From: Novosphingobium sp. AAP83
GTDB taxonomy: Bacteria > Pseudomonadota > Alphaproteobacteria > Sphingomonadales > Sphingomonadaceae
Direction: 5' to 3'
DNA length: 64,000 nucleotides
Assembly: GCF_001295795.1 (NCBI RefSeq)
Contig: NZ_LJHY01000020.1
Coordinates: 1 to 64,000 of the forward strand
Position numbers and translations under genes: made by a program. Shown here in pieces: positions 1 through 64,000 of the stretch (positions are counted from its first letter, which is position 1; every line of letters begins with the position of its first letter). The notes beneath the pieces are model-generated. The model was given only the letters and a program-made list of their open reading frames with translations. It searched no databases and was not told the DNA's origin.

Positions 1-97
1 ATTGAATCAATCAATCGTTCCCACCGCAAGTGATTTAATAGGTCCTGAGCCTAGGCAAGGGCTTGCCAAAACGGCCTGCCCGCGCCAATCAGCGCCG

Positions 98-550
98 ATG
101 CGTATTGCCCTGTTTGAGCCGGAAATCCCCGGCAATGTTGGTGCTGTTCTGCGCCTTGCGGCCTGTCTTGGGGCAGATGTTGACCTTATCGAACCGCTGG
201 GGTTCGCGTGGGAGGACCGCCGGGTTCGCAGGGCTGCAATGGACTACATCGACCACGTAAACTTTACCCGCCATGCTGATTTTGCGGCATTCAAGGCTGC
301 TATCGGCTCGCGCCGGCTGGTATTGTTCACCACCAAAAGCAAACGATCATCCTACGCCTTTGAATATGCGGCTGACGATGTGCTGTTGTTTGGAAAAGAG
401 AGCGCAGGCGTGCCGGCATCAGTGGCAGATGCCTGTCAGGAGCGAGTGTGCATTCCGATGCGGCCTCAGGTCCGCTCGATGAATCTTGCCACTGCTACGG
501 CCCTCGCGCTGGGTGAGGCTTTGCGGCAAACGGCAAGCTTACCGGGGTAA
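98..550 (+). CDS. trmL: tRNA (cytidine(34)-2'-O)-methyltransferase TrmL
   Basis: A 150-residue SPOUT-class RNA methyltransferase. TrmL 2'-O-methylates the wobble nucleotide of certain tRNA-Leu species using SAM in the cytoplasm. The protein opens with MRIALFEPEIPGNVGAVLRL, the standard start of the family, and ends with the knot motif MNLATATALALGEALR. The central GKESAGVP segment is the SAM-binding knot loop. The reading frame is open upstream to base 2, but the ATG at 98 gives the usual family length, so it is preferred. The first 97 bases show no other gene. Family assignment is firm; the exact tRNA substrate is inferred from the family. Confidence 0.92.
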   Translation: MRIALFEPEIPGNVGAVLRLAACLGADVDLIEPLGFAWEDRRVRRAAMDYIDHVNFTRHADFAAFKAAIGSRRLVLFTTKSKRSSYAFEYAADDVLLFGKESAGVPASVADACQERVCIPMRPQVRSMNLATATALALGEALRQTASLPG

Positions 551-796
551 GCTACCACACGCGGGCCATTGTTTTCGCGCAGACCGCAGCGCATCAAAGC
601 GAGCCTGTGCGAACCTGGTGGCCAGTCGCCATGGCTTTCAAAATAGAATTGCGGGTGCGCCAGGGCTTCTCGTAGCCAAAAGTCGATCTCGATCGTTTAC
701 AGCAGCACATGGCGGGCCAGTTATCTTTAGAGATCCCGTTGTGGTCGTGCCACTTTAAGGACGACATGCTCCTGCTGTTTACGGAAGCTGCCTTTT

Positions 797-1546
797 ATGC
801 TGACATCTCGGAATCCGATGGGATTGCTTTTGCGCAACCTTAAACAGCGCGCCATTCTTTGCGAGGAAGATCAGCAGGCGGTCCTTGATCTTCCCGTTGT
901 TATTAAGGCGCTGTCTGCAAATGATTATGTCATCCGCGAAGGCGAAGATGTAGACTGTTGTGAAGTGCTGGTTTCGGGTTTTGCATTCCGGCAGCTTTTG
1001 ACTGGTGATGGTCAGCGCCAGATTTTGGCAATCCATATTCCTGGCGATGCACTGGATTTTCAAAACCTGTTTCTGGATGTCGCCGATCACAGCGTGCAAA
1101 TGCTTACTGCAGGGCCAGTTGCCTTTGTCCCGCGTGCGGCAATCCAAAGATTGTTTCACAAGCGCTCCCGTTTTGCGCAAGCCGTGTTTATCAATGTGCT
1201 GGTAGACGCTGCGATTTTTCGGGAATGGGTGCTCAATCTGGGGCGACGTGATGCGCGAAGCCGGATGGCGCACATCATTTGCGAATTCATGTTGCGCTGC
1301 GAAATGATGCAATTCAACGATCCCGACAATCGCGACCTGCCGATGACTCAGGAGCAGCTTGCCGACGCGACTGGCCTAAGTGCGGTCCACGCCAATCGCG
1401 TATTGCGCGATCTTGCGTCCGAAAATCTTATTCAACCGCATCGCGGCCATATCTCGATCCCCGATTGGCGCAAGCTGCGCGCGATTGCCGATTTCAATGA
1501 GCGGTATCTGCATCTCTCGCAGCAGACGTTGAGCAACGATATATGA
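797..1546 (+). CDS. Crp/Fnr family transcriptional regulator
   Basis: A 249-residue regulator with an N-terminal cyclic-nucleotide-binding-like beta-barrel (residues about 15-130, including VIREGEDVDCCEVLVSGF) and a C-terminal winged helix-turn-helix (MTQEQLADATGLSAVHANRV, about residues 180-200). The N-terminal part has no cysteine cluster like that of FNR, so an iron-sulfur sensor is unlikely, and the ligand cannot be told. An ATG at 818 is an alternative start. The gene is convergent with the alanine racemase gene, and no target operator is evident next to it. The 246 bases upstream (551-796) hold no convincing gene. Confidence 0.85.
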   Translation: MLTSRNPMGLLLRNLKQRAILCEEDQQAVLDLPVVIKALSANDYVIREGEDVDCCEVLVSGFAFRQLLTGDGQRQILAIHIPGDALDFQNLFLDVADHSVQMLTAGPVAFVPRAAIQRLFHKRSRFAQAVFINVLVDAAIFREWVLNLGRRDARSRMAHIICEFMLRCEMMQFNDPDNRDLPMTQEQLADATGLSAVHANRVLRDLASENLIQPHRGHISIPDWRKLRAIADFNERYLHLSQQTLSNDI

Positions 1547-1620
1547 GTGCAGCGATAGGCGTTGGATGTGCTGCAATCCCTGCACGGCCGCAAAAAACAG
1601 GGTTTGTGCGGGCAGGGCAA

Positions 1621-2904
1621 TCATTTCTTTTGAGGCCCTAACACGCGGGGCAGGGCAGTGCCCAGAACGCTAAGCATTTCGGGCGCATAAGCGGAACTGT
1701 TCGCTTCGAACTCGGCCTGCGTAATGCGCTGATCGCCTTGCGCGCCGAACAACACGATCTCATCATCGAGGCGGATGCGGTCTTGCGATCCGGTGACGTC
1801 GACCATCAGCGTGTTCATCGTTACGCGCCCGACAATCGGGAAGCGCTTGCCACCGATCAGCACTTCGCTGCGGTTGCGGTTATCGGCGGGAAACTCTGGC
1901 CGGTTGGAGTGGCTGAACCCGCGCCGGAAGCCATCGGAATAGCCCAGCGGAATATTCGCCAGCCAGCTTTCGCGTTCGAGCCGGAAGGTGCGGTCATAAT
2001 TCACAGTCTGCCCCGCCGGATAGCGGTTGACCGCCGCAACGCGTGATTTGATGGTCATCGTCTGGATAAAGCGGTCGGTCTTGTATGATCCCGGATCGCC
2101 ATAGATCGCGCCGCCGATGCGCACCATATCGAGCCGCGTTTCTGGATGTTTGAGTGCGGCAAAGGTGTTGGAGGTGTGGCGCAACAGATTGGCTTGCGGC
2201 AAGCCTTGGGCTTGCAGCCATGCCAGATCTTCGTGGAAGTGGCGCAACTGGCCCAGAATGTCGTCGGCTTCTTCACTGGGGTAATGGGTCATCACGCCGC
2301 GAATGGTGAGGCCTTCGAGCCCCAGCAGCGTCCGCGCATCGGCTTTGCCATAGTCGGTTGAAAGTTCCACCCCGTTGCGCGACATGCCGCTCGCGTTGAG
2401 CGCAAGCTGGACGGGCAGGGCGCGCTTCTTTGAGCGTTTGCGCCACATCTGCTGTAGCCGCAGCGCGGCATCCGGATTAGCCACCAGTTCTTCTACGCCA
2501 AAGGCGAAGGCGTCTTCCATCTCGTCGGGCGTTGCTGTGCGAATGCGGTACAGCCTGCTGCGATAGCCCAAAGCCCGCGCCACGCGCGCCTCGTCGTTCG
2601 AAGTGATGGCAACATCGGTTACGCGCTTGGCGATGATCGAAGGGATCAGGAGCGCGATGCCATTGCCATAAGCGTCGGCCTTCATCACCGCGCAAAGCCG
2701 CGCCGGACCGACCCAGTCACGCACCGCGTCGATATTGGCCTCGAACGCTGCGGCATCAATCTCGATCCAGCCATTGCGCCGTGCTGCTTTGGCAAGTGTG
2801 AGGCCGGAATTGTTGGCGCTCAGCACCGGAGCGGCCAGCGCTTGCCCGGCCGTCACACCGGCCAGTGCTGCGCCGCCGGTGAGGAACGCGCGGCGTTGCA
2901 TCAA
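1621..2904 (-). CDS. alr: Exported alanine/amino-acid racemase (fold type III PLP)
   Basis: Alanine racemases interconvert L- and D-amino acids with pyridoxal phosphate. The PLP lysine is in AVMKADAYGNG (Lys75) and the second catalytic base is the Tyr in IPLGYSDGF. The protein is 427 residues, longer than cytosolic Alr, because it begins with a twin-arginine-like leader (QRRAFLTGG, hydrophobic stretch, ALAAP). It is therefore probably exported folded with its cofactor. Its start overlaps by 4 bases the stop of the upstream D-aminoacylase gene, so the two are probably translationally coupled. Periplasmic racemases in other bacteria can be broad-spectrum, so the substrate may not be only alanine. 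Confidence 0.88.
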   Translation of the reverse strand: MMQRRAFLTGGAALAGVTAGQALAAPVLSANNSGLTLAKAARRNGWIEIDAAAFEANIDAVRDWVGPARLCAVMKADAYGNGIALLIPSIIAKRVTDVAITSNDEARVARALGYRSRLYRIRTATPDEMEDAFAFGVEELVANPDAALRLQQMWRKRSKKRALPVQLALNASGMSRNGVELSTDYGKADARTLLGLEGLTIRGVMTHYPSEEADDILGQLRHFHEDLAWLQAQGLPQANLLRHTSNTFAALKHPETRLDMVRIGGAIYGDPGSYKTDRFIQTMTIKSRVAAVNRYPAGQTVNYDRTFRLERESWLANIPLGYSDGFRRGFSHSNRPEFPADNRNRSEVLIGGKRFPIVGRVTMNTLMVDVTGSQDRIRLDDEIVLFGAQGDQRITQAEFEANSSAYAPEMLSVLGTALPRVLGPQKK

Positions 2905-4439
2905 TAGATGCCTCGGCGAATGATCTGGCCGGGATAGACGCCGGTCGGCTTACCCTTGTCGGCCACGACCACGCCATTGACCATGACCATCGCTACGCCC
3001 TCGGCCAAGGCTCCCGGTACCTCTACCGTGGCGTTATCGGTAATGCGGTTAGGATCGAACAAGACAAGATCGGCCTTGTAGCCTTTGCGGATGGTGCCGC
3101 GTCCGGCGATGCCGAGTTGCTCGGCGGTTTGTGCGGTCATCTTGCGGATCGCTTGCGCCATGGTCAGCCTCTTCTGTTCGCGCACATAGAGCCGCAGCAC
3201 TTTGGCAAAAGCCCCCGCGCCACGCGGATGGCGCGATCCGATCATGCCATCGGAACAGAGTACGCTGTGTTCCCACGCAAAGAAATCGGCGACATCGCGG
3301 GTGTCCATTGCGGTGCCGATTACCGCCTCAGCGCGGCCCTTTTCCGGATTGGCGAGTTTCCACGCCTCTGCGGTCTGGATAAGCGAGAGATAGGTCTTGG
3401 CCGGTTCCTCGCCGCGCGCTGCAGCGATCTGCGCGATGGTCTTGCCCACCAGCGCCGGGTCTGGTGCATAGAAGCCAAGTAGCATGCCCTCGGGCGTGGT
3501 AAGGTGTGTCAGTGCGAAACGCGCCGCTTCAACGTCGGTGAAATCGCGCTTGGGGAACAGCACGGTCAGCGTCGATTGCCAATATTCGTAGGGGTAGACG
3601 TCGGCAGTCACCTTGATACCCCGGGCGCGGGCGGCATCCAGCTTGGCGATGACGCCCTTGGCGGTGCCCCAGCGATCCACCACGCCCTGCTTGAGGTGCG
3701 AGACTTGTACCGGAATGCCCGTCTTCTCGCCAAGGTCGAGCAGTTCGTCGAGCGCGGCATCGAAGGTTATATCTTCGTTGCGCATGTGGCTGATGTAGCG
3801 CCCGCCAAGGTTCGCTGCGGTCTGGGTGAGCGCGAGCAGTTCGGCATGATCGGAGTAAATGCCGGGATCGTATTCGAGGCCGGTTGAGAGGCCCAATGAT
3901 CCCGCCTTGATATCTGCCGCCAGAAGCCCTTGCATGGCGGAAACTTCGGCTGGCGTGGCGATACGTTTGAAATCAACCCCCATCACTTTGTCGCGCAAGT
4001 ATCCGTGGCCGGTATAGGAGCCGAGGTTGATCGCGGGCGTGCGTGCGGCAAATTTGGCGGCAATATCGGAAAAGGCGGCGGCACTTTCGCCATCCTGCCC
4101 GATCACGATCGAGGTGACGCCTTGCGCCAGCAGCGGCGGCATCGCACGATCGGCATAATCGCCGCGATCATGATGGCTGTGCGCATCGATAAAACCGGGG
4201 GATAGCACCAGGCCTTTGCCATCGATCACTGTTTCACCCTTGCGTGCGCGCAGAGCGCCAACGGCCACGATCACGTCTTTATCGATGCGGACAGACACGT
4301 TCTGCGCAGGCGCCCCAGTGCCGTCATAGACCGCTGCGCCGGTGATCAGCGTAGATGCTGCTGCCGGATGCGCCAGCGCGAAGGCCGCTGTGCAGATCGT
4401 GAGCCAAGTGGCAGCGCGTTTGGAGTTTGATGTATCCAA
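2901..4439 (-). CDS. Exported N-acyl-D-amino-acid deacylase (amidohydrolase)
   Basis: A 512-residue amidohydrolase that hydrolyses N-acyl-D-amino acids to a free D-amino acid and a carboxylic acid. A Sec-type signal peptide (cleavage likely after AHPAAAS) places it in the periplasm. Metal-site motifs are visible: FIDAHSHHDRGD near residue 90, PVQVSHLK near 250 and VLCSDGMIGSRHPRG near 400. DVYPYEYWQSTLT is also typical of D-aminoacylases. The gene lies just upstream of, and overlaps, the exported racemase gene, so the pair could release D-amino acids from acylated or peptidoglycan-derived compounds and convert them to L-forms. The pathway is inference; the enzyme family is clear. Confidence 0.88.
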   Translation of the reverse strand: MDTSNSKRAATWLTICTAAFALAHPAAASTLITGAAVYDGTGAPAQNVSVRIDKDVIVAVGALRARKGETVIDGKGLVLSPGFIDAHSHHDRGDYADRAMPPLLAQGVTSIVIGQDGESAAAFSDIAAKFAARTPAINLGSYTGHGYLRDKVMGVDFKRIATPAEVSAMQGLLAADIKAGSLGLSTGLEYDPGIYSDHAELLALTQTAANLGGRYISHMRNEDITFDAALDELLDLGEKTGIPVQVSHLKQGVVDRWGTAKGVIAKLDAARARGIKVTADVYPYEYWQSTLTVLFPKRDFTDVEAARFALTHLTTPEGMLLGFYAPDPALVGKTIAQIAAARGEEPAKTYLSLIQTAEAWKLANPEKGRAEAVIGTAMDTRDVADFFAWEHSVLCSDGMIGSRHPRGAGAFAKVLRLYVREQKRLTMAQAIRKMTAQTAEQLGIAGRGTIRKGYKADLVLFDPNRITDNATVEVPGALAEGVAMVMVNGVVVADKGKPTGVYPGQIIRRGIY

Positions 4440-4574
4440 GACCTGTCCTCCCCTTTCCGCGCAAGGTTGGGACAGGTCATTGTATTATAGCAAGTGTGGT
4501 AGTGGCCTTTTGGCCGCTTAAGGCACTGATAAAATTGGAACAATTTTTGTTGCATGAAGCCGCATTCTGGCTTG

Positions 4575-5042
4575 CTATTCGTCCCGCACGGCAATGGCGA
4601 TGATCTCTATCGCCTCAACTTTGCCAGCAAAGTCAACCAGTTCACCCACTTCGGCATCAAGCAGCGCGCGGCTTAGCGGTGCAGAGAACGAGATCAGGCC
4701 GCTGGCGGGATCAGCTTCGTCATCGCCGACGATGGTGACTTCGCGCAGCTTGCCACCTAGCCGGATGCTGACCGTCGTGCCGAACGCAACCACGCGGCCA
4801 TCGGGGCAGTCCACGAGTTGTGCGGTCGATTGCCGGGTTCCCCAATAGCGCAATTCGCGCCGCGCCTTTTTGATCGCTTCTTCATCCGTGATAGCGGGCA
4901 ATTGCGCTTCGAGTTCGGCCAGCCTGGCGCGGATCAGCGCCAGCCCGCGCGGCGTGACCAGATTAGGCCCCGGCGGGATCGGCAGCTCGAACTTCGGCTC
5001 CATATGTTCGTCATCGCCTTCGCGGCGAAACGCGACACTCAT
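4575..5042 (-). CDS. greB: GreA/GreB-family transcription elongation factor
   Basis: A 155-residue protein with an N-terminal coiled-coil region (NLVTPRGLALIRARLAELEA) and a C-terminal FKBP-like domain (residues about 80-155, TIVGDDEADPASGLISFSAPLSRALLDAEVG). Gre factors stimulate transcript cleavage by backtracked RNA polymerase. The start at 5042 follows a GGAG-like sequence; an upstream in-frame ATG at 5057 is possible. The acidic tip of the coiled coil is not the canonical E. coli sequence, so GreB versus a Gre-like factor is not fully settled. Confidence 0.8.
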   Translation of the reverse strand: MSVAFRREGDDEHMEPKFELPIPPGPNLVTPRGLALIRARLAELEAQLPAITDEEAIKKARRELRYWGTRQSTAQLVDCPDGRVVAFGTTVSIRLGGKLREVTIVGDDEADPASGLISFSAPLSRALLDAEVGELVDFAGKVEAIEIIAIAVRDE

Positions 5043-5200
5043 TGATTGAAACTCCATTTCACAGCTAGCCAGATCAACTGTCCCGGCGAGAGATGCAACC
5101 GCAACTTTATGCAGACTTTACGCAAAGCTATGCAAATCCGCATGGCAACTTAACGCACAAAGCGCGCAATCGGCGGTCCGCTTCCTTGAGGACAGGTCCA

Positions 5201-5710
5201 TTGAAACACGATTCCAGCACCGATCTCGCCGCCAAACCATTCCGCTCAGCCATTGCAGCGCTTACGCTTGGGGCCATTGGTGTGGTCTATGGCGATGCAA
5301 TCCTAACGCCAGCGCTCTCAGTGCTATAGGCGGTGGAGGGGCTCCATACCCGCGTTTGAAGTGATGGGGGTGCCTGCCATTACTTTGGGCGCTTTGGCCG
5401 CTTGCCTATCCAGCTTGGCTGCCTGTCCTTCGTGTGGCCTGCATTGACGCTCAATTATCTGGGGCAGGGTGCATTGGCGCTCAAGGCGATGGCGGCGGCC
5501 TATGGCATCGCGGTGACCGGAACGATGGTTGTGACTACTTGCCTTGCATTCGTCATCGCGTGGCGCAGGTGGCACTGGAACCCTGTTTGGGCGACTGTGC
5601 TGATCGCGCCGCTTCTTGCGCTCGACGTGTTCTTTTTCGGCGCGAACATCCTGCGCGTGATGGAGGGCGGCTGGGTGCCGCTACTGGCGGCGGCGCTTGT
5701 CGGGGGCGAA
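5201..5710 (+). pseudogene. kup: Remnant of potassium transporter Kup (internally deleted, frameshifted)
   Basis: Three separate pieces of a Kup potassium/proton symporter lie in order. First comes an N-terminal piece (LTLGAIGVVYGD) joined directly to a later piece (AILTPALSVL). An in-frame TAG and a frame change follow. Next comes a middle piece (WPALTLNYLGQGALALK), joined to the last membrane segments (AAAYGIAVTGTMVVTT through MEGGWVPLL). An intact Kup has more than 600 residues; here about 170 codons survive. The end then runs in frame into a KdpD C-terminus. This is a decayed gene, not a sequencing slip, because whole blocks are missing. Confidence 0.85.
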
Positions 5711-5860
5711 GGCGGTGATCGCACCAATGGCAGCGGCTTGGGCCTTGCCATCGTGCGCGGTTTTGCCGAAGCGATGGGTATGATGGTGACCATCGCAACC
5801 GCGCCATCGGGCGGGGCCAGTTTCATCCTTGCCATGCCCGTCACGAAGGCACCGCGATGA
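5707..5860 (+). pseudogene. kdpD: C-terminal remnant of sensor kinase KdpD, fused in frame to Kup scraps
   Basis: The stretch carrying GDRTNGSGLGLAIVRGFAEA and then GGASFILAMPV is the G2-box region and tail of a KdpD-type histidine kinase ATPase domain. Everything upstream (USP, membrane and HisKA domains) is absent. The piece is continuous with the last Kup segments in one 152-codon open frame beginning near 5402. The TGA at 5858-5860 still overlaps the ATG of the kdpE remnant (ATGA), preserving the ancestral kdpD-kdpE coupling. No kinase function is possible. Confidence 0.8.
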
Positions 5861-6190
5861 GCCGTATCTTGTGTATCGATGATGAAGCCGCGGTTCTGGC
5901 GCGCGGCGGATATCATGCGGTTGGCGCAAGCGATGGCCGATCAGCGCTGGTCCTGCTGGGGCAAGGCGGGATCGATGCGGTTCTGCTCGATCTTGGACTG
6001 CCCGATCGCGAAGGGCTGGAACTGCTCGGCGCGATCCGGGGCATAGCCGATATTCCGGTGATCGTGGTTTCTGCGCGTCGCCGTACGGTCGCTCGGCCGC
6101 AAAATCGATGTCGACCCCTCGCAACAGCAATTGATCTGCAACGAGCCGGGGATCGGTTACCGGTTTGGGAATGACGCGGATGCGGGGTAG
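5857..6190 (+). pseudogene. kdpE: Remnant of response regulator KdpE (internal deletion and frameshift)
   Basis: The receiver start is recognisable (MSRILCIDDEAAV, LDLGLPDREGLELL, DIPVIVVSAR), but a few residues are missing after DDEAAV, where the sequence jumps to ARGGYHAVGASDG. After VSAR the frame shifts. In the next frame the end of an OmpR-type winged helix appears (GRKIDVDPSQQQLICNEPGI, then GYRF), stopping at 6188-6190. The stretch between is deleted. The kdpFABC pump genes are not in the window. Together with the kup and kdpD scraps this is a collapsed potassium-uptake locus. Confidence 0.82.
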
Positions 6191-6270
6191 CGCTGGTCAA
6201 AGGGCGAGCAAATCCGGCCCCCGGCGAAGTTGGCATTCCGCCGCCTTGCGGCGGGGGCTGACCGGTCCTG

Positions 6271-7122
6271 CTACTTATAGTCTAACCAATCAGCGGTGAT
6301 CTCGCCCCTATGCCCCTCCGGCGCTAGCACGGTGCGCAGGGCTTCCAGCAAAGGCGGCACCCTTTCTGTGAAAGCATAGGGCGGGTTGATGATAAAAAGG
6401 CCCGCGCCGTTATAGATGCCGGGTTGATCGCTATCGTAAAGCCAATGCTCGATGAGCAGGAATTTCGGGATGCCCAGTTTGCGCAACTGATGTTTCCATT
6501 GTGCATGCGTGGAGCGCTCCTTCAGCGGATACCAGATCACCATCACGCCATGCGCCCATTTGCGGTGAGCGGCGGCGAGGGTGGCTGTGATGCGGGCGCG
6601 TTCGTCCGTCTGTTCATAAGGCGGGTCGACCACTACTACGCCGCGTGGCGTTTTGGTCGGCAGCATCGCCAGCCAAAGCTCATAGGCGTCGCGCTCGTGC
6701 ACGGCAGCGGATGTGCCGCGAATCACGCCGCGCAGCGTATAGGCGTCGTCTGGATGCTTTTCGTTAAGGATCAGGAAATCCTGCGGCCGCAGAAGCTGCG
6801 CCAGAATCTGCGGCGAGCCTGGGTAGAGGCGCGGCCTGGCCCCGATATCTGATGTCTGCCCCGCATTCACCGCCTGAACCACGGCGCGGTAGTCGTCCAG
6901 CAGGGGGCTCGAGTCGGTAAAGGCCCGCAACACGCCATGTGTGGCCTCGCCGGTGCGCCCGGCCTCCTCGCCATCAAGGTCGTACAGCCCGCAGCCAGCA
7001 TGGGTGTCGATCAGGGTCAGCGCGCTCTCTTTGAGTTGCAAGGCGCGCACGAGGGCGATCAGCAGGCTGTGCTTCACGACATCGGCGCTATTGCCGGCAT
7101 GGAAGGAATGACGATAATTCAT
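6271..7122 (-). CDS. rlmJ: 23S rRNA (adenine(2030)-N6)-methyltransferase RlmJ
   Basis: A 283-residue SAM-dependent methyltransferase that methylates the N6 of A2030 in 23S rRNA. The start MNYRHSFHAGNSADVVKH is the family signature. The catalytic motif IV is VVVDPPYEQ (about residue 175), and DTHAGCGLYDL is the SAM-binding motif I region. Length matches the E. coli enzyme (280). It is a single gene with no operon partner. The 304 bases upstream to the rsgA start hold no gene I can support. Confidence 0.95.
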   Translation of the reverse strand: MNYRHSFHAGNSADVVKHSLLIALVRALQLKESALTLIDTHAGCGLYDLDGEEAGRTGEATHGVLRAFTDSSPLLDDYRAVVQAVNAGQTSDIGARPRLYPGSPQILAQLLRPQDFLILNEKHPDDAYTLRGVIRGTSAAVHERDAYELWLAMLPTKTPRGVVVVDPPYEQTDERARITATLAAAHRKWAHGVMVIWYPLKERSTHAQWKHQLRKLGIPKFLLIEHWLYDSDQPGIYNGAGLFIINPPYAFTERVPPLLEALRTVLAPEGHRGEITADWLDYK

Positions 7123-7426
7123 TGTAATTCAAAATCCCGAGGGTCTGTCATCATACGAGATGACGGGCGCGGAGCCCGCGTGCGAGTCGATTGAAGGAAT
7201 CAATTGCGCGTTCGTAAAGAGTCCGGCGGAAACCTTCAAAGCACTTGTGGACCAAGCCTCAAGCCCGCGTAAGCGCGGGCCATCTGTTAACCATCGCGAG
7301 AGTGCCTTACATTAGAAGCGCTCCAGCATCATCTGTCATTGCCATTGGCGCTGCCACGTGCTTGGAGGCTGCATCCTATCCCGATCGATAACATCGCGTG
7401 CCCATGAAAGCCCTTGCCAACCCGTT

Positions 7427-8449
7427 ATGATCGATCCTGACACCCTTCTTGCAGACCTTGGCTGGACATCGTTTTTCAGTGCGCAAGTGACGCTGGAGGA
7501 GGCACAAACTTGCCAGCCGGTGCGCGTTATGGCGGTTCATCGCGGCGAGATTGCGGTGGCGGGCGACGGAATCGATGCGCAGATTTCGTCGCGTTTGCCG
7601 GTTTCGCATGGCGAGGAAGACCGGCCGACGGTGGGCGATTGGTTGCTGATTGATCGCGAAACCCTTGAGCCGCAGCGCGTGCTTACGCGCATCAACTTGT
7701 TTAAGCGGCCCGCGCCCGGCGATGACCGGCGGTTGCAGTTGATCGCGGCCAATGTCGATACGCTATTCATTGTCGCATCGTGCAATCAGGATTTCAGCGT
7801 TGCCCGGCTTGAGCGTTATCTTGTGCTTTGCCGCGAAGTGGATGTCACGCCGGTGCTGGTGCTGACCAAGATTGATCTGACCGACGATCTTGATAGCTAC
7901 ATCGCGCGGGCACATCGCCTGCAACCGGGCCTTGCGGTCGAGACGGTGAATGCGCGTGATCCGGCCAGCGTGGCGCATTTGACCGCGCGTTGCGGTAGGG
8001 GAGAGACGGTAGCGCTGCTGGGCTCATCCGGTGTGGGAAAATCGACGCTGGTCAACACCATGCGCGGTTCTGACAGCATTCTGACGCAAGCCGTTCGTGA
8101 ACAGGACGGCAAAGGCCGCCACACCACCACGGTGCGCCAGATGCACCGGCTGGAGCAGGGCGGCTGGTTGATGGACACGCCGGGAATGCGCGAATTCCAG
8201 CTTTCCGACGCTGCTACCGGCCTTGCCGAAGTGTTCGATGATATCGTCGCGCTTACGCTCGAATGCCGCTTTACCAATTGCACGCATGAGGCTGAACCCG
8301 GCTGTGCGGTGCGGGCGGCGATCAACGACGGGTCGCTTGATACAGCGCGATTGGGCCGCTGGCGCAAGCTGTCGAGCGAAGATCAGGACAATACCGGCAC
8401 AATGGCCGAGCGGCGGATCCGCCCGGCCAAATCCGGCAAAAGGAAGTAA
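7427..8449 (+). CDS. rsgA: Small-ribosomal-subunit biogenesis GTPase RsgA
   Basis: A 340-residue circularly permuted GTPase that checks maturation of the 30S subunit. An N-terminal OB-fold (about residues 25-75) is followed by G4 (LTKID), G1 (GSSGVGKSTLVN) and G3 (DTPGMREF), in the permuted order. The C-terminal zinc-binding region reads CRFTNCTHEAEPGCAV. The ATG at 7427 gives a normal N-terminus. The frame continues upstream to an ATG at 7358, but the extra residues (Ser/Arg/Cys-rich) do not look like family sequence. It is followed 2 bases after its stop by a tiny gene likely in the same transcript. Confidence 0.93.
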   Translation: MIDPDTLLADLGWTSFFSAQVTLEEAQTCQPVRVMAVHRGEIAVAGDGIDAQISSRLPVSHGEEDRPTVGDWLLIDRETLEPQRVLTRINLFKRPAPGDDRRLQLIAANVDTLFIVASCNQDFSVARLERYLVLCREVDVTPVLVLTKIDLTDDLDSYIARAHRLQPGLAVETVNARDPASVAHLTARCGRGETVALLGSSGVGKSTLVNTMRGSDSILTQAVREQDGKGRHTTTVRQMHRLEQGGWLMDTPGMREFQLSDAATGLAEVFDDIVALTLECRFTNCTHEAEPGCAVRAAINDGSLDTARLGRWRKLSSEDQDNTGTMAERRIRPAKSGKRK

Positions 8450-8451
8450 CG

Positions 8452-8616
8452 ATGGCCGACCTTTATCTCAAAGCGCTGGAAGCCGAGCGCAAAAGCCTGT
8501 GGGCTGCCTGCCGCCTTAAGGGCCTGCCCAAGGGCACGCCCGAACGCTTGCGCATCGAAGAGCTGGATATGCTGCTGGCTGAACACAAGGCCAAGAAGGC
8601 CGGGCCTGCGAAGTAG
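8452..8616 (+). CDS. Small hypothetical protein (54 aa)
   Basis: An open frame of 54 residues starting MADLYLKALEAERKSLWAAC and ending AEHKAKKAGPAK. It begins only two bases after the rsgA stop, so it is probably co-transcribed with rsgA. The composition is helical and charged, with no signal peptide or membrane segment. I recognise no family. It ends 9 bases before the convergent end of the bcsZ gene. Coding status is supported by codon use like that of its neighbours and by the tight spacing only. Confidence 0.6.
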   Translation: MADLYLKALEAERKSLWAACRLKGLPKGTPERLRIEELDMLLAEHKAKKAGPAK

Positions 8617-8625
8617 CCTTGGCGG

Positions 8626-9645
8626 TTACTTTACGTAGCGGGCAAACAGTTGCAGCACGGCGGCGTAGTAGTCGGATGCCAGAACCTCGGGCTGGGGCTG
8701 GCCAAGCGCGAGCGCTTTGATCGCTTCGCCACCGACAGACAGGCCATAAGGCGCGACTTCTCCCGATTGCAGATCGATCCATGCCGGGATCGGCTGGCCT
8801 GACGTGGCCAACGATTGCCACCATGCGATGATTGGTTCGGACAAGGTCTTGCGGTGCCCGGCTTCGGCGTAAAGCGGGATGCGGATGGCATCGAAGCCGA
8901 AGCGGGGCGGTTTGTCGATCGCTGGCATCCAGGTGCCGGTCGGATCAACCTGAAGCCAATCTGCTGGCAGACCGAACGGCCCGAAGCGCGCGCGGGACAT
9001 GATCCGCATGCCATCATTGATTACCGCCGCCCACGCTGCCGCACCATCAACCGCGCGGAAGTGATCAAGCGCAGGCCAGATGTAATATGAGGGGTTAATC
9101 ACCACGCGCTCGGCTTCGACAAAACCGACAAGCCCCGGGAGTAGCAACTGTTCGCCATTGCGTTGAACAATCAGGCGTGAACGGATCGCTCGGCGGATTG
9201 CCTTGGAGCGCGCGGCATAGCTGTTATTGCGCCATTTCTTGGCACCAAGCGAAAGCGCCCAAGCAATCAGCATATCGCCATCGGTGGCATTGTTCCGGTC
9301 GGGTATCGGATTGAATTCGCGCGAATCATAGCGCCACGCATGGAGCGCCATGTCATCGCGGCCCAACGTATCCTGCGTCCATTCTGCCAGCGCATCGAAA
9401 GTGGCTTCGTCACTGTTGATCGCGGCCAGCAGCAAGCCATAGCCTTGCCCTTCGCTATGGCTGATGTTGCCGTTGCCATTATCGATCACGCGACCTGAAG
9501 GCAAAATGAAGCGCTCACGAAACTGCGCCCAGAAACCATCGCCTGTCTTGGCTTTGCTTTCGGGTACTTTTGCGCAGGCTACAGTCAAAATGGACACCAG
9601 GCCAAGGCCGAAGCTTCGGCGATTAACTGCCATGACGGATTTCAA
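8626..9645 (-). CDS. bcsZ: Endo-1,4-beta-glucanase BcsZ (glycoside hydrolase family 8)
   Basis: Periplasmic cellulase of the cellulose synthesis operon that trims glucan chains in the periplasm. The GH8 acid is in HSEGQGYG (Glu65) and the aspartates in NNATDGDMLIAW (Asp122, Asp124). AWRYD near residue 104 is also characteristic. The N-terminus has an RR pair (NRRSFGLGL), a hydrophobic segment and a possible lipobox-like TVAC, so export is clear, but lipoprotein or Tat routing is uncertain. Length 339 agrees with the family. The start overlaps the bcsD stop; an ATG at 9633 is an alternative. Confidence 0.92.
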   Translation of the reverse strand: MKSVMAVNRRSFGLGLVSILTVACAKVPESKAKTGDGFWAQFRERFILPSGRVIDNGNGNISHSEGQGYGLLLAAINSDEATFDALAEWTQDTLGRDDMALHAWRYDSREFNPIPDRNNATDGDMLIAWALSLGAKKWRNNSYAARSKAIRRAIRSRLIVQRNGEQLLLPGLVGFVEAERVVINPSYYIWPALDHFRAVDGAAAWAAVINDGMRIMSRARFGPFGLPADWLQVDPTGTWMPAIDKPPRFGFDAIRIPLYAEAGHRKTLSEPIIAWWQSLATSGQPIPAWIDLQSGEVAPYGLSVGGEAIKALALGQPQPEVLASDYYAAVLQLFARYVK

Positions 9646-10063
9646 TCATGTGTTTGACCCATTTTGCGGTAGTCTTTGTCTTTTCGCTGCTGCCAAGCCG
9701 CCGGAAACATGCATCAAACGTTCCGCGCACCAATTCGGCCACATAGGGCAAGGCCTCGGCTTCAATCACATCATCGGGCAAATGACCGGGATCATGATGC
9801 ACGACGATGGCAGTGGCATCAGCCGCCATGCGCGAACGCCCGATGCCAAGTTCGCGCCACAGCATATTCACCTGGTCTTCGAGTTCCGTCAGGCTTGCGG
9901 CATCGTTCAGGTAAACACGCGTCGCCAACCGCTGGCCTAGGGCGAAAACGAAGCTTTGGATTTGTGGAACAGGGGCCACATCTGAAAGCTCTGCCACCAC
10001 TTGCGCCAGAAGGATCGGAACGCCGTGTACGCTTAGGGAAGATGACGTTGCGGTAAGCGGCAT
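9623..10063 (-). CDS. bcsD: Cellulose synthase accessory protein BcsD
   Basis: A 146-residue protein matching the AcsD/BcsD family by size, position between bcsC and bcsZ, and pattern: a central GQRLATRV segment followed by LEDQVNMLWRELGIG, and a C-terminal half including PYVAELVRGTFDACFR. In Acetobacteraceae, BcsD forms a periplasmic cylindrical octamer that helps to align glucan chains for crystalline cellulose. No signal peptide is visible, as in known family members. Its start lies 5 bases past the bcsC stop. Identification is from pattern, not alignment. Confidence 0.75.
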   Translation of the reverse strand: MPLTATSSSLSVHGVPILLAQVVAELSDVAPVPQIQSFVFALGQRLATRVYLNDAASLTELEDQVNMLWRELGIGRSRMAADATAIVVHHDPGHLPDDVIEAEALPYVAELVRGTFDACFRRLGSSEKTKTTAKWVKHMIEIRHGS

Positions 10064-10068
10064 CGGAT

Positions 10069-13000
10069 TTAATTCGTTCCCCCGATAGATTGGCGAATCC
10101 CGATTGTTGAACGGAATTCGTCAAAGTTTCCGAATGTATTGAACGAGGTGTTGCCGCCAATCTCGGTGGTGGGTGAAATCCGGTAGTAGGCAGAACCGCC
10201 TGCTGTAATGGCAAAGCCGGTGCGGCTGAGGCTATCATAACGTGACCGCACATCGGTGTTGAGGAGCTTGAACGCGTCAAGCTGCGCCTGCAAGCCGGGT
10301 TCCGAGGGGTAGAGCGCGGTGTCTTCCTGCTTGAAGCTTTGGAAACCGGGGGTAATGTTGGCCTTCACATCCAGCTTGTCGGTTTCTAGTGTGTAGTTGA
10401 TGGGGAAGCCGATGCTGACAAAGTTCTGTGGGCTGAAATAACCGCCGTGACCATAGGTGAAGTGATTCTGGTTGTTGTCATAAGTTTGGTAATTGGCGTT
10501 GATGCCGCCGGTCAATTGCGAATGTTCGCCCTTGAACAAACGCAGGTAGCCGCCAAAGTTTGCTTCAAATGACGAGTTGTTGGGAACAATGCGACCGCGA
10601 TAGCGGCTATAGGCAAGCTCGCCATACACACCATTGCCTTCGCTGTCATAAGAGCCTGCCACACCACCACCGGTGCGCATCACCCCGCCCCAGCGCTCAC
10701 CCGAAACGGGATCGCGCGTGCCTGCGTAAGAGATAACGGAATCGGTGACCGGTTTTTTCTCGACCCACACCTTTGCGGTCAGATTCGGCGTTATGCGTGG
10801 CGTCAACGCAGCACGGAAGGCAAGCTTGGTGCGCCCCATGTTTATGGGCGTTGTGCCAACTTCAGCCTGTACCAGATCATTTTCATAACCGGCTGATAAT
10901 GCAACTCCCGATGCTTGCTGGGTTGCAGCTTGCACCAACGGTGAAGGCACCCTGTTAACGATCGAGCGCGCTTCGATCGTTGCGTTGCGGCCAAAGCGAG
11001 CAAGGCCCGAGCCTTCGGGGCGCCCGGCATCAATCATAACTGCCTCGGCACGCACTTTTGCGCGGCCTCCAAGCAGGCCGGTCGAGAGCTCTGCCGTACC
11101 CTTGATTTCGCTGAATTGGCTAAGGCCCGTTTCGCCCTTGCGCTGGCGATAGGCTGTTTGCAAATCCACCCTAGGCCCAGAATTTTTGGTGAGCGCGCGG
11201 ATATCGGATTCAATACCGGCCATGATGGGGTCAGCGGATCCGCCCATTGGCATCGAACCATAATTGCGGCTGGTGCTGCTGGGGAATGGTGATGGTACAG
11301 GCTGATACTGTGCTGCGGCAAATTGGTTCTGCGACGGGCTATAGGACGGGGCAGGATTGCCCCACCCACCTTGGTCCCGTGCCGGGGCAGGATTGTCCCA
11401 GCCGCTTTGCGACGGCGCGGGAGAGGGATTGTCCCAGCCGCTTTGCGACGGCGCGGGAGAGGGATTGTCCCATCCACTTTGCGCGCGGGCAGGGACGGGA
11501 TTGTCCCATCCGCTTTGTGACCGCGCAGGGGCAGGGCTATCCCAATTGCCTTGCGAACGGGTTTGGGTGGCAACCGGGTTGTCCCATCCATTCGCAGACA
11601 TGGGTTGAAGCCTCGCTCTGGCGGGCTGATCAAAGTTTGCCATGCCAACCGCCGGAAGCTGCGTGCCATTTCCCAGTGCGAACGGATTTATCCGTGCCGG
11701 TGCCGGCGGCGTAGACATGGCTTGTGTGCGGAACGGGTTGCCATCGTTGGGGACATTGCCGGCCGCGAACGGATTACCACCTTGTTGCACGCTTGAGGCG
11801 CCAGCGTTCTGTTGGGTATAAAGCGACCGTGCTTGTTTCAGCAGCCGTACCGAAGCGCCCTTATCGCCGCGTTGTTCGGCAACGCGTGCCAACGTTAGAC
11901 GAACTTGATAATCATCAGGCCATGCCTCGATTGCCTTGTCGCTGGCGCGGGCAGACAAAGCGCGGTCGCCTGCCGCTTGGGCGGTTTCAGCAAGCCCGAT
12001 CAACGCACCCCGGTTGCGCGGTTCGCGCGCTAGTACGAGTTGGAACGATTGTGCCGCGCGGGCAGGCATTCTGCCGCTTTGGTACAGGCGTGCAATAGCG
12101 GAAAGGACTTCCACATCATCGGGCATCGACGCCCAGGCCGTTTGCAACAAGTCAAAAGCAGGCGCAAATTGACCGGCAAGGCGCATCCGTTCAGCCTGAG
12201 AAACAGCAAGTCCGGCAGACATTCTGGCCAAGGCCCGCTGTCCTTCGGCTGAACTGTTGCCCAGCGGAGCCGCCTTTTGCAAGGCTTTGCGCGCCAGATC
12301 TTCGCGTCCGGTTTTGGCCAAGACGCGAACGACTGCATCGTATCCCGCAAGATCGGTAATTTCACCGTTCAAGGCATTGGCGGCCATGCTGGATGCAGCG
12401 GCAGTATCGTTCAGATCAAACAGCGCGTCTGCCACTTGGGCACGGCGAGCAGCTGGCAGGGTAGACATCGCGCCAATTTGCCGCAGAGCCGAAATCGCAC
12501 CGGCCTTCTGCCCGACATCGGCCATGGCCTTGGCCCGTTGGATTGCGCTCTCGGTCTTGATGCTGATCGCAAAAGTTTGCATCGCAGGGGTGCGCTGGCC
12601 TTCCGGGATACGGTCAATCAGGGCTGAAGCCGCGAGCGCATTGCCAAGGTCCTGATGAACAAGTGCGGCTGCGTAAATTGCGTCGGTCGAGGTAGCCTGC
12701 GACAACGAGGCGATGAGCGATTCTGCTTCGACGCGCCGACCTTTACGGATCATGAAGCGCGCAAATTCATAACGGATCCATGGATCGTTGCTGTCGATCA
12801 ACAGGCCGTTGTGGAACTCTTGCTCAGCCATGAAATCATCGCCTTGCGCCGCAGCAGCAAGCGCACGTCCACGGGCAGCACGGCTGCGCAAACGCGATTC
12901 ATTATCGGCTCCACCGTCCCCTGCCTGGCTGTAAAGATCAGCCGCGTCGGCAAACCTGCCTTGCTTTTCGTAGATTTCCGCCAACGCTTCCAGAGCTGGT

Positions 13001-13713
13001 TGCGGCTCTTCATAATTCATCCGTACGACGTCTTCGGCAATTGCTTGCGCTTTGTCGGTCATGCCAGCGTTAAGCGCACGTCGCGCATCTTCGACGCCGG
13101 CAAAGAAGCGCGATGTGGTGAGCGCCTCGGCCCAGCGAGATGCGCCGGGCTGGCGTGATGCTCGTTCGAGCAGATCGCGCGCTTCGGAAAACCGGCTTTG
13201 GCGCAACCTTACAATGCCCAATCCGCCCAATGCATCGCCATCGTTGCGATTAGACGTCAGCGCTCGTTCGAAGCGGTTGGCCGCTGTGTCGATATCGCCA
13301 GCATCCAAGGCCGAAAAGCCGGCAACGCGCACGGTTCCTGCGGTTGAGGCCGGTGTTGCCTTGGGCCGCCGGGCTTCAGCTTGGCGTTTCGGAGCAGGGG
13401 CGGCAACCTTTTGGCGGACGACTGGTGCCTTGGCCACCGGTGCCGACTGTTGTCCAAATGCAGGCTTTGGCAACTGTTTTGGTGCAGGCTTTGGGGCCGC
13501 CTGTTTTGCTTCCACACTTTTTGGATCAAGCGCCCGGGCACGACGCAGGGCTTGGTCCGCAAGGTCGTTGCGCCCTTTGGATCGCCAGTATTTGGCTTGC
13601 TCGATCAATGCCTTGACGCCAGGAACTTCAGCTGCCGCAGTACCTGGTTGAGCCATGGTGCCCAGCAGGCACAAGATCAGGCTGCGCTGCAAAAGGTCGG
13701 ATTTGCGCGTCAT
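10069..13713 (-). CDS. bcsC: Cellulose synthase subunit BcsC (TPR periplasmic domain plus outer-membrane barrel)
   Basis: A 1214-residue export component. A signal peptide (LILCLLGTMAQPGTAAAE) is followed by many TPR-like helical repeats to about residue 650. A Pro/Ser/Asn-rich linker then carries a tandem 12-residue repeat (about residues 702-790), and the C-terminal part (about 850-1214) is a porin-like beta-barrel (KAKVWVEKKPVTDSVISYAG region, final ASYRIS-type strands). BcsC guides cellulose across the periplasm and outer membrane. Its start overlaps the bcsAB stop by 4 bases. The repeat-bearing linker between TPR and barrel is unusual and is listed separately. Confidence 0.93.
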   Translation of the reverse strand: MTRKSDLLQRSLILCLLGTMAQPGTAAAEVPGVKALIEQAKYWRSKGRNDLADQALRRARALDPKSVEAKQAAPKPAPKQLPKPAFGQQSAPVAKAPVVRQKVAAPAPKRQAEARRPKATPASTAGTVRVAGFSALDAGDIDTAANRFERALTSNRNDGDALGGLGIVRLRQSRFSEARDLLERASRQPGASRWAEALTTSRFFAGVEDARRALNAGMTDKAQAIAEDVVRMNYEEPQPALEALAEIYEKQGRFADAADLYSQAGDGGADNESRLRSRAARGRALAAAAQGDDFMAEQEFHNGLLIDSNDPWIRYEFARFMIRKGRRVEAESLIASLSQATSTDAIYAAALVHQDLGNALAASALIDRIPEGQRTPAMQTFAISIKTESAIQRAKAMADVGQKAGAISALRQIGAMSTLPAARRAQVADALFDLNDTAAASSMAANALNGEITDLAGYDAVVRVLAKTGREDLARKALQKAAPLGNSSAEGQRALARMSAGLAVSQAERMRLAGQFAPAFDLLQTAWASMPDDVEVLSAIARLYQSGRMPARAAQSFQLVLAREPRNRGALIGLAETAQAAGDRALSARASDKAIEAWPDDYQVRLTLARVAEQRGDKGASVRLLKQARSLYTQQNAGASSVQQGGNPFAAGNVPNDGNPFRTQAMSTPPAPARINPFALGNGTQLPAVGMANFDQPARARLQPMSANGWDNPVATQTRSQGNWDSPAPARSQSGWDNPVPARAQSGWDNPSPAPSQSGWDNPSPAPSQSGWDNPAPARDQGGWGNPAPSYSPSQNQFAAAQYQPVPSPFPSSTSRNYGSMPMGGSADPIMAGIESDIRALTKNSGPRVDLQTAYRQRKGETGLSQFSEIKGTAELSTGLLGGRAKVRAEAVMIDAGRPEGSGLARFGRNATIEARSIVNRVPSPLVQAATQQASGVALSAGYENDLVQAEVGTTPINMGRTKLAFRAALTPRITPNLTAKVWVEKKPVTDSVISYAGTRDPVSGERWGGVMRTGGGVAGSYDSEGNGVYGELAYSRYRGRIVPNNSSFEANFGGYLRLFKGEHSQLTGGINANYQTYDNNQNHFTYGHGGYFSPQNFVSIGFPINYTLETDKLDVKANITPGFQSFKQEDTALYPSEPGLQAQLDAFKLLNTDVRSRYDSLSRTGFAITAGGSAYYRISPTTEIGGNTSFNTFGNFDEFRSTIGIRQSIGGTN
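11344..11607 (-). repeat. In-frame 36-bp tandem repeat in bcsC linker
   Basis: About seven head-to-tail copies of a 12-13 residue unit of the form (S)GWDNPxPAxSQ lie in the BcsC linker. Two neighbouring units are identical at DNA level over 36 bases (around 11401-11475). The period of 36 bases keeps the frame, so copy number can vary without breaking the gene. The repeats are rich in Trp, Pro and Ser, and aromatic residues may contact the glucan chain (inference). Confidence 0.85.
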
Positions 13714-16700
13714 TTAGGTTCACCTTTATCGCCAATGGCAGCCAATCGGGCACGAGCCTGACGGCGGAAGAAGAGGAAGGCGGGCCCAGTCAGCCCCAAA
13801 GCGAGGATCAGCGTTGACAAAGCCATCAGGAAGGGGCGTTGACTGAACCAGTATGCGACCTTCATCCAGACGGGCAGCGAGCCCACCCAATAGGTTGGCC
13901 CGATCGCAAAGCTGACCATACCTTCGCCCGATACGACCGCAAGATCGCCTTGAATCTGTGCGTTGATCTTGGCGTCGGCCATGCCATCAACCAGCTTTGG
14001 CAATTCGACCGTGTCTTCGGCAAGAAGCGCCACAACCGTGCGCTCTTTTCCATAAGGAGAACGGAAGCTGACAAAGCCGCTGAAGCCGCGCGCGCTTCGG
14101 ACCACGCTTTCAATGTCCGCTTTGTCGGCTTGCGGACGGTTATTGAGCAGCGCGCCGACATATTGCATCGGGCTTTTCTGCGCGACTTGCAGGGCATCAC
14201 CTTCATAACGCAGTGGTGCTGGTGCAAACAGTTCTTCGGACCCGGCAAGGTTGGTACTGCCAATCACCAAGATGTCCTGATCCTCAAGGCGTGAAGCTTC
14301 TGCACGGTCCGTAATGGTAATGCCTGTTGTGGCAACGCCGGTGGAATCGCCAAACCGACCCATCAGCGTCAGGAATGCTTCAATCGCAGCGGGCGTTGGA
14401 TCACTGGCCATGATTACCGTTGTCTCAGCCAGATCAGGCCTGATTGTGAACGGATATCCAGCGCTGGCAAAGGGGGCCAGATCCGGCATTTCGATGCCAT
14501 GATAGGCTGCTGTCAGATCAATCTTTGAATCTGGCAAAACTGCAACGCGCACGTTATCAGGTAGCATGCCGGTACACTTCTGCTTGTCCGCAACAATCAG
14601 GTTGTAATCGAACACCAGTTCGTTCTGCCCGAACAGACTGTAGCGCGGCATGACCACGCTTGCCGTGTTGTCCGAACTGTTCACGCCGCTCTTGCCAAAA
14701 ATCCCGCTCCACCAGCTACCGGTGACGGGCAAAGACTTGAGGTATTGCCCGTTCATCGAGACATCGAGGCGCGAGGCATCGCGATCAAGCCAACTGGCCA
14801 CGGGATAGCGATACTGCAAATCGACTTCGCCGCCTTGACGCGGCCAGAAGAACAGGTCTGGTGCGACGCGGAAGCGCACGGTCAGCGGGCCGGGCGGCAG
14901 GCCCATGCCTTGCAGTGCATAAGGTTCAACCAGCTCGCCGACTTTCATCGCGCGATCTGTTGAAAGCCAGCGCGGCGCACCATAGCGCGGCCAAGTGGGA
15001 ATTCGCGCACCCTCAAAGCTCATCCTTGGGCCGCCAAACAGGCCTTTACCGGTGGCAATAGCAGCAGCGGCAAGCCGCAATTCCGTGTCGTCACGGCCCA
15101 TGATTACGAGCAGCTTGCCAAACCGGTCAGTCGGGTTGACGATGACCGCGGCTGATGGTCCGGTTACGGCAAGGCCAAGTTCCGGCATGGCATCGCCCCG
15201 ATTGAGAAAGACCACCGCGTTGCCGGTGGGTACGGCACCAAATGAAGGCTTGAACGCATAGCCGCGATAGCTGGCAAGGCTACCAAGCCATGAAGCGATG
15301 GATGCTGCGGCTTCGAGTTCGCCGCGATGGGGCTGACCGGGAAATACGAATGGCACTTTCAGGGCCGTATTGATGCCCTTTTCAAAGAATGGCGCGGGCA
15401 GGCGGGCGAGATCCGGGGTGTTCGGCAGGGGTTGGAGGGTCAGGTCAAGCCATGAACGTGTATTGCTGATGTTGGCCCAGAGCAGGCTATGGAACGGATC
15501 CTCGCAATCGCGTGCATAATGCCCGATCAAGCGCAAGTTGAGCTGGTTGTCTCCGGGCAGAAACAACGCAGGGTTGACCGGTACTGTGATCCGCTGGCCG
15601 CCCGAGTTCTGCGGCAGAAGCTGGACAACTTGCACGACTTCGCCGTTGACAATGATCACCAATTGGCTGCGGTCACCCAGCAAGGCTGGTGACCATGCCG
15701 TTTGCAAGGTGATCGATGCGGCGCTGACAACCTGATCCTGACGGACACCGAACGGTATGCTGATTTCGCCGCGGGTACCCTGCAAACGAATGGCGTTGCG
15801 GATGCGCAAGTCTTTGAAAGTGAGGCGTTCGGACCGCTGATCTGAAGCCGTAGCGGCAGCCAGTTCTGGCGCTGTTGCTGCGGGAGTTGTTACAGGGGCG
15901 GCAAGTGCGAACTGTGGCGCCAAGGCATAACCCAATGCCAGCAGCCCGAACGCCAGACCCGCAGCCTTCAGCAGTTTGGATGCCGCAGGCGCAGCCGGTG
16001 CCACCGGCTTTGCGGGTTGGGCGCTTTTTTGAACAACTGCGGCTTTTTCAAATCGGCGTTCGGCAAAATTGAGGCCAAGTGCCCGCTTAATCGTCAAGAT
16101 ATCAATCAAGATTATGTCCCAGAACGAACGCAGGCCCGAGACGCGTTCGGGCGCATAGCTGCGCTGCCACGCGTCAGCCCGGCCCATGATAACACGCACG
16201 ATCTGGCGCGCGGCGACATGCTCAAGCTTGTGGAATTGCACTGCAACCATATCGCCCTGCCGCCGGATCTGGTCGACCGGGATTGCGAGGTTTTCGGTCC
16301 CTGTCGACAACACGATATGGCGGGCAATTGTATCCGGAGAAGCCGCACCCGCCGGGATGCGGATCGCGGCCCCGCCCATCGAGATATTGGTGGTTACGCC
16401 ATAGGCCACATGACCCGAGGCAAAGTGGACCGTCACAGGAAGTGCTGCATCCACACGGATTTCCTTGCGCGCCTGGCGCGATTCACGCGCCACGGACACT
16501 GCGGTGGTCAGCAGGATCAAGCTGAAGGTTGCCCAAGCCAGGTTCAACGCGAGCGTATCGAGCTGCACATTGAAGTAGCTTTGGAAGAACAGGTACTTGG
16601 ACACTGCCAGCAAGATTCCGCCCACGATCAGGCTGATCGTAATCAGGTGCGGCTTGACGATGGCCCAGTCAAAAAACGTCTTGTCGAGCAATTCGCCCTT

Positions 16701-18137
16701 ATCGGTTACGTTGAACTTGCCCTTGCGCGGCTGGAACCAGGTTTTCACCGTGGGGGCAACCAGATGGAACGCAAGAATAGTCTCGTAGATTTCCCCCCAA
16801 TATGGCCGCCGCCATCCGGATTGTTGACGTTCTGCGGCCACTTGCGAGCAGAACAAATGCGGCATCGCATAAGCAAAAATGAGCGTGGCCGATGCCTGGA
16901 TGATGTTCTGGCCGAAGATAAGATATGCCAATGGGCTGGTCAAAAATACGATGCGCGGCAGCGGGAACTGGAAGTGCAGCATCGCGTTTAAATAGCAAAG
17001 GCGCTGCTGCCATTTGAGGCCCTTGCCCATCAGCGGGTTGTCGATCCGCATGATTTGCGTCATCCCGCGGGCCCAGCGGATACGCTGGCCGATGTGAACA
17101 ACAAGGCGTTCTGTGGCAAGGCCTGCCGAAAGGCGTGTTGAGATATAGGCGGTGTTCCACCCCATGCGTTGAAGTTTCAGCGCGGTGTGGGCGTCTTCCG
17201 TCACCGTTTCACCGGCAAAGCCATTGGTTTGCGCGAGTGCCTCGGCGCGAATGACTGCGCAACTGCCGCAGAAGAACGTGGCATTCCACAGATCGTTGCC
17301 ATCTTGAACCGGATTGTAGAACAGATCGCCCTCGCCCGGCATGTGACGGGCCGAGGCAATGTTGCGCTGCACTGGATCGGGAGAATAGAAAAAGTGCGGT
17401 GTTTGCATCAGAGCAAGGGCCGGGTCCTTCTGGAACCAGCCAACACTGAGTTGCAGGAATGACCGCACAGGGACGTGGTCGCAATCGAAGATAGCGATCA
17501 ATTCGCCATCGGTTTGCTTCATCGCGGCGTTCAGATTGCCAGCTTTTGCGTGGAGGTTATTGTCACGTGTGATGTAACCGCAGCCCGCTTCACGCGCAAA
17601 AGCGCGGAAATCCGCGCGCCGTCCGTCATCAAGGATGAACACCCGGAACCTATCGACCGGGTAATCCATATCCATCGCCGCATAGACCGTGTTTCGGACG
17701 ATCTCCAGGCTTTCGTTGTAAGTCGGAACATAGACATCAACGGTTGGCCAGGTGTCTGGCTCGCCTTCTATTTCGACCACCGGTCGCTCAAGCGGCCAAC
17801 TTGTTTGCAAGAAGCCCAGCAGCAGTAGCACCCATGCGTACATTTCAGCCAGATACAGCCCTGATCCGAACACAAACTCGGGCAGGGTATTGAACGATAG
17901 CGTCTGGGTGGTGCGCCAGAACATATAGCGCGTCGACGTCAGGATCGACAAAATGCCGAGCGTCAGAATCATCTTACGCGATTTTGTGCGGGCCAACAAT
18001 ACGGTGCCAAAGATCGTGCCACCGGCCATTAACCATTGCTGGGTGAGGTCGAGCGGAACGCCAATCACCACGACTGCGGCAAATACCAAAGCCACCAGTG
18101 AGAGCACGGTCTGTGCGCGTTTTAAAAGACCATTCAT
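13710..18137 (-). CDS. bcsAB: Fused cellulose synthase catalytic and periplasmic subunits BcsA-BcsB
   Basis: One 1475-residue chain joins BcsA and BcsB, as known in Komagataeibacter AcsAB. The GT2 motifs are visible: DDG (170-172), DCD (218-220), TED (313-315) and QRIRW (351-355). A PilZ domain follows with RxxxR (Arg558, Arg562) and NISMGG (585-590), which binds cyclic di-GMP and activates synthesis. After a membrane linker near 710-735 the periplasmic BcsB portion runs to a C-terminal TM anchor (residues about 1440-1465). It polymerises UDP-glucose while translocating the glucan. Both ends overlap neighbours by 4 bases (bcsQ upstream, bcsC downstream). Confidence 0.96.
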   Translation of the reverse strand: MNGLLKRAQTVLSLVALVFAAVVVIGVPLDLTQQWLMAGGTIFGTVLLARTKSRKMILTLGILSILTSTRYMFWRTTQTLSFNTLPEFVFGSGLYLAEMYAWVLLLLGFLQTSWPLERPVVEIEGEPDTWPTVDVYVPTYNESLEIVRNTVYAAMDMDYPVDRFRVFILDDGRRADFRAFAREAGCGYITRDNNLHAKAGNLNAAMKQTDGELIAIFDCDHVPVRSFLQLSVGWFQKDPALALMQTPHFFYSPDPVQRNIASARHMPGEGDLFYNPVQDGNDLWNATFFCGSCAVIRAEALAQTNGFAGETVTEDAHTALKLQRMGWNTAYISTRLSAGLATERLVVHIGQRIRWARGMTQIMRIDNPLMGKGLKWQQRLCYLNAMLHFQFPLPRIVFLTSPLAYLIFGQNIIQASATLIFAYAMPHLFCSQVAAERQQSGWRRPYWGEIYETILAFHLVAPTVKTWFQPRKGKFNVTDKGELLDKTFFDWAIVKPHLITISLIVGGILLAVSKYLFFQSYFNVQLDTLALNLAWATFSLILLTTAVSVARESRQARKEIRVDAALPVTVHFASGHVAYGVTTNISMGGAAIRIPAGAASPDTIARHIVLSTGTENLAIPVDQIRRQGDMVAVQFHKLEHVAARQIVRVIMGRADAWQRSYAPERVSGLRSFWDIILIDILTIKRALGLNFAERRFEKAAVVQKSAQPAKPVAPAAPAASKLLKAAGLAFGLLALGYALAPQFALAAPVTTPAATAPELAAATASDQRSERLTFKDLRIRNAIRLQGTRGEISIPFGVRQDQVVSAASITLQTAWSPALLGDRSQLVIIVNGEVVQVVQLLPQNSGGQRITVPVNPALFLPGDNQLNLRLIGHYARDCEDPFHSLLWANISNTRSWLDLTLQPLPNTPDLARLPAPFFEKGINTALKVPFVFPGQPHRGELEAAASIASWLGSLASYRGYAFKPSFGAVPTGNAVVFLNRGDAMPELGLAVTGPSAAVIVNPTDRFGKLLVIMGRDDTELRLAAAAIATGKGLFGGPRMSFEGARIPTWPRYGAPRWLSTDRAMKVGELVEPYALQGMGLPPGPLTVRFRVAPDLFFWPRQGGEVDLQYRYPVASWLDRDASRLDVSMNGQYLKSLPVTGSWWSGIFGKSGVNSSDNTASVVMPRYSLFGQNELVFDYNLIVADKQKCTGMLPDNVRVAVLPDSKIDLTAAYHGIEMPDLAPFASAGYPFTIRPDLAETTVIMASDPTPAAIEAFLTLMGRFGDSTGVATTGITITDRAEASRLEDQDILVIGSTNLAGSEELFAPAPLRYEGDALQVAQKSPMQYVGALLNNRPQADKADIESVVRSARGFSGFVSFRSPYGKERTVVALLAEDTVELPKLVDGMADAKINAQIQGDLAVVSGEGMVSFAIGPTYWVGSLPVWMKVAYWFSQRPFLMALSTLILALGLTGPAFLFFRRQARARLAAIGDKGEPK

Positions 18138-18868
18138 GCAGCGTGGCTAGCCTTGTGCGGTGCTTCGCGAGTGACGGAGGTTTCGGCGCCTCCAACCGGC
18201 ACGAGACCGGCGATCAGAACGCCTAGCGCACTGATATCGTGCAGCGCGGCGCTGACCGGTGCATGGCGCACCAGCGGATGGATCATGGCGGCGGATTCAA
18301 CAACCGCTTCGTCGCTGCGAATAGTGGCGAGCAGTTTATCACCAAGCAGTTCGCGCACAAACACGGCGGCGTGACGCGCCAGTTTGCGCGTATCGTCGGC
18401 CTTGTTCAGCACGAAACGCGTGTTTGGCCCGGCGGCGTCGAGCGCCTCGGGCAGGCTAACCAGGCATTCGCCCGAAGGCGCAAGCACCAACATATCAAGC
18501 ACGGCGTACGGGCGGAGCTGTTCAAACAGGGTCATATCCGACGATCCTGCATCGGCAATGAACAACATGTTATCATCGAAGCTTATTTCGCCCGACGCCA
18601 AACCATAAGCGAGATCGCCCCGGTCTGCTATCGTATAGGCATCGCGAAGCGTAACCCCGTGCACAACGGCATCGTTTGGCTGACCTTCATCTAGTGCTGG
18701 CAGGCGATCTGTCGGCTCCAGACCGAAGTGCAAAGCCATGGTGCTGCGTGCGGCCATATCAAGGACGGTCACAGGCACACCGGACTGGGCAAGGCCTATG
18801 GCGAGATTGGCAACGAGGCTTGTTGTTCCAACGCCGCCCCGCAGGCCTTGAACAAGCATCAAGGGCAT
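18134..18868 (-). CDS. bcsQ: Cellulose biosynthesis ATPase BcsQ (MinD/ParA-like)
   Basis: A 244-residue deviant Walker-A ATPase. The P-loop variant is QGLRGGVGTTSLVANLA, lacking the conserved lysine of GKTT at its second position. A switch region appears as FIADAGSSD, with NKADD later. BcsQ proteins help to localise and assemble the cellulose synthase. The GVGTTSL loop is a common form in BcsQ, so weak ATPase activity is likely. The ATG shares bases with the stop of the upstream accessory gene, and the stop overlaps bcsAB by 4 bases, so translational coupling is likely. Confidence 0.88.
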   Translation of the reverse strand: MPLMLVQGLRGGVGTTSLVANLAIGLAQSGVPVTVLDMAARSTMALHFGLEPTDRLPALDEGQPNDAVVHGVTLRDAYTIADRGDLAYGLASGEISFDDNMLFIADAGSSDMTLFEQLRPYAVLDMLVLAPSGECLVSLPEALDAAGPNTRFVLNKADDTRKLARHAAVFVRELLGDKLLATIRSDEAVVESAAMIHPLVRHAPVSAALHDISALGVLIAGLVPVGGAETSVTREAPHKASHAA

Positions 18869-19212
18869 CAGAGCGTTCCCTTGCTGACCGCAGTGGATAT
18901 CCGGGCAAGCAGGCTGCGCACGTCTTGCGGATCCTGTGGCGCGGCGCGCGCGGGCGCAGCTTGTTGCTGTCCGCCATATTTGCGCGAAAGCGCAGCGGCC
19001 AAGGGCAGGGGTTGATGCGCGCGCGGTTCCGGTTCAGGTTCGCGTGCCGTTACAACAACGCTGCCGATAACGGTCTGTTGCACGCGGGGATCGCGCAGAA
19101 TGGCCTCGAACACTGGCCATGTCTCGACCTCGGTGAAACGATCACCAAAATCGTGATACTGGAAATCGGTTTTGCCAAGACGGTCGAAGAGAGTCTTTAC
19201 ATCAGCGCGCAT
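18868..19212 (-). CDS. BcsP/BcsR-like cellulose biosynthesis accessory protein
   Basis: A 114-residue first gene of the cellulose operon. The N-terminus (MRADVKTLFDRLGKTDFQYH, then FTEVETWPVFEAILRD) resembles the short conserved block of BcsR/BcsP-type proteins, which precede bcsQ in other proteobacteria. The rest is Pro/Ala/Gln-rich and probably disordered. An upstream ATG at 19272 is in frame, but the residues before 19212 do not look conserved. It probably partners BcsQ. Whether BcsP, BcsR or a new subtype is correct cannot be decided by eye. Confidence 0.6.
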   Translation of the reverse strand: MRADVKTLFDRLGKTDFQYHDFGDRFTEVETWPVFEAILRDPRVQQTVIGSVVVTAREPEPEPRAHQPLPLAAALSRKYGGQQQAAPARAAPQDPQDVRSLLARISTAVSKGTL

Positions 19213-19726
19213 CGAGTATCTGCCCTTAGTAGAATGCCGTAATACCTCACATAAATTGGTTAACAAATCCAAAATGTATCAGCGGCGGCCTCAAAGGGCG
19301 TATGGTACGAATTGTCAGGGGTTTTTGGGCACTGCGGCGGACTGGGTACGGTTTGTGTGGGAGCATGCCGTTGAAAAAATCACAAAATTTAAATTAATAA
19401 ATTCAGATCATTACGGTATTCCGAGGCGATCCTTGGCAAGGCGTTGCAAATAGCCAGCGTTGTAGGAGGGATAAGGCTGGGCCGCTGAAATTTTTCCCCA
19501 AAAAAATGTGTTAGGCGCCAGTCCAAGCGAAAAAATTGTTAAATTTTGGCGTTTTCGAGGGCGAAGCGGGTGTGTGTACTTGCCGACCGGAGGATAATCG
19601 CGAGCTATCCTCGGATGCAGAGCCCGAGATACGCGGGATACCACGTTCCTTGCAGTTGTTCGCTTGCGCAACAGGTGAATCAAACAAGTTTGGAGATGGT
19701 TTGATGTTGCGTGACAGCCGTAGACC
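19213..19726. other. Intergenic region upstream of the cellulose operon
   Basis: No coding region is supported here. The part at 19370-19420 is A/T-rich (AAAAAATCACAAAATTTAAA) and may hold the bcs promoter on the minus strand. An A/T tract also occurs at 19490-19545. Open frames here show no family resemblance and no codon bias. Confidence 0.5.
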
Positions 19727-19760
19727 CAAAAAAGGGCGCGTAACCCGAATTGGGAGCCCT
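19727..19760 (-). terminator. Rho-independent terminator after the TonB-receptor remnant
   Basis: On the minus strand AGGGC pairs with GCCCT around an imperfect loop and is followed by a run of six or more T. It lies directly after the surviving stop codon of the receptor remnant, so it is likely the terminator of the lost gene. Confidence 0.55.
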
Positions 19761-19784
19761 TCCTTGTTTAGACTTCGTTTCGAA

Positions 19785-19920
19785 TCAGAAGCTGAACTGG
19801 GCCGAGATGAAGAAGTCGCGACCAAGCACATCAAACGTGCCCGGATAAGTGTTGGCCGACTAAGCGTTGAAAGCGATCACTGGCGGTGCCTTGTTGAACA
19901 GGTTGTTGATGCTGCGTTCT
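19785..19920 (-). pseudogene. C-terminal scrap of a TonB-dependent receptor
   Basis: Read on the minus strand, this stretch encodes NNLFNKAPPVIAFNA, a TAG stop, then SANTYPGTFDVLGRDFFISA and QFSF, ending in a TGA. This is the last-strand region of a TonB-dependent receptor, including the terminal aromatic residue. It resembles the end of the intact receptor at 24518 (NLFDRKPP, then NTYPSTYDALGRRF). Upstream of the scrap the frame is stopped and no barrel sequence follows. It is the relic of a second receptor gene in this cluster. Confidence 0.75.
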
Positions 19921-20093
19921 TACGTCTCTCACGACCATTTAGACTCGGCTGCGCGTGACGATATTGCTTCACCAGCTAATCCGTAAACGCGTAACACTAT
20001 TGCCGCGCCAAGTATTTTGACAGAAAGTGGTTAGGTCAAACGTGGCAATTCTAGTTGGCTTAGCTTGTGTCAGCAGAAACTCTGATTCCGGGC

Positions 20094-21887
20094 CTAAACC
20101 GGCAGAGCATCAAACGCCGCAGTCAGCCTTGATGATGTGCTTTGAAACGGCAAGGTCCCATGCCAGACATAGCTCGGGAAAATTGTCAGCTTCCCGGCCG
20201 ACGGCCTTACCACCCGGCGGGCCACCAGCGACAGTCCCAGGCCAGCATCTGGCGAACCGAATGTTAGCGAACCGGCATCGCCATCTGCATCCATCTCGGG
20301 TGGTAGCGCGACATAAAAGGCCGAGCTGAGCCAGCCTTGAGGGTGGATATGGTTGACGTGGTGGCCCAAGCCCTGAAGCCGCACCGACCAACTGCCCGCC
20401 AGCCGCGCTTTGCCGGTGAGACGGCCCAGGAACGGGTGCCCCGCCTGATGCGACAGGCCTGCCAGGCAGCCCTCCAACGTCGTCCCCAGTGAATCGCGCA
20501 GAGCGAGCAGGACTGGATCTGTTGTGGCAAATAGTTCGCCGCGTGTCTGGGTGCCGCCGCGCAATGTTTGTTCCGGGGGTGCATTAAGCGTCGTATGGCG
20601 TTGCTCTAACACTGACTTGAGATCGCTCAGAAACGTCGTTAGGTTGCTCCAGCCAGTCGGGACTACGAGATCCCTGGTCATTACCAATTTGTCATAATCG
20701 ATCAGCCAGCTTTCGCGTGTATCGTTCTTGAGCCTCCAGATAATGCTCAACAGGCTCCATGCTGTCTGGTCCAGCGGGGTTGCGCGACTGACCGCGAGTG
20801 CCGCAGTTTCAGCCTCGTCCAGTTCACCATTTCGCAAAGCCAGCCACGCCCGGTGATTGGCCAGCGCTGTTTCACCGGGGAAGCGCACCTGCTCCGTCCG
20901 AACCTCGACCAATGCCTCGCTATAGCGTTCCTGTAGCCGCAGCGCTGTAAGCCGCGCCAGTCGCCATTCTGCTGTCGGCCCAAACTTCTGTTCCGCCTCG
21001 GTTGCCCAAGCCAACAGCGTTGCGCCGTCATTGATGCCGCGCGCCGCCGCCAAGGCAGCGCGCCATACCTGCGCCGGAGCATCATCGGCTAGCACGGCCC
21101 TGAAAACATCGAGCGCCGCAGATCGCTGGCCCAGTTGCGGCAGCAGGAAGGCGTGTGAGGTGAGGGCCTCGGTGTGGTGTGGCCAGCGCGTCGCAACAGC
21201 GCGATAGGCGGCCTCTGCCTCTTCCATGCGTCCGGCATCGGCCAATAGATCTGCACGTGTCGTGGCCAGTTGGGGATCGTCGGCAGAACCGAGCGCCGCC
21301 AAAGCAGCCGTGAAATCGCCTTGTTGTCCCAACGCTTTGGCCAGTCGCAATACAGCGGCCAGATCGCTGGGCGCCTGTTTCACGGCCTTCATCAAGGCCG
21401 CCCTTGCCCTTGGGCAGTCGCCCTGCGCTTGGGCCAAGGCACCGGCGGCGGCAAGCACGCGCGGTGTGTCAGGTGCCAGTGCCTCTGCTCTGGCCAGCGC
21501 CTTGGCGGCCTCGGACAGATCACCGCGCTCCTGTCTTAACAAGGCAAGATTGAGCCAAGCCTCGCCATGATCCGGGGCCATTTCAACGGCGCTTTCCAGC
21601 GCGGCAATTGCTTCAGCACCAAGACCCTGCCGTGACAGGAACAGGGCGTAACTGTTCTTGTAAACGGGATTGCGCGGCGCACGTTCGATGGCAGCCACGA
21701 ACAGCGGCTCAACATCTGTTGTACGGCCTAGACCCTCGCATGCCAACGCTGCCAGATAGAACGCATCGGGATGCTGCTGAGCCGCTGGCGAGAGCCGCGC
21801 CAGCGATGCACCTGCCTGCGCTGGCTGGCCGGCTTTGAGGAAGGAGAGTGCCTGTTGGCACAGGCTCATGTCGGTCGCGTTCATCAT
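20094..21887 (-). CDS. TPR protein with C-terminal putative 2OG-Fe(II) oxygenase domain
   Basis: A 597-residue protein. About 400 N-terminal residues form TPR-like helical repeats (for example ALESAVEMAPDHGEAWLNLA). The C-terminal 120 residues match the putative 2-oxoglutarate/iron oxygenase family (2OG-FeII_Oxy_5 type), with HVNHIHPQGWLSSAFYVALP supplying iron ligands, then FPSYVWHGTLPF with the distal His and RLTAAFD with the 2OG-binding Arg. It probably hydroxylates a protein or peptide substrate recruited by the TPRs. It is divergent from the next gene and lies in a TonB-receptor cluster. The substrate is unknown. Confidence 0.82.
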   Translation of the reverse strand: MMNATDMSLCQQALSFLKAGQPAQAGASLARLSPAAQQHPDAFYLAALACEGLGRTTDVEPLFVAAIERAPRNPVYKNSYALFLSRQGLGAEAIAALESAVEMAPDHGEAWLNLALLRQERGDLSEAAKALARAEALAPDTPRVLAAAGALAQAQGDCPRARAALMKAVKQAPSDLAAVLRLAKALGQQGDFTAALAALGSADDPQLATTRADLLADAGRMEEAEAAYRAVATRWPHHTEALTSHAFLLPQLGQRSAALDVFRAVLADDAPAQVWRAALAAARGINDGATLLAWATEAEQKFGPTAEWRLARLTALRLQERYSEALVEVRTEQVRFPGETALANHRAWLALRNGELDEAETAALAVSRATPLDQTAWSLLSIIWRLKNDTRESWLIDYDKLVMTRDLVVPTGWSNLTTFLSDLKSVLEQRHTTLNAPPEQTLRGGTQTRGELFATTDPVLLALRDSLGTTLEGCLAGLSHQAGHPFLGRLTGKARLAGSWSVRLQGLGHHVNHIHPQGWLSSAFYVALPPEMDADGDAGSLTFGSPDAGLGLSLVARRVVRPSAGKLTIFPSYVWHGTLPFQSTSSRLTAAFDALPV

Positions 21888-22007
21888 TTAGCCCGTAGCC
21901 TTGCCACACTCGCATCCCGTTGCAAGAGGCAAAGCAGAAGTCCTCCTGACGGCCTGTCAAGACCTTCTACTGCTGGACAAGCAAAGGCCGACCAGCCAAA
22001 AGAAAGC

Positions 22008-23006
22008 ATGACGACTGTCGCACACTTGGCCGCTGATCCGCTCTGGTTTCCGTGGCGATTTGATGAAGCCGCCGACGGTTTCCGTTTTCGCCACCTCAGC
22101 CGTAAAGATCACGCCTCTGCTACCTTTCTGACAGAAGAGTATCTGGGTAGCGCACCGGAAACATTCATGGCGCGCAATGCCCTGTCGAACTCGACACGTG
22201 CCCCGGTCCATTTCATCTTTCATTCGGCCTTCTGTCTTTCGTCCGTGCTCGCCCGTGCCTTCGATCTACCCGGCCTTGCTATGGGGCTGAAGGAGCCGAT
22301 GGTGCTTAACGACTTGGCTGGCTGGCAGATGCGCGGTGCCACTGGCCCCCAATTGGCGCAAGCGATGGACGCCAGCCTGAAGTTGCTTGCTCGACCGTTT
22401 GGCCCGGGCGAGAGCATTGTGGTCAAGCCCAGCAACATTACTAATGCGCTCATCGCCGGGATGCTCCAACTGAGTCCGCAATCCCATGCCCTGCTGCTGC
22501 ACGCGCCTTTGCGCGTCTATCTCGGCTCGATTGCACGCAAAGGGCTTGAGGGGCGGTTGTGGGTGCGTGATCTTCTCGTCAAGCAACTGGGCCAAGGACT
22601 GCATGATATCGGTTTCGGCGCGCAGGACTATCTGGCGCAATCCGATCTGCAAGTGGCCGCTATGGGCTGGTTGGTGCAACAGCAGTTGTTTGGACGACTG
22701 GCAGTGCGGCTTGAAGGCCGGGTGCGGACACTAAACAGCGATCTGGTAACCGCGCGGTCTGCTGATGTAATGGCGGCGCTTGGCAGTCTGTTCGGCGTTG
22801 GCCTTGATGCGCAGGCCGTGGTGGCAGGTCCGGCCTTTACCCGCCACAGCAAGCACGGCACCGCATTTGGCGCCGAAGCCCGCGAACGCGAGCGGGCTAC
22901 CGAGGATGTCCATGCCGACGAAATCGGCAAAGTCGCAATCTGGACAGAGAAGGTCGCGGAATCGCAGGGGATTCCGCTTGACCTGCCCAATCCGCTTATT
23001 CGCTGA
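22008..23006 (+). CDS. Sulfotransferase-like P-loop protein of unknown function
   Basis: A 332-residue protein starting MTTVAHLAADPLWFPWRFDE. I see a sulfotransferase-like phosphosulfate loop (FIFHSAFCLSSVLARAFDLP) followed by LKEPMVLND, and a later segment (LLLHAPLRVYLGSIARKG) that resembles the 3'-phosphate site with its Arg and Ser. These suggest a divergent PAPS-dependent sulfotransferase fold, though the loop lacks the usual basic residue. The frame extends upstream to 21771, but the residues before 22008 overlap the divergent oxygenase gene and look random. Its 3' end overlaps the convergent sulfotransferase gene by 11 bases. Function is inference. Confidence 0.7.
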   Translation: MTTVAHLAADPLWFPWRFDEAADGFRFRHLSRKDHASATFLTEEYLGSAPETFMARNALSNSTRAPVHFIFHSAFCLSSVLARAFDLPGLAMGLKEPMVLNDLAGWQMRGATGPQLAQAMDASLKLLARPFGPGESIVVKPSNITNALIAGMLQLSPQSHALLLHAPLRVYLGSIARKGLEGRLWVRDLLVKQLGQGLHDIGFGAQDYLAQSDLQVAAMGWLVQQQLFGRLAVRLEGRVRTLNSDLVTARSADVMAALGSLFGVGLDAQAVVAGPAFTRHSKHGTAFGAEARERERATEDVHADEIGKVAIWTEKVAESQGIPLDLPNPLIR

Positions 23007-24432
23007 ATTCAGGATACTCGGCACGCAACAAGTCTGCCAACTCGCCCACGTGTGCAGCGTAATTGCGCCAGCGCCCGCGCGACCGGGCGTGGACAGGCTG
23101 GCGCACTTGCCAGACGCTCGCCGTGCGTATGATCTGTGCGTCGCTTTGTTCAGCCTTGCCTGAAAGGCCAACCGCCTGCGCGATGTCGGCGATCACGGCC
23201 TCGGGCTGCTCTACCAGTGCTTCATAGCGCACGGGGATGATGTCCTCGCCAAAGCAGACCTGCCAGTGCGCCATCAGGCGGCGATACTGCCGGTAATAGT
23301 GCAGCATGTCATCGAAATCGTTGGCGTAGGTGAGGTTGTCGGCAAAGGGCAGGAAGTACATCGACAGGAAATTGTCGATCGGATTGCGCATTACATGCAC
23401 GATCTTCGCTGCCGGGAACGCGCGCTTGATCAGCCCGAGATAGAGGAAGTTATCCATCCGCTTGTCGGTAAAGACGCTGGTACCGCCCAGTACACCTTGC
23501 GCAAAGCTGGCGTATTCCGCGCGGAAGCGAGCGGCTGCATCGGCGACCGTTGCAGGTTGGATATCGCCGCCATATTGCGTCATGAACCATGGCGTATAGG
23601 CAAGCTCGCCTCCCATGGTGACACCTGCGTGGCGGTTCAGGAGGGTTTCCAGCAGGGTTGAGCCCGACCGGAACAGGCCGCAGATAAAGATCGGCGATGC
23701 CGTCATCTCGGCGGCGGGCAGTGGCTCTTCCGGAAACAGCGCAATCATCGCATCGATCTGCGCGGTTACATCGGACTGTCGGTGGGCAAGCCGGGTTGAC
23801 TGCTTCTGCAATTGGTTTGCGTCCAATGCATGGGAAAAGGCCTCATCATAGCGGCCAAGAGCATCGAGGGCATTGGCCGCAGAAAACGACAATTCGATCA
23901 GGTCATCATGCGTGGTGGCCAGCGCCGCCGCCTGCTCCACGCGCGCCAATCCTTCGGCAGCATGTCCGGAAAAAACCTCAATACCGGCGATGCGGGCATG
24001 GGCGCGGCCAAGACCCGGCGCGTGGCGCAGTGCCGATTCATAAGCAGCACGCGCAGCATCGGCGTTGCCCACATCTTCTTCCAACTGGCCCAGGTTTTGC
24101 CAAGCCAGCACGAATGCGGGTTGCAAGGAAAGCGCAGTGTTCAAGCTGGCGCGGGCACCAGCGACATCGTGAAACACTTCGGCCTTCACCGCCGCCATGT
24201 TCAGATGCGCCTGTTCCGGTTCGGTGATACCGGCATCAATCGCGCGCTGATAGGCGTGCAACGCCGCTGCTGGCTGCAACATCTGACGCAAGCAAAATCC
24301 GAGATTGAACCACGCATCGGTGTCGTCCGGGTGTTGCTCAACCCAAGCCTGAAGCAGCTGGGCAGCATCAGTGAAGCGATGTTCGGTAAGGGCCTGGCCA
24401 ATCATCTCGGGGGAAAGTGTGGGTTCGTTCAT
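22996..24432 (-). CDS. TPR-sulfotransferase fusion protein
   Basis: A 478-residue protein with N-terminal TPR repeats (residues about 5-215, for example DTDAWFNLGFCLRQ and LAWQNLGQLEEDVGN) and a C-terminal sulfotransferase domain. The phosphosulfate loop is PIFICGLFRSGSTLLETLLN and the 3'-phosphate site is HVMRNPIDNFLSMYF. Such proteins transfer sulfate from PAPS. The architecture recalls eukaryotic protein-tyrosine sulfotransferase domains fused to TPR, but the acceptor is unknown. The start at 24432 has a good AAAGAGG ribosome site; the frame runs upstream to 24828 without conserved sequence. It lies downstream of the TonB receptor, beyond a strong hairpin. Confidence 0.88.
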   Translation of the reverse strand: MNEPTLSPEMIGQALTEHRFTDAAQLLQAWVEQHPDDTDAWFNLGFCLRQMLQPAAALHAYQRAIDAGITEPEQAHLNMAAVKAEVFHDVAGARASLNTALSLQPAFVLAWQNLGQLEEDVGNADAARAAYESALRHAPGLGRAHARIAGIEVFSGHAAEGLARVEQAAALATTHDDLIELSFSAANALDALGRYDEAFSHALDANQLQKQSTRLAHRQSDVTAQIDAMIALFPEEPLPAAEMTASPIFICGLFRSGSTLLETLLNRHAGVTMGGELAYTPWFMTQYGGDIQPATVADAAARFRAEYASFAQGVLGGTSVFTDKRMDNFLYLGLIKRAFPAAKIVHVMRNPIDNFLSMYFLPFADNLTYANDFDDMLHYYRQYRRLMAHWQVCFGEDIIPVRYEALVEQPEAVIADIAQAVGLSGKAEQSDAQIIRTASVWQVRQPVHARSRGRWRNYAAHVGELADLLRAEYPEFSE

Positions 24433-24464
24433 CGCGGAGCCTCTTTCATGGCTTGGCGCAAAAG

Positions 24465-24498
24465 AAAAGGGGGCGAGCTCGCGCCCACCCCCTTTTTT
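24465..24498. terminator. Bidirectional terminator-like hairpin between TonB receptor and TPR-sulfotransferase
   Basis: The stem AAAAGGGGG/CCCCCTTTTT encloses GCGAGCTCGCGCCCA-type sequence and ends in a T run (seen on both strands as A or T tracts). It could terminate most receptor transcripts and let few continue into the sulfotransferase gene. Confidence 0.7.
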
Positions 24499-24517
24499 AT
24501 CTGCTCTTCCGAAAAGA

Positions 24518-27460
24518 TCAGAAGCGCATGCCGACGGTGACAGTGAAGCGGCGACCCAGTGCGTCATAAGTTGACGGATAGGTGTTGCCGCTGTTCTGGG
24601 CGGTGGTGCCCAGGGTTGCGCCGACGATTGGTGGCTTACGGTCGAACAGGTTGGCGACAAGGAGATCCAGCGTGAACGTCTCCATGATCTTGAAGCCTGC
24701 CGACAGATCAAAGTAGCTGAAAGCGCTGATCTGGTTGAAATCAAGCTTCTCACCAACAAGCACACCGCTGCCAGTGATGGTGCCATTGAACGCCTTACGT
24801 GTTTCGAACAAGCGACGTTCGTATTCAACGCCGCTCATGTAACGCCACAGCAATGAAACGTTGACGTCGCCATCAAAGTCCAGCGTGGTGCGCAAGTTAT
24901 GTGCCCACTTTGGCTGGATTGCGCCGCAGTTTACCGAGTACTGGCCTACGCATTCGCGGTTGACTGAGCTCGGGGTCGCCTGGAAGTAGTTGTCGATGGT
25001 GTAGGTACCATTAAGGTTCATCAACAACTGCGCAAAGCCTATATCGGTCGCATAGGCGGCCGTGAAATCGATACCGCTGGTATCGATACGTCCGAGGTTC
25101 GACAATGGTGTAGGCAGGCCGAAGGTGGTGCCGGCCGGGCCAGACAGACGGCCATTCACCGGGTTGCGACGAATGTTGCTGCAGGCAGCGGTTGCAGCCG
25201 AAGCGGCAGTCACGTTCTGGAAGCACGCATTGATCACGTCCGATGGGGTTGGTGCCGAAACAGCGCCAGCAACCTTCACGTTGAAGTAATCAACAGTCAT
25301 GCTGAAGCCTGACAGGAAGGTTGGAGCAAACACAGCACCAATGGTGAAGGTGTCTGCTACTTCAGGGCTCAGGAGCGGGTTGCCGCCGCCGGTGGATTGG
25401 GCTTGGCCTGCTGCTGGATCCTGGATCGAACCGGCGGCAATCTGGGCTGCCGAAGCACCCTGCGCAATGCAGACTGCGCTGAGGTTGGCATTACCCTGTG
25501 CTTTCGTGCCCGAGCATGGGTCGATCGCAAGATTGGTGAGGCCCGTTACCGACGGGGCGAAGAGTTCGCCAATGTTCGGTGCACGAACCGCGCGCTGATA
25601 ACCGCCGCGTAGTTTCAAGCCATCGGTGGGCTCCCAGTTCGCGCCAACCTTCCAGGTAGTGGTGTCGAACGATGGATCGCCTGCTGCATCAACCTTGTAC
25701 TTCGATTGACGGATACCGGCTTCGAGCGACAGGTTGTTGAAGAACGGCTTGTCTTCGACCAGTGGCACGTTAACTTCGGCAAAGCCTTCAGTCACGTTGT
25801 AGCCGCCTACGAAGGGCAGCACAGCGCCGCCGCCACCACCGAGTTCGCCCGGAACCTGGCTCAGGTTATCCGGAGTACGGCGGAAGCTGTAGTTACGGTA
25901 TTCGCCACCAGCAGCGAAGTTGATCGGTGTCGAAGCGCCCGGCGATGAGATGCCGAGGTCGCCGTTAACGACGCCGCGTACCTGGCTAAGTCCGGTATCA
26001 ACCGCAACGGTCGAAACGCCTTGGATGAAGCTGACCATCGCAGGCGTGATCGAGCCTTCGCCGCCAAACAGGTTCAACGGAACGCAGCCACCGGAAGTGG
26101 TACGGCAGGTCGTTGTGTTATCAGCCAGCAGAGCTTGATTAACGCGGGATTTCAGCGTGTAGCCGCTCAGCGTTTGGGTCTGGTTCGATTCACCGCGTGC
26201 AGCGCTGACGTCGAAGTTGATGGTCTTGCCACGCAGACCTACTTTGACGTCGAACATCGTGGTCACAAACTTGCTGACGCGCGGACCAACTTCAACGGTG
26301 CGGCGATATACAGCCGGGAGTTTAAATTCAGCGGTAGAACCGGCAGAGCAGTCAATGGCAGGGTTTGCGGCGCAGATTGCGGCGCGTTGACCAGCCGAGA
26401 TGAACGGGTTGTTGATGTTGGTGGTCAGTTCTTCGCCGAAGATACCCGATGGCGCGATGATCGTGCTGACGGTGTTCTTCGAGAACATGCCGCGGCCATA
26501 AGCTTCAATGTTGTCGGCAATCTCGTACTTCGCCTGGCCCAAAAGGTTGTAGCGTTCGAATGGGGTCTGGAAGATATTGAACGGCGCAAAGTTGAAACCG
26601 TCGGGATCCGGCGTAACAAAACCGGTGCCGTTCGCGTTGTTTTGCAGATAGTTGGTATCGCAGATGTCATCAAGGCAGAACGAGGTAGGCGTGCCGGTCG
26701 GCGAGCCACCGGCAGCGCGGCCGTTGAACGAGTTGATCTGGAAGAGCGAGAAATCGCGATCGCCCTGATAGACCGGATCGGTCTTCTGGTATCCCATGCT
26801 GATGACAGCGTTGCCGCGGCCTTCGGCGAAGTCACCGCCCATGGTCACGTCGACGCGGAAAGCGTTGCCATCGCCACGCTCGGTCAGGCCATAGGATGCG
26901 CGTGCATCAAGACCGCTGAAGTTGGACTTGGTGACGAAGTTAACGACGCCCGAAACAGCGTCAGCACCGTAGGTAGTTGAGGCACCGCCGGTGAGGATGT
27001 CAACGCGGCTGACAAGGGCCAGCGGCACGTTATTAAGGTCGAAAGTGCCGCCTGAACCCGATGGTACGATGCGGTCACCGTCGATCAAGGCCAAGTTGCG
27101 CTGGCTGCCGAGGCCACGAAGGTTGACGGTAGCTGCACCGCCGTTGCCGTTGTTAACGGCCGAGCCGATACCTGGAACTACGCCTGGCAGATCGCGAATG
27201 AGCTGTTCCGCATTGTTGATCTGGCGGGTGGCGATTTCTTTTTCACCAACCACGTTCACCGGGCTGGACAGCACAAGGTTCGGGTTCTTGAGCAAGCTGC
27301 CCGTGACCACGATGGTTTGGGGTTCGCCAGCGGCATCGTCAGCAGCTTCTTCAGCTGCCGAGGCCTGCTGCGCGAAAGCTGGCTGGCTGGCCAGAAGCGC
27401 GATGGAGACGAGGGCGGAGCTGCCAAAAAGCGCCCGCCGCTTCAGAGTGTTAGTCCTCAC
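24518..27460 (-). CDS. TonB-dependent outer-membrane receptor
   Basis: A 980-residue receptor. After a signal peptide (ending PAFAQQ) comes a TonB-box-like segment (PQTIVVTGS), a plug domain (residues about 60-180, with NVPLALVSRVDILTGGAS and GADAVSGVVNFVTK) and a long 22-strand-type barrel that ends in a terminal Phe (TVTVGMRF). It takes up an unknown large substrate with energy from TonB/ExbBD. Neighbouring genes are TPR-linked modification enzymes, so the substrate may be a peptide, glycan or polyphenol. A degraded copy of a related receptor tail occurs at 19785-19920. A 7+2+7 inverted repeat lies in its upstream region. Confidence 0.95.
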   Translation of the reverse strand: MRTNTLKRRALFGSSALVSIALLASQPAFAQQASAAEEAADDAAGEPQTIVVTGSLLKNPNLVLSSPVNVVGEKEIATRQINNAEQLIRDLPGVVPGIGSAVNNGNGGAATVNLRGLGSQRNLALIDGDRIVPSGSGGTFDLNNVPLALVSRVDILTGGASTTYGADAVSGVVNFVTKSNFSGLDARASYGLTERGDGNAFRVDVTMGGDFAEGRGNAVISMGYQKTDPVYQGDRDFSLFQINSFNGRAAGGSPTGTPTSFCLDDICDTNYLQNNANGTGFVTPDPDGFNFAPFNIFQTPFERYNLLGQAKYEIADNIEAYGRGMFSKNTVSTIIAPSGIFGEELTTNINNPFISAGQRAAICAANPAIDCSAGSTAEFKLPAVYRRTVEVGPRVSKFVTTMFDVKVGLRGKTINFDVSAARGESNQTQTLSGYTLKSRVNQALLADNTTTCRTTSGGCVPLNLFGGEGSITPAMVSFIQGVSTVAVDTGLSQVRGVVNGDLGISSPGASTPINFAAGGEYRNYSFRRTPDNLSQVPGELGGGGGAVLPFVGGYNVTEGFAEVNVPLVEDKPFFNNLSLEAGIRQSKYKVDAAGDPSFDTTTWKVGANWEPTDGLKLRGGYQRAVRAPNIGELFAPSVTGLTNLAIDPCSGTKAQGNANLSAVCIAQGASAAQIAAGSIQDPAAGQAQSTGGGNPLLSPEVADTFTIGAVFAPTFLSGFSMTVDYFNVKVAGAVSAPTPSDVINACFQNVTAASAATAACSNIRRNPVNGRLSGPAGTTFGLPTPLSNLGRIDTSGIDFTAAYATDIGFAQLLMNLNGTYTIDNYFQATPSSVNRECVGQYSVNCGAIQPKWAHNLRTTLDFDGDVNVSLLWRYMSGVEYERRLFETRKAFNGTITGSGVLVGEKLDFNQISAFSYFDLSAGFKIMETFTLDLLVANLFDRKPPIVGATLGTTAQNSGNTYPSTYDALGRRFTVTVGMRF

Positions 27461-27761
27461 GTGTTTATCCTTCTTCTCAAAAAGTGTCTATGCGATGGGC
27501 CGCTGTTCACAGCTAGGCGTCGCAATCCACCATTCCTTGGGTGCTGGCTGTTCGACCGGAGCCGGAAAGCGCATTTAAGCTTTTGGTTAAAGCCTGAGGT
27601 CGTACCTGTTGTAACTATTGTGCTAAGTCAAATGCGCTTGGGTGCACTGCGTTATAACGCGGGGGAAGTGTTGCAATGTTGCAACAAACTTGTGATCCGT
27701 TTGCCACCTGTCTCGCATTTGGGGGTTTTCATGAATTTTTCGGCCGAGGCGGCCTGAAGCT
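27461..27761 (-). promoter_or_regulatory. Upstream region of the TonB receptor with inverted repeat
   Basis: This gap of about 300 bases has no supportable gene. At 27670-27685 it holds GTTGCAATGTTGCAAC, an inverted repeat of 7-base arms with a 2-base spacer, a possible operator for the receptor gene. No regulator gene is adjacent, so the binding protein is unknown. Confidence 0.35.
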
Positions 27762-28946
27762 TTAGGCCGCCGAGAAGCCGCTCGGCCCCTGTCCATGCGC
27801 GTCCAGTTCCCGCATCCAGCGCCCGATCAGTTCCCGCTCACCCGCACTGATGAATGGATTCCATGTATCGATGATCAGAAGGGCGCGTAGTTCGCTCGTG
27901 GGATTGATCGCTTCGTGTTCGATCGTGTCATCAAACACGAACGCCTCGCCCTCAATCCATGTCCGCTCTTCGTTACCAACGCGAAAGGTGCAGCCCTGCG
28001 GAACGATCAGCGGCAGGTGAACAATCGAACGGATGTTGGTTGCACCGGTGTGCGGCGGAATGGCAGTGTCGGGCTTAAGCAGGGAGAAGAAGGCCACCGG
28101 TCCGCGTCCCGGCAAATCAAAGAGAGGAAGCGTTTCGAGCAGCGCCGCCGTTTGCGGGCAGTGTTCGCGCATGGCAGGGTTGGGCACGCCATGTTCGATA
28201 AAAAAGGTCGCGGCCCAAGCGTCGCTGTGATTGAGCTCGCCCCATTGGTTCACCGGCGCGCCGCGCGGATAGCGGACATAGGGCGCAAAGCCGTCACCAC
28301 CTTTGGTCAGCAGCGCCTTAAGCTCCTCGCGGATAACCGGGGTGGCCGCTTCCAGTTGTGGTAGCCAAGGGAACAGGCCGCGATCAAAGAACTGGATGGC
28401 AGGCAGATAGGGGTAATTGAGAACCAGGGGTTGGTGAACATAGGCACGACGACGGCCCAGTTGCAGATCAACCGCATGGCGAAACCGCTCGGCCTCGGCT
28501 GGTGGGGCTGCTGCATCTGCTTCTGCCTGCACCGCATCCAGCCGTTTGGCCAGATTGGCCGTATCGCTTGCTACCGCTGCCCGCGCATGAGCCAGTCCGG
28601 TCTGAAAACCGGGACCGCCAGCGGTATCGCCTTCGGGCACGGCGGCCAGTAAGCGCTTGAAATCTGCGAGTGCGGCAACCGCAAAGCCCTGAGTCTCGGC
28701 CAGCTTGCCACGCGAAAGCAGCGCGTGCGGCATGTAGGGATCGCAATCCAGCGCGGCGTTTAACGCCTCCAGTTGCTCCGCTGCGTTACCGGCCAAAGCG
28801 TGTGCATTGGCAAGATTGTAGTGCAGAATAGCCTCAGCCGGATCTGCCGCAACCGCCGCAGCAAATGCCTTGATCGCTCGTGCGGCGTCTCCTTGACGCA
28901 GCGCTATCATGCCTTGCTGGTTGAGTGTGGCTGGGTCATTGGTCAT
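27762..28946 (-). CDS. TPR protein with aspartyl/asparaginyl beta-hydroxylase domain
   Basis: A 394-residue protein. N-terminal TPR-like repeats (ATLNQQGMIALRQGD, ILHYNLANAHALAGN) lead to a C-terminal aspartyl/asparaginyl beta-hydroxylase fold (about residues 220-385). Iron and 2-oxoglutarate site motifs include IPPHTGATNIRSIVHLPL and FDDTIEHEAIN, the two His residues being the likely metal pair. It would hydroxylate Asp/Asn side chains of a protein or peptide. An alternative start is 28982. It sits 301 bases upstream of the TonB receptor on the same strand. With the sulfotransferase and the 2OG oxygenase it forms a set of TPR-linked modification enzymes. Confidence 0.85.
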   Translation of the reverse strand: MTNDPATLNQQGMIALRQGDAARAIKAFAAAVAADPAEAILHYNLANAHALAGNAAEQLEALNAALDCDPYMPHALLSRGKLAETQGFAVAALADFKRLLAAVPEGDTAGGPGFQTGLAHARAAVASDTANLAKRLDAVQAEADAAAPPAEAERFRHAVDLQLGRRRAYVHQPLVLNYPYLPAIQFFDRGLFPWLPQLEAATPVIREELKALLTKGGDGFAPYVRYPRGAPVNQWGELNHSDAWAATFFIEHGVPNPAMREHCPQTAALLETLPLFDLPGRGPVAFFSLLKPDTAIPPHTGATNIRSIVHLPLIVPQGCTFRVGNEERTWIEGEAFVFDDTIEHEAINPTSELRALLIIDTWNPFISAGERELIGRWMRELDAHGQGPSGFSAA

Positions 28947-29188
28947 GAAGGCATCCGGGCATGTGGGTGTTTTATGCGCCATAGAGTCAATCTGCGGCTC
29001 TGGCCAGCGACCGAAGTATGGGGTCGGGAACCGGATGAGGTGGGCGCGTTTTGCAGAGCAACGCCAAAAGCTGGACCTTCGCTCACGCAGGCCAGTCCGG
29101 CTTCTTCGTGGCCGGTATCACTGAAGCAGGCGCGTTGCAGGGCGGGCGCAGTTGCATTAACCGGAGGCCATGTTAAGACTTATGCCGA

Positions 29189-30403
29189 ATGGATGACCGT
29201 AGTGCAGATATTGCAGTGCTCGGTGGAGGGCTCGCCGGAGGTTTGATCGCGCTGGCGCTAGCCAGATTGCGGCCCGAACTTCGCGTGCTCGTTATAGAGC
29301 GCGGTGACCGGCTTGGTGGCAATCACGTTTGGTCATTTTTTGCGACAGATTTGCCCGAAGGCGGAACCGCGCTGGTTGAACCTTTGATCGCGGCACGGTG
29401 GGATGATTACGAGGTGCGTTTTCCGCGCGGTCGCCGTCAATTGCGCACGCCCTATCACAGCATCACAAGCGAGCGGCTGGATGCAGCCGTGCGCACCGCA
29501 CTGCCAATAGACGCGGTGTTATGCGGCTGCGAAATTGCCGATGTAACAGCCAACCGGATCACGCTTGGCGATGGGCGCACGATTGAAGCCGGCGCGGTGA
29601 TTGATGCGCGGGGCTCGGCAGGCCTTCCACATATGGCGGGTGGCTGGCAGAAATTCCTTGGCCAATTGATCCGCACCACGACGCCGCATGGGCTGGAACG
29701 CCCCATCGTGATGGATGGCACAGTGGCGCAGCATGATGGCTATCGCTTTGTCTATTGCCTGCCGTTTTCGGCAAACGAAGTCTTTGTTGAAGATACCTAT
29801 TATGCCGATGGGCCAGAGGTGGACGCGCCGCTGCTGCGTGAGCGGATCGCCGCTTATTGCGCCGATGCAGGATGGCAAGTGGCCGAGGTTCTGGGCGAGG
29901 AAAGCGGTTGCCTGCCGGTGGTGGGCAGCGGCGATTGGGAAGCGTTTCGTGCCGAGCATGAAATGCCCGATGTTGCTCTGGCAGGCGTGCGCGCCGGTTT
30001 GCTGCACCCGCTGACCGGCTATTCCTTCCCGCTGGCGCTGGCCTTTGCGCTCGATCTGGCGCAGCAGAAGGATGTTTCAGGCGGTGCTCTGGCGGTGTGG
30101 AGCCGAGGCTGGGCAGGGCAGCATTGGCGTGCGGGCGGTTTCTACCGCATGCTGACTAAGATGCTTTTTGCAACGGCCGCGCCCCATTTGCGCTTTGTTG
30201 TGCTGCAACGGTTTTACCGCTTGAATGCAGCGTTGATCGAGCGCTTCTACGCCGGAAAATCGACGCTGGCAGACCGGGTGCGCGTGCTGACCGGCAAGCC
30301 GCCAGTGCCGTTCTTCAAGGCCATCGGCACGGTGCTGGGTGAGCCTGCGCTAAATCCGCTGACTCTGCCCGAACGCCCGCCCCAAACCGGCGCGCCACGC
30401 TGA
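29189..30403 (+). CDS. crtY: Lycopene beta-cyclase CrtY
   Basis: A 404-residue flavoprotein that cyclises psi-ends of lycopene into beta-rings. The dinucleotide-binding start is IAVLGGGLAGGLIALALA, and GDRLGGNHVWSFF is the CrtY signature. The other conserved blocks (FVYCLPFSANEVFVEDTYY, HPLTGYSFPLALAFA) are present. It is convergent with crtD (18 bases between stops). The GGAGG at 29163 is too far from this ATG to be its ribosome site, so the start is not certain. No TGT-N12-ACA motif was seen in the 206-base upstream gap. Confidence 0.95.
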   Translation: MDDRSADIAVLGGGLAGGLIALALARLRPELRVLVIERGDRLGGNHVWSFFATDLPEGGTALVEPLIAARWDDYEVRFPRGRRQLRTPYHSITSERLDAAVRTALPIDAVLCGCEIADVTANRITLGDGRTIEAGAVIDARGSAGLPHMAGGWQKFLGQLIRTTTPHGLERPIVMDGTVAQHDGYRFVYCLPFSANEVFVEDTYYADGPEVDAPLLRERIAAYCADAGWQVAEVLGEESGCLPVVGSGDWEAFRAEHEMPDVALAGVRAGLLHPLTGYSFPLALAFALDLAQQKDVSGGALAVWSRGWAGQHWRAGGFYRMLTKMLFATAAPHLRFVVLQRFYRLNAALIERFYAGKSTLADRVRVLTGKPPVPFFKAIGTVLGEPALNPLTLPERPPQTGAPR

Positions 30404-30421
30404 TCGCGGGTTAGTCGAGGG

Positions 30422-31939
30422 TCAGAAGCCTTCGCCGACAGGAATACTGACAGTCCTGCGGTTTCCTGCCCAATCCGCCAACATACGCGCAGCCGCGATG
30501 CGCCCTGACATTGTGGCCATCGGGATGCCGGGGCCGGGGTGTACACTTCCGCCTGCCAGATAAAGCCCCGGCACTTTGCCCGATGCCCCGGCGCGGGCGA
30601 AACTTCCCATCATGCCATGATTTGCACGACCATAGAGCGCACCGCCGCTCGCGGGAAACAGCGCCTCAAACCCGGTCGGCGTTGTCACGGTCGGATCATC
30701 GCCGGGCTCAATCTTCAACCCGCATGCTTCCATCAAGCCAAAGGCCTTCGCAGTCAGATCGGCAATCGCGGCTTGATCAAGCGGTGCGCGGTCACCGTCG
30801 GCGGGGGCATTGATAAGCGCCAGCATACGTTCGGGTGTCCCCTCCGGATGGGCAGTGCCTTCGCCCCTGTCTTGCGCGCAAAGATAGACCGTGGGCGCAG
30901 ACGTTATCCGGCGATCCCGAAAGATGGATTTGAACTCGTCGGCGTAATCTTCGGCAAAGAACACATTGTGGTGCGCCAGATCAAACCCTGTCGTGCGGCC
31001 TGAAAGGCACCATGTGACCGCCGAGAGCGACCGCGCAGCAGGCGATGTGGCAGGGACTGGGCGTTCCTCGGCGGTCAGGGCCGAAATGTCGCCATTATAG
31101 ACCACGGCATCGGCGTCCAGCCGCTCGCCATTGTCGAGAAGCACGCCCGCAACGCGGCCATTTTCGATCACTATCCGGTCCATCTGCACGCCAAAGCGGA
31201 ACTGCGCGCCCTGCCGCTGCGCCAAGCTCTGGATCGCCTGGGCAACCCGGTGTGTCCCGCCATTGACCAGCCAGACGCCGTTCTGTTCGACATGCGCGAT
31301 CAGCATCAGGGTGGCAGGGGCTGACCACGGCGATGCACCGACATAAGTGGCATAACGGCCAAACAACTGGCGCAGGCGCGGGTCCTTGAAATGATCGCCA
31401 AGCGCGCTCCACAAAGTGCGCATCGGCATCGTGCGCCACAAATCGGGCATGCGCGCCAAGCCCAACCGGGCCACCAGACCGGGCACCGACGGGCGCTCTG
31501 ATGCGATGAAATCCTTTGCCAACGTGGTGTAGATATCTTTGCCGCGCGCGCAGAAGGCCAGATAACCGCGCGCTTCCTCTGCCCCGGCAAAGGTACCGAT
31601 TGCGTCGGCAGACTGCGCAATGTCGGCAAACAGATCCAGCGTTCCACCACTGCGCCATGCGTGACGCGCCAAGGTGGTGGCAGCGATCAAATCAAGATGG
31701 TCGCCCAACCGTTCGCCCGCATCGGCAAAAAGTCCTTCAAAAATCCATCGCATCGTAAACACCGTCGGTCCGGCATCCACCGGCCTGCCGCCTGCCATGA
31801 TTTGGCGCATTTTGCCGCCGCAAGTCTGCGCCCGCTCGATTACGGTGACGGCAAGGCCGGCGCGTGCCAGATCAGCCGCAGCCGCCAGCCCGCCCATGCC
31901 AGCCCCGACCACCACAACGCGGCGTGTTGCTAGTGCCAT
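30422..31939 (-). CDS. crtD: Carotenoid 3,4-desaturase CrtD (hydroxyneurosporene desaturase type)
   Basis: A 505-residue FAD-dependent desaturase that introduces a C-3,4 double bond in 1-hydroxy acyclic carotenoids. The FAD motif is VVVGAGMGGLAAAADLARAG. The segment VDAGPTVFTMRWIFEGLF, together with ERLGDHLDL and LFGRYATYVGASPW, is typical of CrtD rather than phytoene desaturase CrtI. It is followed on the same strand (upstream in coordinates) by a membrane-protein gene whose stop lies 6 bases before it, so the two are likely co-transcribed from the promoter near 32730. CrtD acts on the product of CrtC, which is encoded in the same cluster. Confidence 0.88.
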   Translation of the reverse strand: MALATRRVVVVGAGMGGLAAAADLARAGLAVTVIERAQTCGGKMRQIMAGGRPVDAGPTVFTMRWIFEGLFADAGERLGDHLDLIAATTLARHAWRSGGTLDLFADIAQSADAIGTFAGAEEARGYLAFCARGKDIYTTLAKDFIASERPSVPGLVARLGLARMPDLWRTMPMRTLWSALGDHFKDPRLRQLFGRYATYVGASPWSAPATLMLIAHVEQNGVWLVNGGTHRVAQAIQSLAQRQGAQFRFGVQMDRIVIENGRVAGVLLDNGERLDADAVVYNGDISALTAEERPVPATSPAARSLSAVTWCLSGRTTGFDLAHHNVFFAEDYADEFKSIFRDRRITSAPTVYLCAQDRGEGTAHPEGTPERMLALINAPADGDRAPLDQAAIADLTAKAFGLMEACGLKIEPGDDPTVTTPTGFEALFPASGGALYGRANHGMMGSFARAGASGKVPGLYLAGGSVHPGPGIPMATMSGRIAAARMLADWAGNRRTVSIPVGEGF

Positions 31940-31945
31940 GGCCGG

Positions 31946-32707
31946 TCAGTCCGCATCGGCGGTTTGGCGTTGGCGTAGCAGCCGGAACACGCCCAGTCCT
32001 GCCTGCTTGTCGATGCGCATCCGGTGGAAGATCAGGATCACCAGACCCACGCTAAGCGGTATGGCCCACATCGCCGGTTGTAACGCCAGCGAGGGTGCCA
32101 GTCGCACCGCGCCAAAGGCCAGAAACGCGGTGTAAACCGAGATACCGGCACCCACCAGCGCCTTGACATGTTCCTTGAGCCAATCGACCGGAGAGGGATT
32201 GCGTGCATAAAGGAACACCAGATTGGTGATGCCCGTGGCCATGCCTACCACGGCAATGGCCATCATCAGTGGCTGATTGATTTGCGCGCCTTCCCATGCA
32301 CAGACTACCGCTGCGATCATCACTGCATATTGCAGGCCGACATTGAGCCGGGTGCGGTTGGCAGCCACATCGCGGCGGTTGATCACGCAAAGCCAACCAT
32401 ACCACGCCAGATTGATCGTCAGGATGGCGTTGTGCAGCATCATCCAGCCGAACATGCCGCGGACAAATCCGGAATCGAAGTTGCCGACGAGGTGAGGGTG
32501 GACGCCCATCGGATTGGCCAGCGTAAACAGGCTCATCAGCACCGCAACGCATCCGGTGAACAAGATCGTGCGGGTAAAAACGCGGCCCCACTTGCGGTGA
32601 TTGACGCTGCCCTTGCGACCGATCACGGGAACCCAGAACGCCACAGCGCCTGTCGCACCGGCCACGATGTGCGCGGCAATCAGGCATTGGAACAAGAACA
32701 GATCCAC
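31946..32707 (-). CDS. Multi-spanning membrane protein in the carotenoid cluster
   Basis: A 253-residue protein with about seven hydrophobic segments. Its N-terminus (LIAAHIVAGATGAVAFWVPV, then GSVNHRKWGRVFTRTILF) resembles the DUF2306-type membrane family, in which a His/Arg-rich first loop follows the first helix. Biochemical function is unknown. It precedes crtD in the same direction, 6 bases apart, and shares the divergent promoter region with the P450 gene that contains a TGT-N12-ACA site. It may be involved in carotenoid synthesis or simply co-regulated. Confidence 0.6.
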   Translation of the reverse strand: MDLFLFQCLIAAHIVAGATGAVAFWVPVIGRKGSVNHRKWGRVFTRTILFTGCVAVLMSLFTLANPMGVHPHLVGNFDSGFVRGMFGWMMLHNAILTINLAWYGWLCVINRRDVAANRTRLNVGLQYAVMIAAVVCAWEGAQINQPLMMAIAVVGMATGITNLVFLYARNPSPVDWLKEHVKALVGAGISVYTAFLAFGAVRLAPSLALQPAMWAIPLSVGLVILIFHRMRIDKQAGLGVFRLLRQRQTADAD

Positions 32708-32728
32708 AGCGCGTACTCCCTCTTTGAG

Positions 32729-32746
32729 TGTCTATTGCACTGGACA
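32729..32746. promoter_or_regulatory. TGT-N12-ACA palindrome (PpsR/CrtJ-type operator) between membrane-protein gene and P450
   Basis: The sequence TGTCTATTGCACTGGACA has TGT and ACA spaced by exactly 12 bases, the consensus of PpsR/CrtJ, the oxygen/light-responsive repressor of photosynthesis genes in purple bacteria. It lies between the divergent starts at 32707 and 32784. The half-site symmetry is partial. Regulation by PpsR is inferred; the repressor gene is not in the window. Confidence 0.6.
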
Positions 32747-32783
32747 ATTGTAGTGTAAAGTTTAGTTGAATGAGGGGAAGCCG

Positions 32784-34226
32784 ATGGATGATCTTTTGAC
32801 CCAAATTGCACCCCTTCAAAAAAACCGCCGCAAGCAGGCCGGAGCGTCGCCGCGCGCCTTTGTGCCGCCACGCCCGAAGGCCAGCGCTGCCGTGCTGGCT
32901 CTATTGCGCGTGGCAGTGCGCGGCGATGGCGATTTGCTCAGTTTATTGCCCGCAAATGCCTATCGTACCGAGGTTGGCCCGCTGGGCTATTCGCGCCGCC
33001 AGATCCTGATCGTCAACCGGCCCGATCAGGTGCGCCGGGTGCTCTCTGATCCTGAAGGTATCTTCCCCAAGAGCGATCTGATGGTGGATGCTTTGGCACC
33101 GCTGATCGGGGATTCGATCTTCGTCTCATCGGGCGATACATGGCGTCGGCAGCGCCGGATGATCGATCCGGCTTTCACCATGATGCGGGTCAATCGTGCC
33201 TTTCCGGCGATGGAGGAGGGCGCGCAAGCCTGCGAGGATATGCTGGACCGGCATGCAAGTGGGCAAACCGCCTTGTCGCTCGATCTGACGATGAGCCATC
33301 TGACAGCGGACATCATCTGCCGCACCGTGTTCAGCACCGGCCTTGAAACGCAGGCCGCGCATGATGTGTTCGATGCCTTCACGATCTTCGAACACAGTGT
33401 GGCGCAAGTCGAAATCCGCCGCCTGATCATGGACCCGGCATGGACCAAGGTGCCGCAAAGCGAGAGCGTGCTGGCTGCCTGCAACACGATCCGCCGCCAT
33501 CTGGGTGATTTGCTCGACACCCATCTGGGGCCGAATGGCGGACGGTTTGACGATATCGCCGCTGCCGTTGTCGCTGCGCGTGACGACTTCACCCAAACCG
33601 CCTTCACCCGCGAGGAGTTGATCGACCAGCTTGGTGTGCTGTTTCTGGCAGGCCACGAAACCAGCGCCAGCGCGCTGACATGGGCCTTTTATCTGATGGC
33701 CATGCAGCCCGCGCTGGTCGCCCGCGCCCGCGCTGAAATCCATGCTTTGGCAGGCAGTTCGCAGCCGATCACGTTCGAAATGACGAAGCAGTTGCCCACA
33801 ATCCGCAACATCTTTCGCGAAACCTTGCGCCTTTACCCGCCCATCACCTTTCTGCCGCGCGTTGCCACCGAGGCGACCATGATTGGTGAACGCAAAGTGC
33901 GGCGCGGCGCTCTGGTGATGGTCGCGCCGTGGGTGCTGCACCGCCATGCGCGCTATTGGCGCGATCCGCATCGCTTTGATCCCGACCGCTTCCTGCCCGA
34001 ACGCGAGGCAGAGCTCACGCCGGGTGCCTATATACCCTTCGGCCTTGGCCCGAGGGTATGCGCAGGCGCAGCCTTTGCGCAGGCCGAAGCCGTGCTGTTG
34101 ATCGCGCGCCTGTTCCGGCGCTTCGATTTCGAGATCATCAAACCCCAAGCCGTGCGCCCGGCCGCCCGGTTGACCACGCGCCCGGCCCAGCAGATCATGG
34201 TGCGCGTAAGCCACGTGGCATCATGA
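32784..34226 (+). CDS. Cytochrome P450, carotenoid cluster
   Basis: A 480-residue P450. The oxygen-activating helix is LFLAGHETSASALTW, the ExxR motif is in FRETLRLYPP, and the haem loop is PFGLGPRVCAGAAFA with the axial Cys. It has no N-terminal membrane anchor. The position beside crtD and crtC suggests a carotenoid substrate, possibly ring hydroxylation or oxidation of a methyl group, but family members in other contexts differ. The ATG at 32784 follows GAGGGG; an earlier in-frame TTG is less likely. Its stop overlaps the next gene by 4 bases. Confidence 0.9.
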   Translation: MDDLLTQIAPLQKNRRKQAGASPRAFVPPRPKASAAVLALLRVAVRGDGDLLSLLPANAYRTEVGPLGYSRRQILIVNRPDQVRRVLSDPEGIFPKSDLMVDALAPLIGDSIFVSSGDTWRRQRRMIDPAFTMMRVNRAFPAMEEGAQACEDMLDRHASGQTALSLDLTMSHLTADIICRTVFSTGLETQAAHDVFDAFTIFEHSVAQVEIRRLIMDPAWTKVPQSESVLAACNTIRRHLGDLLDTHLGPNGGRFDDIAAAVVAARDDFTQTAFTREELIDQLGVLFLAGHETSASALTWAFYLMAMQPALVARARAEIHALAGSSQPITFEMTKQLPTIRNIFRETLRLYPPITFLPRVATEATMIGERKVRRGALVMVAPWVLHRHARYWRDPHRFDPDRFLPEREAELTPGAYIPFGLGPRVCAGAAFAQAEAVLLIARLFRRFDFEIIKPQAVRPAARLTTRPAQQIMVRVSHVAS

Positions 34227-35362
34227 CCACCGTTTTGCTGACGCTGGGACGCCTGCCAAAGGCGCTCGATCTGGCAAGAGGCTTCAGCCGTGCCGGATGC
34301 AGGGTACTGGTTGCCGATCCGTTTGGCTGGACGTTGACGGGAGCCTCGCGCCATGTCGCGCGCGAATTCGCCGTGCCGCCCCCGCACGCGGGCAAGGCAG
34401 CATATCATGCCGCCATCGCGCAGATCGTTGCAGATGAGCATGTCGATCTGGTCGTGCCGGTGTCCGAAGAGACCATGCATGTGGCCCATGCGCGCGAACG
34501 CTTCGATCCCCGCGTGCGTGTGTTCACAATGCCGCCAGAGCGGGTGTTGGCGCTGCATGACAAAGCCGGGTTCGTTGAGGCAGCGCGCGCGCAAGGCCTT
34601 GGAGTGCCCGAAACGCACGCGCTCGGCACGCAGGAGGCCCGCGCACTGGCGCAGGGCGGCGATGTGGTGGTCAAGCCAGTGTTTTCCTGCTCGGGGCGCG
34701 GCGTGCGGATCGTGGCGAAAGGTGCCGTTCTGCCCGAGGCTGACCCCGCCATTCCGGCTATCGTCCAGCGCTTTATCGCAGGGCAGGAGTTTAGCAGTTG
34801 CACCATTGCCCGCGATGGCCGCGCGGTTGCCACGATGGTCTATCGGGGCAGGGTTATGGCAGGCTCTGTCGCGATCAGCTTTGAACGTGTGGAAAGTCCC
34901 GCGATTAGCGCCTGGATCGAGACGTTCGTAACCGCATCGGGCTGGAGCGGGTTCATCGCGTTCGATTTCATCGTCGATGCAGCGGGCAAGGTGTGGGGTA
35001 TCGAATGCAACCCCCGCGCCACCAGCGGCCTCCATTTCTGGGAAGCCGAGGATATCGCCCGCGCCGTTCTTGACCCGGCGGGGGATGCAACTGTGCGGAT
35101 ACGACCGCAGCGGCAATTGCAGCAGTTTTACGCCTGCCTGACCGAAGCCCAATTGGCCATGTTCCGCCGCCGTGGGTTTAAAGACCAACTCGCCCGATTG
35201 TTCACGACGCGCGATGTCAGTTGGGATGCGACCGATCCTTGGCCGTTCCTCAGCATGATGTTCACCTCATGGCCGATCCTGCGCATGGCTATGGCTGAGC
35301 GTGTACCCTTTGGGGAAGTCGCCACGCGCGACGTGGGTTGGTACGCAGATGGGGCACCGTAG
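34223..35362 (+). CDS. ATP-grasp domain protein in the carotenoid cluster
   Basis: A 379-residue ATP-grasp protein. The fold is shown by the nucleotide-binding lysine in DVVVKPVFSCSGRGVRIVAK and the metal-binding IECNPRATSGLHFW near residue 270. A Rossmann-like pre-ATP-grasp region begins TVLLTLGRLPKALDLARGF. These enzymes activate a carboxylate as an acyl phosphate and ligate it to a nucleophile. The start overlaps the P450 stop (ATGA), so the two are coupled. Which carboxylate or amine is joined, and whether it relates to carotenoids, cannot be seen. Confidence 0.8.
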   Translation: MTTVLLTLGRLPKALDLARGFSRAGCRVLVADPFGWTLTGASRHVAREFAVPPPHAGKAAYHAAIAQIVADEHVDLVVPVSEETMHVAHARERFDPRVRVFTMPPERVLALHDKAGFVEAARAQGLGVPETHALGTQEARALAQGGDVVVKPVFSCSGRGVRIVAKGAVLPEADPAIPAIVQRFIAGQEFSSCTIARDGRAVATMVYRGRVMAGSVAISFERVESPAISAWIETFVTASGWSGFIAFDFIVDAAGKVWGIECNPRATSGLHFWEAEDIARAVLDPAGDATVRIRPQRQLQQFYACLTEAQLAMFRRRGFKDQLARLFTTRDVSWDATDPWPFLSMMFTSWPILRMAMAERVPFGEVATRDVGWYADGAP

Positions 35363-35723
35363 CGCGGGTCTGTCCAGATGAAAACCGTTCAAGCCGCCTG
35401 CGACTCGGTGGGCCAACATGCATGGTTGGCGATGGATATCAGATTGAGCGTTGGCAATGCCCACTGCTGCGTTATGGTATTCATTGCTTAAGCGAAGTTT
35501 ATATTATTGAATTTACGAGATATTATGGAAAGGTCGGTCTTGTTTCACCAGTTTTACGCTCCATAAAATCAGAATAATTGGACAATTGCATATGTCCAAT
35601 AAATTGGACATAGTTGAGGCAGGATCAACAAGAGGTTGAGCGAAGTGCCATTGCCGTGCGGACGGTCCTCTTTCGTCCGCGATTTGGCGTTGGCACCGCG
35701 ATGGCTGAAGCGGAGAACGGGAT
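35363..35723 (+). promoter_or_regulatory. Promoter region of crtC with PpsR-like half-sites
   Basis: The 361-base gap has no supportable gene. Three half-sites occur near its centre: ATTGGACA (35577-35584), TGTCCAAT (35593-35600) and ATTGGACA (35603-35610). The last pair forms an 18-base palindrome TGTCCAATAAATTGGACA with TGT-N12-ACA spacing. The first pair faces the opposite way. TTGGACA may also serve as a -35 element for crtC. The distance to the crtC start is about 110 bases. Confidence 0.6.
35593..35610. promoter_or_regulatory. Perfect TGT-N12-ACA palindrome (PpsR/CrtJ-type) upstream of crtC
   Basis: TGTCCAAT-AA-ATTGGACA has complete arm symmetry over 8 bases on each side. It matches the PpsR/CrtJ consensus exactly. 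Together with the site at 32729-32746, it makes joint control of crtC and the crtD/P450 promoters plausible. Confidence 0.65.
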
Positions 35724-36893
35724 ATGGGTACACGCTATGCTCAACGCGATTTCGCCGCCGGAACATTCCGACGTGCGCCTGCGGGCCCTGCCGAGCTGAC
35801 ACGCGAGCCCGTTTCGCTTGACGGGTGGAGCCCGCTTTGGACGGGCCTTGCCCGTGTCGGCGGTTTGCTGGAACCTGCGCCCCAGCCTGCAACCGATCCG
35901 TGGATGTTGTTGCGCGGACGCGATGAGCCATACGCCCGCTGCCCGACCAGCCGCCGCATGGTAGCCGAAGGGCCGCGCTTTAATTGTGCGGTGCCGCCGG
36001 GGGGCTACGCCTGGTGGTACATTGACGCCACCAGCGCAGACGGCGCATATGGCCTGACCGTGATCGCCTTTGTCGGCAGCGTGTTCTCGCCATATTACAA
36101 GCTGAGCGGGCGGCATAATCCCGACAACCATTGCGCCATCAATATATCGCTCAACGGCCCCCGCGGATCGGCTTGGGCGATGACCGAGCGTACCGCGCGT
36201 GACGTTGATCGCGCCAAACACCATTTCTCCGTTGGCCCCAGCGCAATGCGCTGGGATGGTGAAACGCTCGTTATCGATATTGCCGAGGTCTCTTCCCCTC
36301 TTCCTTATAAGGTGCGCGGTACGATCCGGGTCCGCCCTGAAATGATCGGCAGCACCGCTTTTTCACTTGATCCCGAAGGCCGCCACCGTTGGCATCCGGT
36401 GGCTCCACGCGCACATGTCGAGGTCTCGATGACAGACCCCGGCCTGCGCTGGTCGGGCGCAGGCTATTTCGATTCCAATTTTGGCGATGAAGCGTTGGAA
36501 GACGGGTTTAACGATTGGCATTGGTCGCGCGCGCATTTGCGCAATGATGTGGCGGTGCTTTATGAAGGTAAGCGCCGCGATGGCACGCCGTTTGATCTGG
36601 CGCTGCGTCTGGATCGGATGGGCAACTGGCACGATATCGAGCAGCCCGCACCAGTCCGTTTGCCCCGCAGCGCATGGATGATTGAACGCCTTACACGGGC
36701 TGATCGGGGATTTATCCCGCGCGTAGCAAAAACCTGGGTTGATGCCCCGTTCTATGCGCGGTCAAAGCTTTCGACGCGGCTGTTTGGCGAGAATGTCGAA
36801 GCGGTACACGAAAGCCTGTCGCTCAACCGGTTCCGGTCAACGATTGTGCAGGGAATGCTTCCCTTCCGCATGCCCCGCGCGATCTGGAGATAG
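35724..36893 (+). CDS. crtC: Carotenoid 1,2-hydratase CrtC (hydroxyneurosporene synthase)
   Basis: A 389-residue protein that adds water across the C-1,2 double bond of acyclic carotenoid ends. Signature blocks are AFVGSVFSPYYKL, NPDNHCAINISLNG and WAMTERTARDV, followed by GPSAMRWDG and the late DSNFGDEALEDGFNDWHWSR. In phototrophic bacteria it precedes CrtD in spheroidene/spirilloxanthin pathways. The gene starts about 110 bases after an 18-base TGT-N12-ACA palindrome and runs toward a convergent tRNA gene. No CrtF methyltransferase is in the window. Confidence 0.92.
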   Translation: MGTRYAQRDFAAGTFRRAPAGPAELTREPVSLDGWSPLWTGLARVGGLLEPAPQPATDPWMLLRGRDEPYARCPTSRRMVAEGPRFNCAVPPGGYAWWYIDATSADGAYGLTVIAFVGSVFSPYYKLSGRHNPDNHCAINISLNGPRGSAWAMTERTARDVDRAKHHFSVGPSAMRWDGETLVIDIAEVSSPLPYKVRGTIRVRPEMIGSTAFSLDPEGRHRWHPVAPRAHVEVSMTDPGLRWSGAGYFDSNFGDEALEDGFNDWHWSRAHLRNDVAVLYEGKRRDGTPFDLALRLDRMGNWHDIEQPAPVRLPRSAWMIERLTRADRGFIPRVAKTWVDAPFYARSKLSTRLFGENVEAVHESLSLNRFRSTIVQGMLPFRMPRAIWR

Positions 36894-36915
36894 TCGCCTC
36901 AAGCGATTGAGGCGA

Positions 36916-36991
<76 letters not shown>

Positions 36992-37016
36992 CCGCGTCGT
37001 GGATTCGCCTCTAGCG

Positions 37017-37889
37017 TCAGATTGCCCCGAAGGTCCAGCCCTCAGTGCGTGCTATTTTTGAAGAAAGTTCCGCTGGTGCCCATAAATGTGCATCGCGGGC
37101 CGCAATACGCAGCCATGCGGCGGTGATAACTGCGTCGCAGCTATGGTCGTCAAGCGGTCCGGTGATGCCTGAAGCGGTGCAGCCCAGCGTCGCCAGCGCG
37201 GTGTCCAGTTCGCGGGCATCGCGCATTTTTGATCGTCCTGCGCTGCGTCCCGCTGCCATCGCGGCAATCGTCGTATAGATCTCGCAGACCACTGGTCCGC
37301 GCGGGGGCAGGGGATCAACAGGCCAGACTGACACGCTTTTGCCCAACTGGTGCAGCAAGCGCATTCCCGTAAGGCTCGATTTTCCGACTTGCGCTGCACC
37401 AACAAGATTGAAGTTCGAATAAGGCCTGCACCCCATCCGCCGTTGTGCCAGTTCCGACACGCGAAAACGCCCCTGACCGCCACCAAACTGCGCGCCCTCG
37501 CGCCCGCCGTGGCGGCGGTAATGCGCCGAGGCTTGCGGATGATCGACAAAGGCGTTGACCGACAAGTGCGGCTCGTCTGCGCAAATCCGGTCAACCAAGG
37601 CCCAGAGCGCCCGTGCATCTGCCGGGCTTTGCGTCCAGCCGGGAAAGAATGCGGCCTTATCGGCAAAGGGTAGCGATATCCCCAGATCCATGCCGACCAG
37701 CGCATCGCCGGGCAATTCGTCGCGCAGCCAATCCAGCACTTCGTGTCGCGACCAGCGATGGCGGGGGCGGATCAGCCGCGGCGCATCGTGGCCCCGCCCG
37801 GCCATTGCCACGGCAATGCCTTTTTGCCGTTCCCCCGCAGCGCCTGACCAGTCAATCGCTACGAAATGCCCGAACCGGTTGGGGGTCAT
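37017..37889 (-). CDS. RNase H-fold (DUF429-like) hypothetical protein coupled to rarA
   Basis: A 290-residue protein. The first strand reads HFVAIDWSGAAGERQKGIAV, typical of the RNase H fold, and further acidic motifs are LVGMDLGISLPF and DDHSCDAVITAAW, together resembling DUF429-like proteins. No signal peptide or membrane segment is present. Its ATG overlaps the rarA stop, so it is probably co-translated with RarA, which hints at a role in replication or DNA repair, though this is guilt by association. An upstream in-frame ATG at 37925 is less likely. Confidence 0.6.
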   Translation of the reverse strand: MTPNRFGHFVAIDWSGAAGERQKGIAVAMAGRGHDAPRLIRPRHRWSRHEVLDWLRDELPGDALVGMDLGISLPFADKAAFFPGWTQSPADARALWALVDRICADEPHLSVNAFVDHPQASAHYRRHGGREGAQFGGGQGRFRVSELAQRRMGCRPYSNFNLVGAAQVGKSSLTGMRLLHQLGKSVSVWPVDPLPPRGPVVCEIYTTIAAMAAGRSAGRSKMRDARELDTALATLGCTASGITGPLDDHSCDAVITAAWLRIAARDAHLWAPAELSSKIARTEGWTFGAI

Positions 37890-39208
37890 GGTTGCGCCCG
37901 CTCGCGCCGTTTGCGGTCCCACCATTCGAGCCGCCGCGCCACTTCGCGTTCAAACCCGCGTTCGACCGGGCGATAGTAGGTTTGCGGGGCCAAACCATCG
38001 GGCCAGTAATCCGCGCCGGAAAACCCATCGGGCGCATCGTGATCGTAGGCATAATCCGCGCCATAGCCGATGTCCTTCATCAGCTTGGTTGGTGCGTTGA
38101 GGATATTGGGGGGCGGGGCGAGCGAGCCGGTTTCGCGCGCCGATTTCCACGCGGCCTTGTGCGCGGTGTAGGCGGCGTTCGATTTGGGTGCTGTGGCGAT
38201 GTAGAGCAGCGCCTGCACAATCGCCAATTCGCCTTCGGGGCTGCCCAGAAACTCGTAGGCATCTTTGGCCGCGAGGCATTGCACCAGCGCTTGCGGATCA
38301 GCCAGGCCAATGTCCTCGACCGCCATGCGCACCAGCCGCCGCAGCAGGTAAAGCGGCTCTTCGCCCGCCACCAGCATGCGTGCGAGGTAATAGAGCGCCG
38401 CCTGAGGGTCTGATCCGCGCACGCTTTTGTGCAGCGCCGATATCAGATTGTAGTGCCCGTCGCGGTCCTTGTCATACACCGCCACGCGTCGCATCAGGAA
38501 CTTGCCGAGGCCTTCGGGATCGAGTGGCGCGGGCAGCGATACATCGAACAGCGTCTCTGCCTGATTGAGCAGGAAACGCCCATCGCCATCGGCAGACGCG
38601 ATCAGCGCCTCACGCGCGGGCGGGGTGAGCGGCAACCGCAACCCAGTGGCATCTTCGGCCCTTGCCAGCAGTTTGCCCAGTGCCGCGGCATCGAGCCGGT
38701 GCAAGATCAACACTTGCGCGCGCGACAGGATGGCGGCGTTGAGTGCAAAGCTGGGATTCTCTGTCGTCGCGCCGACCAGCGTGATCGTGCCGTTTTCGAC
38801 CACCGGCAGGAAGCCGTCCTGCTGCGCGCGGTTGAAGCGGTGGATTTCATCGACAAATAGCAGTGTACGGCGCCCAGTCAGCGTCATTGCTTCGGCCTCG
38901 GCAAACACTTTCTTCAAGTCGGCAACGCCTGAGAAAACAGCGCTGATCGCCACATAGCGCATGCCAACAGCCTCGGCGAGCAAACGGGCGATGCTGGTCT
39001 TGCCCGTGCCCGGTGGCCCCCACAAGATCATCGAGTTCAGTTTGCTGGCAGCCACCATTCGGCCAATCGCGCCATCTTGCCCGGTCAAGTGATCCTGCCC
39101 GATCACTTGCGACAATTCGTGCGGGCGCAACCGGTCCGCCAGCGGAGCGTCCGTGCTGGCCGATGGGGGCGGGCGGTCTTGAGGTTGCGGGGCGAAAAGG
39201 TCGGCCAT
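37886..39208 (-). CDS. rarA: Replication-associated recombination protein RarA
   Basis: A 440-residue AAA+ clamp-loader-like ATPase of the RarA/WRNIP1 family acting at stalled forks. Walker A is WGPPGTGKTSIARLL, Walker B LLFVDEIHRFNR, sensor 1 ATTENPSF, and the conserved start is LADRLRPHELSQVIGQDHL. The C-terminal half includes the family-specific MAVEDIGLADPQAL and DAPDGFSGADYWPDG. The start at 39208 is preferred over 39244. It is upstream of, and overlaps, the RNase H-fold gene, and is divergent from the padR-type regulator. Confidence 0.95.
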   Translation of the reverse strand: MADLFAPQPQDRPPPSASTDAPLADRLRPHELSQVIGQDHLTGQDGAIGRMVAASKLNSMILWGPPGTGKTSIARLLAEAVGMRYVAISAVFSGVADLKKVFAEAEAMTLTGRRTLLFVDEIHRFNRAQQDGFLPVVENGTITLVGATTENPSFALNAAILSRAQVLILHRLDAAALGKLLARAEDATGLRLPLTPPAREALIASADGDGRFLLNQAETLFDVSLPAPLDPEGLGKFLMRRVAVYDKDRDGHYNLISALHKSVRGSDPQAALYYLARMLVAGEEPLYLLRRLVRMAVEDIGLADPQALVQCLAAKDAYEFLGSPEGELAIVQALLYIATAPKSNAAYTAHKAAWKSARETGSLAPPPNILNAPTKLMKDIGYGADYAYDHDAPDGFSGADYWPDGLAPQTYYRPVERGFEREVARRLEWWDRKRRERAQP

Positions 39209-39266
39209 CTCAGCTAAGGTAAAGCGTTGCAAAAAAAATTGCACCTGCCTCTTGCAAAGATCATAA

Positions 39267-39280
39267 TAAGATATATCTTA
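39267..39280. promoter_or_regulatory. Perfect 14-bp palindrome in front of the PadR-type gene
   Basis: TAAGATATATCTTA is fully symmetric and lies 29 bases before the PadR-type start at 39309. It is a plausible autoregulatory operator for that regulator, by analogy with other PadR proteins that repress their own genes. Confidence 0.45.
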
Positions 39281-39308
39281 GAGCCATCAAAAAGGCAAAG
39301 GATATAAA

Positions 39309-39965
39309 ATGCGATTTGAACATAGCCGCCATGAGCGCGGCTGCAATAGAAGCGGCCTTGAACGGCGTGCAGCAAAAATGATGGCGATGATGGGTGGCCG
39401 CTTTGGCGGTGACGGCCCGTTTGGCGAAAGTGGACCGTTTGGCGGTCGAGGCGGTCGAGGCGATCGAGGCGGTCATGGCGGCGGTGGGGGTAGAGGCCGC
39501 CGCGGCCCACGCATGTTTGCAGGCGGAGAATTGCGCCTGCTCCTGCTTCACCTTGTCAGCGAACAACCACGCCATGGGTATGATTTGATCCGCGCGGTTG
39601 GCGATTTGGCGGGCGGCGAATATGCACCTAGTCCCGGTGTTGTCTATCCCACGCTTGCCTTGCTGGTTGATGAAGGGCTTCTTGTTGAAGAAGCGGACGC
39701 AGGGCCGCGCAAGGCCTTTGCGGCGACCGATGCAGGCCGCAGCGAACTTGCCACAAGGTCTGACGAGATCGCCACAATCGTCGCGCGGCTTAAGGCTGTG
39801 GGTGATCAGCGCGAACGTTCTGAGAGCCCGCCGGTGCGCCGCGCGATGGGCAATCTGCACGCGGTCTTGCGCAACCGCGCGATGGCCGAGGGCTTTGCCA
39901 CCGAAACCGCGCACGCCATCGCCGATATCCTCGACGAGGCCGCGCGCCGTATCGAGCGGCTCTAA
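39309..39965 (+). CDS. PadR family regulator with glycine/arginine-rich N-terminal extension
   Basis: A 218-residue protein. Residues about 20-70 form a low-complexity Gly/Arg/Phe stretch (GGRGGRGDRGGHGGGGGRGR). The PadR winged-helix domain follows from about residue 72 (ELRLLLLHLVSEQPRHGYDL, then PSPGVVYPTLALLVDEGLL). The C-terminal helix probably mediates dimerisation. The ribosome site is AAAGGA. A palindrome TAAGATATATCTTA sits just upstream. The long Gly-rich arm is a common extension in sphingomonad PadR-like proteins, but its role is unknown; it may bind nucleic acid. Confidence 0.85.
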   Translation: MRFEHSRHERGCNRSGLERRAAKMMAMMGGRFGGDGPFGESGPFGGRGGRGDRGGHGGGGGRGRRGPRMFAGGELRLLLLHLVSEQPRHGYDLIRAVGDLAGGEYAPSPGVVYPTLALLVDEGLLVEEADAGPRKAFAATDAGRSELATRSDEIATIVARLKAVGDQRERSESPPVRRAMGNLHAVLRNRAMAEGFATETAHAIADILDEAARRIERL

Positions 39966-39975
39966 CCCCTGCGGC

Positions 39976-41169
39976 CTAACCCTTCCGGCGGTGTGCCTTT
40001 TGGCGCACCAGCCGCAGGTAAGTATCGGCGACGGCCTGATTGATCCGGTCCCACGAAAATTCGAGGCTGCGCTCTTCACCTGCCGCGCCATGGCGCGCGC
40101 GCAGGGAGGGGTCCTCGACGTAAGAGCGCAGCGCTTCGGCGAACTGGCGGACCGCGCCGGGCGCGATCAGGCGGCCTGATACGCCATCATCGACAAGGCT
40201 CTGGCTGCCGGTTGCGGCTGCGGCCACCACCGGTACGCCGCAGGCCATGGCTTCGAGCGTGACATTGCCGAAGGTTTCGGTGACCGAGGGGTTGAACAAG
40301 ACGTCCATGCTGGCGACCGCGCGGCCAAGGTCTGCGCCGCCCTGAAAGCCGACGAACACCGCTTCGGGCAGGCGCGCGGTGAACCAGTCATGCGCGGGGC
40401 CTTCGCCGATGACCATGACCTTGAATTTCACGCCCTTGCGCTGGAGCTGATCGATCGAATCGGAAAAGACATCGAGCCCCTTTTCCATGACCAGACGGCC
40501 CAGGAACCCGATCGCCACGTCATCATCGGCGATGCCGTGTTCGCGCCGCCATTCAAGGCTGCGCGCGGCGGGGTTGAACACATCGCGATCCACCCCGCGC
40601 GACCAGATATCGATATCGTAATTCATCCGCTGATCGCGCAGCACTTGCGCCATCGATTCCGACGGGGCGACCAGCGCATCGCAGCGGCGATAGAACCGGC
40701 GCATCAGCGCTTCGACCACGGGTTCCATCCACGCCATGTTGTAATAGCGGAAATAGGTTTCGAAGCGGGTGTGGACCGAGGCGAGGATCGGCAGCTTGCG
40801 CCCGCGCGCCCACGATACCGCGCGGTGCGCCACCACATCGGGCGACGAGACGTGGACCACGTGCGGATCGAACGCGGCCAGATCGCGCCGCACGCGGGGG
40901 GAAAGCGAGAGCGGGAAGCGGTATTCGGCGCGGCCCGGAATGGCGAACGAGGGCACGCCGACCAGCGTTCCGGTGGCCGCAAACGCCGGATTTTCCACCT
41001 TGGGCGCATAGACCCGCACATCCGCACCCTGCCGCAGCATATAGCCGACCAGCCGGTTCAGCGCCTGATTGGCGCCATCGCGCACATAATTGTAGTTCCC
41101 GCTGAACAGGGCCACGCGCAGGCCCGAAAGGTCGGTCGGGTAGGCGGCAGGAGGGATCGCTTCGCTCAT
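39976..41169 (-). CDS. Glycosyltransferase family 4/1 (GT-B), MgtA-like
   Basis: A 397-residue GT-B enzyme. The N-terminal half includes VALFSGNYNYVRDGANQALN and VVHVSSPDVVAHRA. The C-terminal donor domain has GFLGRLVMEKGLDVFSDS, then SVTETFGNVTLEAMACGVPV with the conserved E-x7-E motif. The nearest named relatives are mannosyl- or sulfoquinovosyl-type lipid transferases (MgtA/SqdX type), so it may glycosylate a lipid in the inner membrane. The start at 41169 is chosen; upstream residues in the frame are Cys-rich and not conserved. It is convergent with the PadR-type gene. Confidence 0.85.
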   Translation of the reverse strand: MSEAIPPAAYPTDLSGLRVALFSGNYNYVRDGANQALNRLVGYMLRQGADVRVYAPKVENPAFAATGTLVGVPSFAIPGRAEYRFPLSLSPRVRRDLAAFDPHVVHVSSPDVVAHRAVSWARGRKLPILASVHTRFETYFRYYNMAWMEPVVEALMRRFYRRCDALVAPSESMAQVLRDQRMNYDIDIWSRGVDRDVFNPAARSLEWRREHGIADDDVAIGFLGRLVMEKGLDVFSDSIDQLQRKGVKFKVMVIGEGPAHDWFTARLPEAVFVGFQGGADLGRAVASMDVLFNPSVTETFGNVTLEAMACGVPVVAAAATGSQSLVDDGVSGRLIAPGAVRQFAEALRSYVEDPSLRARHGAAGEERSLEFSWDRINQAVADTYLRLVRQKAHRRKG

Positions 41170-41553
41170 GCCGGTGCCCATAGCCCCGTTTGCACAGGTT
41201 GGCGAGAGACAGCAACAATCCGGCCATAACAAACCGCCCCGCGCCGCAATTCGCCGCCCGAACGCGAAGGGGGTTTACACAGTTTACACTGTTCAGGAGA
41301 AAAACCCGATCCGATCAGTTGAGCGGAATTAATCGCTCTTGTCGATTGAAGCAGTGCGGGTTGCGGGCGTTCCATGGCGGGCACGTTACGGCAGGCGGGG
41401 GTGTGTAGGACAGGGGAATTTTGGGATGCATCCTGTCCCGTCTCTCGGGGGCAAGCCCGCGATGACGACGAGGGGATGAACCGTCCCAAAAGCTGCGCTA
41501 TTATGAAGCCACACGCATCGGGGAGACGCACTGGGCATCTGCCGTATCGCCGC
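41170..41553. other. Intergenic region without a recognised gene
   Basis: About 380 bases between the glycosyltransferase start and the antitoxin end. No coding frame has family resemblance. A short direct repeat of TTTACAC appears at 41272-41296. No GNAT toxin gene, the usual partner of the adjacent DUF1778 antitoxin, is found here. Confidence 0.5.
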
Positions 41554-41862
41554 TCATTTGCTGGCAAGCGTCTCGTTATGGCGGGCAAAGGCGGCGCGCA
41601 GTTTGGCGTTGGGTGCGGGCGGACGGTCAAGTGCGGCAAAGAAGGCCTCACGATCGACCGGCGCGAGCATGGTATGCTCATGCGCCGCAATCGTATCCAT
41701 CGCCGCTTTATAGGCCGCGTTCAACGTGAAGACGGAATCATCTACCCCCGCAAGCGCCGCAGCTTTCTGGATAGCATCCTTGATGCGCGGCTTGGTCCGG
41801 AACGACATGCGCTCGGTGCTGCGTTCATCGATGGCGCCTGAGGCGTCGTTGTGGGCCAGCAT
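41554..41862 (-). CDS. DUF1778-family antitoxin (TacA-like) without visible toxin
   Basis: A 102-residue protein. The ribbon-helix-helix region is MSFRTKPRIKDAIQKAAALA, and the C-terminal REAFFAALDRPPAPNAKLRA is the toxin-binding tail of TacA/DUF1778 antitoxins. In known TacAT systems it neutralises a GNAT acetyltransferase that modifies aminoacyl-tRNA. The start at 41862 has AAGGAG upstream. The space downstream, where a toxin gene would be expected, has no such open frame. It may be an orphan or act on a toxin elsewhere. Confidence 0.75.
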   Translation of the reverse strand: MLAHNDASGAIDERSTERMSFRTKPRIKDAIQKAAALAGVDDSVFTLNAAYKAAMDTIAAHEHTMLAPVDREAFFAALDRPPAPNAKLRAAFARHNETLASK

Positions 41863-42120
41863 GTGTTGCTCCTTGCGGGGATTTTGTGCGCCATTGTGGC
41901 GTCCATGGCAAGGGCAGTGCGGTTTGGTGTTTGGGGGTTTTCGCACCTGCCCCCGTAATTCAGTTAGTTAAGTATAGTGCCCCCGGAAATTCTCTGTCCC
42001 CGGAACTTCTGTAGCACCGTATTTTTGTAATTCGACGATTCTATAGACCCACCAATTTCGCAGAAATTCAATCTTGCTGCCTTTAAGAAGATCAGTTAGC
42101 TCTATCGCGGAGGAATTATT

Positions 42121-42918
42121 ATGCCTGCAGCGGTTGACGAAAAAACTGCAACGACATTTTCAGCAATTGTCGATGCCATCGAAGAATTTCAAGAAAAGAA
42201 TGAGACTGTCTGGTATCGGGGCTGTGGTCGGCCAGAGTTCAAATTACTACCCACCCTTTATCGTCATCCAGAGACAAATACACAGTCCGAACTGCTAGAA
42301 GTGGAAAGACGAATTTCGATTATTTTTTCCCAAAAATCCCCACCATTCGTTCCACACCAGTTTAATAATGTTTGGGACCAAATGTTTTTCATGCAGCATT
42401 ATGGTGTCCCCACGCGCCTTTTAGATTGGACAGAAAGCCCATTTATAGCGTTGTATTTCGCATTGATGTCAAATAATAAGTTAGACTTCAGAGACCCTCA
42501 GAGCGATGCTATTATTTGGCTACTCAACCCATCAGCTTGGAACAAAGCGTCTCTTAGCGATATCGGATTTACCGGCGGTATAATTGACGCTAGCCAGCCA
42601 CAGATTAAGGCTTTTAGTCCGGAAACTGACTTGGCCGAGCGAAAAAATATCCCAGTTATGATATACGGAACTCACAATAGTTCACGAATTGTAGCGCAAC
42701 GTGGTATGTTTGCACTCTTTGGAAAGTGCCAAGACCCGATGGAAGATCAATACAAAGGCGCACCATTTGTAGATGGAACGATGAGTAAAATAGTAATACC
42801 TAAAGATTCCATATTCGATGTGCGCAATTCTATTTTACGCAAAGGTATAACGGAGTCGGCAGTATTCCCTGACCTTCATGGACTTTCCATGGAAATCACC
42901 AGGTCATTTGGATTTTAG
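42121..42918 (+). CDS. FRG-domain protein
   Basis: A 265-residue protein with the FRG domain. The N-terminal motif is VWYRGCGRPEFKLLPTLYR, and the later block is FFMQHYGVPTRLLDWTESP, the hallmark HxG-xPTRLLDW region. The biochemical activity of the domain is not settled. Composition is strikingly A/T-rich versus flanking genes, pointing to recent acquisition. The stop overlaps the ribosome site of the next gene, so both are in one operon. Such genes are often seen in defence or toxin regions, but no activity is proven here. Confidence 0.85.
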   Translation: MPAAVDEKTATTFSAIVDAIEEFQEKNETVWYRGCGRPEFKLLPTLYRHPETNTQSELLEVERRISIIFSQKSPPFVPHQFNNVWDQMFFMQHYGVPTRLLDWTESPFIALYFALMSNNKLDFRDPQSDAIIWLLNPSAWNKASLSDIGFTGGIIDASQPQIKAFSPETDLAERKNIPVMIYGTHNSSRIVAQRGMFALFGKCQDPMEDQYKGAPFVDGTMSKIVIPKDSIFDVRNSILRKGITESAVFPDLHGLSMEITRSFGF

Positions 42919-42928
42919 GAAAAAGCAA

Positions 42929-44050
42929 ATGGGTCAGTTACGTATATCTCCTCACAAGTCGATGACATTGATTTGGTGGTGGAAGAACAGAGACAAAATT
43001 GATTTTGGACCTTCTTATCAGAGGAGAGGCCGACTTTGGTCTTCACGGGACAAAGCGTATTTAATTGATACCATTATCAACGGATTTGACGTCCCTAAGC
43101 TTTATATTGCAGATTTTCAGTTTGGACAGTCACAACTGAACTCCGCTAAAATGCCTTACGCCATAATAGATGGAAAACAAAGGCTCGAAGCTGTATTCGA
43201 TTTTTTTGAAAATAAAATAACATTGAATGATGATTTTATTTACAAAAAAGAAACATCATTTAACTTAGGCAAATTAAGTTATCGCGATTTGCAAAGTCGT
43301 TATCCGCGGATTGCGGACGAATTTGACAACGCTTCTTTAGATTTTATGAGTGTTTTTTCGGATGATGAAGAGGATATCCATGAGATATTTATTCGCCTGA
43401 ACAAATCTAAGCCTCTAACCGGAGCCGAGGTGCGAAATGCGATACCTGGTCCCGTATCCGAGATTATTCGCGCCCTATCCATGCACGAATTCTTTACAGA
43501 GACAATTAATTTTGGCGTTGGTCGAGCGGGTGATCGAAATGCCGCAGCAAAGGTATTATACTTTGAATTTCACCACAAACCTATGCCTACTAAAAAAACA
43601 GATCTGGATAGGTTTGCAAAAATCAGAGACCCAAAAGCGGAACTTGAACTAGCAGGTCGTAGAGCAATTGATACTCTGAGCGCCATGAATGAAGTCTTTA
43701 TCCCTCGAGATAGACTTTTATCATCTGCCGGACAGCTGCCAGTGTACTACTGGCTTGTCAGGTCGATAAGGCCTGAGTTCCACCGTCACACTCGAGAATT
43801 TTTACTTTGGTTTGAGGATTCTAGAAAGAAGAATCGTGACAGGCAAAAAGGTAGAAGCGGCGCTCTTGATCTTGACCAAAGGCTTTCGAGATATGACACC
43901 TTAAACCGCAGCACTAACGATTTACAGAGCCATAACGGACGCATAGACCTCTTGAAAGATCATTTTGTTGATTGGATTAATGCGTTCATCCTTGGACCCG
44001 TAAGGACGCCTCGTACCGCATTTCGAAAAGACCAAATTTTTATAGAGTGA
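42929..44050 (+). CDS. DUF262 (GmrS-N-like) protein
   Basis: A 373-residue protein. The DUF262 domain is visible as DFGPSYQRRGRLWSSRDKAY, LIDTIINGFDVPKLYI, AIIDGKQRLEAVFDFF and EIFIRLNKSKPLTGAEVRNA. The IDGKQR motif matches the (V/I)DGQQR nucleotide-associated motif of the family, which also occurs in GmrSD-type restriction proteins. The C-terminal half is helical and unassigned; I see no HNH nuclease motif. The start at 42929 follows AGGAAAA within the FRG stop region; an earlier ATG at 42878 overlaps the FRG gene. Function is inferred as defence-like. Confidence 0.8.
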   Translation: MGQLRISPHKSMTLIWWWKNRDKIDFGPSYQRRGRLWSSRDKAYLIDTIINGFDVPKLYIADFQFGQSQLNSAKMPYAIIDGKQRLEAVFDFFENKITLNDDFIYKKETSFNLGKLSYRDLQSRYPRIADEFDNASLDFMSVFSDDEEDIHEIFIRLNKSKPLTGAEVRNAIPGPVSEIIRALSMHEFFTETINFGVGRAGDRNAAAKVLYFEFHHKPMPTKKTDLDRFAKIRDPKAELELAGRRAIDTLSAMNEVFIPRDRLLSSAGQLPVYYWLVRSIRPEFHRHTREFLLWFEDSRKKNRDRQKGRSGALDLDQRLSRYDTLNRSTNDLQSHNGRIDLLKDHFVDWINAFILGPVRTPRTAFRKDQIFIE

Positions 44051-44140
44051 GAATCGGAATTACAGCGACGGGTGCGATAACCCCTAAATCAAAGTGATAG
44101 GTCGTTGGTGTTTTAGGTTGTCAAACGCGGGCGTCGTAAT

Positions 44141-44178
44141 CCCACCCCCGGCCCCTCCCGCAGGCGAGAGGGGGGAAG
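44141..44178. repeat. GC-rich interspersed hairpin repeat
   Basis: CCCACCCCCGGCCCCTCCCG followed by an inverted GAGAGGGGGGAAG segment. The same unit occurs at 50151-50188 and 50196-50222. It is intergenic and probably a dispersed sphingomonad repeat (REP-like). Confidence 0.6.
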
Positions 44179-44182
44179 TGAA

Positions 44183-44210
44183 AAAGGGCGGCCATTTCTG
44201 ACCGCCCTTT
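44183..44210. terminator. Bidirectional terminator between DUF262 gene and typA
   Basis: AAAGGGCGG and CCGCCCTTT pair in a 9-bp stem with a 10-base loop, bordered by A and T tracts. It can stop both the DUF262 transcript and the typA transcript. Confidence 0.8.
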
Positions 44211-44218
44211 GTGTTTGC

Positions 44219-46045
44219 TTATGCCGCTTCTTTCTTGCGGCCTGCCTTCTTGCGCTCGTTCGGGTCGAGGATGGCTTTGCGCAGGCGGATGGACTTGGGC
44301 GTCACTTCCACCATTTCATCGTCGTCGATGTAGGCGATGGCTTGTTCCAGCGTCATCACCTTGGGTGGGGTGAGGCGGATGGCGTCGTCCTTGCCGGTTG
44401 AACGGAAGTTCGTGAGCTGCTTGGACTTCATCGGGTTGACTTCAAGGTCATCAGGCTTGGCGTTTTCGCCGATGATCATGCCTTCATACAAAGGTGTGCC
44501 GACGCCGACGAACAGGATGCCGCGCTCTTCCAATGGGCCGAGCGCATAGGCGTTGGCTTCGCCCGCGCCGTTCGAGATCAGCACGCCGTTCTTGCGGCCT
44601 TCGATCTTGCCCTTGTGGGTGCCGTACTTTTCAAACAGGCGGTTCATGATGCCGGTGCCGCGCGTGTCCGAAAGGAATTCACCGTGGTAGCCGATGAGGC
44701 CGCGTGACGGGGCCGAGAAGGTGATGCGGGTTTTGCCGCCGCCCGATGGGCGCATGTCGGTCATTTCACCCTTACGCGTGGCCATCTTTTCAACGACGGT
44801 GCCAGCGTATTCATCGTCCACGTCGATCACGACGGTTTCGTATGGTTCGGTGCGCTTGCCGTTCTCGTCTTCACCATAGAGCACGCGGGGACGGCTGATG
44901 CCGAGTTCGAAGCCTTCGCGGCGCATCGTTTCGATCAACACGCCAAGCTGCAATTCGCCGCGACCGGCAACTTCGAAGCTGTCCTTGTCGCTGCTTTCGG
45001 TAACCTTGATCGCGACGTTGGATTCGGCTTCGCGGGCCAGACGGTCACGGATCATGCGGCTGGTCACCTTGGTGCCTTCGCGGCCCGCCATCGGCGAATC
45101 GTTCACGGCAAAGCGCATCGACAGCGTTGGCGGATCGATCGGCTGGGCGTGCAGCGGTTCAGAGACGCTGGTATCGCAGATGGTGTTTGAAACGGTGGCG
45201 GTGGTGAGCCCTGCGATGGAGATGATGTCTCCGGCAACGGCTTCATCGGTGGGGACGCGTTCAAGGCCACGGAAGGTCATGATCTTGGAGGCGCGGCCGG
45301 TTTCCACCACGTTGCCATCGTTATCGAGCGCGTGGATCGCCTGGTTGGTTTTCACAGACCCCGAGAAGACCAGACCGGTGAGGATGCGGCCGAGGAAGTT
45401 ATCGCGATCGAGCAGGGTCACGAGGAATTTGAACGGACCATCGGGATCAGCCGAAGGGGCTGGCACGTGATCAACGATCTTCTGGAACAGCGGGGTGAGC
45501 GTGCCTTCGCGCGCCAGCGGATCATCGCTGGCATAGCCATTGCGGCCCGAGGCGAAGAGGACGGGGAATTCAAGCTGTTCGTCATTGGCATCAAGGCTGA
45601 CGAAAAGGTCGAACACTTCGTCGAGCACTTCTTGCGTGCGTTCATCTTGCCGATCGATCTTGTTGACGACGACGATGGGCTTGAGGCCCAATGCCAGCGC
45701 CTTGCCGGTGACGAACTTGGTCTGCGGCATGGCGCCTTCAGAGCTATCGACCAGCAGGATCACGCCGTCGACCATCGAGAGGATGCGTTCCACTTCGCCA
45801 CCAAAGTCGGCGTGGCCGGGGGTGTCGACGATGTTGATGCGGGTGCCTTCCCATTCGACCGAGGTGCACTTGGCCAGAATGGTGATCCCGCGTTCCTTTT
45901 CGAGGTCGTTGGAATCCATCGCCCGCTCTTCAATGCGCTGGTTATCGCGGAAGGTGCCGGACTGGCGGAAAAGCTGGTCGACAAGGGTGGTTTTGCCGTG
46001 GTCGACGTGGGCGATGATCGCGATATTACGCTGTTGGGCGGACAT
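44219..46045 (-). CDS. typA: Ribosome-dependent GTPase TypA/BipA
   Basis: A 608-residue translational GTPase involved in ribosome assembly and stress adaptation. The G motifs are [34 protein letters not shown] and [12 protein letters not shown]-like domains and the BipA-specific C-terminal domain ([20 protein letters not shown]) follow. The start at 46045 gives the standard [16 protein letters not shown]. The window upstream (46046-46365, 320 bases) is noncoding and divergent toward a TonB receptor. Confidence 0.96.
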
Positions 46046-46365
46046 GAATTGGCTTTCGGTTTGGAATCGCTCAGAGCTCGGCACAAGCGAGGCCCGCTCC
46101 GATCTTCGGCGCGCGCTTATACTTTATTGTGCGTTGCGGCAAGCACGCTGATGCGAAAAGGCGTTGCCGGTGAAATGTGACTCTTTTGCAACAGTGGGGG
46201 ATAATGCACGGAAAATCACCATTTTTGGGGTGCGGCGGATTGTTCCCCGCAGTTGGCGGGTTTAATGGTGCGGTTAGGGATTTTGGATGTCCATCCGTTT
46301 GATGTGTCTAAGCCGCAAAGGCAGGCGTTTTGTGTCAGCCGGAAAATGAAAAGGAAAACAAGGCA
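46046..46365. other. Divergent intergenic region between typA and TonB receptor
   Basis: No coding frame is supported. The region must hold promoters for both genes. I see no clear operator or riboswitch in it. Confidence 0.5.
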
Positions 46366-49053
46366 ATGAAGTCAAACTTCGCTGGTCGCACCGGACGCGC
46401 TGCTCTTATGTTTGGTGCCTGCGGCCTCGCCATGACGATCGCCACAACCGCCCATGCGCAAAGCGCGGCTGAGGAACAGGCGCAGCCTGCGACTGATCGG
46501 GCAGTGCCCGAGCCGGCCTATGGCGAAATCATCGTGACCGCTTCGAAGCGCGAGCAGACGCTGCAAGACGTGCCGATTGCGGTTTCGGTGACCAGTGCAG
46601 CAGCCATTGAGCGTGCGCAGATTCGCGATATCAAGGACTTGTCCTCGCTGGTGCCGTCGCTGCGCGTGAACCAGCTGCAAAGCTCGGCCAACACCAACTT
46701 CTATATTCGCGGCTTCGGCAATGGCGCAAACAACGCCGGGATCGAGCCATCGGTGGGTCTGTTTGTGGACGGCGTGTACCGCTCGCGCTCGGCATCGATG
46801 ATCGCCGATTTGCCCGACGTGCAGCGCGTGGAAGTGCTGAAGGGGCCGCAATCGACGCTGTTCGGCAAGAACGCCAGCGCGGGCGTGATCTCGCTCGTCA
46901 CGCAAAAGCCGCAGTTCGAACTGGGCGGCAATGTTGAAGCGAGCTACGGCAACTTCAATGCGCTGGTGCTGAAAGGCGTGATTACCGGCCCTATTTCGGA
47001 AACCATCGCGGCCAGCATCGCCGGCGGATTGAACAAGCGCGACGGCTTTGTTGACGATCTGGGCGCGGGCATTCAGGAAAACGAGCGCAACCGCTGGTTC
47101 GCGCGCGGGCAGATCCTGATCGAGCCCAGCAGCGCGCTTTCGGTGCGTTTGATCGGCGATTATGCCAAGATCGATGAAAACTGCTGCGCGGTGGTGAACA
47201 TCCGCCAATCGGCCGCAACCGGTGCGATCAAGGCGATCGGCGCGGGGCGGACGGTTGTGAACGACCCTGCGGCCAAGTTTAACGATGTGATCTATAACAA
47301 CTTCGCATCGACCAACGACATCACGAACTGGGGCTTTTCGGGCCAGATCGACTATGAACTGGGTCCGGTGAACCTGACCTCGATCACGGCCTATCGCCGC
47401 ACGGATGCGATCACCAATCAGGATTCGGATTTCACCGCAGTGGATCTGCTGGGCCGCAACTTCCAGAACCTGCGGTTGAACACCTTTACGCAGGAATTGC
47501 GCGCCGCCACCAATTGGGATGGTCCGGTCAACCTGCTGCTGGGTGGTTTCTACTTCAATGAATCGGTCAACCAGACCAACGAAATCAGCTGGGGCGCAAA
47601 CGCGCGTTCTTATGCCAACCTGCTGATCCAAGGCGCGAGCGGTTGCGCCTCAGCAAACCCGCGCTGCACTAACGCTGCAGCACTCGAAGCCCAGTTATCG
47701 CCGCTGGTGGGCCGCAATCTGGCGGGCACATTCTTTGGCAACGGGCAGGGCCTTGATGAAAGCTATCGCCTGAAGAACGAGGCCTATTCGGTATTCGGGC
47801 AGGTCGACTTCGAGATCACCGATGGGCTGACACTTACGGGCGGTCTGAACTATACCCATGATACCAAGCGCTTCTCGACCAATACCACTTCGAACGACGT
47901 GTTTGCGGGGCTTGATTTCGTTGCGCTTGCGCGGGCCGGGGGTATTGCGCAAGGATTGATCGGGCGCGGGGTCAATCCTGCCGATCAGGCTGCCGTAGGG
48001 GCATTCGCCAGCGCGCCGGCAACCGCACCGATTTTCCAGGCGATTGTTGCAGGCGCGACAGCGGCTTCGACCAACCCTGCGCTTAACCCGCTGCTGGGCC
48101 TGACGCCGCTGCAATTCTTCCCACCGTTCCAGAACGTGCCAAACGCTGTGGAAGCGGGCCGGGTTAGCGATGGCGACCTAAGCTATATCGCGCGTCTGGC
48201 TTGGGAAGTGACCGATACGGTCAACGTCTATGCCACTTACGCCACGGGTTATAAGGCTGCCTCGGTCAACCTTTCGCGCGATAGCCGCCCGACTGGAGCC
48301 GATCTGATCTCGCTGCGGCAACGCAACCTTGCCGTTAACAACCTTAGCCAGGGAAGCCGCTTTGCCGCGCCGGAAGATGCCACGCTTTACGAATTCGGCA
48401 TGAAGGGCAACTGGGGCGTTGCTTCGGCCAACTTTGCAGTGTTCCAGCAATCGATCCAGGGCTTCCAATCGAACCTGTTCACCGGCACCGGCTTCTTCCT
48501 GGCCAATGCAGGCAAACAATCGGTGTTCGGGATCGAATTTGACGGATCGGTTCGCCCGACCGACGACCTGACACTGTCTGTCGCCATGACCTATCTCGAT
48601 CCCAAATTTGATAGCTTCTTGCTGTCAGCGTTTGGTGACCTGAGCGGGTCCACGCCTGCGGGCGTTTCGCCGCTGTCGACAACGCTTGCGCTGGATTACA
48701 ACAAGCCGCTGGCCAATGGTGACCGGGTGATCGTACACCTTGATTACCACTACGAAGCGCCGTTCAATCTGGTCGAAGGCCTGCCCGGCCTTGTGGTGCG
48801 CAATCCCGATGGATCGCGCGATGTTAGCCTTGCACTGGCAGCGGCCCGCGAATTCCGTCAGGATATCAACGATATGAACGCATCGTTGACATATGCGTTT
48901 GAAAACGGCCTGTCGTTGACGGTATGGGGACGCAACCTGCTGAATGACCGCACGCTGATGCAGATCTTCGATAGCCCTGCGCAGGTCGGTTCGCTGTCCG
49001 GCTATCCCAACCAGCCACGCACGTATGGTGTTGCTGCACGGTTTGTGTTCTGA
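46366..49053 (+). CDS. TonB-dependent receptor
   Basis: An 895-residue receptor with a signal peptide (ending AHAQSAAEE), a TonB-box-like EIIVTASKREQTLQDVP, a plug (residues about 60-180, with DLPDVQRVEVLKGPQSTLFG and NASAGVISLVT) and a 22-strand barrel ending in AARFVF. The plug and the first strands match the broad class that imports plant-derived aromatics, carbohydrates or siderophores, but no substrate can be given. The start at 46366 is chosen; the frame extends to 46330. A strong terminator follows. It is unrelated in detail to the receptor at 24518. Confidence 0.94.
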   Translation: MKSNFAGRTGRAALMFGACGLAMTIATTAHAQSAAEEQAQPATDRAVPEPAYGEIIVTASKREQTLQDVPIAVSVTSAAAIERAQIRDIKDLSSLVPSLRVNQLQSSANTNFYIRGFGNGANNAGIEPSVGLFVDGVYRSRSASMIADLPDVQRVEVLKGPQSTLFGKNASAGVISLVTQKPQFELGGNVEASYGNFNALVLKGVITGPISETIAASIAGGLNKRDGFVDDLGAGIQENERNRWFARGQILIEPSSALSVRLIGDYAKIDENCCAVVNIRQSAATGAIKAIGAGRTVVNDPAAKFNDVIYNNFASTNDITNWGFSGQIDYELGPVNLTSITAYRRTDAITNQDSDFTAVDLLGRNFQNLRLNTFTQELRAATNWDGPVNLLLGGFYFNESVNQTNEISWGANARSYANLLIQGASGCASANPRCTNAAALEAQLSPLVGRNLAGTFFGNGQGLDESYRLKNEAYSVFGQVDFEITDGLTLTGGLNYTHDTKRFSTNTTSNDVFAGLDFVALARAGGIAQGLIGRGVNPADQAAVGAFASAPATAPIFQAIVAGATAASTNPALNPLLGLTPLQFFPPFQNVPNAVEAGRVSDGDLSYIARLAWEVTDTVNVYATYATGYKAASVNLSRDSRPTGADLISLRQRNLAVNNLSQGSRFAAPEDATLYEFGMKGNWGVASANFAVFQQSIQGFQSNLFTGTGFFLANAGKQSVFGIEFDGSVRPTDDLTLSVAMTYLDPKFDSFLLSAFGDLSGSTPAGVSPLSTTLALDYNKPLANGDRVIVHLDYHYEAPFNLVEGLPGLVVRNPDGSRDVSLALAAAREFRQDINDMNASLTYAFENGLSLTVWGRNLLNDRTLMQIFDSPAQVGSLSGYPNQPRTYGVAARFVF

Positions 49054-49081
49054 TCCAGCCGGGTCATATTTGCTGACGAAG

Positions 49082-49107
49082 AAGGGGGCTTTGCGGCCCC
49101 CTTTTTT
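49082..49107 (+). terminator. Rho-independent terminator after the second TonB receptor
   Basis: AAGGGGGC and GCCCCCTT form a stem followed by TTTT, directly downstream of the receptor stop. Confidence 0.8.
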
Positions 49108-49209
49108 GTTTCAACAGCGATGGTGACGGTCGATACTTGCAGGCGAGCGTAATTCGTGGTCATTTTCGCACGCTGCGCGACAGCGCGGGACGCAAATGGG
49201 GGAATGACG

Positions 49210-49626
49210 ATGGAATGGATGTTGATGCCGTACAAACGCTATGCCGATTTTTCGGGGCGATCACAGCGCAAGGAATATTGGATGTTTATCCTGTTCAATT
49301 TCCTTCTGGCAATGCTTTGCGTGATGTTGATGCTGGCAGGCGGCATGACAATGGATGAAAGCGGCCAGTCCGAACCCGGTCCGCTGTTTTGGGTGGGTGT
49401 GTTGGCTCTGGCGGTATTCGTGTTGGGCAGCATCATCCCGTCTATTGCCGTTCAGGTGCGTCGTTTCCACGATCAGGACAAATCGGGCTGGATGGTTCTG
49501 CTTGGCTTTATTCCCTATGTGGGCGGGCTGATCGTATTCATCTTCATGTGCCTTGATGGAACGCGCGGCCCCAATCGCTTTGGCAACGATCCCAAAGATC
49601 CCACAAATGCCGACGTTTTTGCCTGA
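49210..49626 (+). CDS. DUF805 membrane protein, copy 1
   Basis: A 138-residue inner-membrane protein with about three or four TM segments. The start MEWMLMPYKRYADFSGRSQR, the loop VRRFHDQDKSGW and the end CLDGTRGPNRFGNDP are DUF805 signatures. Function is unknown. The chosen start is preceded by GGGGGA. A second copy follows after a hairpin. Confidence 0.85.
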   Translation: MEWMLMPYKRYADFSGRSQRKEYWMFILFNFLLAMLCVMLMLAGGMTMDESGQSEPGPLFWVGVLALAVFVLGSIIPSIAVQVRRFHDQDKSGWMVLLGFIPYVGGLIVFIFMCLDGTRGPNRFGNDPKDPTNADVFA

Positions 49627-49635
49627 AATTCTGTT

Positions 49636-49660
49636 GGAGCGCGACAAGGTGTCGCGCTCC
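49636..49660. repeat. Perfect 11-bp stem hairpin between the DUF805 genes
   Basis: GGAGCGCGACA and TGTCGCGCTCC pair with a 3-base loop in the 53-base gap. No T tract follows, so it is not a classic terminator; it may stabilise or separate the two mRNAs. Confidence 0.7.
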
Positions 49661-49679
49661 ACAACTCGAAAGCGCCATC

Positions 49680-50096
49680 ATGAACTGGATGACCCTGTCA
49701 TACCGCCGCTATGCAGAGTTTGGCGGGCGTTCGCGTCGCAAGGAATATTGGGGCTTTGCACTGTTCTATTTCCTTGTGATGGTGCTGCTGAACATCGTTT
49801 TCGGAACCAACGATGTTGAACGCGGCAATGGGGCGTTTGTTTATGGCAGCCGTCTGGTCGGATCAGGGGGCTGGATCAGCGGTTTGTTCTGGCTGGTGAG
49901 CGTGGTGCCGGGGTTGGCTGTTTCGGTGCGGCGTTTGCACGATCAGGACCGGTCCGGCTGGTTGCTTTTACTGTGGCTGATCCCGCTGTTCGGCTGGTTT
50001 GCGCTGTTTGTGTTGATGTGTCTGGACGGCACGCGTGGGACCAACCGGTTTGGCGCTGATCCGAAGAATCCATCGCCGGTGGATGTTTTTCGCTGA
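49680..50096 (+). CDS. DUF805 membrane protein, copy 2
   Basis: A 138-residue paralogue of the preceding gene. It begins MNWMTLSYRRYAEFGGRSRR, keeps VRRLHDQDRSGW and ends CLDGTRGTNRFGADPK. The pair looks like a tandem duplication that has diverged in the membrane segments. No function is known for this family. Confidence 0.85.
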   Translation: MNWMTLSYRRYAEFGGRSRRKEYWGFALFYFLVMVLLNIVFGTNDVERGNGAFVYGSRLVGSGGWISGLFWLVSVVPGLAVSVRRLHDQDRSGWLLLLWLIPLFGWFALFVLMCLDGTRGTNRFGADPKNPSPVDVFR

Positions 50097-50150
50097 GGGG
50101 GTGAGGGGAGCGCGCCCATCGGATAAAAGGTTAGGCCCACCCCCGAAAGG

Positions 50151-50222
50151 CCCACCCCCGACCCCTCCCGTAAACGGGAGGGGGGAAGAAGGGGCGGCTC
50201 CCGTAAACGGGAGGGGGGAAGA
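50151..50222. repeat. Two tandem GC-rich hairpin units
   Basis: The unit CCCACCCCCGACCCCTCCCG followed by TAAACGGGAGGGGGGAAG occurs once, and the second half (CTCCCGTAAACGGGAGGGGG) is repeated after ten bases. It matches the unit at 44141. It may fold into strong hairpins. Confidence 0.65.
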
Positions 50223-50249
50223 AAAAGGGTGGCTTCCGTGAACGGGTTA

Positions 50250-50930
50250 TTATTTTGCCACCGCAGCTTTTAGCGCTGTTGCCACCGTTGTTTGCGTGGC
50301 CGCGACGATCCGTTCGATGCCTTGGGCATTGGGGTGCACGTTGTCATCCAGCATCAGCGCCTTGTTTCCCAGCACCGGTTGCAGGAAGAACGGCACCAGA
50401 CCGGTTTTATGTTTCTTGGCAAGTTCGGGCCAGATCACATTGAATTTTGAGGCATAATCCTCACCAAGATTGGGCGCGGCCAACATTCCTGTCAGCACAA
50501 CGGGAATCTGGCGTTTGTCAAATTCGTTCAGGATCGCATCAAGGTTGGCGCGTGTTTCGGCAGGGGGCAACCCGCGCAGCATATCGTTGCCGCCCAACCC
50601 CACCAGCGCGAGGGCAGGCTTCACCGGCTGGTTGTCGAGCGTGAACACCAGACGCTGCAATGCCGCTGCGGTGGTATCGCCTGAAACGCCCGCATTGACC
50701 AAGCGCGCCGGCGTTCCCGCTGCGAGCAAAGCGGCCTCCAGCCGTGGCGGATAGCCTTCGCCCGGATTGAGCTGGTATCCGGCATACAAACTGTCGCCGA
50801 ACGCAAGGATTACTGGCGCATTGGCTGGTACCGGCGCTGCGGATTGCGATGCCATAGGCGCGGGGTCAGGCGCTTTTTCGGCAGAGCATCCCACAATCAA
50901 AAAGGCGGCGACCAAAGAGGTGTAGCGCAT
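50250..50930 (-). CDS. tesA: Arylesterase/multifunctional lysophospholipase TesA (GDSL/SGNH)
   Basis: A 226-residue SGNH hydrolase with a lipoprotein-like signal (MRYTSLVAAFLIVGCSAEK, lipobox Val-Gly-Cys). The catalytic Ser is in FGDSLYAGYQ, the Gly and Asn in GLGGNDMLRGLP, and Asp-His in DDNVHPNAQG. It hydrolyses esters in the periplasm. Its divergent neighbours, an ABC ATPase and a large permease, reproduce the tesA/ybbA/ybbP arrangement of other bacteria. The start is at 50930, because the upstream extension lacks a signal. Confidence 0.88.
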   Translation of the reverse strand: MRYTSLVAAFLIVGCSAEKAPDPAPMASQSAAPVPANAPVILAFGDSLYAGYQLNPGEGYPPRLEAALLAAGTPARLVNAGVSGDTTAAALQRLVFTLDNQPVKPALALVGLGGNDMLRGLPPAETRANLDAILNEFDKRQIPVVLTGMLAAPNLGEDYASKFNVIWPELAKKHKTGLVPFFLQPVLGNKALMLDDNVHPNAQGIERIVAATQTTVATALKAAVAK

Positions 50931-50998
50931 TGTAACTCCTGCGGCGCGTCCCCAAGTGTCGGTTGCGCCCTGCAACCAATCTATGCCACCTGAGGCTT

Positions 50999-51691
50999 GT
51001 GACAAGAACCCACCCCCAACTAATCGCGGCCAAGGCCCTTACGCTCTCGCTCGGCAATGGCGAGGCGCGGGTTGAAATCCTGCGCGGCATCGATTTGTCG
51101 GTGAACGCGGGCGAGACGCTGGCGCTGCTCGGTCCGTCCGGCTCGGGCAAGTCGTCGCTGCTCGCGATCCTTTCGGGGCTTGAGCGGGCCAGCGGCGGCA
51201 CGCTGTGCGTGGCGGGAGCAGATTTCACCGCACTTGACGAGGACGGCCTTGCCGCCGCGCGGCGCGGACGTATCGGGATCGTGTTGCAAGCCTTTCACTT
51301 GCTCCCCACGATGACTGCGCTGGAAAATGTCGCAACGCCACTGGAGTTGGCTGGTATGCCAGATGCCATGGCGCGGGCAGAGGCTGAACTGGTCGCGGTC
51401 GGGCTCGGCCACCGCCTGCACCATTATCCGGCGCAGCTTTCGGGAGGTGAACAGCAGCGCGTTGCCATTGCCCGCGCGCTGGCGCCCAAACCCGCCATTC
51501 TTTTTGCCGATGAACCCACCGGCAACCTTGATAACACCAATGGCGCGGCTGTGGCCGATCTGCTGTTTGCCCGTGCGGGTGAAGCGGGCGCAACCTTTAT
51601 CATGGTGACGCATGACGAGGTGCTGGCGGCACGCTGCGGACGGATCGTGCGCTTGGCCGATGGACGCATCATATCGGATAGCGCCGCGTGA
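50999..51691 (+). CDS. ybbA: ABC transporter ATPase (YbbA/LolD-like)
   Basis: A 230-residue ATPase. Walker A is LLGPSGSGKSSLLAIL, the signature LSGGEQQRVAIARAL, Walker B AILFADEPTGNLD, and the switch His is in VTHDE. It pairs with the permease encoded immediately downstream (4-base overlap). Family members release or move lipophilic compounds across the inner membrane. The GTG start at 50999 is preceded by TGAGG; a TTG at 50963 is possible. Confidence 0.88.
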   Translation: MTRTHPQLIAAKALTLSLGNGEARVEILRGIDLSVNAGETLALLGPSGSGKSSLLAILSGLERASGGTLCVAGADFTALDEDGLAAARRGRIGIVLQAFHLLPTMTALENVATPLELAGMPDAMARAEAELVAVGLGHRLHHYPAQLSGGEQQRVAIARALAPKPAILFADEPTGNLDNTNGAAVADLLFARAGEAGATFIMVTHDEVLAARCGRIVRLADGRIISDSAA

Positions 51692-54249
51692 ACCTGTCAT
51701 GGCGGGCGGCTTGGAGCCTTGCGCGGCGCGGGCTTGATTGGCGCTTCAAGGGCCTGCGGCTGCTGCTCGTCTGCCTTGTGCTGGGCACTGCCGCGCTTTC
51801 CGCCATCGGCACGCTGACCGGCGCGATCGAGCGGGAATTGCAAACGCGCGGGCGCGAAATGCTTGGCGCAGATCTGGAGTTTACGCTGGCGGCGCGGCAG
51901 CCATCTGCCGATGAGCGCACGAGCATTGCCGCGATGGGCGAGGTGTCCGAAGGCGCGCGATTGCAGGCTATGGCGGTGCGGGTTGGCGGGCCACCCTCTT
52001 CTGACGCGGCGGGGGCTACCAACGCCACGCCTGTCGAACTGAAAGCCGTGGACGACCGGTGGCCGCTTTACGGGCGCTTCACCCTTGCCGATGGAACCGC
52101 AGCCGGTGCGCCACAGGGCCTTTCGGCATGGATCGCGCCGGGCGTGGCGGACCGCCTGGACGTCAAAGTTGGCGATAGAATTCAGGTCGGTAAGGCCGTG
52201 CTTACTGTCGGCGGGGTGATCGGTGGTGAGCCGGACCGGCTCGCCGAAGGGTTCGCGCTCGGCCCCACGATCATCATCAGCAAGGCAGCGTTGGCGGCCT
52301 CGGCGCTGGTGCAGCCCGGATCAATGGTGCGCACCAAGCTGCGCGTGAAGCTTCCGGCCAGCGCCGATCCCGTGGCCTTGGGTGAGGGCATTAAGGCCAA
52401 GTATCCGCTGGCAGGGTATGAAGTGCGCACGCGCGAAAAGGCCTCGCCCAGCCTTGATCGCTTCGTATCGCGCATGGGCCAGTTCCTTGTGCTGGTGGCG
52501 CTGGCGGCCTTGGCGATTGCGGGCATCGGTATCGGCAACGGGGTGAATTCCTACCTCGAAGCGCGCCGCAACAGCATCGCCACGCTCAAGATCCTTGGTG
52601 CATCCAGTGGCGATATCGCGCGCATTTTCCTGTTGCAGCTTGCCGCCGCCTCTTCGCTGGCGATCGTTGGCGGCTTGGCGGTTGGCATCTCGGTCACGCC
52701 GCTGCTCGGCCAAGCGCTGAAAGGCTTGCTGCCGATTGAGCCCGGGCTGGTGATCGATGCCCGCGCGCTTGCCATTGCGGCGGCTTATGGTGCGCTGATA
52801 TCGCTGACCTTTGCTGCGCCGCCGCTGGTGCGTGCGCGCGATTTTCCGGCGATGGCGTTGATGCGGGCGCGGGTGAATCCGCTGGCCTCGCAGTGGCGCG
52901 CGGTACTCCTGCCAGTGGGCCTTGGCCTTGCCGGGATTGCCGCGCTGGCGATTTGTACCGCGCCGCAGCCGCTGCTGGCGGCGGGGTTTTTGGGCGGCGC
53001 TGCTGCGCTTTTCGTGTTGCTGACATTGCTGGGTAAGGGCCTGACTGCTCTTGCCGCGCGATTGCCCCGGCCCAAGGGCGCAATCGCGCGCATGGCTCTG
53101 GCCAACCTCCACCGGCCCGGCGCGCAGACCTCTGCGCTGGTTGTCGCATTGGGCTTTGGTCTTGCCTCTTTCGTGCTGCTAGCGGGCGTGCAGACCAGCC
53201 TTGATGGCAATATCGTCAGCCGCGTGCCGAACCGCGCGCCCGATTACTTCGTGCTCGATGTGCCGCGTGACCGGATGGACGCGTTCACCGCCGTGGTGAA
53301 ACGGGCCGCGCCCGCTGCCGATATCCGCACCGTGGCGGCCCTGCGCGGCTCTATCGTTGCCTATGGACCGGCATCGGCGATGACCCGCGTGGCGGACCTC
53401 AAGCAGATACCCGACAACGCATGGCCGCTGCGCGGGGATCGCGGGCTGACCTATGCCGATACCTTGCCCGAAGGCAATGTGCTGACCCAAGGCGCGTGGT
53501 GGACGCCCGGCTACACCGGCGAACCGCTCGTTTCGGTTGATGACGATTTGCGCACCGTGCTCGGCCTGAAACTGGGCGACCGGATTGCGGTTTCGATCCT
53601 TGGCGTTGAACGTAGCGCCACAATCGCCTCGTTCCGCCAGATCAACTGGGAGAACATGGGCTTCAATTATGTGCTGGTGTTCAGCCCCAATGCCATCGCC
53701 GATGCCCCGCACAACCTTGCCGCCACGGTAAGCCTGCCCGCCACCGCCAAAACCCCGCAAGTGCGCCGCGCGATCCTGTCAGGGTTGGTCAAGGCCCTGC
53801 CGTCAAGCTCGGTGGTTGAAATCGGGCCGGTGCTGGGACAGGCGCGGGAAATTCTTTCGCAAATGGGCACGGCGATCCTTGCTGCGGCCAGTGTGGCGAT
53901 CCTTGCGGGTATGGCCGTGCTGGCAGGCGCGATTGCGGCGGCGCGTGAACGCAAGACGTATGACAACACGATCCTGCGCGTGCTGGGAGCAAGCCGTCGC
54001 CAATTGCTTGTGCTGTTGCTGGCCGAATACGGCTTGCTTTCCGCACTGCTGGCAGGCGTTGCCTTGTTGCTGGGCACCGGCGTTGCGTGGGGGGTGATCG
54101 TGCTGCTGTTCGAGTTCGATTGGCTGCCCGATTGGCCGCGCATCCTTGGCGTGCTGGGCGGCGGCGTGGCGCTGGTGATGGGACTGGCGATTATAGGCTC
54201 GGTTGGCTTGTTGCGGACAAGGCCTGCGCAAGTGCTGCGCGAGCTGTAG
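51688..54249 (+). CDS. ybbP: Large ABC transporter permease (YbbP-like, FtsX domains)
   Basis: An 853-residue permease with an N-terminal TM segment, a periplasmic MacB-like core, a first FtsX unit (residues about 260-390), a second set of TM helices, and a C-terminal FtsX unit (about 720-850). DNTILRVLGASRRQLL is typical of the last unit. It works with the ATPase encoded just before it. The start is GTG at 51688, overlapping the ATPase stop. The exported substrate is unknown. Confidence 0.9.
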   Translation: MNLSWRAAWSLARRGLDWRFKGLRLLLVCLVLGTAALSAIGTLTGAIERELQTRGREMLGADLEFTLAARQPSADERTSIAAMGEVSEGARLQAMAVRVGGPPSSDAAGATNATPVELKAVDDRWPLYGRFTLADGTAAGAPQGLSAWIAPGVADRLDVKVGDRIQVGKAVLTVGGVIGGEPDRLAEGFALGPTIIISKAALAASALVQPGSMVRTKLRVKLPASADPVALGEGIKAKYPLAGYEVRTREKASPSLDRFVSRMGQFLVLVALAALAIAGIGIGNGVNSYLEARRNSIATLKILGASSGDIARIFLLQLAAASSLAIVGGLAVGISVTPLLGQALKGLLPIEPGLVIDARALAIAAAYGALISLTFAAPPLVRARDFPAMALMRARVNPLASQWRAVLLPVGLGLAGIAALAICTAPQPLLAAGFLGGAAALFVLLTLLGKGLTALAARLPRPKGAIARMALANLHRPGAQTSALVVALGFGLASFVLLAGVQTSLDGNIVSRVPNRAPDYFVLDVPRDRMDAFTAVVKRAAPAADIRTVAALRGSIVAYGPASAMTRVADLKQIPDNAWPLRGDRGLTYADTLPEGNVLTQGAWWTPGYTGEPLVSVDDDLRTVLGLKLGDRIAVSILGVERSATIASFRQINWENMGFNYVLVFSPNAIADAPHNLAATVSLPATAKTPQVRRAILSGLVKALPSSSVVEIGPVLGQAREILSQMGTAILAAASVAILAGMAVLAGAIAAARERKTYDNTILRVLGASRRQLLVLLLAEYGLLSALLAGVALLLGTGVAWGVIVLLFEFDWLPDWPRILGVLGGGVALVMGLAIIGSVGLLRTRPAQVLREL

Positions 54250-54257
54250 GCAAGGAT

Positions 54258-55325
54258 TTAGACCGCTACCCCTTCGCGCACGGTCCACACTGCGCTGGCA
54301 TCGGCGATTTCGGCGAAGGGGGCGATTTCGGTGCCGGTCATCCACACTTGCGCGCCCGATTGGGCGAGGCGTTCAAACAGGGCGGTGCGGCGGATCGGGT
54401 CGAGGTGCGCGGCGATTTCATCGAGCAGGAGCAGGCGCGGCCGTTCGCCTGCGGTCAGGCCAGCATGGGCAAGGACGATGGCGATCAGCATAGCCTTTTG
54501 TTCGCCGGTCGAGCAATCGGCGGCAGGCGCGTTCTTGGCGGCGAGCGTGACGGCCAGATCATCGCGGTGCGGTCCGGTGAGCGAGCGGCCTGCTGCGCGA
54601 TCACGGCGGCGGCCTTCGCGCAAGCTGGCGCGCAAGGCTTCGGGGTTCAGCGGTACTTCGCTGGCATAGTGGAGCAGGGGCCGTGCGAAGGGGTGTTCGG
54701 GCACGGTTTCGAGGATCAGGCTGAGGTCTGATACCAGCGCGGCGCGCGATGACGCGAGTGCTGCGCCGCTGTCGGCCATTTGCGCCTCGATGCCATCCAG
54801 CCACACCGGATCGGGTTCAGACGCTTCGCCAAGCAGGCGGTTGCGTTCGCGCAGCGCGGTTTCATAGCGGGTGGCAGTGCGGGCGTGGCCGGGATCACGG
54901 GCGAGCACGAGGCGATCAAGGAAGCGCCGCCGCGAGCCTGCGCTTTCGGCAAAAAGGCGGTCCATCGCAGGGGTAAGCCAGGTGATCGAGAGCCATTCGC
55001 CAAGCCGCGCGGCGGGGCCTTCTGCGCCGTTGATGCGCACGATGCGACGGTTCGGGGTTTGCGGATCGGTGGCGGTGCCGATCTGGACCGCGCCGTCTTC
55101 TATTTCAGCCGCTACGGCAAAACCGCCACTGCCGTTGCGTCCGGCCATTTCCGCCGGTTGCGCGCGGCGGAGGCCGCGTCCGGGGGCAAGCAGGCTGATC
55201 GCTTCGAGCACGTTGGTCTTGCCCGCGCCGTTTTCCCCCACCAGCACGTTGAATGCGCGCATACCTTCGAGCCGCGTGGCGGCATGATTGCGAAAATCGC
55301 GCAAGGTGAGGCGGGTGAGCGACAT
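54258..55325 (-). CDS. recF: DNA replication and repair protein RecF
   Basis: A 355-residue SMC-like ATPase that loads RecA at gaps. Motifs are Walker A VLVGENGAGKTNVLEA, the signature region CSTGEQKAMLIAIVLAHA and Walker B RLLLLDEIAAHLD. The start MSLTRLTLRDFRNHA is canonical. In many genomes recF follows dnaN; here it is convergent with the YbbP-like gene. The 41 bases upstream lead to the pspF stop. Confidence 0.95.
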   Translation of the reverse strand: MSLTRLTLRDFRNHAATRLEGMRAFNVLVGENGAGKTNVLEAISLLAPGRGLRRAQPAEMAGRNGSGGFAVAAEIEDGAVQIGTATDPQTPNRRIVRINGAEGPAARLGEWLSITWLTPAMDRLFAESAGSRRRFLDRLVLARDPGHARTATRYETALRERNRLLGEASEPDPVWLDGIEAQMADSGAALASSRAALVSDLSLILETVPEHPFARPLLHYASEVPLNPEALRASLREGRRRDRAAGRSLTGPHRDDLAVTLAAKNAPAADCSTGEQKAMLIAIVLAHAGLTAGERPRLLLLDEIAAHLDPIRRTALFERLAQSGAQVWMTGTEIAPFAEIADASAVWTVREGVAV

Positions 55326-55366
55326 AGGAGCGACGCGTTAGGGGGTTTTGCGGTTTGGTGCAAAGC

Positions 55367-56392
55367 CTACCCCCGCTCCATCAACCCGTGCTTTTTCATG
55401 CAGTGGCGCAACTGGTCGTAGCTGAGGCCGAGGGCTTTTGCGGTTTGGCGCTGGTTATAGCGGTTGCGGGCGAGGTGGTGTTCGATGATCGTGCGTTCGT
55501 GGGCTTCGACGGCGGCGCGCAGATCGTTGACGCCATCGAGATCGGGCGCGGGCGCAGGGGAACTGCGTGCGGGGGCGGTGTCCACCGCCTCAGCCGCGCG
55601 GGGCGGCGAAATAGGCTTCCACGCGCTTTCGAAGGGATCAAACTGGACGCTGGCGATGGCGTTGGTCCAATCATCCCAGCGATAAACCGCGCGTTCGACC
55701 ACGTTGCGCAATTCGCGCACGTTGCCGGGCCAGAGGTATTCCTCAAGCGCCTTTTGTGTTTGCGGAGCAAAGCCGGGCCATGTGTCCCACTGCAATTCTG
55801 CGGCCATGCGCCGTCCGAAATAATCGGCAAGCACGGCCACATCGCCTTCGCGCACACGCAACGGGGGCAGGGTGATCACTTCAAAGCTGAGCCGATCCAG
55901 CAAATCGGGGCGGAAGCGGCCCTGTTCAGCCATCTTGGGCAGGTCTTCGTTGGTGGCGGCCACGATGCGCACATCAACGCGCACCGGCTTGCTGGAACCG
56001 ATGCGGGTGACTTCGCCGTATTCCACCGCGCGCAGCAGGCGTTCTTGTGCGCCCATTGATAGTGTGCCGAGTTCGTCAAGGAACAGCGTGCCCTTGTCAG
56101 CCTCTTCAAACCTGCCGGTGCGGGCGCGGGTGGCACCGGTGAAAGCGCCGGCTTCGTGCCCGAACAACTCAGCCTCGATCAGCGTTTCGGGCAAGGCCGC
56201 GCAATTCATCGTGATCAGCGGTTCTGACCAGCGTGGGGACAGGCGGTGGAGGCGTTCGGCGATCAGTTCCTTGCCGGTCCCGCGTTCGCCAATCACCAGC
56301 ACAGGGCGGCGCATCGGCGCGGCGCGGCTGGCACGTTCGACCGCGTCAAGGAACGCGCCCGATTGCCCCATGAATTGAACTTCCCGATCCAT
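55367..56392 (-). CDS. pspF: Sigma-54-dependent activator PspF
   Basis: A 341-residue AAA+ enhancer-binding protein. Walker A is GERGTGKELIAE, the sigma-54 contact loop HEAGAFTGATRA, and Walker B GTLFLDELG. The C-terminal Fis-type helix-turn-helix is RNRYNQRQTAKALGLSYDQLR. There is no receiver domain, as in PspF, so it is held in check by PspA. It is divergent from the psp operon, and a -24/-12 promoter lies in the gap. The preferred ATG is 56392; 56428 is also in frame. Confidence 0.9.
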   Translation of the reverse strand: MDREVQFMGQSGAFLDAVERASRAAPMRRPVLVIGERGTGKELIAERLHRLSPRWSEPLITMNCAALPETLIEAELFGHEAGAFTGATRARTGRFEEADKGTLFLDELGTLSMGAQERLLRAVEYGEVTRIGSSKPVRVDVRIVAATNEDLPKMAEQGRFRPDLLDRLSFEVITLPPLRVREGDVAVLADYFGRRMAAELQWDTWPGFAPQTQKALEEYLWPGNVRELRNVVERAVYRWDDWTNAIASVQFDPFESAWKPISPPRAAEAVDTAPARSSPAPAPDLDGVNDLRAAVEAHERTIIEHHLARNRYNQRQTAKALGLSYDQLRHCMKKHGLMERG

Positions 56393-56492
56393 TGCCAATG
56401 AATAGCGATAAATCCCAAGGTTTGGCAATATATCCTAGGTTAAGGGAAAGGCTTATGCGCAAATTTGCCGATAAACCGGCACTTCGGCGGTT

Positions 56493-56507
56493 TGGCACAC
56501 CCTTTGC
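56493..56507 (+). promoter_or_regulatory. Sigma-54 (-24/-12) promoter of the psp operon
   Basis: TGGCACACCCTTTGC has GG and GC separated by exactly ten bases, as required for sigma-54 promoters. It lies 57 bases before the first psp reading frame. PspF sites are expected in the 100 bases before it. Confidence 0.8.
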
Positions 56508-56563
56508 TATAACATTAACAATCCCGGCTGAGAGGCCGAAACACCCGCCGAAAGGTTCGCAAG

Positions 56564-56722
56564 ATGTACACCGCCCACTTCTTTTCCACCCAGCTTGGAC
56601 GCGCCAGCCTTGCCAGCATTGGTGCGATCGTTGTTCTGTGCGTCTTTGCGCTGACCCAGCAAGTCGATGCCGTGCCCAGCGTGATGGCATCGACAGCGGC
56701 CATTACCGGTGAACTTGCATGA
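56564..56722 (+). CDS. Small membrane protein, first gene of the psp operon
   Basis: A 52-residue frame starting MYTAHFFSTQLGRASLASIG and including IVVLCVFALTQ, a single hydrophobic segment. Ribosome site AAAGG lies at 56551. It is just after the sigma-54 promoter and its stop overlaps a longer in-frame start of pspA (ATGA), so it is probably translated with the psp genes. No family is recognised. Confidence 0.6.
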   Translation: MYTAHFFSTQLGRASLASIGAIVVLCVFALTQQVDAVPSVMASTAAITGELA

Positions 56723-56883
56723 GCGATGATCTGAGCCCGCCCCGGGCCGAGGGGCGGCGCATCACCCGCCTTGATGCGGAAATGGAGCGCCTTCGCACAA
56801 ATCCCGGCACAAATGATCGCGCCCGCCCTGCTTTTTCTGGCCCCGCTTTTTCGTCATCATCTTTCAACACCGGAGTAAACCTG

Positions 56884-57555
56884 ATGGGCATCTTTTCGCG
56901 GACCCGCGACATCATTGCCGCCAATTTCAACGATTTGTTGGAAAAGGCTGACGATCCTTCGAAGATGATCCGCATGATCATCATGGAAATGGAAGAAACG
57001 CTGGTCGAAGTTCGCGCTTCTGCGGCGCGCACCATTGCCGATCAGAAGGAAATGGGCCGCCATGTGGCCAAGCTGGACCGGCTTCAGGCCGATTGGTCGG
57101 AAAAGGCGCAATTGGCGCTTTCGAAAGACCGCGAAGATCTGGCCCGCGCGGCCTTGGTGGAAAAGAAGAAGGCTGCTGATATGGCGGTGCAGCTTCAGGC
57201 CGAAATCGGCGTGCTGGATGATGCGATGCGCGCTTATGAAATCGACATCGAAAAGCTGCAAACCCGCCTGCGCGAAGCCCGCAGCCGCCAGACCGCGATT
57301 GCCGCGCGCCTTGAAAGCGCCGAAAACCGCGTCCGTCTGCGCACGTTGCTGGCCAGCGAGCGGGTGGACGAGGCGATGGCACGGTTCGACCAGCTTGAAC
57401 GCCGCGTCGATTATGCCGAAGGCCGCGCCGATGCGCTGGGCCTTGCTGAAAGCAGCAAGCCCGGTCTGGCCGATGAAATTGCCGCTTTGGCAGGGCAGGA
57501 CAAGATCGACGAAGAGCTTGATGCGATGAAGCGCATGCTGGGCAAGGAAGGCTGA
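56884..57555 (+). CDS. pspA: Phage shock protein A (PspA)
   Basis: A 223-residue coiled-coil protein that binds stressed inner membranes and inhibits PspF. The start MGIFSRTRDIIAANFNDLLE is the family start, with the amphipathic helix; the rest is helical with many heptads (for example AALVEKKKAADMAVQLQAEI). Size equals that of classical PspA. The same frame is open upstream to 56719, giving 55 more residues (MSDDLSPPRAEGRR...), and that ATG overlaps the preceding small gene. Which start is used matters for membrane binding and is discussed in the findings. Confidence 0.93.
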   Translation: MGIFSRTRDIIAANFNDLLEKADDPSKMIRMIIMEMEETLVEVRASAARTIADQKEMGRHVAKLDRLQADWSEKAQLALSKDREDLARAALVEKKKAADMAVQLQAEIGVLDDAMRAYEIDIEKLQTRLREARSRQTAIAARLESAENRVRLRTLLASERVDEAMARFDQLERRVDYAEGRADALGLAESSKPGLADEIAALAGQDKIDEELDAMKRMLGKEG

Positions 57556-57558
57556 GTC

Positions 57559-57864
57559 ATGGAAGAGTTGATTCCGCTGACGGCAGTTCTGGCCATCTTT
57601 GTGGGCCTGCCGTGGATGATCCTGCATTACATCACCAAGTGGAAAACGGGGGCCACCCTGACCAATGGCGATGAAGCTTTGCTGGAGGAACTGTACCAGC
57701 TCGCCCGCCGCCTTGATGATCGCATGGATACGGTCGAGCGTCTGGTCGCTGCGGACAACCCGGAGTTTAAGCCGGCCCGCATCATGCATGACCGCGAAAC
57801 CGACAACCAGAAGCTGCGCGAACTGGACCGCATGTTCGCCGAACAGGGAAGGACTTCGAAGTGA
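57559..57864 (+). CDS. pspB: Phage shock protein B (PspB)
   Basis: A 101-residue membrane protein with an N-terminal TM (LTAVLAIFVGLPWMILHYIT) and a coiled coil (ALLEELYQLARRLDDRMDTVERLVA). PspB and PspC sense envelope stress and bind PspA. It is longer than E. coli PspB (74). Its motif MDTVERLVAADNPEF is the founding version of the element repeated in the later small genes. Confidence 0.88.
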   Translation: MEELIPLTAVLAIFVGLPWMILHYITKWKTGATLTNGDEALLEELYQLARRLDDRMDTVERLVAADNPEFKPARIMHDRETDNQKLRELDRMFAEQGRTSK

Positions 57865-58235
57865 ATAGCCCCCGTACCCGTTTTTATCGTGACAAGGTCA
57901 ACGGCAAGGTGATGGGCGTTTGCGCCGGAATTGCCGACTACACCGGGGTTGACGCGCTGTGGATACGGCTTGGCTTTCTTGTTCTGGCCTTTTCGATGGG
58001 GTGGCCGTTTTTCGCCTATTTCGTGCTCGGCTTTCTGACCGACAAGAAACCCGGCAATCTTTACAGCGACCGGCAAGAACAAAAGTTCTGGCAGGGCGTG
58101 CGCCAATCGCCAGCCCGCACCGCCCGCGAAGTGCGCGCCAGCTTCCGTGATATCGACCGCCGTCTGGCCGAAGTTGAAAACTATTACGTCAACAGCAACC
58201 CGCGCCTTTCGGCAGAGATCGAAAAGCTGCGCTGA
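57861..58235 (+). CDS. pspC: Phage shock protein C (PspC domain)
   Basis: A 124-residue PspC-domain protein. The signature RDKVNGKVMGVCAGIADYTG is followed by a TM pair region (LWIRLGFLVLAFSMGWPFFA). The C-terminal part has a charged helical tail. The GTG start overlaps the pspB stop. It senses envelope stress together with PspB. Confidence 0.9.
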   Translation: MNSPRTRFYRDKVNGKVMGVCAGIADYTGVDALWIRLGFLVLAFSMGWPFFAYFVLGFLTDKKPGNLYSDRQEQKFWQGVRQSPARTAREVRASFRDIDRRLAEVENYYVNSNPRLSAEIEKLR

Positions 58236-58261
58236 TATAAATTCACTAGGGGACTAAAATC

Positions 58262-58543
58262 ATGGGACCGGCAGAACTGGGCACGCTTATTCCGATCGTT
58301 GCCTTGTGCATTCCGATTGTAGCCATCTGGACCAAACACCGCCAAAAAATCGCCGAGATGCAGATCAATGCAACGGCGGAATTGAGCGCTGAAAAAGCGG
58401 CGCAATATGCCCAGCACACCCGCGATCTTGAAGAGCGTGTGCGGGTGCTTGAGCGGATCGTGACCGACAAGGGTTTCGACACCGCCGCCCAGATCGAAGC
58501 GCTGCGCCGTGATAGTGCCGCGCTTGAAGACCGGAGGGTGTGA
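58262..58543 (+). CDS. PspB-like small membrane protein, paralogue 1 (type A)
   Basis: A 93-residue protein with an N-terminal TM (LIPIVALCIPIVAIW), then a charged coiled coil (AELSAEKAAQYAQHTRDLEE) and the motif VLERIVTDKGFDTAAQIEAL. The motif and the plan correspond to PspB. The nearest relative in the operon is the gene at 59180 (shared AEKAAQYA block). Function is inferred from the context: membrane-stress partner of PspA. Stop and next start share a base. Confidence 0.8.
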   Translation: MGPAELGTLIPIVALCIPIVAIWTKHRQKIAEMQINATAELSAEKAAQYAQHTRDLEERVRVLERIVTDKGFDTAAQIEALRRDSAALEDRRV

Positions 58544-58881
58544 TGGCAATCGAGAACCTTGCACAGATCACGAACCTTGCGCCGCTTATCGGGACGGTGA
58601 CCGTGGCCGGGGTGGCGGGTTGGGTGATTACCACCTGGATGCGGGTGCGCCATGGCTATCCGCTGGACGGGGCTTGGGGGCAGGCGGTTTATCCCAAGAC
58701 GTCGAGCGCGGAACTGGAGCGGATCAAGCTGCTCAGCCAGGAAAACGCGCAGCTTCGCGCTGAACTCGGCTCGGTCAAGGACCGGCTGGCGAATGTCGAG
58801 CGGATCGTGACCGATAGCGGCTTTGGCCTGACCCAGCAGATCGAGGCGCTGCGCCTTCAGGGTGAGGGTAGGCCGCAATGA
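58543..58881 (+). CDS. PspB-like small membrane protein, paralogue 2 (type B)
   Basis: A 112-residue protein: TM (TVTVAGVAGWVITTWMRV), the loop HGYPLDGAWGQ, a coiled coil (LSQENAQLRAELGSVKDR) and the motif NVERIVTDSGFGLTQQIEAL. It pairs closely with the gene at 58878, which shares RHGYALE and the same terminal motif. The ATG is part of TGATG with the previous stop. Confidence 0.78.
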   Translation: MAIENLAQITNLAPLIGTVTVAGVAGWVITTWMRVRHGYPLDGAWGQAVYPKTSSAELERIKLLSQENAQLRAELGSVKDRLANVERIVTDSGFGLTQQIEALRLQGEGRPQ

Positions 58882-59183
58882 ACTGGGGCGGACCGGACTT
58901 TGTTCTGGGGATCATCGCGATCTCTACCGTCGGCTGGCTGATCAACAACTGGATCCGCGCGCGCCATGGCTATGCTTTGGAAGACGAATGGGGCGGCAAG
59001 ACTGACCGCGCTGACGATAAAGCAGTGGTCCAATTGCGCGAGGAAAACGCGCGTTTGCATCAGCAGCTTGAGGCGACGCACAAGCGGCTGGCCAATGTTG
59101 AGGCTATCGTTACCGACCGGGGATTTGATTTGGCAGTGCAAATCGATGCGCTGCGTGATGCGGGCGACAGGAGGGCACAATGA
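58878..59183 (+). CDS. PspB-like small membrane protein, paralogue 3 (type B)
   Basis: A 101-residue protein with TM (FVLGIIAISTVGWLINNWI), the loop RARHGYALEDEWGG, coiled coil (LREENARLHQQLEATHKR) and NVEAIVTDRGFDLAVQIDAL. Start overlaps the previous stop by 4 bases. It is the sister of paralogue 2, which supports tandem duplication. Confidence 0.78.
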   Translation: MNWGGPDFVLGIIAISTVGWLINNWIRARHGYALEDEWGGKTDRADDKAVVQLREENARLHQQLEATHKRLANVEAIVTDRGFDLAVQIDALRDAGDRRAQ

Positions 59184-59452
59184 ACGAGAGTATAGTCCTA
59201 ACGCTGGTGTTTATGGTGATCGTGCTGCCCATCGTGCTGGGCATTGGATCGGACATCTACAAGCGCCGCCTTGCTTTCCGCGAACGCGAGCTTGAGCTGT
59301 TTTCCAAACAGACCGCCGAGAAAGCCGCGCAATATGCCGCGCAGGCTGAACGGCTTGAGCAACGGGTGCGCGTGCTCGAACGCATCGCCACCGAAAACAA
59401 CACCGACCTTGCGCTCCAGATCGAGAATCTGCGCGATATGAAGGTCAACTGA
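59180..59452 (+). CDS. PspB-like small membrane protein, paralogue 4 (type A)
   Basis: A 90-residue protein with TM (IVLTLVFMVIVLPIVLGIG), a charged helix (FRERELELFSKQTAEKAAQY) and VLERIATENNTDLALQIENL. It shares the AEKAAQYA-RLE-RVRVLERI block with the gene at 58262. Start overlaps the previous stop by 4 bases. Confidence 0.78.
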   Translation: MNESIVLTLVFMVIVLPIVLGIGSDIYKRRLAFRERELELFSKQTAEKAAQYAAQAERLEQRVRVLERIATENNTDLALQIENLRDMKVN

Positions 59453-59464
59453 GGGACCGCTGCA

Positions 59465-59710
59465 ATGTCATTCTGGAGTGCCATGGTTGCCATCGTTGCC
59501 ATCATTGCCTGGGCCAACATCCGCATGAACAAGGACAAGCATCGCGGGAGTGGCATAAACGTGGTCGATCATGACCCGGCCCATACCGCCAGCCTTGAAC
59601 GCGAAGTTGCCGAGATGCGCAAACGGCTTGAAGTGCTGGAGCGCATTGCCACCGAGGATGGCGAAACCCGCCGCCTCTCGCGCGAGATTGAATCGCTGCG
59701 CGAGAAATAA
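59465..59710 (+). CDS. PspB-like small membrane protein, paralogue 5
   Basis: An 81-residue protein with a short TM (AMVAIVAIIAWANI), a coiled coil (ASLEREVAEMRKRLEVLERI) and the end ATEDGETRRLSREIESL. It keeps the LERIATE form of the motif. It is the most divergent full-length copy. A 28-base gap follows. Confidence 0.72.
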   Translation: MSFWSAMVAIVAIIAWANIRMNKDKHRGSGINVVDHDPAHTASLEREVAEMRKRLEVLERIATEDGETRRLSREIESLREK

Positions 59711-59738
59711 TCCTCAACCCCTTGAGGGAGTTGCCGAT

Positions 59739-59951
59739 ATGACTTCCGATATTGTCTTGGCTTTATCCGCACTCACCGGCCTTGCCATGATCGCTATGGC
59801 GGCGTTGCGCGGGTGGGATGGCTGGCTGGCGTTGAAACGCCTTGAACTCGAGCGCTATGAAACCGGCGATGCCGCCAGCCTGATCGACCTTGCCGATATG
59901 CGCGAACGCTTGCGCAAACTTGAAGCCATCGCCGCAGGAGTGGATTTATGA
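59739..59951 (+). CDS. PspB-like small membrane protein, paralogue 6 (short)
   Basis: A 70-residue protein with TM (LALSALTGLAMIAMAALRGW), a short coiled coil (LKRLELERYETGDAASLIDL) and a truncated motif KLEAIAAGVDL. The frame is chosen by the ATG after TTGCCGAT; the ribosome site GAGGGAG lies at 59724-59730. Its stop overlaps the next start by 4 bases. Confidence 0.68.
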   Translation: MTSDIVLALSALTGLAMIAMAALRGWDGWLALKRLELERYETGDAASLIDLADMRERLRKLEAIAAGVDL

Positions 59952-60124
59952 GCAAGCACAGAGATGGCGCCGCCAAAGCCGGGATCGGGCTTGGCAGCGC
60001 GATTGCGGTGGCGATTTCTTGGAGCCTGCACAAATCCATCGTGTGGGCTGCGATTCACGGCATTTTGTCGTGGCTATACGTGCTGTACTTTGCGCTGATG
60101 CGGCCGGGCGGACTTTCGGGCTGA
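59948..60124 (+). CDS. Small membrane protein, last gene of the psp array
   Basis: A 58-residue frame starting MSKHRDGAAKAGIGLGSAIA, with a possible two-helix pattern (AIAVAISWSL and AAIHGILSWLYVLYFAL). It overlaps paralogue 6 by ATGA and lacks the coiled-coil motif. It resembles small hydrophobic proteins found at the end of psp operons, but I recognise no family. Confidence 0.6.
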   Translation: MSKHRDGAAKAGIGLGSAIAVAISWSLHKSIVWAAIHGILSWLYVLYFALMRPGGLSG

Positions 60125-60166
60125 TGCCCCTTATCCGCGATGGACGAAGGGCGGGCGTATCGCTAA

Positions 60167-60589
60167 ATGCGAATGATGCGCAGCCTTGATGATATCCTTG
60201 AAGAGTATGAGTTCCTTGACGGTGACGAGCGGTATCGCTTGCTGATCGAACTGGGGCGGGAACTGGAAGACATGCCCGACGCCCTGAAAACCGAGGCGAC
60301 GCTGGTGCGCGGTTGTTCGGCCAGCGTGTGGGTTTATCCAACGCCGGGTAAGGGCGACACCTTGCATTTTCTCGCCGACAGCAATGCGGCGATCACCAAG
60401 GGGATCGTGGCGTTGGTGCTTTCTGCCGTGCAAGCTAAACCCGCTGCTGAAGTGGCCGCGACCGATATTGCCGAAGCGCTGGGGCCATTCGACCTCAAGA
60501 AGCAATTGTCTTCAAACCGGACGCAGGGCGTGCCCAACATGATCGCGCTGGTGCGTGAACATGCAGCGCGGCTGGCGGCAACGGCCTGA
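60167..60589 (+). CDS. sufE: Cysteine desulfuration protein SufE
   Basis: A 140-residue sulfur-transfer protein that takes sulfur from SufS-type desulfurases for Fe-S assembly. The active cysteine is in LVRGCSASVWVYP (about residue 50). The start MRMMRSLDDILEEYEFLDGD is in the usual range; internal ATGs at 60173 and 60176 are also possible. Length is as expected for the family. Confidence 0.92.
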   Translation: MRMMRSLDDILEEYEFLDGDERYRLLIELGRELEDMPDALKTEATLVRGCSASVWVYPTPGKGDTLHFLADSNAAITKGIVALVLSAVQAKPAAEVAATDIAEALGPFDLKKQLSSNRTQGVPNMIALVREHAARLAATA

Positions 60590-60594
60590 GCCGC

Positions 60595-60945
60595 TTGCGC
60601 CGCCATCTCTATCTTGCGGGCGGTGTGATCTCGGTCGCGTTGGGGGCAATAGGCGCGTTTCTGCCGGTTTTGCCTACCGTGCCATTCCTGTTGTTTGCCA
60701 CATTCTGCTTTGCCCGGTCTAATCCGGCCTGGGAACAGCGCTTGCTCGATCACCCGCGCTATGGCCCGCCTTTGCACCAATGGCGCACACGCCGCGCGAT
60801 TTCGCGCAAGGGCAAACAGGGCGCATTGCTGGCGATGGCGGCTGGCGTAGTACTGACCGCAGTGACGGCTGGCTGGCCGTGGGTACTGATACCCGCAGTG
60901 ACGATGGGAACTGTCGGGGTGTGGATCTGGACGCGGGCGGAATAA
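60595..60945 (+). CDS. DUF454 family inner-membrane protein (YbaN-like)
   Basis: A 116-residue protein with three TM segments (GVISVALGAIGAFLPVLPTV, PFLLFATFCFARS, then WVLIPAVTMGTVGVWIW). The signature LPVLPTVPFLLFATFCFARS matches the DUF454/YbaN family. It begins with TTG, 5 bases after the sufE stop, and is probably co-transcribed. Function is unknown. Confidence 0.8.
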   Translation: MRRHLYLAGGVISVALGAIGAFLPVLPTVPFLLFATFCFARSNPAWEQRLLDHPRYGPPLHQWRTRRAISRKGKQGALLAMAAGVVLTAVTAGWPWVLIPAVTMGTVGVWIWTRAE

Positions 60946-60946
60946 G

Positions 60947-62464
60947 TTAGGAAGCGCATCCCGGCAATGCAGCCAGATCGGCTTTGGCCTGTTCGACCGA
61001 GATTATCGCGTTGTATGTCGGCCGTTGTAATGGCTTAAATCGCGTATCCCCGGACAAATCCCATGCCGGGGACAGCCATTCATTTTTGACGAGCCTAACC
61101 CCGCTAATCGGAACCGAAAGCATCTGTAATATTTGCGGGTCATTCATATTGACGCGCAAATTTTTGATCATTTCGGCATGCGGGAAAGGGGCACCGTGAA
61201 CGGCATTGAGATAGGCCGTCGATTGGTTATTTGTGATGAGATTGGCTACGGGATATCGTCCCTCCTTCGAAGGCATAGACGAAATCCACGGCGCAGTGGG
61301 CGCATCTGGCCAGCCAATCACGATGTTATTGGCGATAGTGGCGGAGTTAACGCCATACATGCTGATTCCGTGGGCGATGGTAGGTCTGACGAAGTTGCAT
61401 TCCACTTTAACGTCAACCCACTTGCCGTCGAAGATGTTTATACCCTGCAAACGCTTTGAATGGCGTGCCGACGTATCGGATAGGCAAACATTGTGTTCAA
61501 TCAGTACCGGTCCGAAAGTGGGATTGTGCGGCGTTGATTGTCCTTGCATGCAATCAGGGTGCAATGCATCCCCTGTCGGCCAATGATCACGTATCACATT
61601 GTTTCGAATGACAATATCGTTTCCTGAAAAATCAATGCCATCAACGGAATAATCATGAATTTCATTATTGCTGACGAGGGCTTTGGTTACATGATACAAA
61701 GAGACGCCAATATGGACGTCGTGAACTTTGCTCTTGTCGATGTTCAAACAATCGCCGAACATCAGGAATCCATTGTTTGAATTCTTTGCCCATTGTTCGG
61801 GTGTTAAATTTGCAATGCTGTCTTGTCCGCCCACGCGCAAACCAGAAAACGAGATGCCGTTTGATCGCCGCGCTCTTGGTTCAGGGCGCATGTTTACAAG
61901 GTGTCTCGTCCCGGTGGCCCAAGCTTTCGAGCTTACTTCGAAATCTTTGAAGGCAAAGTGCGCAGTGCCTTCCATCAGGATTTGTGAAAAGCGCGCATTG
62001 GCCCCGGGCGCACCAGAAATGGTGATCGGAGCACGGTTTATAATGCCTCTAAGATTGAGAGGGCCGTAGTCCCCTGTCGCCAACAAAATGGTGTCGCCGT
62101 CACCAACAATGCTATCGGGATTATCATATATACGAGCAGTGGGCTGTGTTCCCAGAATGCGCGCGATCCAATATTGATATATGGGGGTTTCAGCAAACTG
62201 CGAACCAACCAACTTGGCATCGATAATGCGCTGCAGGTTACGCCAAGGACGCTCAACCGATCCATTGCCAGCATCGGTTCCACGAATGGGGTCAACGTAA
62301 AACGTGCGGGATGACGCAACAGGTGCGCTTTTCAAACAAGGAGGAGAAACAAGATCAGGCGATCTCCGATATAAATTTCCAAATAAAGAGTATCCAAAGC
62401 CAAGCAAAGACAGAATGATAACGCCAAGCAGAACTAGCTTTGACGTGGGTCTTTGCAATGGCAT
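60947..62464 (-). CDS. Right-handed beta-helix (pectate-lyase-like) exported protein
   Basis: A 505-residue protein anchored by an N-terminal TM (VLLGVIILSLLGFGYSLFG). The body carries parallel beta-helix repeats (for example VSNNEIHDYSVDGIDFSG, VIRNNVIRDHWPTGD, IANNIVIGWPDA), a fold seen in polysaccharide lyases and epimerases. No classic catalytic motif is certain. It lies directly downstream of crtZ (stop at 62469); an earlier ATG at 62479 would overlap it. Base composition is somewhat lower in GC. The substrate is probably an exopolysaccharide. Confidence 0.7.
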   Translation of the reverse strand: MPLQRPTSKLVLLGVIILSLLGFGYSLFGNLYRRSPDLVSPPCLKSAPVASSRTFYVDPIRGTDAGNGSVERPWRNLQRIIDAKLVGSQFAETPIYQYWIARILGTQPTARIYDNPDSIVGDGDTILLATGDYGPLNLRGIINRAPITISGAPGANARFSQILMEGTAHFAFKDFEVSSKAWATGTRHLVNMRPEPRARRSNGISFSGLRVGGQDSIANLTPEQWAKNSNNGFLMFGDCLNIDKSKVHDVHIGVSLYHVTKALVSNNEIHDYSVDGIDFSGNDIVIRNNVIRDHWPTGDALHPDCMQGQSTPHNPTFGPVLIEHNVCLSDTSARHSKRLQGINIFDGKWVDVKVECNFVRPTIAHGISMYGVNSATIANNIVIGWPDAPTAPWISSMPSKEGRYPVANLITNNQSTAYLNAVHGAPFPHAEMIKNLRVNMNDPQILQMLSVPISGVRLVKNEWLSPAWDLSGDTRFKPLQRPTYNAIISVEQAKADLAALPGCAS

Positions 62465-62468
62465 GGCA

Positions 62469-62987
62469 TCACCCCTCAACCGCCTCGCGCAGCACCGCTA
62501 TGCCTTGTTCGCGCTGTGCCCGCAGTTCTTTTTTCAGCACCGCAGGATCGCGCGCGAAGATGAAGCCGAAGCTGACGCCGCCTTCTTTGCCGATGGTAGC
62601 GTGGTGCAGCTTGTGGGCCTGGACCAGGCGCTTGGCATAGCCGCGTTTGGGCACATAGCGGAACCAGCGCTGGTGGATCAGGCCATCGTGAATGGCGGTG
62701 TAGATTATGCCGTAGATGAGCACGCCGATGCCGATGAACGTGGCGGGCCACCATGCCAATGCGCCAGCGATGACCGGGCTGCCCCACATGAACGCGGAGA
62801 TCGAAATGGCCGCGCCAAACACGGCGTAAAGATCGTTCTTTTCAAGAAAGTTATCGTGCGGTTCGTGGTGATCGCGGTGCCAGCCCCAGCCAAAGCCGTG
62901 CATGATGTACTTGTGACTGCTCCAGGCAACGAATTCCATGGCGAGCACGGTGGCGATAATGATGAGCAAGGCGGCGAGGATTTGCAT
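62469..62987 (-). CDS. crtZ: Beta-carotene 3-hydroxylase CrtZ
   Basis: A 172-residue di-iron membrane hydroxylase that adds 3-OH to beta-rings. Histidine boxes are HKYIMHGFGWGWHRDHH and HDGLIHQRW, with QAHKLHHATIGKEGGVSFGF. The start at 62987 follows a GGGGAC ribosome site; 63002 is an alternative. It is not in the main carotenoid cluster. With CrtY it would give zeaxanthin-type ends. It is divergent from a small exported protein. Confidence 0.93.
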   Translation of the reverse strand: MQILAALLIIIATVLAMEFVAWSSHKYIMHGFGWGWHRDHHEPHDNFLEKNDLYAVFGAAISISAFMWGSPVIAGALAWWPATFIGIGVLIYGIIYTAIHDGLIHQRWFRYVPKRGYAKRLVQAHKLHHATIGKEGGVSFGFIFARDPAVLKKELRAQREQGIAVLREAVEG

Positions 62988-63122
62988 CTGGTCCCCATAC
63001 ACTGGCGAAACGCGCCCCGCGACATATTCTTACACTTTGCCCGAAAGTCGCGACGTGTTGTTTTTCTGCCGTTCAGGCAAGGGAGCGCAGTTTGTCTTCA
63101 ACGCAAACAAGGAGCAGACATC

Positions 63123-63503
63123 ATGCGCAAGACTATTATCGCACTCGCCCTTTCAACCATGATCGCCGGGGTTGCCGCACCGGCGATGGCACGCGACAAC
63201 GATCGCTATCCCGGCAATAATCGCGCCGAGGCATCGTACCTGACGCCCGCACGCAATGCCGAAATCCGGCGCGACATCAACCAGCTCGATAACCGGATCC
63301 AGCGGGCGCAAGCCAACCACCGCCTTTCGCCGCGCGAAGCCCAAGGCCTGCGCCGCGACGCACGCGACATCAAGCAGACCTATAACCGCTATGCCAATCG
63401 GGGCCTCAGCGTTTCGGAATACCGCACGCTGGAGCGCCGCATCGCTGTGGTTAACGCGCGCTTGCAGATCGACAAGCGCGACCGCGATGGCCGCAGAGGC
63501 TAA
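63123..63503 (+). CDS. Small exported Arg-rich protein
   Basis: A 126-residue protein with signal peptide MRKTIIALALSTMIAGVAAP. The mature part is rich in Arg and Asn (NAEIRRDINQLDNRIQRAQA) and probably helical. I do not recognise a family; similar short exported proteins are frequent in sphingomonads. Ribosome site AAGGAG. Confidence 0.75.
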   Translation: MRKTIIALALSTMIAGVAAPAMARDNDRYPGNNRAEASYLTPARNAEIRRDINQLDNRIQRAQANHRLSPREAQGLRRDARDIKQTYNRYANRGLSVSEYRTLERRIAVVNARLQIDKRDRDGRRG

Positions 63504-63611
63504 TGGCGCGGCTAAAGTAAGGCGTAAGCGTAACAAAATTACGCCCGAACAGTGGTCAGCCCGTCCTTTCCTGCTTGAATTGCGGGAAGGGCGGGCCTAA
63601 CCGCTGGCATC

Positions 63612-64000
63612 ATGTCAAACAAAGCCCGCACCCTCTACCAGAAGATTTGGGACGCCCACGTTGTTGAACAGCGCGATGATGGCACTGCCCTGATCTATAT
63701 TGACCGTCACCTCGTGCATGAAGTGACCAGCCCGCAGGCGTTTGAAGCCCTGCGTGTGGCAGGCCGCAAGGTGCGCCGCCCCGATCTGACGTTGGCAGTG
63801 CCCGATCACAACCTGCCCACGACCGCACGCCGCACCGCCGATGGCGCGCGTGTGCCCATCGCCGATGTTGAATCGGCACTGCAATTGGAAGCGCTTGAAC
63901 GCAATGCGCCCGAATTCGGCATCCGCTATATCGGTGATGCCGATGACGAGCAGGGCATTGTCCATGTGGTTGGGCCAGAGCAGGGCTTTTCCTTGCCGGG
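63612..64000 (+). CDS. leuC: 3-isopropylmalate dehydratase large subunit LeuC (5' part)
   Basis: The first 129 residues of LeuC, cut by the window end. The start [20 protein letters not shown] and the blocks [20 protein letters not shown] and VPDHNLPTT are diagnostic. LeuC with LeuD isomerises 2-isopropylmalate in leucine synthesis through a 4Fe-4S cluster whose cysteines lie beyond this fragment. Confidence 0.95.

Follow-up and report, generated by a model that had tools for sequence, protein, structure and literature searches.

A family-wide array of small membrane proteins with a putative PspB/PspC-type tail follows pspABC in Sphingomonadaceae

The psp operon of Novosphingobium sp. AAP83 is followed by seven small genes, m1 to m7, of which m1-m5 form one family as judged from profile comparison, with m6 as a distant relative and m7 unrelated. 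The part shared within this family appears to be a C-terminal coiled-coil module, PspC-tail-like as well as PspB-like, borne on a PspB-like single helix. The array is widespread in the family Sphingomonadaceae and is not peculiar to this strain. We propose that m1-m5, and more distantly m6, probably belong as accessory subunits to the Psp sensor complex of the inner membrane and provide additional or alternative handling of PspA. All coordinates refer to the window, the whole 64,000-nucleotide stretch that was analysed.

The core of the locus has a canonical composition. A divergent gene on the minus strand (55367..56428) probably encodes the sigma-54 activator PspF, as indicated by its position and by a GAFTGA in the translation, which we take to be the motif of such activators; this divergent pspF adjoining pspA is kept in most relatives. 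All the following features lie on the plus strand. A sigma-54 (-24/-12) promoter, TTGGCACACCCTTTGCT (56492..56508), matches with zero mismatches the pattern that we assume for such sites and is the sole exact match in the 64-kb window. The interval between promoter and pspA holds a 52-aa small ORF (56564..56722), whose entire length is conserved among near relatives, with a dN/dS of 0.09-0.23 (median 0.17, six comparisons). The pspA gene (56719..57555) has its usual-type start at 56884, from which it scores 275 bits with TIGR02977 (cut-off 243); the conserved N-terminal extension starting at 56719 shares the pspA reading frame in all 34 loci that match it at E<=0.1. It is followed by a canonical pspB (57559..57864; PF06667 77.9 bits, cut-off 25.6; TIGR02976 92.2 bits, cut-off 51.7) and by pspC (57861..58235; TIGR02978 129.1 bits, cut-off 104), which ends in the C-terminal tail module RLAEVENYYVNSNPRLSAEIEKLR.

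The seven small genes behind pspC have overlapping or near-overlapping ends, just as originally predicted. Overlaps of 1-4 nt occur at m1/m2, m2/m3, m3/m4 and m6/m7, and gaps of 26, 12 and 28 nt separate pspC/m1, m4/m5 and m5/m6, respectively. The first gene, m1 (58262..58543, 93 aa, dN/dS 0.064), is recognised by the family profile and encodes a one-helix anchor plus the tail module LEERVRVLERIVTDKGFDTAAQIEALR; m2 (58543..58881, 112 aa, dN/dS 0.071), with a RHGYPL..AWG linker, belongs to a family-wide clade supported at 100/100. Then come m3 (58878..59183, 101 aa, dN/dS 0.129), m4 (59180..59452, 90 aa, dN/dS 0.16), m5 (59465..59710, 81 aa, dN/dS 0.199), the one-helix protein gene m6 (59739..59951, 70 aa, dN/dS 0.095) and m7 (59948..60124, 58 aa, dN/dS 0.182), which encodes a small hydrophobic protein. 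All seven are under purifying selection, and given these medians of 0.064-0.199, taken over 7, 4, 6, 7, 7, 7 and 5 of the seven near relatives for m1 to m7 and restricted to matches of at least 55% identity, we consider them real genes. Ratios of 0.06-0.2 rule out a pseudogene reading, and the same array in many genomes rules out an assembly artefact; m7 is missing from some relatives. The array is presumably co-transcribed with the psp genes. Nine terminator-like sites were counted, compared with 5.0 (sd 2.5) in shuffled sequence; two of the nine are on the coding strand. Since a weak sigma-70-like site lies directly before m1 (58232-58260), the array may also be transcribed separately.

Topology analysis covered the 127 of 151 proteins that have a usable start. 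A single N-terminal membrane helix richer in K/R on its C side was predicted for 119 of 119 m1-m6-type proteins, the N-terminal place of the helix being partly built in by the script, which chose starts by seeking a hydrophobic stretch. This is the PspB layout that had been foreseen for six of the seven proteins. Hydropathy exceeds 1.6 in 113 of the 119, and m7 has the opposite K/R bias (7/7). The terminal motif (V/L)E(R/A)I(V/A)(T) followed by D/E-x-G, attributed beforehand to all six proteins, is found in m1, m2, m3 and m5, but not in m4, which has LERIATENN without the G of the motif, nor in m6, which departs from it with the shortened tail LEAIAAGVDL. The consensus of the m1, m2, m4 and m5 groups reads ..ERI.TD.....QIEALR or EIEALR, and the PspB end signature LERIL....PDWR was not found in these consensuses or at the end of m6. 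An example of a linker is RHGY.L...WG in m2 and m3. The AlphaFold2 model of m1, of modest confidence (mean pLDDT 68, pTM 0.30), is one helix spanning residues 3-92.

Profile-profile comparison using hhalign gave 98.9-99.9% among the m1-m5 groups, the m1, m2, m4 and m5 labels of the 99 proteins being those of the best iterated profile, by which single proteins are possibly misgrouped. The group nearest to m4 is m1, at 99.9%. As a query, m6 reached 93% against m4, and 76% in the reverse direction, and every probability of m7 against PspB, the PspC tail and m1-m6 was below 1%. Two sister pairs had been predicted; phylogeny supported the m2+m3 clade (99/93), m2 being the group nearest to m3, whereas m1+m4 received weak support (93/79). 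Recent local duplication was rejected: the m1, m2, m2+m3 and m5 groups each contain Novosphingobium and Erythrobacteraceae members.

Search with the PspB models PF06667 and TIGR02976 revealed no m1-m7 protein that reaches the cut-off. The best PspB score of the array belongs to m5, with 15.2 of the required 25.6 bits for PF06667 and 23.6 of 51.7 bits (E 4.5e-5) for TIGR02976. Among 18,950 NCBIfam models, a PspB or PspC model ranks first for all five of m1-m5, TIGR02978 (PspC) being the best for m2 and m3, and also for 8 of 10 relatives from other loci. Pfam puts PspB on top only for m4 and m5, with a second place for m1 (E 0.7), and does not list it for m2, m3, m6 or m7; the PspC core domain PF04024 was not found in the array and at E<=1 is listed only for PspC. 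Across the whole genome, m5, m1 and m4 come next after PspB in a PspB profile search, m4 with E 0.113 against 0.135 for an unrelated ORF. The pooled m1-m5 family gave 95.8% against out-of-family PspB, and 92.7% and 78.5% against the last ~45 residues (the tail) of in-family and out-of-family PspC, compared to at most 9.53% for eight controls. Taken singly, the groups stay below the pooled values: in-family PspB gives 18-33% and out-of-family PspC tails give 23-71%. A reversed control was matched by m2 at 29.6%. The relation to PspB and PspC covers a short segment of 24-66 columns and lies under every curated cut-off. The original prediction of additional PspB proteins thus held as to kinship, but not as to plain copies, in view of the scores below cut-off, the missing PDWR end and the comparable match of the shared module to the PspC tail.

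Like PspB, the array proteins have a single N-terminal membrane helix with a positive C-side flank, followed by a coiled coil in which L-E-x-I stands close to the end, and are encoded in the psp operon. Unlike PspB, they score far under its cut-off, lack the PDWR-type end and have a tail that runs on into a second conserved half (L..QIEALR). The two-part module recalls the PspC tail at the end of TIGR02978, with RRLAEVE.FYVSSNPRLSAEIE.LR in the in-family PspC and DRLANVERIVTD.GY.LA.QIEALR in m2; in contrast to PspC, it sits on its own single-helix anchor without the core domain. These proteins could be true functional duplicates of PspB that have drifted in sequence only, their role unchanged, in line with the same layout, with the genome-wide rank of m5, m1 and m4 (m4 barely ahead of the unrelated ORF) and with the "PspB duplicates" in psp operons named in the part of Ravi et al. 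2024 (PMC11237479) available to us. We judge this quite improbable: all of them fall under the PspB cut-offs, the PspB end signature is absent while the tail continues in PspC fashion, and the separately conserved subfamilies under selection argue for different jobs.

Iterated profiles seeded with m1, m4 and m5 gave flattering PspB and PspC scores because they had absorbed PspB and PspC, and were dropped for homology claims, which rest on hhalign with controls and on profile A2, built from 16 m1-m5-type proteins only. At E<=10 and among 22,077 ORFs from 132 loci, this custom profile matched only array genes, m6, PspB and PspC. The matches comprise 440 array matches, on the same strand and within 3.5 kb downstream of pspC, nine more in two contigs beginning inside the array, 72 m6 (identified by the tail pattern), 72 of 117 pspB in addition to one unlabelled PspB, and 61 of 133 pspC; pspA (0 of 129), pspF (0 of 125) and all remaining ORFs went unmatched. 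Only 12 PspB and 5 PspC pass at E<=0.001, and 29 of each at E<=0.03. Reversed ORFs gave four matches (reversed array proteins), the best at E 0.031. In the genome that holds the window, A2 listed neither PspB nor PspC at E<=10, and a coiled-coil ORF on contig C16 with no membrane helix by eye (E 0.004) ranked ahead of m6 (0.03); the PspC-tail profile A3 retrieved PspC and two unrelated weak matches there and did not list the array. Of the 101 A2 matches to solved structures, the best 60 are mainly to the haemagglutinin HA2 coiled coil (E 0.0065 and worse), which we take as chance; PspB had one match (E 0.93) and PspC none.

Another reading is that these are small coiled-coil proteins without kinship to PspB, their resemblance being due to heptad repeats and composition only. 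Single-sequence scores to the PspB and PspC families are indeed low, and in Pfam other coiled-coil families often outrank them; A2 misses PspB and PspC in the genome of the window, reversed array proteins come as close as E 0.031, and the AlphaFold2 model is a featureless helix. Nevertheless, this reading is most improbable given the low pooled-family controls, the failure of A2 to match any of the 129 PspA coiled-coil ORFs, the first rank of PspB/PspC models for all of m1-m5 and for 8 of 10 relatives elsewhere, and the strict psp linkage within the family.

Further analysis of related genomes confirmed that the small genes travel with the psp system. All 33 same-genus psp loci carry the array, with one to five m1-m5-type copies each. 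In the family, it is present in 182 of 199 genomes, compared with 184 of 199 for PspB. Twelve of the 17 array-less family genomes also lack PspB and PspC, and the genus members without PspC are without the array in 4 of 4 cases, two of the four being less than 90% complete. Three genomes (G109, G135 and G177) have PspABC and lack m1-m5, and m6 is kept in two of the three psp loci of this kind. In other families, 14 of the 16 relatives' loci that were read stand outside psp.

The array also persists where PspB is gone. In 11 Novosphingobium loci, pspB is lost and the array is retained, and none of the 12 array-bearing genomes without pspB at the psp locus has a PspB over the cut-off anywhere. 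N. naphthalenivorans is one species devoid of PspB. In one genome (G100), PspC ends before the tail and PspB is missing, with two array proteins present. Their PspB/PspC-type conserved part and this survival after the loss of PspB and, in one case, of the PspC tail suggest a function in signalling or recruitment. PspD and PspG are enterobacterial stress effectors of the psp regulon, and the small proteins might likewise be effectors, induced with PspA and acting on the membrane itself or on other envelope proteins, outside PspA/PspF signalling. Their operon-downstream position, the variable copy number, the three psp loci devoid of m1-m5 and the relatives outside psp are consistent with this rather unlikely alternative, against which stand the PspB/PspC-type nature of the conserved part and the persistence of the array through the loss of PspB and, once, of the PspC tail.

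Regarding previous work, the part of Ravi et al. 2024 (PMC11237479) accessible to us mentions "PspB duplicates" in psp operons in one sentence (accession AOL22920.1) and a "divergent C-terminal PspB" on PspC. It thus shares with our findings the extra PspB-type units and the PspB-like end on PspC, and differs in that a family-wide array, subfamilies and the replacement of PspB are not described in the accessible part. Beyond this mention, we found no literature on the array in open-licence PubMed Central. PspB duplicates in psp operons have already been noted by Ravi et al., and for the family-wide array, its subfamilies and PspB replacement we found no description in these sources.

We propose the following model for m1-m6 as accessory subunits of the sensor complex. 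Upon firing of PspF and sigma-54, the m proteins would be made along with PspA, PspB and PspC. Each of m1-m6 would span the membrane once, N-terminus out and C-terminus in, and a long cytoplasmic helix after the anchor would end in the coiled-coil module of the PspB end, which appears fuller in the PspC tail. Via membrane helix and coiled coil, they would most likely form assemblies with PspB and PspC as well as among themselves. In E. coli, interaction with PspA requires the leucine-zipper region of PspC, according to the available part of PMC3068692. The m proteins may offer extra or alternative PspA docking sites, as the PspC tail does in enterobacteria. PspB masks PspA docking sites by its cytoplasmic domain, and the m proteins might alternatively be extra partners of this masking kind. 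In either case, they would join or replace PspB and PspC in handling, and presumably binding, PspA.

How PspB and PspC sense membrane damage and hand over PspA is a long-standing question, on which most work, to our knowledge, concerns E. coli and Yersinia. Tentatively, and with some doubt, we suggest that Sphingomonadaceae may have split off and multiplied the PspA-handling tail, so that anchored tail proteins supplement or replace PspB and the PspC tail, and that differing membrane helices and linkers might tune a shared PspA to different membrane conditions. The many natural variants of the module, together with the cases in which PspB or the PspC tail was lost naturally, provide a means to dissect sensing from PspA recruitment, and allow asking why cells want several PspB/PspC-type modules.

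The psp locus in the window consists of a divergent pspF-type activator gene, a sigma-54 promoter, a 52-aa ORF, pspA, pspB, pspC and seven small genes, m1 (58262-58543) through m7 (59948-60124). The promoter (56492-56508) is exact and the sole zero-mismatch match in the window, and PspA, PspB and PspC all score above curated cut-offs. Neighbouring m genes overlap or almost abut, and 42 bases separate the end of m7 from the next gene, which by its look we take to be of the sufE type. The median dN/dS of m1-m7, from 4-7 of seven near relatives per gene with matches below 55% identity excluded, is 0.06-0.20, which argues that all seven genes are real and conserved. Nine terminator-like sites lie within the stretch, against a shuffle mean of 5.0 (sd 2.5), and two of the nine are on the coding strand. 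There are also two sigma-70-like sites (shuffle mean 1.5), one immediately upstream of m1. One transcript across the psp genes and the array is plausible.

The 52-aa ORF (56564-56722), located between the promoter and pspA, contains a hydrophobic stretch and is kept in near relatives (median dN/dS 0.17). Its stop overlaps the start of a conserved in-frame N-terminal extension of PspA (56719-56883), which bears the motif RLDxExERLR and precedes the usual MGIFSRTR start. The extension is in frame with pspA in all 34 loci that match it at E≤0.1, and its dN/dS of 0.19-0.58 indicates looser conservation than in PspA itself; two forms of PspA are possible. Outside the window, the same genome encodes a second PspC-type domain (G000:C13:140352-140513, E 5e-14).

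Profile-profile comparison of the m1, m2/m3, m4 and m5 groups (26, 25, 21 and 27 distinct proteins, respectively) revealed mutual probabilities of 98.9-99.9%. The more distant m6 reached 93% against m4 (76% in the reverse direction) and less against the other groups, and m7 matched none of the sets compared. A tree of 100 proteins, drawn from 19 of 80 loci plus six further loci chosen by hand, has few columns and many weak forks, and supports m5 (97/92) and, within m2+m3, m2 (100/100). Of the sister pairs in the original prediction, the genes at 58543 and 58878 were recovered together (m2+m3, 99/93), and those at 58262 and 59180 weakly so (m1+m4, 93/79). As the m1, m2, m2+m3 and m5 groups each include Novosphingobium and Erythrobacteraceae members, the array paralogues look, by phylogeny, old rather than recent copies. 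A linker of the form RHGY.L...WG, just past the membrane helix, is common to m2 and m3 (58543-59183) and missing from m1, m4 and m5.

Searched singly, the m proteins match the PspB and PspC models weakly, all under the cut-offs. The proposed kinship with PspB stood in part: no m protein passed the PspB cut-off. In a PspB-profile search of the whole own genome, m5, m1 and m4 rank next after PspB (E 4.4e-4, 0.0028 and 0.113), with an unrelated ORF right behind m4 at 0.135. Among 18,950 NCBIfam models, a PspB or PspC model ranks first for all five of m1-m5: TIGR02976 for m5 and m1 (4.5e-5 and 0.002), a PspB model for m4 (8.7e-5), and the last ~45 positions of the PspC model TIGR02978 for m2 and m3 (0.0013). 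In Pfam, PspB ranks first for m4 and m5 only.

The pooled m1-m5 family reached 95.8% over 28 columns against PspB from outside Sphingomonadaceae, compared to 64% against in-family PspB. Against the PspC tail, a C-terminal coiled-coil module, it reached 92.7% in-family and 78.5% out-of-family (38 columns each), and against eight controls, including reversed PspB and PspC tails and four PspA coiled-coil windows, at most 9.53%. Single m groups gave 89-94% and 18-33% with out-of-family and in-family PspB, 48-92% and 23-71% with in-family and out-of-family PspC tails, and at most 15.3% with controls, the one exception being m2, which reached 29.6% with a reversed set. Since PspB and the PspC tail compared directly reach only 21.8% and 0.9%, the m family forms a link between them.

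A profile built from 16 m1-m5-type proteins only was searched against 22,077 ORFs of 132 loci (the window and sets of 51 and 80, with at least six genomes common to both sets). At E≤10 it matched 449 array ORFs (all at E≤3.7e-6), 72 m6-type ORFs, 72 of 117 labelled PspB ORFs plus one unlabelled, and 61 of 133 PspC ORFs, and none of 129 PspA or 125 PspF ORFs. At E≤0.001 there were 12 PspB and 5 PspC matches, and at E≤0.03 there were 29 of each. The reversed ORFs produced four matches (best 0.031), every one from the array region. On the opposing side, within the own genome this profile listed neither PspB nor PspC, and the array genes were absent from the matches of a PspC-tail profile. The m tail consensus is RVRVLERI.TD...LA.QIEALR. 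Out-of-family PspB keeps the first half and continues with PDWR, whereas PspC tails possess both halves (in-family consensus RRLAEVE.FYVSSNPRLSAEIE.LR); hence the resemblance of the m family to both.

Lys and Arg are richer behind the membrane helix than before it in all 119 tested m1-m6-type proteins, so these are predicted to be C-in, as in PspB; m7 has the opposite balance (7/7). Helix hydropathy exceeds 1.6 in 113 of the 119. The test covered 127 of 151 proteins, with starts chosen with the aid of the hydrophobic stretch. An AlphaFold2 model of m1 is a single long helix (pLDDT 68).

The array is tied to psp operons in related genomes, as anticipated: 33 of 37 same-genus genomes have a PspC locus, and all 33 loci carry m genes (one in 2, three in 12, four in 13 and five in 6, contig ends possibly concealing some). 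The four genomes without PspC, two of them below 90% complete, have no m genes at E≤0.001. Across Sphingomonadaceae in the GTDB sense, the array is found in 182 of 199 genomes and 88 of 96 genera (E≤1e-6) and PspB in 184 genomes; 179 have both, five PspB alone, three the array alone and 12 neither, the last missing PspC as well. Among the PspB-only genomes, the contig stops within pspC in G157 and an array-like gene runs into the contig end in G250. Three are genuinely without m1-m5, with sufE directly after pspFABC (G109) or m6 alone in between (G135, G177). Among the array-only genomes, G142 is 66% complete, with PspA and PspC also not seen, the contig of G125 begins at pspC, and G100 is a genuine case. 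In a wider set, at least 454 of the 596 candidate stretches listed encode a relative; of the best 80 stretches retained, all found with m1 as query, the 78 with pspC on the contig carry 2-7 m genes. The best named matches of m1 come from Novosphingobium.

In other families of the order, one m gene occurs in 2 of 19 psp loci. One or two relatives were found at E≤1e-6 in 56 sampled genomes, out of 83 at most. Sixteen such loci were read, including one that lies beyond the order: two (L189, L195) have psp genes within the 10 kb and 14 have none. G049 and G466 carry one copy at psp and one elsewhere. The array may have originated from the relatives outside psp operons (L179-L188, L190-L192, L194). 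These are ~73-95 aa long, and at L192 (G439) two adjoin putative dut and coaBC genes, named by look. Among 190 genomes sampled across the class, four gave a match at E≤1e-8, three of them Sphingomonadaceae.

In eleven same-genus loci pspC directly follows pspA, pspB is missing and 3-4 m genes are present. These loci form one group in the PspA tree (87/71, not strong), and therefore probably stem from one loss, whereas G100 sits separately at the end of a long branch. In the eleven loci PspC scores 76-95 bits compared to 119-131 in the remaining same-genus loci, so it is altered too. G100 also lacks PspB, and its 88-aa PspC (L193 4622-4888) ends ahead of the tail module, followed by two m genes; no pspF-type gene was found in the 10 kb read around its pspA. 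No PspB scored above cut-off anywhere in these 12 genomes. Such losses would be expected were m proteins able to take over from PspB and from the PspC tail, but they are correlations.

Zymomonas mobilis presumably belongs to the same family as the window organism. Its pspA, pspB and pspC go up under ethanol, and the portion of that study accessible to us does not mention the array genes (PMC3495753). Already known, from the accessible part of Ravi et al. 2024 (PMC11237479), are PspB duplicates in psp operons and PspC with a fused divergent C-terminal PspB. The accessible part of a 2022 paper (PMC9239133) describes no arrays, and literature searches at listing level found no published description of this one.

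In E. coli, according to the accessible part of PMC3068692, PspA interaction requires the putative leucine zipper of PspC, and a soluble PspC tail fragment binds PspA jointly with PspB; that study regards the tail as putatively periplasmic and describes more than one topology. Because each combines an anchor of the PspB type with a tail of the PspC type and is encoded in the same operon, the array proteins, which might differ in the membrane states they respond to, are best interpreted as additional anchors for PspA or, alternatively, as additional partners that would mask the tail.
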